NCBI GenBank assembly: GCA_946481495.1
Contig: CAMLNW010000007.1
Coordinates: 1-25,147 of the forward strand
Reading direction: 5' to 3'
Length of the DNA stretch: 25,147 bases
Source: an uncultured Actinomycetes bacterium
Lineage (GTDB): Bacteria; Actinomycetota; Thermoleophilia; Solirubrobacterales; Thermoleophilaceae
Shown here: in pieces, positions 1 to 25,147 of the stretch
How the letters are laid out: every line of letters starts with the position of its first letter
Numbering within the stretch: position 1 is the stretch's first letter
The notes under the pieces: generated by a model
Databases searched by the model: none
Told to the model about the DNA's origin: nothing
What the model saw: the letters and a program-made list of their open reading frames with translations, nothing else
Translations under genes and position numbers: made by a program

Positions 1-675
1 GTTCTCGCCTCCCCCTTCACGTTGAGCCTCGTCGTCGCGGATGCCGGTCGTCTCGACGGAGTCGGAGTCCTCGCGATGGTCGCGGTGCTGGCGATCATGC
101 TCGCCGAGCAGACGTTCCTCAACGCTGGCCCGCTGATCGTCAAGGCGACGACCGACGGCCCCGACGGCGCCGCGCTCGCCGGGTTCACCTTCAACGTGCT
201 GCTGATCGCCCGCGCCCCGCTGCAGCTGTTCCAGGCGATCCAGACGTCGATCCTCCCCCACCTGACGCGGCTGCGCGCGGGGGGCGAGAGCGACCCGTTC
301 CGGCGCAGCGTGACCGTGACGTTGCAGGCGATCGCCGCCTTCGCCGGCTGCGTCGCGCTGGTGATGCTGGCGATCGGGCCCTGGCTGATGGATCTCGTGT
401 TCGGCGGCGATCTCGCCTATCACCGGCTCGGGCTGGTGCTGATCTCGCTCGGGATGGGCCTCTATCTCGCCGCGGCCACACTCAACCAGGCGCTGCTGGC
501 GCGTGCGCACGCCCGCGCCGCCTGCGCCTGCTGGCTCGCCGCCGCCGCTGCCTACGTCGGCTTCCTGCTGATCCCCGGCTTCGACGACCGCGTTGTCCAG
601 GTCGAGATCGGCTACGCCGGCGGTGCGCTGGTGCTCTGCTCGCTGCTCTACATGCTCTACCGCCGCTCCCACTGA
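1..675 (+). CDS. C-terminal part of a polysaccharide/lipid flippase-like membrane protein (5' truncated)
   Basis: The frame is open from base 1, so the gene begins outside the window; 224 residues are visible. It is strongly hydrophobic with about five to six membrane segments, for example near residues 20-40, 105-125, 135-155 and 170-190, and ends in a short basic tail (YRRSH). An amphipathic stretch with FNVLLIARAPLQLFQAIQTSILPHLTRL resembles the C-terminal half of the MOP/Wzx family of oligosaccharide or lipid-linked-sugar flippases, which have a conserved hydrophilic turn followed by paired helices. The likely role is export of a polysaccharide precursor across the cytoplasmic membrane. 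The assignment rests on hydropathy and this stretch only; another multi-pass transporter is possible. The peroxiredoxin gene follows 42 bases downstream on the same strand. Confidence 0.6.
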   Translation, partial: VLASPFTLSLVVADAGRLDGVGVLAMVAVLAIMLAEQTFLNAGPLIVKATTDGPDGAALAGFTFNVLLIARAPLQLFQAIQTSILPHLTRLRAGGESDPFRRSVTVTLQAIAAFAGCVALVMLAIGPWLMDLVFGGDLAYHRLGLVLISLGMGLYLAAATLNQALLARAHARAACACWLAAAAAYVGFLLIPGFDDRVVQVEIGYAGGALVLCSLLYMLYRRSH

Positions 676-717
676 GTAGCTTTCAGGGCCGACCCCGACG
701 CAGGAGCGAGCGAGCAG

Positions 718-1170
718 ATGAGCAGGACACCCGCCGTTGGCGAGCAGGCGCCAGACTTCACCCTGGAGGGAACGGCTGGCCCGTTCACGCTGTCCGAGCA
801 CCGCGGCGAGCGAGTCGTGCTGTTGTTCTACCCGGGCGACGACACGCCGGTCTGCACGAAGCAGTTCTGCTCCTACCGCGACAACGCCGAGGCGTTCGGG
901 GCGCTGGGAGCGACCGCGATCGGCATCTCCGGCAAGGGCGTCGAGTCGAAGCAGGAGTTCGCCGACAAGCACGGGCTGACGGTGCCGCTGCTCGCCGATC
1001 CCGACCACGCGGTGTCGAAGGCCTACGCCTGCTGGTCGAAGCTGCGCGGTACGCGCCGCTCGGTGGTGATCGTCGACGAGCAGGGCGTCGTGCGCCACCG
1101 CCACGACCACACGCTCGGCCTCGACTTCCAGACCGTGGCGGACATCAAGAAGGCGTTAGAGGCCCTCTAA
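718..1170 (+). CDS. bcp: Peroxiredoxin, BCP/PrxQ type
   Basis: This 150-residue thioredoxin-fold peroxidase reduces hydrogen peroxide and organic hydroperoxides in the cytoplasm. The AhpC/TSA fold covers nearly all of it. The catalytic segment reads FYPGDDTPVCTKQFC, with the peroxidatic Cys46 after the usual Thr-Pro-Val and a second Cys51 five residues later. That CxxxxC spacing is typical of BCP/PrxQ enzymes, which form an intramolecular disulfide and are recycled by thioredoxin. The ATG start is supported by an AGGAG about 11 bases upstream, and the length is normal for the family. The stop codon overlaps the stop of the convergent zinc-ribbon gene by sharing CTAA at 1167-1170. Family assignment is firm; the thioredoxin partner is inferred. 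Confidence 0.93.
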   Translation: MSRTPAVGEQAPDFTLEGTAGPFTLSEHRGERVVLLFYPGDDTPVCTKQFCSYRDNAEAFGALGATAIGISGKGVESKQEFADKHGLTVPLLADPDHAVSKAYACWSKLRGTRRSVVIVDEQGVVRHRHDHTLGLDFQTVADIKKALEAL

Positions 1171-1397
1171 ACAGGAGTCAGCATCGAGCCGCCGCAGTTG
1201 CGGCAGCGGACGTTGACGAGGTCCGACATGCGGGCGATCGTCGAGTGCGAGCCGCAATCCGGGCATTGCGAGCGCAGCTCGAAGCGCGTCAGGCAGTAGA
1301 CGCAGCGGTAACGGCCGGGGAGGTTGGTGGCGCGCAGCCACGGCTCGCCGCACGAAGGGCACGGCGGTCCAAGGTCGATCCGTTCCTCGTCGGCCAT
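1167..1397 (-). CDS. Small double zinc-ribbon protein (YfgJ-like)
   Basis: This 76-residue protein has four CxxC knuckles: Cys13/16, Cys32/35, Cys45/48 and Cys65/68, enough ligands for two zinc ribbons. A longer open frame extends upstream into fmt, but its composition there is an arginine-rich shadow of fmt. The ATG at 1397 begins MADEERIDLGPPCPSC and lies 35 bases after the fmt stop, so I chose it. The CPDC near the middle resembles the zinc-ribbon family of E. coli YfgJ, whose gene neighbours der; here the gene trails priA-def-fmt in the same direction. The function is unknown; RNA or protein contact is typical of such ribbons, but nothing here proves it. Its stop overlaps that of the convergent peroxiredoxin gene. 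Confidence 0.8.
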   Translation of the reverse strand: MADEERIDLGPPCPSCGEPWLRATNLPGRYRCVYCLTRFELRSQCPDCGSHSTIARMSDLVNVRCRNCGGSMLTPV

Positions 1398-1432
1398 CGA
1401 AGGATTCTGGCGGGTGAGCCGGACCGGCGGTC

Positions 1433-2338
1433 TCAGCCCGCTCCTAGTGCGGCCCCGTGACCGCGCAACCACGCGTCGGCGTCCATCGGCCGGCCGCCTG
1501 CGGGCTGGACCTCGAGCAGCTCCAGGGCGCCTCCGGCAGTGCCGTAGAGCAGCCGTCCGTCGCGGGCGGCGAGCGCGCCCGGCGGTGGCCCGACCTCGGA
1601 CACGGCGAGCGTGACGCGGCGAACGCCGAGCCGCTCGAAGCCGTCGGGCTCGACGTAGGTTCCGACGTGCGGAGTCAGGGCGCGAACGCGGCGCTCGAGT
1701 GAGGTGGCGTCGAGCTCGGGATCGAGCAGTCGCTCCTCGCGATCGATCTTCTCCGCGTAGGTCACGCCGCTGTCGCCCTGCGGCTGCGGCGTGGGCAGCG
1801 TGTCGAGCGCTTCGACGAGCAGATCGCCACCGAGCGCGGCGAGCCGCTCGGCGAGGCTGCCGTAGTCGTCCTCGGGGCCGATCGGCTCGTTGCGGACCAT
1901 GTAGACGGGACCGGCGTCGAGCTCGGCGACCGGCTCCATGATCGCGACCCCGGTCTCGCCGTCGCCCGCCTCGATCGCCCGCTCGATCGGAGCGGCGCCG
2001 CGCCAGCGCGGCAGCAGCGACGGATGGACGTTGAGCCACGTGTGCGCGGCGAGCAGGTCGTCGCCGATGATCGCCCCGTAGGCGCAGACGCAGGCGGCAT
2101 CAGGCTTGGCGGCAGCGATCCGCGCCAGCGAATCGGGGTCGTTGACCTTCTCCGGCTGGAAGGTGTCGATCCCAAGCTCGCGCGCCCGCTCGACGACCGG
2201 CGGCGGCGAGACCTTGCGACCGCGGCCCTGGCGGCGGTCGGGACGGCTGACGACGAGCTGCGGTCGGTGCGGAGACGCGGCGAGGCGGTCGAGCACGACA
2301 GCCGCGAAATCGGACGTCCCGAGGTAGACGGTGCGCAC
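1433..2338 (-). CDS. fmt: Methionyl-tRNA formyltransferase
   Basis: It transfers a formyl group from 10-formyl-tetrahydrofolate to the amino group of Met-tRNA(fMet), making the initiator tRNA in the cytoplasm. The 301 residues fit the family. The N-terminal formyltransferase Rossmann domain begins MRTVYLGTSDFAA, carries the KVSPPPV substrate loop, and has the catalytic signature NVHPSLLPRWRGAAPI near residues 103-118. An OB-like C-terminal domain follows, with RVRALTPHVGTY near residue 220. The start is GTG at 2338, only 8 bases after the def stop, which suggests translational coupling. Formyl addition (fmt) and removal (def) being neighbours is a classic arrangement and supports both calls. 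Confidence 0.96.
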   Translation of the reverse strand: MRTVYLGTSDFAAVVLDRLAASPHRPQLVVSRPDRRQGRGRKVSPPPVVERARELGIDTFQPEKVNDPDSLARIAAAKPDAACVCAYGAIIGDDLLAAHTWLNVHPSLLPRWRGAAPIERAIEAGDGETGVAIMEPVAELDAGPVYMVRNEPIGPEDDYGSLAERLAALGGDLLVEALDTLPTPQPQGDSGVTYAEKIDREERLLDPELDATSLERRVRALTPHVGTYVEPDGFERLGVRRVTLAVSEVGPPPGALAARDGRLLYGTAGGALELLEVQPAGGRPMDADAWLRGHGAALGAG

Positions 2339-2346
2339 GTGGCGGC

Positions 2347-2955
2347 TCAGGCGGCCTGCTCGGCGGCGCGCTCGCGCTCTTGGCGCTCCCGCTCACGCAG
2401 CTCGCGCATCGCCCGGCGGCGCTGATCGCGGCTGGTGCGCTCGAGGATCAGCACTCCGTCGAGGTGGTCGATCTCATGCAGGATCACGCGTGCCTCGAGG
2501 CCGGAGGCCTCGACGACTCGCGGCTCGCCGAGCTCGTCGTGGGCGCGGACGCGGACGTGGACCGGACGCTCGACGTCGACGTTGACGCCGACGATCGACA
2601 GGCAGCCCTCCTCGCCCTCCTCCTGCTCGTCGCTGCTCCACTCGATCTCCGGGTTGACGAGCGCGACCAGCGGCGCGTCGGGACCGACGCGGTAGACCAG
2701 TAGCCGCTGCGAGATGCCGAGCTGCGGCGCGGCCAGCCCGACACCGAGCGCGTCGTCCATCAGCCCGGCCATCCGCGACACCTGGCGGCGCAGGCCGTCG
2801 TCGAACTTGTCGACCTCGATCGCGCGGCTCTTCAGAACCGGGTCGCCGAACTGGCGGATGAACGACATCGCCGCCGCGCGACGGGCAAGCGTCTCCGGGT
2901 CGAGCTGGGTCTCCTGCTCCTCCAGCTCGTCCTGGCTGTCGTGCTCGTCGGCCAT
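2347..2955 (-). CDS. def: Peptide deformylase with acidic N-terminal extension
   Basis: This metalloprotease removes the N-formyl group from nascent proteins at the ribosome. All three family motifs are present: GVGLAAPQ near residues 71-78, EGCLS near 115-119 (metal-ligand Cys), and HEIDHLDG near 160-167 (two His ligands and catalytic Glu). At 202 residues it is longer than usual because of about 29 acidic residues before MSFIRQFGDPVLKS and a charged Arg/Glu helix at the C-terminus. An internal ATG at 2868 would give the classical length, but the ATG at 2955 has a GGGGAG directly before it, so I keep the longer form with moderate certainty. It lies 34 bases after priA and 8 before fmt. Confidence 0.95.
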   Translation of the reverse strand: MADEHDSQDELEEQETQLDPETLARRAAAMSFIRQFGDPVLKSRAIEVDKFDDGLRRQVSRMAGLMDDALGVGLAAPQLGISQRLLVYRVGPDAPLVALVNPEIEWSSDEQEEGEEGCLSIVGVNVDVERPVHVRVRAHDELGEPRVVEASGLEARVILHEIDHLDGVLILERTSRDQRRRAMRELRERERQERERAAEQAA

Positions 2956-2989
2956 CTCCCCAATCGTAACGCTCGTGACGTCGCCGGTC

Positions 2990-5251
2990 CTACTGAGGAT
3001 CGACGTCGACGGCGTACTTCACGGGGCCGAGCGAGCGGTCGGCCACCGTCGCCTCGACGCCTGTGCGCACCGCGACGATCGCCGCCGCGCGGTCGGTCGC
3101 CTTGACGACGAGCTGGAAGCGCTCTCGGCCCTTGAGCCGGAACAGCGGCGCCGGACCGAGAACCGGGATCTGAGCCGCCCGGATCAGACCCAGTAGCGCA
3201 TCGGCCGCGGCCTTCGCCGGCGTGGCCTGCTCGGACGAGCAGACGACGCGAATCAGCGACCCGTAGGGCGGGTAGGAGAGCGCCTCGCGGCGCGTTAGCT
3301 CGACGTCGAGGAAGGCGTCGGCGTCGTGGCCGGCGGCGAAGCGCAGCGCCGGGGCCGCGGGGTCGAGCGCCTGGACGACGACCCTCCCCTCGCTCCCGCC
3401 GCGGCCGCTACGACCGGCGAGCTGCGCGACGAGAGCGAATGTCCGCTCCTCGGAGCGGAAGTCGGGGAAGCGCAGCGTCGCGTCGGCGTCGAGCACGACG
3501 CCGAGCGTGACGTCCGGAAAGTCGTGTCCCTTGGCGACCATCTGGGTGCCGACCAGCACCCCCCCTTCCGCAGCCTCGAACCGCTCGAGCGCCTCGGCGG
3601 CGCCTCCGCGCGTAGCTGTGTCCGCATCGAGACGGAACACCGGCAGCGGATCCATCAGCCGTTCGAGCTCGACGCCGAGCTGCTCGGTTCCGACGCCGTG
3701 GCGGGCGAGCGAGATCGATCCGCAATCGGGGCAGCTGTCCGGGACCCGCTCGCGGTGGCCACAGTGGTGGCAGGAGACCCGGCCGGCCGACTTGTGCAGC
3801 ACCAGCGTGACGTCGCAGTTCGGGCACTCCCAGACGCGCCCGCAGTCGCCGCAGGTGAGGAAGTTCGACCAGCCGCGCCGGTTCAGCAGCACGATCGCCT
3901 TCTCCCCGGCGCGGCGCACGTGCTCGAGCGCGTCGCGCGTCCGCTGGTGCAACGGACCCTTGACGCCCGCCATCCCGACCAACTCGACCGGCGGCAGCGG
4001 GCGGCCGTCGACGCGCTGCGGGAGCCGTACGCGCTCATAGCGGAGCACACTCTCCGGCCGCGGTGTCGCGCTACCGGCGAGCAGCAGCGCGCCACTCTCC
4101 CGCGCGCGACGCTCGGCGACCGTGCGGGCGTCGTAACGCGGGTCGCCCTCCTGCTTGTAAGAGCCGTCGTGCTCCTCGTCGACGACGATCAGGCCGACGT
4201 TCTCCAGCGGCGCGAAGACGGCAGAGCGCGGTCCGACCGCGACACGGGCATCCCCGCCGCGCAACCTTGCCCACTCGTCGTAGCGCTCGCGCGTGGTGAG
4301 CTGGGAGTGCAGCACTGCGACGGTGTCGCCAAAGCGCTCGACGAAGCGACCAGCCGTCTGGGGCGTGAGGCCGATCTCGGGTACGAGGACGATCGCGGTC
4401 TGGCCACGGGCGAGAACTTCCTCGACGGCACGTAGGTAGACCTCGGTCTTGCCGCTGCCGGTGACGCCGTGGAGGAGGAGCGGCTCTGGTGCGCGTGCGG
4501 GCGTGGCGGTACGCGGTGGTGGCGGGGTGCCCGATCCGCTTGGGAACCGCTGCTCGGGCACCCCGCCACCACCGCTGATTGGGCCGCGCGGCAGGCCGCC
4601 GATGATCTGGACGAGGGCGGTTTCTTGATCGGCGGTCAGGGCGCCGACGGGACCGAGGGCGCCAACCGGGCGCACGGCCGGCCGGCGGGGTGCCTCGAAG
4701 GTCCGCTCGACGACGAGCAGTCCGCGCGCCTCCAGACGACGCACGCTGGCGTGGTCGCAGCCGCTGCCGCGCGCGAGGTCGCTGACGCGCAGGGGGCCGT
4801 CCGTCAGGGCCTCGAGCCCGGTGCGCTGGCGGCTGCCGAGCCGAGTCCCGTCTTCCAGCGCAGCGCGTCCCGCGGCGGTTAACGTGGCGGCGAGCGACTC
4901 GCGCGCCTTGGTCCTGCGCCCGCTGCCGGTGCCGGTTCCCGGCGGGAGCACCAGCGCCAGCCCGCGCGCAGGCGTCGAAACGTACTCCTGGGCAACCCAC
5001 AGACCGAGCCGCACCAGATCCGCGGGCACGTCGGCTTCGAGCGCCTCGATCGGCTCGGCGAGCCGTTCCGGGTCCAGCTCGCTGGTCTCGGCGACCTCGA
5101 CCACGACGCCGAGCAACCGTCGCGGCCCGAACGGGACGACCAGCACGCTGCCGACCCCGACGCCGTCAGCGACCAGCTCTTCGCCGACCCGGTAGTCGAA
5201 CGGCCCGCGCAGCGCGCGGGCGGTGGTCAGCGGCTCGACCTTCGCGATCAC
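2990..5251 (-). CDS. priA: Primosomal protein N' (replication restart helicase PriA)
   Basis: PriA binds stalled forks and D-loops and reloads the replicative helicase. The domain order is standard: N-terminal 3'-DNA-binding domain starting VIAKVEPLTTARALRGPFDYRV, a winged helix, Walker A GVTGSGKTE near residues 261-269, DEEHDGSYKQ as motif II, a cysteine-rich zinc module (CGDCGRVWECPNC ... SCHHC ... SCPDC, eight Cys), and helicase motifs VGTQMVAKGHDFPDVTLG and QLAGRSGRGG. All the motifs look intact, so helicase activity is plausible, although some actinobacterial PriA proteins are known to be inactive. I place the start at GTG 5251 (753 aa) because the family N-terminus begins there; an in-frame GTG at 5317 with an AAGGGG six bases upstream would add 22 residues. 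Oddity: a Gly/Pro-rich insert at about residues 226-247 is encoded by a palindromic element. Confidence 0.94.
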   Translation of the reverse strand: MIAKVEPLTTARALRGPFDYRVGEELVADGVGVGSVLVVPFGPRRLLGVVVEVAETSELDPERLAEPIEALEADVPADLVRLGLWVAQEYVSTPARGLALVLPPGTGTGSGRRTKARESLAATLTAAGRAALEDGTRLGSRQRTGLEALTDGPLRVSDLARGSGCDHASVRRLEARGLLVVERTFEAPRRPAVRPVGALGPVGALTADQETALVQIIGGLPRGPISGGGGVPEQRFPSGSGTPPPPRTATPARAPEPLLLHGVTGSGKTEVYLRAVEEVLARGQTAIVLVPEIGLTPQTAGRFVERFGDTVAVLHSQLTTRERYDEWARLRGGDARVAVGPRSAVFAPLENVGLIVVDEEHDGSYKQEGDPRYDARTVAERRARESGALLLAGSATPRPESVLRYERVRLPQRVDGRPLPPVELVGMAGVKGPLHQRTRDALEHVRRAGEKAIVLLNRRGWSNFLTCGDCGRVWECPNCDVTLVLHKSAGRVSCHHCGHRERVPDSCPDCGSISLARHGVGTEQLGVELERLMDPLPVFRLDADTATRGGAAEALERFEAAEGGVLVGTQMVAKGHDFPDVTLGVVLDADATLRFPDFRSEERTFALVAQLAGRSGRGGSEGRVVVQALDPAAPALRFAAGHDADAFLDVELTRREALSYPPYGSLIRVVCSSEQATPAKAAADALLGLIRAAQIPVLGPAPLFRLKGRERFQLVVKATDRAAAIVAVRTGVEATVADRSLGPVKYAVDVDPQ
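4513..4575 (-). repeat. Hairpin repeat element, copy 1, in frame inside priA
   Basis: A perfect 22-bp inverted repeat (arms 4513-4534 and 4554-4575) encloses a 19-base loop that reads GCAGCGGTTCCCAAGCGGA on the minus strand. The total of 63 bases is 21 codons, so the PriA frame is kept. It encodes a Gly/Val-rich then Pro-rich stretch (GGGGVPEQRFPSGSGTPPPP) shortly before Walker A, where PriA proteins normally have a short linker. Positions 4535-4561 match 16043-16069 at 26 of 27 bases, so this is a repeated element rather than chance low complexity. The arms differ from those of the second copy. Confidence 0.75.
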
Positions 5252-5257
5252 GAGGCC

Positions 5258-5263
5258 AATGTA
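5258..5263 (-). promoter_or_regulatory. Possible -10 box for a leaderless priA transcript
   Basis: On the minus strand TACATT fits the TANNNT -10 pattern and is followed by GGCCTC and then the GTG at 5251. The transcript could therefore start at the start codon itself. There is no Shine-Dalgarno before that GTG, which agrees with leaderless initiation, common in actinobacteria. I see no convincing -35 hexamer, so this is tentative. Confidence 0.3.
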
Positions 5264-5303
5264 TGGGGCGAGGCAGAGGTCAGGCTTGCGCAGCATTTCT
5301 GCC

Positions 5304-5317
5304 GTGCCACGTGGCAC
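5304..5317. promoter_or_regulatory. Perfect 14-bp palindrome in the priA / coiled-coil divergent region
   Basis: GTGCCACGTGGCAC is self-complementary over its full 14 bases and centred on CACGTG. It lies between the priA start (GTG 5251) and the divergent coiled-coil gene (ATG 5399), where a dimeric repressor or activator could act on both. If priA instead starts at the GTG at 5317, the palindrome overlaps its first codons. A second, weaker inverted repeat (GTCACAG 5338-5344 and CTGTGAC 5368-5374) lies nearby. The binding protein is unknown. Confidence 0.45.
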
Positions 5318-5398
5318 AATGTCCCCTTGTCGATTCGGTCACAGAACCGTCGCGGGAACGGGGCCTCCTGTGACACGCCGGCTGGCAGGTTCGTCGTC

Positions 5399-5812
5399 AT
5401 GCCGAAGCAGCGCTGGCGACACGGGGTACGCGAGGACCTGCGCGGGTTGCGAACCGCCGTCGACGACCTGCGCGAGGAGATGCACTCCGAGCTCGGCGGC
5501 ATGCGTGGGGAACTTGGCGGCATGCGTGGGGAGATTCGCGGCATGCGCGACGAGATCCGCGGTATGCGCGGGGACCTCCAGCGCGAGTTCCAGCAGAACC
5601 GCGACGTGCTGCGCGACCTCAAGGCCTCGATCGACCACAACACGGAGATGACCCAACGCTCGGTCGAGACCCTCGAGGCCGTGCACGCCGAGAGCCGCGC
5701 GAACCGGATTGCGATCGAGGATCTCTCCGATGACATCCGCGCCCAGCGCGACGGGTTGCTGCTCGTGCTCGACGAGCTGCGCCGGGGACGCAACGGCGGG
5801 TCGACCGACTAG
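5399..5812 (+). CDS. Small coiled-coil protein with heptad tandem repeats
   Basis: This is a 137-residue, highly charged soluble protein from ATG 5399 to TAG 5812. Residues about 14-120 form a near-continuous predicted coiled coil (EDLRGLRTAVDDLREEM..., then LQREFQQNRDVLRDLKASI). Four consecutive 7-residue units of the form G-M-R-(G/D)-(E/D)-(L/I)-x give perfect heptad phase. An in-frame TTG at 5327 would add 24 residues, but that stretch lacks coiled-coil character, so I prefer the ATG; GGCAGG about nine bases upstream is a weak ribosome site. There is no transmembrane segment or signal peptide. It runs opposite to its neighbours and its stop shares CTAG with the methyltransferase stop. I do not recognise a family; self-association or a structural role is inferred from the coiled coil only. 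Confidence 0.65.
   Translation: MPKQRWRHGVREDLRGLRTAVDDLREEMHSELGGMRGELGGMRGEIRGMRDEIRGMRGDLQREFQQNRDVLRDLKASIDHNTEMTQRSVETLEAVHAESRANRIAIEDLSDDIRAQRDGLLLVLDELRRGRNGGSTD
5498..5581 (+). repeat. Four tandem 21-bp units within the coiled-coil gene
   Basis: Units at 5498-5518, 5519-5539, 5540-5560 and 5561-5581 each begin GGC/GGT-ATG-CG and encode one coiled-coil heptad. The first two share the string GGCATGCGTGGGGA. Such near-identical units usually change copy number by slippage, which here would add or remove exact heptads without a frameshift. Confidence 0.85.
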
Positions 5813-6567
5813 GACTGGCGCGGCAGGCAGAGCGCCGCGTAGTGAAGGGTGAAGGTGCGCTCGGCGGCGCGGGGCGCAACGGTGAACAGCGTTCGGCGGG
5901 CCGATGCCTTTAGGGCGGCCTTGGTGCGTTGGGCCGGCGTCTCTGCGAAGAAGGCGTGGACGGCTCGGGGAAGCGGGTCGGCGAGATCGGCGGCGACGCG
6001 CAGACCGGCGTCCACCGCGAGCTGGGCGACATCGACGCGTGAGAAGCGGTGAAGGTGACCGATAGCGTCACGGCCCGCCTGGGCGGAGGCGCGCGATGCG
6101 GAGAGGTTGTCCTCGAGCGGGACCTCGACGACCACAGCACGCGCTACCCGCGCCGTCTCGCGCAGCAGCGGCAGCGGGTCCGGGACGTGCTCGAGGACGT
6201 GCGAGAGGATCCCGAGGTCGTAGCTGGCATCGGCGACCGGCAGCGTGTGGCCGTCGAAGCGCTGGGCGGCGTCGACCTCGGGACGGGTCGCGGCGAACGA
6301 GGCGGCGCGCTCGGAGATGTCAAAGCCGTCGCGGCGCTCCCCCACCCCACGCCGGGCGAGCTGGGTCAGCAGGACGCCATCGCCGCAGCCGACCTCGGCG
6401 ATCGTCCGCGGCGACTGCGGCAACTCACCGATCAGCTCGACGACGTGGTCGGCCTTGCCGCCCGCACACAGCTCACGCCAGGCTCCGTAGCGGAGGGCGT
6501 CGTCGCCCTCCGCGGAGTACTGCTCCTCGTAGACCTCGCGGAGCCTGTTGGACTCGCTAGGCGACAG
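5809..6567 (-). CDS. Class I SAM-dependent methyltransferase, probable CTG start
   Basis: A Methyltransf_11-type fold uses SAM to methylate an unknown substrate. SAM-binding motif I is AEVGCGDG, with FDISERA as the acidic motif and [23 protein letters not shown] as the post-II region. The first conventional start (TTG 6423) would leave only about ten residues before motif I, too few for the fold. The frame stays open upstream with coherent protein sequence ([15 protein letters not shown] ... [24 protein letters not shown]). The only plausible start is CTG at 6567, with GAGG six bases before it, overlapping the end of metK by 11 bases; this gives 252 residues and a normal motif position. Its place directly after metK links it to SAM supply. 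The stop shares CTAG with the convergent coiled-coil gene. Confidence 0.8.
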
Positions 6568-7807
6568 GCGCTGCCTCGGCGAGACCGGCGGCCTGGCGCA
6601 GCGCGTCGGCCTTGTCGGTCTTCTCCCAGGTGAACTCGTCGAGCTCGCGGCCGAAGTGGCCGTAGGCGGCCGTCTTGCGGAAGATCGGCCGGTGCAGGTC
6701 GAGCTCGCGACGGAAGGCGGCCGGGCGCAGGTCGAAGTGCTCGTCGACGAGCTCGGCGATCTTCGCGCGGCCGATCTTCTCGGTACCGAAGGTCTCGACC
6801 ATCACCGAGACGGGCTTGGCGACGCCGATCGCGTAGGCGACCTGGACCTCGCAGCGGTCGGCGAGACCGGCCGCGACGACGTTCTTGGCGACCCAGCGCG
6901 CCGCGTAGGCGGCCGAGCGGTCGACCTTCGACGGGTCCTTGCCGGAGAACGCCCCGCCACCGTGACGGGCGGCGCCGCCGTAGGTGTCGACGATGATCTT
7001 GCGGCCGGTGAGACCGCAGTCGCCCATCGGCCCGCCGATGACGAACTTGCCGGTCGGGTTGACGAGGAAGTTGTGGCCCGAGTTGAGCGTCGCCGCGTCG
7101 TAGGGCACGCCCTCCTTGTCGAGCACCGGAATCACGACCTGCTCCCAGAGGTCGGACTTGATCCGCGGCTGGTCGACGTCCTCGGCGTGCTGGGTCGAGA
7201 TCAGGACCTTCTCGATCGCGACCGGACGACCGTCGCGGTAGCGGACCGAGACCTGGGTCTTGCCGTCGGGGCGCAGGTAGGGCAGCGTGCCGTCGTGGCG
7301 GACCTCGGAGAGGCGCTCGGCGAGCCGGTGCGCGAGCGCCACTGGGGCGGGCATCAGCTCCGGCGTCTCGTTTGACGCGTAGCCGAACATCATCCCCTGG
7401 TCGCCGGCGCCGGCGATGTCGAAGTCGTCGCCCGAGCCATCGGCGCGCTTCTCGTAGGCCTGGTCGACGCCCTGGGCGATGTCGGGCGACTGCTTGTCGA
7501 CGGTGACCATCACCGCGCATGTGTTGCAGTCGAAGCCGTAGGCGGCGTCGTTGTAGCCGATCTCGTCGACCGCCTTGCGGGCGATCGTCTGGAAGTCGAG
7601 GTCGGCGGTCGTCGAGATCTCGCCAGAGATCACGATCAGGCCGGTGTTGACGAGCGTCTCGCAGGCGACGCGGCCGTGCGGGTCGGCGGCGAGCACGGCG
7701 TCGAGCACGGAGTCCGAGATCTGGTCGGCGATCTTGTCCGGATGCCCCTCGGTGACGGACTCCGAGGTGAACAGGAACTCGTTGTCGGCAAAGTCGGTGA
7801 TGCTCAT
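6557..7807 (-). CDS. metK: S-adenosylmethionine synthetase
   Basis: MetK makes S-adenosylmethionine from methionine and ATP in the cytoplasm. The 416 residues include [20 protein letters not shown] at the N-terminus, the signature [12 protein letters not shown] near 134-145, the phosphate loop [19 protein letters not shown] near 285, and the C-terminal DLRP. All are at expected places and the length is slightly over the family norm. The start is ATG 7807. The upstream gap of 74 bases to der is too short for a known SAM riboswitch; it holds only a direct repeat GAGCGTC-TTTT-GAGCGTC (minus strand, around 7840) and no clear ribosome site. It lies in the cmk-der-metK-methyltransferase run and overlaps the methyltransferase start. 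Confidence 0.98.
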
Positions 7808-7881
7808 GGGGAGGGGCTCGCTCCGGGGCCGGGGACGCTCAAAAGACGCTCTGAAAAGGTGCGGAAAGGGTACAGAAGCGG

Positions 7882-9195
7882 TCAGGTATAGCTGCGACGA
7901 CCTGCTGTGGTCTTGATGTCGATGACTAGCGGCACCCCTTCGAGCCCGAAACGGTCGCGTAGCTGGTTCTCGAGGAAGTAGGCGTAGTCGCGTGTCACCA
8001 GCGAGCGGTCGTTGACCTGGAGCGCGAAGCGCGGCGGCGAAGTCTCGAACTGGGCCAGGTAGTAGAGGCGCAGCCGCTTGCCGTGCTTGGCCGGCGGCTG
8101 GCGGATGTCCTGAAGGTCCGCGAGGAAGCGATTGAGCTGCGACGTCTGGATCCGCAGCGCGCTGCGATCGGCGAGGTCGAGCGCCTCGGCGACCAGGCGC
8201 GTCAGACCACGGCCCGTCTTGGCCGACACCGCCATCAGCTTCGGCCGCTGACGCAGCTTCTTGTTGACGCGAGCGCGGGTGTGCTCGAGATCGGTCTCAG
8301 TGAGATCCCACTTGTTCAACGCGACGACGGTGGCGCAGTTGGTCTTCATCGCCAGCTCGGCGATCCGGAAGTCCTCGGTGGTCACTCCCTCCGAGGCGTC
8401 GCAGAGCACGATCGCCACGTCGGCGCGCTCGGCGGCCTGCTCGGAGCGCAGCTGGGCGTAGTAGTCGACCGTACCGGCGACCTTGGTACGGCGGCGCAAG
8501 CCGGCGGTGTCGACGAGGACCACCGGCCGCCCCTCGACCTCGATCCGCGTATCGATCGAGTCGCGTGTCGTACCGGCGAGGTCGGCGACGATCACCCGCT
8601 CCTCGCCGAGCAGCTTGTTGACGAGCGACGACTTGCCGACGTTCGGCCGGCCGATCACCGCGAGCCGCGTGGCGGTCTCCTCCTCGCGCTCCGGAACGCT
8701 CGCCAGGCTCTCAGCAATCCTGTCGAGCAGATCACCCGTTCCGAGCCCGTGGGCGGCCGAGATCGCCACTGGATCGCCGAGGCCGAGCCCGTAGAAATCG
8801 GCCGCGTCGCCTTGGCGCTTGGCGTCGTCGACCTTGTTCGCCGCCACGACGATCGGCGTCTCCGAGCCGCGCAGCTCTCGCGCCAGCTCGGTGTCTCCCG
8901 GTCGCATCCCCGCCGCGGCATCGACCACGAAGACCGCCACATCGGCCTCGGCGAGCGCGCTGCGCGCCTGCCGCTGCACTGCTCGCGCCAGATCGTCGGT
9001 CTCGTCCATGTCGACCCCGCCGGTGTCGATCAGCAGGAACCGCCGCCCGTTCCAGTCCGCCTCGACCTCCTTGCGGTCGCGCGTCACCCCCGCCTCGGGA
9101 TGCACGACAGCCTCCCGCGTCTCAGACAGGCGATTGACCAGCGTCGACTTGCCGACGTTCGGATAGCCGACGATCGCGACCTTCGGGAGGGGCAT
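7882..9195 (-). CDS. der: Ribosome-assembly GTPase Der (EngA)
   Basis: Der is a double-domain GTPase needed for maturation of the 50S ribosomal subunit. The first G domain has GYPNVGKST near residue 9, [13 protein letters not shown] and NKVD. The second has GRPNVGKSS near residue 186, GTTRDS, DTAG and NKWD. The C-terminal KH-like domain follows, ending ...[18 protein letters not shown]. At 437 residues it is the family's usual length. The ATG at 9195 lies 12 bases after the cmk stop without a good Shine-Dalgarno, which suggests coupling to cmk. The cmk-der order is common in bacteria. Confidence 0.98.
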
Positions 9196-9207
9196 GGGCG
9201 GGTGAGG

Positions 9208-9825
9208 CTACTGGCGGCGGGCGGTAGCGACCAGCTCGGCGATGCGCGCGACGACCTCGTCGATCGTGAGGCCGGTGGTGTCGAGCTCGACTGAGCCTTG
9301 GGCGGGCTTGAGCGGGGAGTGCTCGCGGCTGGAGTCCTGGGCGTCGCGAAGGGCTTGGTCGCGGAGAACGGCATCGACCTCGATCCCGAGCTCGGCGGCG
9401 CGGCGGCGGGCGCGCTCCTCGGGATCAGCAACGAGGAAGACCTTGACGGCGGCGTCGGGCGCAACGACGGTGCCGATGTCGCGGCCCTCGACGACCCAGT
9501 CGCCAGAGGCGACTAGCGCCCGTTGCTTCTCGACCAGCGCGGCGCGCACCGCCTGTTTGGTCGCCACCTTCGACGCCGCCTCCGAGACCCGCGGCTTGCG
9601 GATCGCCTCGGTCACGTCTCGTCCGTTGGCGATCACGCAGTCGCCGATCGAGATATCAAGCTGCTCGGCGACCTCCGACGCCGCTCCGCCCTCCTCCAAC
9701 GTCAGCAGCCCAACAGCACGGTACATCGCCCCCGAGTCGAGATAGACGAAGCCGAGCGCGTCTGCGACGGCGCGCGCCACGGTGCTCTTGCCGGCTCCCG
9801 CCGGTCCGTCGATCGCCACCACCAC
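9208..9825 (-). CDS. cmk: Cytidylate kinase
   Basis: It phosphorylates CMP and dCMP to the diphosphates. The 205-residue P-loop kinase begins MVVAIDGPAGAGKSTVARAVADALGFVYLDSGAMYRAV, which contains the Walker A loop and the CMP-binding SGAMYR segment. EGRDIGTVV near residue 114 and DPEERARRRAAEL (lid) near 132 complete the family pattern. Three GTG codons in a row open the gene; AGGA lies eight bases before the first at 9825, so I use that one. In most relatives cmk directly follows aroA; here a two-gene plus-strand module separates them. Confidence 0.97.
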   Translation of the reverse strand: MVVAIDGPAGAGKSTVARAVADALGFVYLDSGAMYRAVGLLTLEEGGAASEVAEQLDISIGDCVIANGRDVTEAIRKPRVSEAASKVATKQAVRAALVEKQRALVASGDWVVEGRDIGTVVAPDAAVKVFLVADPEERARRRAAELGIEVDAVLRDQALRDAQDSSREHSPLKPAQGSVELDTTGLTIDEVVARIAELVATARRQ

Positions 9826-9894
9826 GGGCGGCGATCCTACTCAACGAGCACCGGCCTGAGAGGGATTCCAGCGGATTGGGCGAAGCGAACCTTC

Positions 9895-10317
9895 GTGAGG
9901 GGGGAGTATCGCCGCTACTACGCGCTGGAGGTCGAGCGTTCGGCGCCGTCGCGGGCAGCATCGGTCCTAAATCGAAAGAGCGCTCGAAGGCAGGTCTCCG
10001 CCGCGGTCGACGACTCGGTCAACGGGGTCGTCGCGACCTCGGCCGTACCGATCCGCGACGACGCGGTTCTATTCCTGATCGTCAATTTCGAGACGTTGGT
10101 CGGGTATCCCCTGTCGTTGGAGGGACACCTCGGACTCGACGACCTGAGCACCGGCATCGCCGCCGACACCAAGACCGTGCTCGAGGATGCCCAGGCTGCA
10201 CGTGCCGAGAACAGCGCGAGCGACGGCGGCCCGATCAGCGGCCATGAGATCGTCGATGCGATATCGCGCAGTTGGGATCGGCTGTGGTCGACGACCCAGG
10301 ATCTCTGGGGACTGTAG
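9895..10317 (+). CDS. Unknown soluble protein, first gene of a two-gene insert
   Basis: I do not recognise this protein. From GTG 9895 it is 140 residues; the frame also stays open further upstream, antisense to cmk, where it looks like a shadow. The coding look is clear from about residue 30 on (SAAVDDSVNGVVATSAVPIRDDAVLFLIVNFETLVGYPLSLEGHLGLDDL...). There is one short hydrophobic strand (AVLFLIVNF), no signal peptide and no motif. The C-terminus is tryptophan-rich (SWDRLWSTTQDLWGL). Codons such as CTA, ATA, TAT and AAT appear more often than in the neighbours, which hints at a different history. No ribosome site precedes the GTG, so the start is uncertain. It is followed two bases later by the membrane gene, so the pair is probably one operon. 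Confidence 0.5.
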   Translation: MRGEYRRYYALEVERSAPSRAASVLNRKSARRQVSAAVDDSVNGVVATSAVPIRDDAVLFLIVNFETLVGYPLSLEGHLGLDDLSTGIAADTKTVLEDAQAARAENSASDGGPISGHEIVDAISRSWDRLWSTTQDLWGL

Positions 10318-10319
10318 GG

Positions 10320-10826
10320 GTGTCCGACTCCCAGATCGACGACCGTCGCGAAGCGAGCCGACTCAATGCCGGACTTGCGATCGGGATCATCACCGGCACC
10401 GCGACGACCATCGCCGCGGCGACAGCGCTGCTTGCCTTCGCCGTCGGAAGCTTTCAGGTCACGGCGCCCGCGATTCTGCTGTGGATCGTGTCGTTCGGTG
10501 CGCTCTTCGTCAGCGCCGTGAGCGGCGGCCTTGGGCTTCGAGACGTCCTGCGGCAGGGCTGGGCGGGCGATTGGGACCGTGGCGTCGGGCGCCGCAGCTT
10601 CAGCCGACAGACCGTCCTGTATCTCACCGGGGTGTTGATGCTCGCCGCGGCGACGCTTGTCTCGTTCAGCGGCGTCCGCCTGGAGAACCGCGGCGACGCC
10701 GCTGCGGCCGCCCTGGCCGCACGGGCCGACGAGCGGATCGCGAATCTGCGCGAGGATCTCGACCGGATGCGGGTCCGGCTGGAGGCGTTCGAGGCGATGG
10801 TCTCGACTCGGAGGAAGCCCAGGTAG
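10320..10826 (+). CDS. Small three-TM membrane protein with C-terminal coiled coil
   Basis: This protein has 168 residues from GTG 10320, two bases after the previous stop (TAGGGGTGTCC). Three hydrophobic helices are evident, near residues 17-42 (LNAGLAIGIITGTATTIAAA...), 45-70 (VTAPAILLWIVSFGALFVSA) and 100-120 (TVLYLTGVLMLAAATLVSF). A charged helix ALAARADERIANLREDLDRMRVRLEAF follows and should form a coiled coil, probably on the side where it can meet a partner. No known domain is recognised. The close spacing suggests a complex with the upstream soluble protein. It converges on aroA with a 16-base gap. Confidence 0.65.
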   Translation: MSDSQIDDRREASRLNAGLAIGIITGTATTIAAATALLAFAVGSFQVTAPAILLWIVSFGALFVSAVSGGLGLRDVLRQGWAGDWDRGVGRRSFSRQTVLYLTGVLMLAAATLVSFSGVRLENRGDAAAAALAARADERIANLREDLDRMRVRLEAFEAMVSTRRKPR

Positions 10827-10842
10827 ACGCGGGCTTCGCTCG

Positions 10843-12147
10843 TCAGCCCAGCAGTGCGCGGAGGTCGGACTCGAAGCCGGGATAGGAGATGGCGGCGGAG
10901 TCCATGCCGAGGACTTCGACGCCGTCTTGGGAGGCGAGGCCGGCGATGGCGCCGAGCATGGCGATGCGGTGGTCGCCGCGGGCGTCGATCGTGCCGCCGC
11001 GGAGCGGTGTGCCGTCGCCGTGGACGGCGAAGCCGTCATCAGTGGCTTCGATGTCGGCACCGAGCGCGCGCAGGCCGTCGACGACGGCAGCGATGCGGTC
11101 GGACTCCTTGTGGCGCAGCTCGCCGGCGCCACGGACGATCGTGTCGCCCTCGGCGAAGGCGCCGAGCAGGGCTACGAGTGTGAGCTCGTCGATCGCCGCG
11201 GGCACCTCTTCGGGGGTGACCTCGGTGCCGACCAGCGGGCCGTGGGCGACGTCGAGCTCGCCGACCGGCTCGACGTCGTTGAACTCGCCGGGCTCTTCGA
11301 GATCGCCGACGATCACGGCGCCCATCCGCTGCGCGATGCGGAAGAAGCCGCAGCGAGTCCAGTTGAGACCGACGTTCTGGATCACGACGCGCGAATCGGG
11401 CACCAGGCAGGCCGCGGCGACCATGAAGGCAGCCGACGACGGGTCGCCCGGAACGGCGATCGCGTCGAGCTCGAGCTCGTCGACCTGCGAGACGGTGATG
11501 TTGAGGCCGTCGCGCTCGAACGGGACGCGCGAGCGCGCGAGGATCCGCTCGGTGTGATCGCGACTGGTGCGGCCTTCGACGATCGTCGTGCTGCCGTCGG
11601 CAAGCATCCCGGCGATCAGGACGCAGGACTTGACCTGGGCACTCGCCATCGGCAGGTCGTAGGTCGTGCCGCGCAGCTCGCCGCCGCGAACCGTCAGCGG
11701 CGGCAGGCGATCGTCGCGGGCATCGATGTCTGCGCCCATCTGGCGCAGCGGAGCGATGATACGGTCGACCGGACGACGGCGGATCGACTCGTCGCCGTCG
11801 AGCACCCACTCTCCCCCCGGCTGGCCCGCGAGCCAGCCCGGCAGCAGCCGCAGCAGCGTGCCGGAGTTGCCGACGTCGAGCCGGCCGCCGGTCGTCTCGA
11901 GCGGCGCATGCAGACCGACGCCGCGAATCAGCACGCGACCGTCGCCTTCGTCCTCGACACCGGCGCCCAACCGCAGCACGGCGTCGAGCGTCGAGCGCGT
12001 GTCGGCGGCGTCGAGGTAGTTGGTGATCGCAACCGGTTCGTCGCTCATCGCGCCGAACAGCGCGGCGCGGTGCGAGATCGACTTGTCGGCGGGAGGTTCG
12101 TACTCCCCCAGCAGCGCTCCCGCCGGCTCGAAACGCGCGTTGCTCAC
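10843..12147 (-). CDS. aroA: 3-phosphoshikimate 1-carboxyvinyltransferase (EPSP synthase)
   Basis: This is the sixth step of the shikimate pathway, joining shikimate-3-phosphate with phosphoenolpyruvate. The 434 residues show ADKSISHRAALFGA near 20-33 (Lys/Ser/Arg substrate contacts), VGNSGTLLRLL, DGDESIRRRPVDR, LPMASAQVKSCVLIAG, PGDPSSAAF, LRHKESDRI (catalytic-region Lys/Glu) and ARGDHRIAM. Several of these (KSISHR, PMASAQVKS, RDHTE, PGDPSSAAF) resemble the class II, CP4-like branch more than the E. coli class I form. The position that is Ala in the class II NAATG motif is Gly here (GNSGT). The start is GTG 12147 and its first four bases (GTGA) contain the tyrA stop, so translation is coupled. 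Confidence 0.96.
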   Translation of the reverse strand: MSNARFEPAGALLGEYEPPADKSISHRAALFGAMSDEPVAITNYLDAADTRSTLDAVLRLGAGVEDEGDGRVLIRGVGLHAPLETTGGRLDVGNSGTLLRLLPGWLAGQPGGEWVLDGDESIRRRPVDRIIAPLRQMGADIDARDDRLPPLTVRGGELRGTTYDLPMASAQVKSCVLIAGMLADGSTTIVEGRTSRDHTERILARSRVPFERDGLNITVSQVDELELDAIAVPGDPSSAAFMVAAACLVPDSRVVIQNVGLNWTRCGFFRIAQRMGAVIVGDLEEPGEFNDVEPVGELDVAHGPLVGTEVTPEEVPAAIDELTLVALLGAFAEGDTIVRGAGELRHKESDRIAAVVDGLRALGADIEATDDGFAVHGDGTPLRGGTIDARGDHRIAMLGAIAGLASQDGVEVLGMDSAAISYPGFESDLRALLG

Positions 12148-13217
12148 GCCTCGGCGACTGGGAAGCCGAGGTCGTCGATCAACTGGCGGGCGCGGTCCGC
12201 CTCGGCGTCGCCGGCGATCCAGAGCGTGATCGCGCCGGAGCGCATGTCGGGGGCCGGCGCGAGCGCCATGTCCACGATGTTCACCCCTGCCTTGCCGAGC
12301 GCCAGCGCCACCTCGGCGACGATACCGGGGCGGTTCGGGACGGTCGTGCGCAACTCGTGAACGACGCCGCCGGCGAGGTCGGCCTCGAGCAGCCGGCGAC
12401 GGGCGTCCGCCGCCTGCTCGTTCCAGGTGGTGATCGCACCGGCCTCACCGGCGCGCAACAGCTCGGCCGCCGCTTGCAGGCGCTCGACAACGGCGTCGAC
12501 TTCAGCCGCGATCGCCTCGCGGTTGGCGACGTAGATGTCGGTCCAGATCGCCGAGTTCGCGCCGGCGACGCGGGTCGCGTCGCGGAAGCTCGGGCCGACG
12601 CGCGGCAGTGCCGCGTCCTCCTCGCCCAGCGCACCGGCAGTCTGGGTGACCAGTGCGTTGGCGAGCACGTGCGGCAGGTGGCTGACGGTGGCGAGAAGAC
12701 GGTCGTGGGAGTCGGCGTCGATCGCGACCGGGCGGGCGCCGAGCGCGGCGACGAGCCGGTGCAGCCGCTCGAAGAGGACGCCGGAGCTGTCGCTCGTCGG
12801 CGTCAAGTACCAAGTCGCGCCCTGGAAGAGATCAGCGCGGGCGTGCTCGACACCGGCGGTCTCGGCACCGGCGATCGGATGACCGCCGACGAAGCGCCGG
12901 TCCGCCGCGGCCGCGACGACTCCGCCCTTTGTGGAGCCGACGTCGGTAACGACGCAATCCTCGCCGGCCGCCGCCAAGGCCGCGGCGATCTGGCCGTCGA
13001 GCGCGCCGACCGGTGCGCAGCAGAAGCAAACTGACGCGCCGTCGAGCGCATCCTCCAGCGAGGTCGCCGCACTGTCGATCGCACCCAGCTCGCGGGCGCG
13101 CTCCAACCGCTCGGGGCTGCGCCCGAAACCGACGACCTCGACATCCTCGAAGCACTCCCTGGCCGCGAGCCCGATCGAGCCGCCGATCAGCCCGACGCCG
13201 AGGACGGCGACCTTCAT
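12144..13217 (-). CDS. tyrA: Prephenate dehydrogenase with C-terminal ACT domain
   Basis: It oxidises and decarboxylates prephenate to 4-hydroxyphenylpyruvate, the tyrosine branch. The N-terminal NAD-binding domain starts MKVAVLGVGLIGGSIGLAARE. The dehydrogenase core follows with TDVGSTKG, GGHPIAGAETAGVEHARADLF and SHLPHVLANAL. From about residue 290 there is an ACT domain (HELRTTVPNRPGIVAEVALALGKAGVNIVDM), a typical site for amino-acid feedback, probably tyrosine. There is no chorismate mutase domain; that activity is supplied by the separate aroH. The ATG at 13217 overlaps the aroG stop as ATGA and the gene's own stop lies within aroA's GTGA. Confidence 0.95.
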   Translation of the reverse strand: MKVAVLGVGLIGGSIGLAARECFEDVEVVGFGRSPERLERARELGAIDSAATSLEDALDGASVCFCCAPVGALDGQIAAALAAAGEDCVVTDVGSTKGGVVAAAADRRFVGGHPIAGAETAGVEHARADLFQGATWYLTPTSDSSGVLFERLHRLVAALGARPVAIDADSHDRLLATVSHLPHVLANALVTQTAGALGEEDAALPRVGPSFRDATRVAGANSAIWTDIYVANREAIAAEVDAVVERLQAAAELLRAGEAGAITTWNEQAADARRRLLEADLAGGVVHELRTTVPNRPGIVAEVALALGKAGVNIVDMALAPAPDMRSGAITLWIAGDAEADRARQLIDDLGFPVAEA

Positions 13218-14308
13218 CCGTCGCGCCGCGCCCGGACCGCCGTCGTCAGACCGTCGAGCACGGCAACCGTCTGGTCCCAGTCCATGCAGGCGTCTGTGAT
13301 CGACTGGCCGTAGGTCAGCTTGCCGCCGACGCTCTCAACGCTCTGGTTTCCCGCGACGAGGAACGACTCGAGCATCACGCCGACGATCGCCCGGTTGCCG
13401 GCCGCGATCTGCGCTCCGATCGCCTCGGAGGCGATCGGCTGACGGTCGGGATCCTTGCCGCTGTTGTCGTGCGAGGCATCGATCACGACGCGCTCCGGCA
13501 GGCCGGCGGCGCGCAGCTTGGCGAGCGCCTGCTCGACCTCGGCGGCGCCGTAGTTCGGCGCACCCCTGCCGCCGCGCAGGATCACGTGGCCGTCGGGGTT
13601 GCCGGTCGTGTGCAGGATCGCCGGGGTGCCACTGTCGTCGATGCCGGTGAAGGCGTGCGACGCGGCGGCCGCGCGAACGGCGTCGACCGCCACCTGGACG
13701 TCGCCGTCAGTGCGGTTCTTGAAACCGATCGGCATCGACAGTCCGGAGCCGAGCTGGCGGTGGACCTGGCTCTCGGTCGTGCGCGCGCCGATCGCGCCCC
13801 AGGCGACCGTGTCGGAGATGTACTGCGGCGTGATCGGGTCGAGGAACTCGACGCCGACCGGCAGGCCGAGCGACAGCACCTCGAGCAACAGCGTGCGCGC
13901 CTTGTGCAGGCCGGCGTTGACGTCGAGCGATCCATCGAGGTGGGGGTCGTTGATTAGCCCCTTCCAGCCGGTCGTGGTGCGCGGCTTCTCGAAGTAGACG
14001 CGCATCGCGATCAGCAGGTCGTTGCTGCACCGCTCGGCGGTCTCGGCGAGCCGGCCGGCGTACTCCAGCGCCGCGTCGACGTCGTGGACGCTGCACGGTC
14101 CGACGACGACCAGCAGCCGGTCGTCCTCACGGTCGAGGACCGCCGAGACCCGCTCGCGGTCACGCACGACGGCCTTCGCCCGCTCTGGCCCGAGCGGCAT
14201 GTCGCCGAGCAGTCGCTCAGGCGTGACGAGCGGCACAGCGCGCTCGATTCGCTGGTCGCGAACGTGGTCGCGGCCCGTTGTCACCCCCTCTGTCATCCCG
14301 ATCATCAT
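13214..14308 (-). CDS. aroG: DAHP synthase, class I (AroF/G/H type)
   Basis: This is the first enzyme of the shikimate pathway, condensing erythrose-4-phosphate with phosphoenolpyruvate. The 364 residues match the class I-alpha family: VVVGPCSVHD near 67-76, FEKPRTTTGWKGLINDPHLDGS near 105-126, EFLDPITPQYISD, WGAIGARTTESQVHRQLGSGLSMPIGFKNRTDG, and IDASHDNSGKDP with a His ligand. Enzymes of this class are normally inhibited by an aromatic amino acid. The start could be either of two adjacent ATGs (14308 or 14305); AAGGAG lies about 13 bases upstream, somewhat far. That ribosome site has an exact 10-base complement within an upstream leader ORF, so expression is probably controlled by a leader-peptide switch (see 14309-14523). 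Confidence 0.96.
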   Translation of the reverse strand: MMIGMTEGVTTGRDHVRDQRIERAVPLVTPERLLGDMPLGPERAKAVVRDRERVSAVLDREDDRLLVVVGPCSVHDVDAALEYAGRLAETAERCSNDLLIAMRVYFEKPRTTTGWKGLINDPHLDGSLDVNAGLHKARTLLLEVLSLGLPVGVEFLDPITPQYISDTVAWGAIGARTTESQVHRQLGSGLSMPIGFKNRTDGDVQVAVDAVRAAAASHAFTGIDDSGTPAILHTTGNPDGHVILRGGRGAPNYGAAEVEQALAKLRAAGLPERVVIDASHDNSGKDPDRQPIASEAIGAQIAAGNRAIVGVMLESFLVAGNQSVESVGGKLTYGQSITDACMDWDQTVAVLDGLTTAVRARRDG

Positions 14309-14436
14309 GTCGCTTCTCTGTCTCCTTCGAAGTTCTGGGGCCGTCTCGAACGAGAGACGGCGGTACTAGGGCGTGGGCTATCGGCGTCCGACTGGGAACC
14401 GTTCGGCCGACGGCAGGGGCTGCCGCTGCCGGACGC
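14309..14436 (-). promoter_or_regulatory. Attenuator region of aroG (alternative hairpins, sequestered ribosome site)
   Basis: This is the untranslated stretch between the aromatic leader ORF and aroG. In transcript order it holds: an 8-bp stem made by GGCGTCCG (14437-14430) and CGGACGCC (14390-14383), the first arm beginning at the last base of the leader stop codon; inside it a 6-bp hairpin CGGCAG-CCC-CTGCCG (14425-14411); an 8-bp hairpin at 14340-14361; and the aroG ribosome site CGAAGGAGAC (14329-14320). The last is exactly complementary to GTCTCCTTCG in the leader (14480-14471) and partly to GTCTC...TTCG in the 8-bp hairpin. There is no run of T after any hairpin, so control is more likely translational than by intrinsic termination. 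Confidence 0.65.
14340..14361 (-). promoter_or_regulatory. 8-bp hairpin just upstream of the aroG ribosome site
   Basis: GCCGTCTC and GAGACGGC are perfectly complementary around a six-base TCGTTC loop. It resembles a terminator stem but is followed by CCCAGAAC, not a T-tract. Its 5' arm contains GTCTC, and TTCG follows in the loop; together they can also pair with the ribosome site downstream (GAGAC and CGAA). This makes it a candidate anti-sequestor in the proposed switch. Confidence 0.6.
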
Positions 14437-14523
14437 CTAGCTAAATCGCCAATAGGACACGCAGGCACGCCGAAGGAGACCCGGAAGGTCCTCTGTGCTG
14501 ATCGGCGTGGCGGTGCGAGCCAT
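14437..14523 (-). CDS. Aromatic leader peptide upstream of aroG (28 aa, ends SYWRFS)
   Basis: The ORF runs from ATG (14523-14521) to TAG (14439-14437), 20 bases after the hisC stop. Its last residues are Ala-Cys-Val-Ser-Tyr-Trp-Arg-Phe-Ser, so one codon each for Tyr (TAT), Trp (TGG) and Phe (TTT) falls in a four-codon window just before the stop. These are the three end products of the pathway that aroG starts. TAT and TTT are unusual codons in this GC-rich DNA. AAGTAGG ahead of the ATG is a weak ribosome site. Codons 15-18 contain the exact complement of the aroG ribosome site. Leader peptides of this kind are known in actinobacteria before aromatic genes, for example aroR before aroF in Corynebacterium. 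The role is inferred; the ORF and motif are directly visible. Confidence 0.75.
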   Translation of the reverse strand: MARTATPISTEDLPGLLRRACVSYWRFS

Positions 14524-14542
14524 CGACCTACTTGTAGCAGGG

Positions 14543-15619
14543 TCAGATCAGTTCGTCCAACGCTGCTACGAAACGCTCGTTCTGGTGGCGGGTGCCGAGC
14601 GTCACGCGCAGGTAGCCCTCACTGCCGAGCGCAGCGCCCGCGCGGATGATCACTCCACGCTGAGCGAGCCCGTCGACGATCGGCCCCTCTTCGCGCTCGC
14701 CGAGACCGACCCAGACGAAGTTCGCCTGACTGTCGGTGGTCGTCAGGCCGCGATCCTCGAGCTCGACCTCGAGCCAGGCGCGCTCGACGATCGTCGCCTC
14801 GACACGGCGCGTGACCTCGTCCTGGTGGCGAATCGCCTCGGCGGCGGCTGCCTGGGCGAGCGCGTTGACCGAGAACGGCTGGCGGATGCGGTCGACCGCC
14901 AGCCGGAACTCCTCCGGTCCGAGCGCATAGCCGGCGCGCAGGCCGCAGAGCCCATAGACCTTCGAGAAGGTGCGCAGGACGATCAGGTTCGGGTGGCGCT
15001 GTACCAAGTCGAGCGAATCGGCCGGGTCCTGGAGCGCGTTGAACTCGACGTAGGCCTCGTCGAGGATCACCGCTACGTGACGTGGCAGCCCGGCCACGAA
15101 GGCGTGGATCGCCTCGACCGGCAACGCGGTCCCGGTCGGATTGTTCGGGTTGCAGATCAACACCAGCCGGGTCGCGGCGGTGACCTCCGCGGCCATCGCG
15201 TCGAGGTCGTGGCACTGCTCGTCGTCGAGCGGCACCTCGATCGCGCGGGCGCCGGACTGGGCGGCGACGTGCGGGTAGATCGAGAACGACGGCCAGGCGT
15301 AGATCAGCTCGGCGCCCGGCTCGAGCAGCACATCGGCGGCGGACATCAGCAGCTCGCAGGAGCCGTTGCCGACCGCGACGCGCGCGGCGGGCAGCTCGCA
15401 ACGGTCGGCGATCCGCTGGCGCAACAGCGTCTTGCCCGGGTCCGGATAGCGGTTGAGCCGCTCGATCTGGCTGTTGAGCGCCCCGACGACCGCCGGCAGC
15501 GGCCCCCAAGGAGCCTCGTTCGACGCCAGCTCGACGAGCTCACCCTCGTGCTCCCAGGTCTTGGCGGCCGGGTAGACGGGGATCCGCCCAAGGCGATCGT
15601 TGAACTCGATGCCGCTCAC
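14543..15619 (-). CDS. hisC: HisC-type aminotransferase (histidinol-phosphate / aromatic)
   Basis: A fold-type I PLP aminotransferase of 358 residues. NPNNPTGT near 158-165, LDEAYVEF near 187-194 and the PLP-binding FSKVYGLCGLRAGYA (Lys220) are all present, and the C-terminus has GYLRVTLGTRHQNE, typical of HisC. HisC enzymes transaminate histidinol phosphate, and many also accept phenylpyruvate or 4-hydroxyphenylpyruvate. Its place between chorismate mutase and DAHP synthase, away from other his genes, suggests that here it mainly serves Phe/Tyr synthesis. That choice is inferred from context; sequence alone does not settle it. The GTG at 15619 overlaps the aroH stop as GTGA. The leader peptide of aroG begins 20 bases after its stop. 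Confidence 0.92.
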   Translation of the reverse strand: MSGIEFNDRLGRIPVYPAAKTWEHEGELVELASNEAPWGPLPAVVGALNSQIERLNRYPDPGKTLLRQRIADRCELPAARVAVGNGSCELLMSAADVLLEPGAELIYAWPSFSIYPHVAAQSGARAIEVPLDDEQCHDLDAMAAEVTAATRLVLICNPNNPTGTALPVEAIHAFVAGLPRHVAVILDEAYVEFNALQDPADSLDLVQRHPNLIVLRTFSKVYGLCGLRAGYALGPEEFRLAVDRIRQPFSVNALAQAAAAEAIRHQDEVTRRVEATIVERAWLEVELEDRGLTTTDSQANFVWVGLGEREEGPIVDGLAQRGVIIRAGAALGSEGYLRVTLGTRHQNERFVAALDELI

Positions 15620-15981
15620 TGCGCGCCCTCGAGATCGGCACGCAGGTTGACCGCGTCGCGCAGGTAGACGTGGCGCGCCTCGCTCTCGGGGTCGGCGTAG
15701 GTGTGCAGCAGCACGCGGATCACGCGTGGCAGCGCACCCGGGACGTCGATCTCGCGGGCGCAGAGCAGCGGCACTCCGGACAGTCCGATCCGGCGCGCAG
15801 CGACGGCCGGGAACTCGGCGTCGAGGTCACCTGTGCAGGTGAAGATGCAACTAACCATCTCGTCGTTGTCGAGCGAATTGCGGTCGATCAGCGCGCGCAG
15901 CAGCTCATCGGTGGCATCGAGGATCGCCTCGGCGCTGTTCTCGTCGACGGTGGTGGCGCCGCGGAGGGCTCGGAGTCTCAT
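15616..15981 (-). CDS. aroH: Chorismate mutase, AroH (B. subtilis) type
   Basis: It rearranges chorismate to prephenate, the branch point to Phe and Tyr. The 121-residue protein matches the small trimeric AroH family: MRLRALRGATTV at the N-terminus with Arg7, CTGDLDAEFPAVAAR, the EIDVPGALPRVIRVL segment with catalytic Glu and Arg, and RHVYLRDAVNLRADL with the conserved Tyr. An open frame continues upstream through the intergenic hairpin element, but the ATG at 15981 begins at the usual family start. GGAAGA lies about ten bases upstream. The stop is shared with the hisC start (GTGA). Confidence 0.94.
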   Translation of the reverse strand: MRLRALRGATTVDENSAEAILDATDELLRALIDRNSLDNDEMVSCIFTCTGDLDAEFPAVAARRIGLSGVPLLCAREIDVPGALPRVIRVLLHTYADPESEARHVYLRDAVNLRADLEGAQ

Positions 15982-16019
15982 CGTGGGTGATTCTTCCAGG
16001 GCCTGGACGTGGCTGGGGA

Positions 16020-16085
16020 CCGCCGGGATCGACATGTGCCGTTCCGCTTGGGAATCGCTGCTCGGGCACATGTCGATCCCGGCGG
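16020..16085 (-). repeat. Hairpin repeat element, copy 2, intergenic
   Basis: A perfect 21-bp inverted repeat (arms 16020-16040 and 16065-16085) surrounds a 24-base loop whose core on the minus strand is GCAGCGATTCCCAAGCGGA. It fills most of the 113 bases between rluB and aroH. The loop region matches copy 1 inside priA at 26 of 27 bases (16043-16069 versus 4535-4561), while the outer arms are unrelated in sequence. It could act as a transcript end or processing site for rluB, but has no T-tract. Confidence 0.8.
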
Positions 16086-16094
16086 CTTCGAGCG

Positions 16095-16793
16095 TTAGCT
16101 GAGGGATGCCTTGCGTAGGCGCTCGACCTCGGCTGGGGTGAGGCGGCGGGCGTCGCCCTGGCCGAGGCGGCCGAGGCGGAGCGGGCCGAATGCGATGCGG
16201 CGGAGGCCGACGACGCGGTGGCCGACGGCCTCGCACATGCGGCGGACCTGGCGGTTGCGGCCCTCGTGGATCGCGATCTCGATCACGCCGGGCTCGACGA
16301 GGTGGGCGCGGGCGGGCGCGGTGCGGCCGTCGTCGAGCTCGACGCCCTCACGCAGGGCACGGAGCGCCCGCTCGGATGGCCGTGGCGGGTCGACTTTGAC
16401 GTGGTAGACCTTCTCGACGCCGTAGCGCGGATGGGTCAGGCGCTCGGCGAGCGCGCCGTCGTTGGTCAGCAGGATCAGGCCGCTGGTGTCGACGTCGAGG
16501 CGGCCGACCGGATAGAGGCGACGGTCGGAACCGACGAGGCCGACGACTGTCGGGCGGCCGTGCGTGTCCTGGGCCGTCGAGACCACTCCTGGCGGCTTGT
16601 TGACCGCGTAGGTCTCCTGCGGCTCCGATGCGACCGGGCGGCCGTCGACGGCCACATCGCTGCTGTCGTCGACGTCGCGTGCCGGGTCGGTGACGGTCTT
16701 GCCGGCGATCGTGACGCGGCCGGCGACGATGATCGTCTCGGACGCGCGCCGCGAGGCGACACCGGCGTGGGCGAGATACTTGGCGAGCCGCAT
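16095..16793 (-). CDS. rluB: RsuA/RluB-family rRNA pseudouridine synthase
   Basis: It converts a specific uridine in ribosomal RNA to pseudouridine. The 232 residues start with an S4 RNA-binding domain (MRLAKYLAHAGVASRRASETIIVAGRVTIAG), then the synthase domain with AVNKPPGVVST, the catalytic GRLDVDTSGLILLTNDG (active Asp), KVYHVKV and EGRNRQVRRMCEAVGH. An open frame continues upstream but overlaps the preceding gene; the ATG at 16793 is where the family begins. RluB, RluE, RluF and RsuA share these motifs, so the exact target base is inferred; RluB is most likely because rluB often lies near scpA-scpB and aroH-type genes in Gram-positive bacteria. Confidence 0.92.
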   Translation of the reverse strand: MRLAKYLAHAGVASRRASETIIVAGRVTIAGKTVTDPARDVDDSSDVAVDGRPVASEPQETYAVNKPPGVVSTAQDTHGRPTVVGLVGSDRRLYPVGRLDVDTSGLILLTNDGALAERLTHPRYGVEKVYHVKVDPPRPSERALRALREGVELDDGRTAPARAHLVEPGVIEIAIHEGRNRQVRRMCEAVGHRVVGLRRIAFGPLRLGRLGQGDARRLTPAEVERLRKASLS

Positions 16794-16848
16794 CGCACGC
16801 AAGGCTCGCAGGCCAGGGCGGCGGCGTGCGCGGCGGGTCGCTGACTCG

Positions 16849-18588
16849 CTAGCGACGTGGCGGCCGTGTGAAGGGTGCGTCCTGGCGAACGAGGACGGCC
16901 CATGGCCCGTCATCGCCCTCCCCCTGCGCGGCGAGCCGCCAACCGGAGCGCTCCGGCGCGGCGACGAGGCGAGCGATCGGCGGGTCGCGAAGCATCGCCG
17001 CGTCGGCGTAGAGGGCATCGACGCCAGCCGCGCGCAGGGCGTCGGGCACTCCATCACGCCGCGTCGCGGGAGCGATGTCGCGGCTGTAGACGAGCGTGCG
17101 GCAGCTCCCGATCGGAACGAGATAGGCGCACGCCTCGCCAGTGTGGTGTGGCACGACCAGCGTTGCCGGCCCGGCGTCGGGGACCACCGGTCGCAGCCGC
17201 TCGTACTGCTCGGCGAGTGGGCGGGCAGCGCCATCGCGGTAGTGAGCCGGCAGCGCGAGGACCAGCAGGACCGGCAGCACCGCGGCGGCGTAGGAGATGC
17301 CGCGCTCGAGCGCGGCGCGCTCGCGAGCGAACGCCGCCAGCGCCAGGCCGGTCGCCGCCATGATCCCCGCGGTCAGCCCGAACATGTACGCCGGCCGTGG
17401 ACGGGCGTCGAAGACCACGACCAGCAGCGTCACCACGCCGATCGCACCGAAGGCGAACCAGGCCCAACGTTGACTGCGCAGCCGCGGCGCCCAGGCCGCA
17501 CGATCGTGCCACAGCCGGCGCCCGCCGACGGCTAGCAACGCGAGTAGCACGGCCGTCAGCAGCGTCGCCCACCAGCTCTCGAGCTGCGCCGGCGGGTAGT
17601 CGGGGTTGTCGTAGGCCGTCACGGCGTTGAACAGGCCGAGCTGGAGGCCGGCCGGCAGCAGATGGAGGTTCCAGGCGGTGAAGGCCGCCATCTCGCCGGA
17701 GTTGGCCTGCCAGGCATCGGCCAGCGTCGGGCGCGGCTTGTCGAACAGCCGCGTCATCAGGCTGTCGCAGTCGACGAATGGGTTGCCGCGGTACTCAGCA
17801 TGACGCTGCTGGTAGTTGGTCCCGAAGACCTGGCAGACGTTGAGCGTCTGCTTCGCCTGCCACATCTCGCGTGCAGCCTGGCCCTGGAAGATCGAGCGCT
17901 CGTGGAAGCCGCCGACGACGGCCAGAGCAATGGCGAATGGGACGAGCGTCGCCACGGCGAGCTCGCGCAGCGACGTTCCCGCTCCACGACGGCGACGGCG
18001 CCACTCCGACCAGGCGAGCGCGGCGAACAGGGCCACGACGAGCAGAGCCGTCTCGTTGCGGACGAGCACCGCGCCGGCAAGCGCCACAGCCAGCGCCGAC
18101 CCACGCCGCCACGGACCAGGGTCGTTCGTCAGCAGCAACACGACGACGAGCAGCGGCAGCACCGAGAACAGGTGAACCTCGACGATCGAGTCGAAGGCGA
18201 TCGGCAGCACCGCCCACCAGCAGGCGACGAGCAGCGCGATCGGCGCCGGCAGCAGCCGGCGCAGCACCGCGAGCAGCAGCAGCGCGACCGTAAGCGCGAT
18301 CAGCGCCCGGTGGAGCGGGATCGCGACAGTGGCGTCGTCGCCGGTCAGCCAGCGCAGCGTTCCGAGCCCCGCCGTGTAGAGCGGCGACCAGACAATGTTG
18401 ACCTGCTCGTGGTCGAACCAGAGGTCGGCCCACTGCCAGTAGCCGGCGGTGTCACCGGGACTGAGGTCGTCGTGGGCCCAGATGCCCCATAGCGCCCGCG
18501 CCTGGACGAGGAAGACGGCCGGATAGGCGAACCAGGGCGAGGACGACAGCCGTCCGAGACGCTCCGCGAACCCCTGGCCGCCGGTCAC
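16849..18588 (-). CDS. Multi-pass GT-C-like membrane protein
   Basis: A 579-residue integral membrane protein with about ten to eleven hydrophobic helices, for example near residues 90-110, 118-135, 140-158, 170-195, 217-235, 340-360, 380-400, 405-425 and 440-455. An acidic loop with HDDLSPGDTAGYWQWAD follows the first helix, as in GT-C glycosyltransferases that use polyprenyl-phosphate sugars. A large central loop and a soluble C-terminal domain (residues about 470-579) lie outside the membrane. The likely task is transfer of a sugar to a lipid, polymer or protein outside the cell; no close subfamily is recognised. The start is GTG 18588, 35 bases from the divergent rlmN start. rluB follows 55 bases downstream. 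Confidence 0.7.
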   Translation of the reverse strand: MTGGQGFAERLGRLSSSPWFAYPAVFLVQARALWGIWAHDDLSPGDTAGYWQWADLWFDHEQVNIVWSPLYTAGLGTLRWLTGDDATVAIPLHRALIALTVALLLLAVLRRLLPAPIALLVACWWAVLPIAFDSIVEVHLFSVLPLLVVVLLLTNDPGPWRRGSALAVALAGAVLVRNETALLVVALFAALAWSEWRRRRRGAGTSLRELAVATLVPFAIALAVVGGFHERSIFQGQAAREMWQAKQTLNVCQVFGTNYQQRHAEYRGNPFVDCDSLMTRLFDKPRPTLADAWQANSGEMAAFTAWNLHLLPAGLQLGLFNAVTAYDNPDYPPAQLESWWATLLTAVLLALLAVGGRRLWHDRAAWAPRLRSQRWAWFAFGAIGVVTLLVVVFDARPRPAYMFGLTAGIMAATGLALAAFARERAALERGISYAAAVLPVLLVLALPAHYRDGAARPLAEQYERLRPVVPDAGPATLVVPHHTGEACAYLVPIGSCRTLVYSRDIAPATRRDGVPDALRAAGVDALYADAAMLRDPPIARLVAAPERSGWRLAAQGEGDDGPWAVLVRQDAPFTRPPRR

Positions 18589-18623
18589 ACCGCCAGCCTA
18601 TCCGCGGCTGCGACACTTGCGGC

Positions 18624-19610
18624 GTGGATCTCGAACGGCTCGACAGCCTGCTCGCAGAGCGCGGCCAGCCCGCGTTCCGCGCCGGACAGGTGTGGCAGTG
18701 GCTGGCGCGCGGCGCCGCCTCCTACGAGGAGATGACCAACCTGCCCGTCGACCTGCGCGAGACGCTGGCCGCCGAGCTACCGCTGTCGACGCTCGCGCTC
18801 GAGACCGAGGCCCATTCGCGCGACGGGACCGAGAAGGCGCTCTTCCAGACCGCCGACGGCCGGCCGCTTGAGACGGTCCTGATGCGCTACCGCGACGGCA
18901 GGCGCTCGCTCTGCCTGTCGAGCCAGTCCGGCTGTCCGCTGACCTGCACCTTCTGCGCGACCGGGACGATGAAGTTCGGCCGCAACCTGACGACGTCGGA
19001 GATCCTCGACCAGGCGCTGCACTTCCGCCGCAAGGAGGAGGTCAACCACGTCGTCTTCATGGGGATGGGCGAGCCGCTGCTGAACCTCGACAACGTGCTC
19101 GGCGCCTGCGAGCGGCTGCCCGACGTCGGCGTCCACCCCTCCAGCACGACGATCTCGACCGTCGGCTGGATCCCCGGTATCGAGAGGCTGACCGAGCGCG
19201 ACGGCCCGACGATCCGGCTCGCGCTGTCGCTGCACGCCCCCGACGACGCGCTGCGCTCCGAGCTGATGCCGGTCAACGACCGCTACCCGCTCGCCGAGGT
19301 GCTCGACGCGTGCCGCGCCTGGAGCGAGCGGCGCAACCGCAAGGTGTTCGTCGAGTACCTGATGCTCGCCGGCGTCAACGACCGCTACGAGCAGGCCGTC
19401 GCGCTCGCCGCGATCCTCACCCCGCGCAACACCTTCAAGGTCAACCTGATCCCCTACAACCCGACCGACTCGCCGTTCGAGGGCTCGGGCCGCGAGGCGA
19501 TCGAGGTCTTCCGCTCGACACTCGAGCACAACGGCGTTCCGGCGACGGTCCGGCTGACGCGCGGGCGCGATATCGATGCCGCCTGCGGGCAGCTCGCGGC
19601 GCGCGGCTGA
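18624..19610 (+). CDS. rlmN: 23S rRNA (adenine-C2) methyltransferase RlmN
   Basis: A radical-SAM enzyme that methylates C2 of A2503 in 23S rRNA and of A37 in some tRNAs. The 328 residues carry the cluster-binding CPLTCTFC (Cys104, Cys108, Cys111). They also carry the two extra cysteines of the mechanism: Cys97 (in SLCLSSQSGC) and Cys321 (in DIDAACGQL), matching E. coli Cys118 and Cys355. VVFMGMGEPLLN and the RLALSLHAPDD segment are also typical. The start is GTG 18624, with no ribosome site and only 35 bases to the divergent membrane gene, so the transcript may be leaderless. All catalytic residues are intact. Confidence 0.97.
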   Translation: MDLERLDSLLAERGQPAFRAGQVWQWLARGAASYEEMTNLPVDLRETLAAELPLSTLALETEAHSRDGTEKALFQTADGRPLETVLMRYRDGRRSLCLSSQSGCPLTCTFCATGTMKFGRNLTTSEILDQALHFRRKEEVNHVVFMGMGEPLLNLDNVLGACERLPDVGVHPSSTTISTVGWIPGIERLTERDGPTIRLALSLHAPDDALRSELMPVNDRYPLAEVLDACRAWSERRNRKVFVEYLMLAGVNDRYEQAVALAAILTPRNTFKVNLIPYNPTDSPFEGSGREAIEVFRSTLEHNGVPATVRLTRGRDIDAACGQLAARG

Positions 19611-19656
19611 CCGGGTAGCGGTCACAGATCCGCGTCGCGGAGGGAGTTGGGTTGTA

Positions 19657-20214
19657 GTGGGCGATCTCCTCCGGATGACCGACGACGAGTTGCTCGCCAC
19701 GACGCGCGACGATCCCGAGGCGTTCGGCGTCTTCTACTCGCGCCACGTCGACTTCATGATTGCCTTCCTGAAGCAGTCGACCGGCGACCTGGAGACCGCG
19801 CTCGACCTGACCGCCGAGATCTTCGCCGCGGCGCTCGTCGCGAGCCGCCGCTACCGACCCGGCGAGGCGCCGGCACGCGCCTGGCTGATCGGCATCGCCC
19901 GCAACAAGCGCGCCGACGCCCACCAGCGCCACGGGCGCGAGCGTTCGGCGCGACAGCGGCTTGGCATGCCCCACCGCGAGTTCTCGGACGCCGAGATCGA
20001 GCGCGTCGAGCTGTCCGCCGACGCGGCTGATGGCTACGCCGCCGGCATGGCCGCGCTGCCGCCGGCGCAGCGCGAGGCGGTGACGGCACGCGTGATCGAG
20101 GAGCGCGACTACGCCGAGATCGCCGCCAACACCGGAACCTCGCAGGCAACCGTCAGGCAGCGCGTCAGTCGCGGGCTGACACGCCTGGCGCGGATCAAGG
20201 AGCCACCTTCATGA
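19657..20214 (+). CDS. ECF-type RNA polymerase sigma factor
   Basis: The 185-residue protein has region 2 (DPEAFGVFYSRHVDFMIAFLKQSTGDLETALDLTAEIFAAAL... ARAWLIGIARNKRADAHQR, residues about 16-95) and region 4 (LPPAQREAVTARVIEERDYAEIAANTGTSQATVRQRVSRGLTRL, about 125-172), with the short linker of an extracytoplasmic-function sigma. I place the start at GTG 19657, ten bases after a strong GGAGGGAG; an ATG at 19675 is the alternative. It lies 46 bases after rlmN and its stop overlaps the next gene as ATGA, so sigma and partner are co-translated. The partner is a single-TM protein and is probably the regulator. The signal sensed is unknown. Confidence 0.9.
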   Translation: MGDLLRMTDDELLATTRDDPEAFGVFYSRHVDFMIAFLKQSTGDLETALDLTAEIFAAALVASRRYRPGEAPARAWLIGIARNKRADAHQRHGRERSARQRLGMPHREFSDAEIERVELSADAADGYAAGMAALPPAQREAVTARVIEERDYAEIAANTGTSQATVRQRVSRGLTRLARIKEPPS

Positions 20215-21017
20215 GCCTCCCCCACACCGATCCCCGCTTGACGATCCGTGCCGACCTGGTCGCGGCGGGAGGGCGCCAGCTCGTGAAGCGCCGCCGCAGG
20301 CGCGGCGCCACGCTGGCTGCCGTCGTCGTCATGGGTGTCCTGGGCACCGCCGGGGCGGCCGCCAAGATCGAGGGCTCTGGTACTGGCGTGCCGGTGCTCG
20401 ACCGGGTGCTGGAGATATCTGCCGAGCGGCGGCCGCCAGCCCCGAGCAGGAACCGCGACGGCAAGATCGTCGGACCGCCGCCCTTCGACGTCCGCCCCGG
20501 CCCGGGCGGCGCGAGCCCACCGGTCGAACTGCCTTGGGGCTCGGACGGGTCCGACGGCACCGGAATCGGGGTCGCCTACGTCAACCGCAGCGACCACCTC
20601 TGCTTCGTACTCGTCGGGCCCGAGCGCCGTGCCGAGGAGGGCGGCTACGGGTGCACGGCAGCGCACATCATCGACGATTGGCTCGAGGCCGCACCGGCGG
20701 TGGTCGCCACGGGTGGAGGGGCCGACCGTAACCTGGGAAGCGTCAAGGGATTCGCTCGCGCTGACGTCGTCGCGCTGCGCTACGAAGGGCCCAGTGGACA
20801 GGTTGACGCGATCCTGAGCGAGCCCTGGAAGCCGAACTTGAAGGGCGTGCCGACACTGCGATCTTTCGTCGCCCTGTTCAAGATGGACTTCGAGGCACTC
20901 GGCCCGCGGGAGACGCTACATACGGTGACCGGCGGCGACCTCACCGCGACGCTCGCCGACGGGCGCGTGATCGAGATCCCGCGCGGCCGCGACGACGCAG
21001 CCGCCAGGCGACACTAG
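20211..21017 (+). CDS. Single-TM protein coupled to the ECF sigma, candidate anti-sigma factor
   Basis: A 268-residue protein with a short cytoplasmic N-terminus (about 33 residues, ending in the basic run KRRRRR), one membrane helix near 34-52 (GATLAAVVVMGVLGTAGAAA), a proline-rich linker, and an outer domain of about 170 residues with two cysteines (HLCFV and GYGCTAAH) that may form a disulfide. The ATG has AAGGAG eight bases upstream and overlaps the sigma stop (ATGA). This layout fits an anti-sigma factor, but there is no HxxxCxxC zinc motif and the cytoplasmic part is very short, so that role is inferred from position. I do not recognise the outer domain. The stop shares CTAG with scpB. 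Confidence 0.7.
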   Translation: MSLPHTDPRLTIRADLVAAGGRQLVKRRRRRGATLAAVVVMGVLGTAGAAAKIEGSGTGVPVLDRVLEISAERRPPAPSRNRDGKIVGPPPFDVRPGPGGASPPVELPWGSDGSDGTGIGVAYVNRSDHLCFVLVGPERRAEEGGYGCTAAHIIDDWLEAAPAVVATGGGADRNLGSVKGFARADVVALRYEGPSGQVDAILSEPWKPNLKGVPTLRSFVALFKMDFEALGPRETLHTVTGGDLTATLADGRVIEIPRGRDDAAARRH

Positions 21018-21613
21018 TCGGCGCTCTGCTGGCGTTGCTCGCCGGCCTTGAGCAGGCGGTCGCGCAGCTCCTGCTCGTCCTCGGGCGACGGGTCGAACTG
21101 GGCGATGTCGGGCAGCGCGTCGAGCGCCTCGAGGCCGAAGAGCTTCTGGAAGAGGTCGGTGGTGCGATAGAGGACGGCGCCGAAGCGGGAGCGGCCGTGC
21201 TCCTCGATCAGGCCACGCTCGAGCAGCGTGCCGACCGCGGACTCGGAGGCGACGCCGCGGATGCGGGCGATCTCCGGCCGTGAGACCGGCTGCAGGTAGG
21301 CGACGATGCCGAGGCACTCAGCCTGGGCCTGGGTCAGCGGCGGGGTGCGCGGCTTGGCGAGCAGGCGGCGGGCGGCCTTCTCGGCGACCGGGTCGGTCGC
21401 GAGCGTGAAGCCACCGGCGACCTCGCGCAGGACGACGCCACGGTAGCCCTCGGCGTAGTGCTCGCGCAAGCGGTGGAGCGCCGCGACGATCTGGTCCTCG
21501 GGCGTCTCGCAGGCCTCGGCGAGGTCGTCGAGCGAGACCGGGTCGGGCGACAGGAAGAGCAGCGCCTCGACGATCCGCGCGAGGTCCTGCATGCCGGTGC
21601 TCTCGTCGCTCAT
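21014..21613 (-). CDS. scpB: Segregation and condensation protein B
   Basis: ScpB is the winged-helix partner (kite subunit) of the SMC-ScpA condensin that folds and separates chromosomes. The 199 residues contain two winged helices: IVEALLFLSPDPVSLDDLAEAC ... GFTLATDPVAEKAARRLL, then LTQAQAECLGIVAYLQPVSRPEIARIRGVASESAVGTLLERGLIEEHGR, the most conserved part of the family. An acidic tail follows. The ATG at 21613 overlaps the scpA stop as ATGA, giving the usual coupled pair. Confidence 0.96.
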   Translation of the reverse strand: MSDESTGMQDLARIVEALLFLSPDPVSLDDLAEACETPEDQIVAALHRLREHYAEGYRGVVLREVAGGFTLATDPVAEKAARRLLAKPRTPPLTQAQAECLGIVAYLQPVSRPEIARIRGVASESAVGTLLERGLIEEHGRSRFGAVLYRTTDLFQKLFGLEALDALPDIAQFDPSPEDEQELRDRLLKAGEQRQQSAD

Positions 21614-22338
21614 TCGCGTCCCGCCTTGATCGTGATCGGGCCGAACGACTCGGACTGCTCCCAGTCGGCCTCGCCGGCCTTGTAGAGCTCGAGCAGCGCG
21701 AAGAGGGTGACGGCCTCGGTGACGCGGTCGGCGCCCTTGACGGCGTCGTCGAAGGAGAAGGTGCCGACGCGCGACAGCAGGCCGCGCATGTGGGCGAGCC
21801 GCTGCTCGATCGAGACGCGCGGCCGGGCGACGTGGCCGAGGTCGAGCTTCGGCGGGACACGCAGCAGGCCGCCGATCGCCTTGGCGAGCTTGGTCGGGTC
21901 GTACGAGGCCTCGGCGGCGTCGTAGGAGACGCGCCGCAGCTCAGGAGGCAGCGGCGCCGAGCGGTAGCGGTAGCCGTCCTCGGCGGCGAGTCGCTCGATC
22001 AAGAAGCCGGCCGCCTGCTTGTAGCGGCGGTACTCGAGCATCCGCGCCAGCAGCTCCTCGGCCGCCTCGCCGGGCTCAAGATCCAGCCCCTCTTCGTCCT
22101 CGCGCGGCAGCATCAGCCGCGACTTCAGCTCCAGCAGCGCGGCGATCAGGACGAGGAACTCGGTCGCCGCCTCGAGATCCAGCTCGCCGACCGCCTCGAG
22201 GTGGTCGATGTAGGCGAGCACGACGTCGGCCAGCTCGACCTCGAGCAGGTCGACCTCCTCGCGCAGGACGAGTGTCAGCAGCAGGTCGAATGGACCCTGG
22301 AAGACCTCCAGGTCGAGATCGAGCGCGGCGACGGACAC
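21610..22338 (-). CDS. scpA: Segregation and condensation protein A (kleisin)
   Basis: ScpA is the kleisin that bridges the SMC heads in bacterial condensin. The 242 residues open with the family signature LEVFQGPFDLLLTLVLREEVDLLEVELADVVLAYIDHLE and continue with ATEFLVLIAALLELKSRLMLP. The C-terminal winged helix includes VTEAVTLFALLELYKAGEADWEQSESFGPI. Length and motifs are normal. The start is GTG 22338, 33 bases after the arginase-family gene. The smc gene is not in the window, as is usual. Confidence 0.96.
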   Translation of the reverse strand: MSVAALDLDLEVFQGPFDLLLTLVLREEVDLLEVELADVVLAYIDHLEAVGELDLEAATEFLVLIAALLELKSRLMLPREDEEGLDLEPGEAAEELLARMLEYRRYKQAAGFLIERLAAEDGYRYRSAPLPPELRRVSYDAAEASYDPTKLAKAIGGLLRVPPKLDLGHVARPRVSIEQRLAHMRGLLSRVGTFSFDDAVKGADRVTEAVTLFALLELYKAGEADWEQSESFGPITIKAGRE

Positions 22339-22371
22339 CGGGGCAAGCCTAGAGGCGACGGCCGACGGCGG

Positions 22372-23292
22372 TCACGTGCGCTCGCCGGCCGGCTCTGTCA
22401 GCAACGATTCGAGCAACTCGACGACACGGTCGGCATAGGCGCCGTCAGGATCGCGATCGGGGTTGAAGTCGGCGACGGAGAGCCCGATCAGGCCGGGAGC
22501 CGCGACCAGAGGGCGGACGAGCTCGGTGAGCTCGTCCCAGCCGAGGCCGAGCGGCTGCGGGTAGGTGACCGCCGGCAGGGCGGTCTCGTCGAGGACGTCG
22601 AGGTCGAGGTGGAGCCAGGCTGGGCGACCGGCGAGACGCGCGGCGGCATCCTCGCCCGCGCGGCCAAAACCGTAATCGCGCAGCTCTGGCGCGGTCAGCG
22701 CGTGGATCGCCGGATCCAGGCGAGCGTTCTCGAACGCGACATCGGCGTCGAGGTCGGACGGGCGGTGGCCGAGCAGGACGACGTCGGCCGGATCGAGTGG
22801 CAGAGCCGTCGCGCCGGGCGCGCGAACCGCCGACGGAGGATCGTCGTCGACCAGCCCAGCCGGACCGTGGCCGGTGAGGATCGCCAGGTCCATGTCGGCC
22901 GCCTCGCCGGTCGGAGACGTCTCACCGTCGTAGAAGTCGGCGTGGCCATCGACGAACCAGAGGCCGGCTCCGGCGGGCAACGCGGCGAAGACACCGAGCA
23001 GCAGCGTACAGTCACCGCCGACGACGAGCGGCCGCTCGTGCGCGTCGAGGACGTTCCGTACCCGAGCCGCGATGTCGGCCGAGGCACGACGGACGTCGGC
23101 GGCGCCGATCACGCCCGTTGCCGGATCGCGGCGCGTGTCGCGGATACGCGCGTCGGCCTCACCGGCGTCGCGCGCGCCGAGCCGCTCGACCAGCCCCGCG
23201 GCACGCAGGACCGCCGGCGCAAGCTCCTCGCCGCGTCCCGCGCCCGAGCAGTCGAGCGGGGCGTCGATGACGGCGAGGGCGGGGCGATTCAG
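22372..23292 (-). CDS. Arginase/agmatinase-family hydrolase, probable CTG start
   Basis: A ureohydrolase-fold protein; members cleave guanidino or related C-N bonds using two metal ions. Metal-binding motifs are GGDCT (residues 92-96), DGHADF (Asp115, His117, Asp119) and HLDLDVLDE (Asp230, Asp232). The first motif has Cys95 where arginases have the His ligand (GGDHS). A conventional start exists only at GTG 23112, which would remove the first 60 residues, including the opening strand. The frame is open upstream with coherent sequence (NRPALAVIDAPLDCSGAGRG ... LAPAVLRAAGLVERLGARD). CTG at 23292 overlaps the trpS stop as CTGA, exactly like the ATGA, GTGA and TTGA junctions elsewhere here, and GGGAG lies about ten bases upstream. 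Full length is then 306 residues, normal for the family. The substrate is unknown. Confidence 0.8.
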   Translation of the reverse strand: MNRPALAVIDAPLDCSGAGRGEELAPAVLRAAGLVERLGARDAGEADARIRDTRRDPATGVIGAADVRRASADIAARVRNVLDAHERPLVVGGDCTLLLGVFAALPAGAGLWFVDGHADFYDGETSPTGEAADMDLAILTGHGPAGLVDDDPPSAVRAPGATALPLDPADVVLLGHRPSDLDADVAFENARLDPAIHALTAPELRDYGFGRAGEDAAARLAGRPAWLHLDLDVLDETALPAVTYPQPLGLGWDELTELVRPLVAAPGLIGLSVADFNPDRDPDGAYADRVVELLESLLTEPAGERT

Positions 23293-24275
23293 GGTGTGCC
23301 CACTCCCATCGCCGCGCGTACGTCGCGCAGGGTCTCGGACGCGAGCGCCCTGGCCCGCTCGGCGCCCTGCTGGAGAGCGGCCTCGAGCGCCGCCTCGTCG
23401 GGCCGCAGCTCGGCGTAGCGCTCGCGGACGGGGCGCAGGTAGTCGGCGACCGCCTCGGCGACGGCGCCCTTGAAGGTCCCGTACTGCTGGCCCTCGAACT
23501 CGCGCTCGACGTCGTCGGGCGTCACGCCGCGCGTGACCGCGTAGATGTCGATCAGGTTGGCGATCCCGTCCTTGCCCTCTCCGCGACGGACCTCGGCGCT
23601 GGAGTCGGTGACGGCGCTCTTGATCTTCTTGACGATCGCCTTCTCCTCGTCGTCGACGTAGATCAGGCCGCGCTCCTCGCTACCCGTCGTCGACATCTTC
23701 CTCGTCGGGTCCTGGAGGTCCATGATCCGCGCGCCGACCTCCGGGATCTTGTGCTCGGGGACGGTCAGCACGTCGCCATAGGTCGCGTTGAAGCGAATGG
23801 CGATGTCGCGCATCAGCTCAACGTGCTGGCGCTGGTCGTCGCCGACCGGGACCTCCTCGGCTCGGTAGGCGAGCACGTCGGCGGCCTGCAGCACCGGGTA
23901 GAGGAACAGTCCGGCGGATACCAGCTCGCGCTGCTGGACCGACTTGTCCTTGAACTGGTGCATCCGGTTGAGGTCGCCGTGCGCGGTGACCGAGGCGAGC
24001 AGCCAGCAGAGCTCGCTGTGCTCGCGCACGTCGCTCTGGCGGAAGAGGACGCAGCGCGCCGGATCGAGTCCGGAAGCGAGCAGCATCGCCGCCGTGTCAT
24101 AGAGGTAGCGGCGCAGCTCCTTGGGGTCGTAGGCGACCGTGATCGCGTGCAGGTCGACGATGCAGTAGATCGCGGGATCGCCCCTGTCCTGCCCCTCGAC
24201 ATAGCCGCGCACGGCGCCGATGTGGTTGCCGAGGTGCTTGCGCCCGGTCGGCTGAATGCCGCTGAAGATCCGCAT
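23289..24275 (-). CDS. trpS: Tryptophanyl-tRNA synthetase
   Basis: It charges tRNA(Trp) with tryptophan in the cytoplasm. The 328 residues have the class I signature in the form MRIFSGIQPTGRKHLGNHIGA (HIGH-like GNHIG), CIVDLHAITV, AADVLAYRAEEVPVGDDQRQHVELMRDIAIRFN (Trp and ATP pocket) and RKMSTTG for KMSKS. The start is ATG 24275, 11 bases after the vapC stop, without a clear ribosome site. The stop overlaps the arginase-family start. There is no T-box or leader peptide ahead of it in the visible sequence. Confidence 0.97.
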   Translation of the reverse strand: MRIFSGIQPTGRKHLGNHIGAVRGYVEGQDRGDPAIYCIVDLHAITVAYDPKELRRYLYDTAAMLLASGLDPARCVLFRQSDVREHSELCWLLASVTAHGDLNRMHQFKDKSVQQRELVSAGLFLYPVLQAADVLAYRAEEVPVGDDQRQHVELMRDIAIRFNATYGDVLTVPEHKIPEVGARIMDLQDPTRKMSTTGSEERGLIYVDDEEKAIVKKIKSAVTDSSAEVRRGEGKDGIANLIDIYAVTRGVTPDDVEREFEGQQYGTFKGAVAEAVADYLRPVRERYAELRPDEAALEAALQQGAERARALASETLRDVRAAMGVGTP

Positions 24276-24286
24276 GGAGGCGGAGA

Positions 24287-24724
24287 CTATTCGCTCGTCA
24301 GAGCCGCGAACCGTCGGCGGTCAAGCGGGTCCACTCGCTCGATGCCAGGAACCTCGTCCAAGTCGCGATCGGCGCTGATGACGAGCGTGATCCCCTTGGC
24401 GATCGCGGTGGACACGTGCAGGGCGTCCGCGATCCCAAGGCGGCTATGCCGGTCCATCAGGTCCATCGCCGAGGAGGTGATCTCCCAATCCAGCGGATGA
24501 AGCACTGAGCAGACCGCGGCTGCCTCGCGGGCGCGCTTCGTAGCTTCCCCGTCACCCCTGCGCTGCCGTTGCCGGACGAGCTCCTGCAGCGCGTACGCGC
24601 TGGTCTCGCCGGCGAGACGTCGCTGAGCGACTGCTCGAAGCACCTCCCGACATGGCTCACGGTGGGGGGACTCTCCACCAACCGCGTAGACGAAGACGTT
24701 GGTGTCGAGGTAGACGCGACTCAA
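24287..24724 (-). CDS. vapC: PIN-domain ribonuclease toxin (VapC family)
   Basis: VapC toxins are Mg-dependent RNases that cut tRNA or rRNA and stop growth when freed from their antitoxin. From TTG 24724 the protein is 145 residues. The acidic PIN residues are at Asp7 (YLDTNVF), Glu48 (ALQELVRQ), Asp100 (LGIADALHV) and Asp119 (ISADRDLD), all intact. The TTG overlaps the antitoxin stop as TTGA and has GAGGAG five bases upstream; a start further upstream would extend into the antitoxin gene without a ribosome site. It is followed by trpS after 11 bases. RNA target unknown. Confidence 0.88.
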   Translation of the reverse strand: MSRVYLDTNVFVYAVGGESPHREPCREVLRAVAQRRLAGETSAYALQELVRQRQRRGDGEATKRAREAAAVCSVLHPLDWEITSSAMDLMDRHSRLGIADALHVSTAIAKGITLVISADRDLDEVPGIERVDPLDRRRFAALTSE

Positions 24725-24978
24725 TCGATCTCCTCGTCCCACGCTTCGAGCAACTCGTGCTTGAGCTCCTCCGGCGTGCCGACCGGAACCGGCGGTGCTG
24801 CCAATAGCGACTCGAGTGCCGTCAGCGCCCGCGCTCGGTCATCCCGCTCCAGCTCGTGATCGATCGCCTCGCGCACGACCGCGCCGACCGAAGAGCCGGT
24901 CGCGTCGGCGCGCTGTCGGAGACGCTCGAAACGCTCGTCATCGAGGAGAACATGCATACGCCTATTCAACTCGCCCAT
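24721..24978 (-). CDS. vapB: Ribbon-helix-helix antitoxin (VapB family)
   Basis: An 85-residue partner of the VapC toxin. The N-terminal part MHVLLDDERFERLRQRADATGSSVGAVVREAIDHEL has the strand-helix-helix pattern of Arc/MetJ DNA-binding antitoxins; the acidic C-terminal tail (ELKHELLEAWDEEID) is typical of toxin-neutralising segments. Two starts are possible: ATG 24978 and ATG 24957 (the M of MHVLL); neither has a strong ribosome site. An 8-4-8 inverted repeat lies just upstream and is the likely autoregulatory operator. Confidence 0.82.
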   Translation of the reverse strand: MGELNRRMHVLLDDERFERLRQRADATGSSVGAVVREAIDHELERDDRARALTALESLLAAPPVPVGTPEELKHELLEAWDEEID

Positions 24979-24986
24979 ATGTGCAG

Positions 24987-25006
24987 GTTACACGCACACG
25001 TGTAAC
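24987..25006. promoter_or_regulatory. 8-4-8 inverted repeat, likely VapBC operator
   Basis: GTTACACG and CGTGTAAC form perfect arms around a four-base spacer (24987-24994 and 24999-25006). It sits 8 bases before the antitoxin ATG, within the likely core promoter; TAACCT on the minus strand could be the -10. Ribbon-helix-helix antitoxins bind such short palindromes with their toxin to repress their own operon. Confidence 0.6.
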
Positions 25007-25053
25007 GGCATTGCGACAGCAGCGCTAAAGAAGCCTTCTCGAGGGCGGCCTCC

Positions 25054-25147
25054 CTACTGGCTCGCGGCGGCCTCCGCGCGCTCCCAGAGTTGGAGGTAGG
25101 CCTCGGCACCGTTGGCGAGGTCGTCGACGATCTGGGGGCCGCCGACC
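25054..25147 (-). CDS. C-terminal end of an unidentified protein (start outside the window)
   Basis: On the minus strand an open frame from the window edge ends at TAG (25056-25054), giving about 30 residues: VGGPQIVDDLANGAEAYLQL, then WERAEAAASQ. Codon bias is in keeping with the genome. It is probably the tail helix of a larger protein. No family can be named from this fragment. About 47 bases separate it from the VapBC operator. Confidence 0.5.
   Translation of the reverse strand, partial: VGGPQIVDDLANGAEAYLQLWERAEAAASQ

What the first reader, a model, noticed from the sequence alone, without database searches (positions are those of the whole stretch)
14437..14523. Unannotated leader peptide with Tyr-Trp-Arg-Phe just before its stop, upstream of DAHP synthase
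A 28-codon ORF between hisC and aroG carries Tyr, Trp and Phe codons at positions 24, 25 and 27, and stops at codon 29. These are the three products of the pathway whose first enzyme follows. A ribosome short of any one aromatic amino acid would pause in the same four-codon window, so one leader could sense all three. Known actinobacterial examples (such as aroR of Corynebacterium) sense mainly one. It lies inside a gene cluster rather than at its head, so it could set aroG-tyrA-aroA separately from aroH-hisC.
Basis: partly seen in the sequence, partly recalled or inferred. Interest (0 to 1): 0.9.

Follow-up and report, generated by a model that had tools for sequence, protein, structure and literature searches.

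The report
Aromatic-sensing leader peptide before aroG
A short unannotated gene just before the first enzyme of aromatic amino acid synthesis carries codons for tyrosine, tryptophan and phenylalanine next to its stop; related leaders are widespread in actinobacteria, and in this lineage the codons seem able to cover the ribosome-binding site of the enzyme gene until a starved ribosome stalls on them.

Summary
The leader ORF is real: window 14437-14523 (-), MARTATPISTEDLPGLLRRACVSYWRFS*, between hisC and a type I DAHP synthase gene. It is conserved: 14 of 14 Thermoleophilia-like genomes carry exactly one TGGCGATTTANCTAGG (W-R-F-x-stop), as do 67 of 299 genomes of the class, with no reversed-pattern hit. 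Every case examined precedes a DAHP synthase gene or, once, tyrA. A covarying stem starts at the stop codon. Among 65 other class-I aroG loci, 56 have a near-leaderless aromatic uORF (shuffled 0.1); 47 of 48 distinct ones encode Tyr, Trp and Phe, with TAT 53:0 over TAC against 1:205 in the genes. Terminator-like sites: 42 of 65 there, 2 of 42 in this lineage. Here the aromatic codon run co-varies with the Shine-Dalgarno region of the next gene (z -5.1; replicated in 33 held-out leaders). Best reading: a translational attenuator sensing three amino acids, a new variant of AroR-type leaders. No regulation has been measured, and in the window itself the anti-SD lies upstream of YWRF, so its coupling is uncertain.

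The parts
14555..14560 (-). -35-like TTGGAC inside the end of hisC, 18 nt before the -10-like box
   Evidence: read from the sequence; weak consensus match, not tested in relatives
14531..14536 (-). -10-like box TACAAG, 7 nt before the leader start codon (near-leaderless mRNA)
   Evidence: such a box 5-10 nt before an in-frame start in 31 of 42 leaders, 2.9 in shuffles (box set chosen after reading the sequences)
14437..14523 (-). leader ORF, 28 codons, MARTATPISTEDLPGLLRRACVSYWRFS*
   Evidence: relatives
14443..14454 (-). sensor codons TAT TGG CGA TTT (Tyr-Trp-Arg-Phe)
   Evidence: TGGCGATTT in 14 of 14 genomes; variants
14472..14480 (-). anti-Shine-Dalgarno GTCTCCTTC within leader codons 15-18
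   Evidence: 9 bp perfect to 14320-14328; 6 of 3000 codon-shuffled ORFs pair as well with the SD region; closing stem of the predicted fold
14428..14437 (-). P1 stem 5' arm GGCGTCCGGC, beginning at the G of the TAG stop
   Evidence: 13 cells with double-sided change, 98.1% paired against 34-48% when slid (36 of 42 leaders)
14411..14425 (-). P2 small hairpin CGGCAG-CCC-CTGCCG inside the P1 loop
   Evidence: internal hairpin in 3 of 5 clade consensus folds, including the window's clade
14383..14392 (-). P1 stem 3' arm GTCGGACGCC
14341..14360 (-). local hairpin CCGTCTC-TCGTTC-GAGACGG, not followed by a T run
   Evidence: no terminator-like site found
14320..14328 (-). Shine-Dalgarno region GAAGGAGAC of aroG, predicted paired to the leader ORF
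13214..14308 (-). aroG, type I 3-deoxy-7-phosphoheptulonate (DAHP) synthase, the gene presumed regulated
12144..13217 (-). tyrA-like prephenate dehydrogenase, next in the same direction
   Evidence: best NCBIfam match below its curated cut-off
10843..12147 (-). aroA, next in the same direction

Best explanation
The ORF is a leader peptide that senses charged tRNA for Tyr, Trp and Phe and controls translation of the DAHP synthase gene behind it (and probably aroG-tyrA-aroA as a unit). A promoter at the end of hisC gives a near-leaderless mRNA whose first ORF is the leader. By default the RNA folds with P1 at the stop codon and a base stem in which the leader's aromatic codon run, or in this window the codons just before it, pairs with the Shine-Dalgarno region of aroG and hides it. 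When Tyr, Trp or Phe is short, a ribosome halts on those codons, prevents the base stem and frees the Shine-Dalgarno region. When all are plentiful the ribosome runs to the stop codon, leaves the codon run bare, and the stem re-forms. Shown by comparison: the conserved ORF, aromatic and rare-codon enrichment, P1, and co-variation of the codon run with the SD region. Inferred: promoter use, ribosome stalling, SD release, and direction of regulation. Not shown: any regulation in a cell.
For: Conservation and gene context. P1 covariation; P1 of at least 8 bp starting at the stop codon in 64 of 75 leaders, about 6 with shuffled arms. Co-variation of codon run and SD region: own partners beat swapped ones at z -5.1, -4.2 and -3.6 for windows centred -12, -6 and 0 from TGG; the other 21 windows have |z| up to 1.9 (42 leaders). 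The same three windows lead in 33 held-out leaders (z -2.7, -3.3, -2.4; 19, 4 and 7 of 2000 permutations; next best z -2.0 at +54). With all 75 the partner lies mainly -24 to -6 from the gene start (z -3.6 to -5.2), weaker at 0 and +6 (z -2.3, -2.7). After clustering: 49 clusters, p at most 0.0001 at -12 and -6; 16 clusters, p 0.008 and 0.005. A modelled ribosome footprint with its A site from -18 to 0 lowers the cost of opening the SD by 1.6-2.0 kcal/mol on average (35-40 of 75 leaders lower by more than 1, 5-8 higher); at the stop codon the mean is -0.5 and the median near 0. The 48 distinct leaders from outside the lineage show no codon-run:SD signal (z 0.2 to 0.8). Window: 9 bp ORF:SD helix, 6 of 3000 codon-shuffled ORFs as good.
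Against: In the window itself the SD partner is codons 15-18, upstream of YWRF. The modelled SD-opening cost (11.4 unloaded) falls to about 3-5 for ribosomes with the A site at or before codon 22, but is 13.9 at Tyr24, 9.7 at Trp25 and 8.9 at Phe27; with a longer footprint the values are 8.5, 13.9 and 9.7. An earlier measure, mean unpaired probability of the SD region, showed no consistent change between Trp and stop positions (12 up, 12 down of 42). The enrichment is a family average: strong contiguous helices (score at least 18) occur in 22 of 75 leaders against 10.6 expected by swapping. 14 representatives alone reach only 63 of 2000 at -12, with 86 of 2000 at an unrelated window (+48). In the leaders outside the lineage the segment just after the codon run (centre +18) does co-vary with the SD region (z -3.2, 2 of 1000), so the contrast between the two groups is not clean. 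For the similar LEU element, codon mutations are reported as having no effect, or effects not consistent with classical attenuation (PMC1262725). A second TANNNT-like box between P1 and the gene in several relatives could bypass the leader.
Confidence: 0.58

Rival explanations
1. Classical transcription attenuation as in Corynebacterium AroR: a stalled ribosome chooses between an antiterminator and an intrinsic terminator before aroG.
For: Kin outside the lineage have this anatomy: the segment after the last aromatic codon pairs with a partner about 60 nt on (z -9.2, 48 leaders), and terminator-like sites occur in 42 of 65 loci against 8 in shuffles.
Against: Terminator-like sites in only 2 of 42 Thermoleophilia leaders (0.4 in shuffles) and none in the window; neither P1 arm has a competing partner downstream beyond chance.
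Confidence: 0.1
2. Rho-dependent attenuation: the leader ribosome or the folded leader blocks or opens a Rho site before aroG.
For: High-GC leader without intrinsic terminator; base-stem formation would leave aroG untranslated and so exposed to Rho (inference). This could act together with SD masking.
Against: C-over-G stretches are not above shuffles (9.8 vs 9.6).
Confidence: 0.12
3. A nascent-peptide arrest leader: the peptide ending WRFx, held at its stop codon, senses a free aromatic amino acid, in the way recalled for TnaC.
For: W-R-F-x-stop is nearly invariant in this lineage, at fixed distance from the stop, which plain codon sensing does not need.
Against: Kin vary (YRWF, YFWF, WYAYF, FYF) and use rare Tyr and Phe codons, which fits decoding speed rather than peptide identity. 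Most of the 75 leaders were found by that DNA pattern, so their invariance is partly by selection; variants exist.
Confidence: 0.13
4. A conserved structured RNA bound by a protein, with the ORF incidental.
For: P1 and the UGGCGAUUU segment are strongly conserved; Seliverstov et al. favoured a protein for the LEU element (PMC1262725).
Against: Aromatic and rare-codon enrichment at variable positions in the reading frame, start boxes at leaderless distance and the family-wide uORFs point to translation.
Confidence: 0.07

Closest known systems
AroR leader peptide of Corynebacterium glutamicum aroF (Neshat et al. 2014, not held; known here only through passages of PMC4046766 and PMC11802643)
   Same: Leader ORF with aromatic codons before a DAHP synthase gene. 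A Corynebacterium ulceribovis locus in this set has such a leader (MSVQRFYFGGAPVG...) with the Phe-Tyr-Phe run reported for AroR, and its first stem starts 7 nt after the first base of the last aromatic codon, against 8 nt in this lineage.
   Different: AroR has Phe-Tyr-Phe, is reported to act by transcription attenuation and to respond to Phe but not Tyr. The Thermoleophilia leaders have W-R-F at the stop, no U-tract terminator, a stem that contains the last base of the stop codon, and codon-run:SD co-variation.
LEU element of actinobacterial leuA (Seliverstov et al. 2005, PMC1262725, parts 1 and 2 of 3 read)
   Same: The leader peptide codon run is described as pairing with the SD of the next gene in a base stem that encloses further structure.
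   Different: Leu codons and leuA; a pseudoknot is claimed there and was not tested here. That paper reports no conserved structures upstream of phenylalanine or tyrosine operons.
Translational attenuation by cysteine uORFs in mycobacteria (PMC13236596 and PMC4633059, passages only)
   Same: uORF with regulatory codons on leaderless mRNA; pairing of a uORF with downstream RNA hides the SD until a ribosome stalls.
   Different: One amino acid, cysteine genes; shared sequence was not looked for.
Trp attenuators of Streptomyces and Corynebacterium (PMC1262725 and, passages only, PMC8079986)
   Same: Leader peptides with Trp codons in Actinobacteria, leaderless in S. lividans.
   Different: Trp only, before trp genes or trpS. 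The S. lividans passages seen name eight leaders (leu, trp, ala, ilv, met, thr) and none for a DAHP synthase.

Membership tests
Ribosome-mediated amino acid leader (general) | Short ORF upstream of a biosynthetic gene, rich in codons for the pathway product | tested here: met
Ribosome-mediated amino acid leader (general) | Expression responds to shortage of those amino acids | not testable with these tools
   needs an experiment
AroR-type transcription attenuator | Intrinsic terminator with U tract between leader and gene | tested here: not met
   none in the window, 2 of 42 leaders of the lineage, against 42 of 65 loci outside it
AroR-type transcription attenuator | Competing pairing partners of the first stem | tested here: not met
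   arms pair downstream no better than shuffles (11 and 17 of 37 above)
AroR-type leader peptide (common descent of the leader) | Aromatic leader upstream of a DAHP synthase gene, start near the mRNA 5' end, stem a few nt after the last aromatic codon | tested here: met
   mRNA ends are predicted only, and common descent is inferred
LEU-element-like SD-masking leader | Regulatory codon run pairs with the SD region of the next gene (family level) | tested here: met
LEU-element-like SD-masking leader | The same in the window itself, on the YWRF codons | tested here: inconclusive
   SD pairs with codons 15-18 instead
LEU element (as a named family) | Location before leuA | tested here: not met
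   located before aroG/aroF
LEU element (as a named family) | Pseudoknot | not tested
   no pseudoknot search was made
Known Rfam riboswitch, T-box or leader family | Match at gathering score | tested here: not met
   window and 8 of the loci outside the lineage
Nascent-peptide arrest leader | Arrest depends on peptide sequence and a ligand | not testable with these tools
   needs toeprinting

The most novel reading that the evidence does not exclude
A widespread actinobacterial family of leaderless leader peptides gauges Tyr, Trp and Phe together at the entry to the aromatic pathway. The family has changed its output: terminator-based transcription control in most relatives, but in one Thermoleophilia lineage direct masking of the DAHP synthase Shine-Dalgarno site by the sensor codons themselves. 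There it has stayed in place while the enzyme behind it was exchanged between two DAHP synthase families.
Probability: 0.48. Interest if true: 0.72.

Novelty: new variant of a known kind. Interest (0 to 1): 0.62.

Why it matters
One leader reporting on all three end products would let a single DAHP synthase gene be set without a separate sensor for each. Related leaders with two different output modules in one phylum would be a direct, testable case of attenuation moving between transcription and translation. The leader is also a practical handle on the first step of the shikimate pathway in actinobacteria used for aromatic compounds.

Tried and rejected
Intrinsic terminator in the window and in the lineage: rejected. 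Rfam families: none. Rho-like C-over-G stretches: not above shuffles. Competing partners for the P1 arms: none. Pairing of the whole leader ORF with the SD as a family rule (18 of 37 above shuffle) and of P1, or of the ORF upstream of the codon run, with the SD region: no signal. SD accessibility as mean unpaired probability: no consistent effect; the opening-energy measure does show one; both are reported. A 14-representative swap test is weak (63 of 2000) and a 3-representative one uninformative; one clustering level collapsed to a single cluster and gave no result. Spread in the class: 53 of 61 genomes have a hit to the second-family (type I-beta-like) DAHP synthase; of the best 30 loci, 5 carry the WRF motif, and 4 more pass a looser aromatic-uORF scan with peptides that look unrelated. 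So the variant is confined to part of the class. Model hit L141 lies in coding DNA and was judged false. Model locus L130 was not examined.

Rows dropped: alignment A1 used 36 of 42 leaders (L023, L024, L081, L101, L102, L113 left out); one search used 37 of 42; the 65 loci are the 80 less 14 Thermoleophilia-like ones and L036 (too little upstream DNA), and by their titles two (L071, L077) are not actinobacterial; the swap test outside the lineage used 48 of the 56 leaders (identical 60-nt starts or no usable gene start dropped). Some of the 42 terminator-like sites are weak (for example L066, L073, L079). The -10 box set and the codon-run:SD idea were formed on the first 42 leaders; the 33 are the held-out check but come from the same pattern and model searches.

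Full report
What is there. On the minus strand, 234 nt separate hisC (stop at 14543) from aroG (start at 14308). The ORF 14523-14437 reads MARTATPISTEDLPGLLRRACVSYWRFS*. The gene order on that strand is chorismate mutase, HisC-like aminotransferase, leader, type I DAHP synthase, TyrA-like dehydrogenase, AroA. No Rfam family matches, and no terminator-like site was found. The 234 nt fold better than dinucleotide shuffles (z -3.3), with a closing stem between leader codons 15-18 and the aroG Shine-Dalgarno region.

Conservation. Nine of the 14 show the leader in the gap before that gene. Two more have it one gene further upstream, before a DAHP synthase gene of a second family. In the last three it stands before a gene of that second family elsewhere in the genome. 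A member of the second family scores above cut-off to PRK08673 and TIGR01361, the window's enzyme to TIGR00034; the labels type I-alpha and I-beta used here are recalled. Each of the 14 genomes has exactly one TGGCGATTTANCTAGG; the three other actinomycetes tested with them have none. In a sample of the class 67 of 299 genomes have it, once each, with no reversed-pattern hit. A covariance model matched 19 of 119 genomes. Four of these lack the exact pattern: three real variants (x codon AGT or CGC, or WRFV with TTC) and one false hit. One variant leader stands directly before tyrA-aroA (L140). Of the best 30 second-family loci from 61 genomes of the class, 5 carry the motif, so the variant belongs to part of the class.

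Peptide and codons. In 42 leaders the eight codons before the fixed W-R-F are 18.5% Tyr, 7.7% Phe and 4.8% Trp, against 1.7, 1.6 and 0.5% in the genes behind; TAT outnumbers TAC 42 to 20 where the genes have 4 to 206. TTT and CGA, fixed in the motif, are rare in those genes (2 of 200 Phe codons, 50 of 971 Arg codons), though leaders found by the pattern have them by selection. That such wobble-read codons are slow is recalled, not tested.

RNA. A stem begins at the G of the stop codon. In 36 aligned leaders it is 98.1% paired against 34-48% when slid, with 13 double-sided changes; it is at least 8 bp in 37 of 42 and 27 of 33 leaders. Consensus folds of 3 of 5 clades put a second small hairpin in its loop.

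Outside the lineage. A scan with fixed rules of 65 class-I aroG loci (63 actinobacterial by title) found an aromatic uORF with a TANNNT box 5-9 nt before its start in 56, against 0.1 in shuffles, 0 on the other strand and 0 inside aroG. Typical peptides are MTRSYRWFRQPA..., MQRAYFWFSRPAPGG..., MKRCYWRFFEWPA... and, in Corynebacterium ulceribovis, MSVQRFYFGGAPVG.... Among 48 distinct ones 47 have Tyr, Trp and Phe, with TAT 53 to TAC 0 and TTT 54 to TTC 9. They show the parts of a transcription attenuator: the segment after the last aromatic codon pairs with a partner about 60 nt downstream (z -9.2), and terminator-like sites follow in 42 of 65 against 8 in shuffles. C. glutamicum AroR, with Phe-Tyr-Phe, was reported earlier (PMC4046766, passages; PMC11802643, passages). 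I did not see such leaders described for other genera in the listings of ten paper searches or in the passages read; the library lacks most subscription papers.

Output in this lineage. The Thermoleophilia leaders lack the terminator (2 of 42), and the P1 arms have no rival partners. Swapping partners between species shows that the codon run (three of 24 windows along the leader, and no other) is better matched to its own species' SD region (42 leaders). The same three windows lead in 33 leaders set aside (the next best, +54, has z -2.0). The result holds after clustering by similarity, and the partner lies mainly -24 to -6 from the gene start. Clear examples are L155 (CGCTACGCCTGG with CCAGGCGTAGTG), L102 (CGCCTTTCG with CGAAAGGCG), L159 and L144. 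The 48 leaders from outside the lineage show no such match on the codon run, although their next segment (centre +18) does match the SD region at z -3.2. A modelled ribosome footprint lowers the cost of opening the SD most when it sits on the aromatic codons and little at the stop codon. That is the behaviour expected of a translational attenuator.

Limits. The signal is a family average; 22 of 75 leaders have a strong contiguous helix where swapping gives 10.6. In the window the anti-SD is at codons 15-18, a 9 bp match that 6 of 3000 codon-shuffled ORFs equal or beat. The footprint model predicts relief there for ribosomes up to codon 22 but not at Tyr24, and only slight relief at Trp25 or Phe27. 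A queued second ribosome, a different footprint, or divergence could explain this; I cannot decide. The mean-unpaired measure showed no effect. No regulation has been measured, and the promoter boxes are sequence matches only.

Known or new. The kind is known: leader peptides with regulatory codons, and uORFs that hide an SD site (LEU element, PMC1262725; mycobacterial cysteine uORFs, PMC13236596 and PMC4633059, passages). New here, as far as the searches show, are the tri-aromatic sensor as the common form outside Corynebacterium, the lineage in which it appears to act on the SD instead of a terminator, and its place in front of two DAHP synthase families.

Noticed in passing
window 14285-14308 (-); L001, L005, L119, L120: The first codons of several TIGR00034-type aroG genes (MMIGMTEG in the window) resemble the start of the second-family genes behind the same leader (MMIVMKEG). 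In L119 and L120 a similar start stands as a separate mini-ORF before aroG, as if one enzyme gene replaced the other behind a kept leader and start region.
   Followed up: partly
L001, L005, L086, L095-L099, L115 between P1 and the gene start: A second TANNNT-like box (GAAAGTACGATT, GTAGAGT, CTAGACT and the like) recurs upstream of the Shine-Dalgarno site; it could be a second promoter that bypasses the leader.
   Followed up: no
L140 about 1500-1734: A variant leader (WRFV*) stands directly before tyrA-aroA with no DAHP synthase gene between.
   Followed up: no
window 14543-15619 (-): The hisC-like gene sits among aromatic genes and scores best to PRK03321 just below its cut-off (367.9 vs 374); it may serve as an aromatic aminotransferase rather than in histidine synthesis.
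   Followed up: no
L012, L014, L033 and others outside the lineage: After the terminator a further copy of the first stem segment occurs (for example GCCGGCTC), able to pair with the middle segment around the terminator; it may explain why the segment after the codon run co-varies with the SD region there.
   Followed up: no
leader ORFs of L019, L032, L104, L112, L004 and the window: A stem inside the leader ORF (GGCACGC with GCGTGCC; window CACGCCGA with TCGGCGTG) recurs in one clade and overlaps the 3' end of the window's anti-SD.
   Followed up: no
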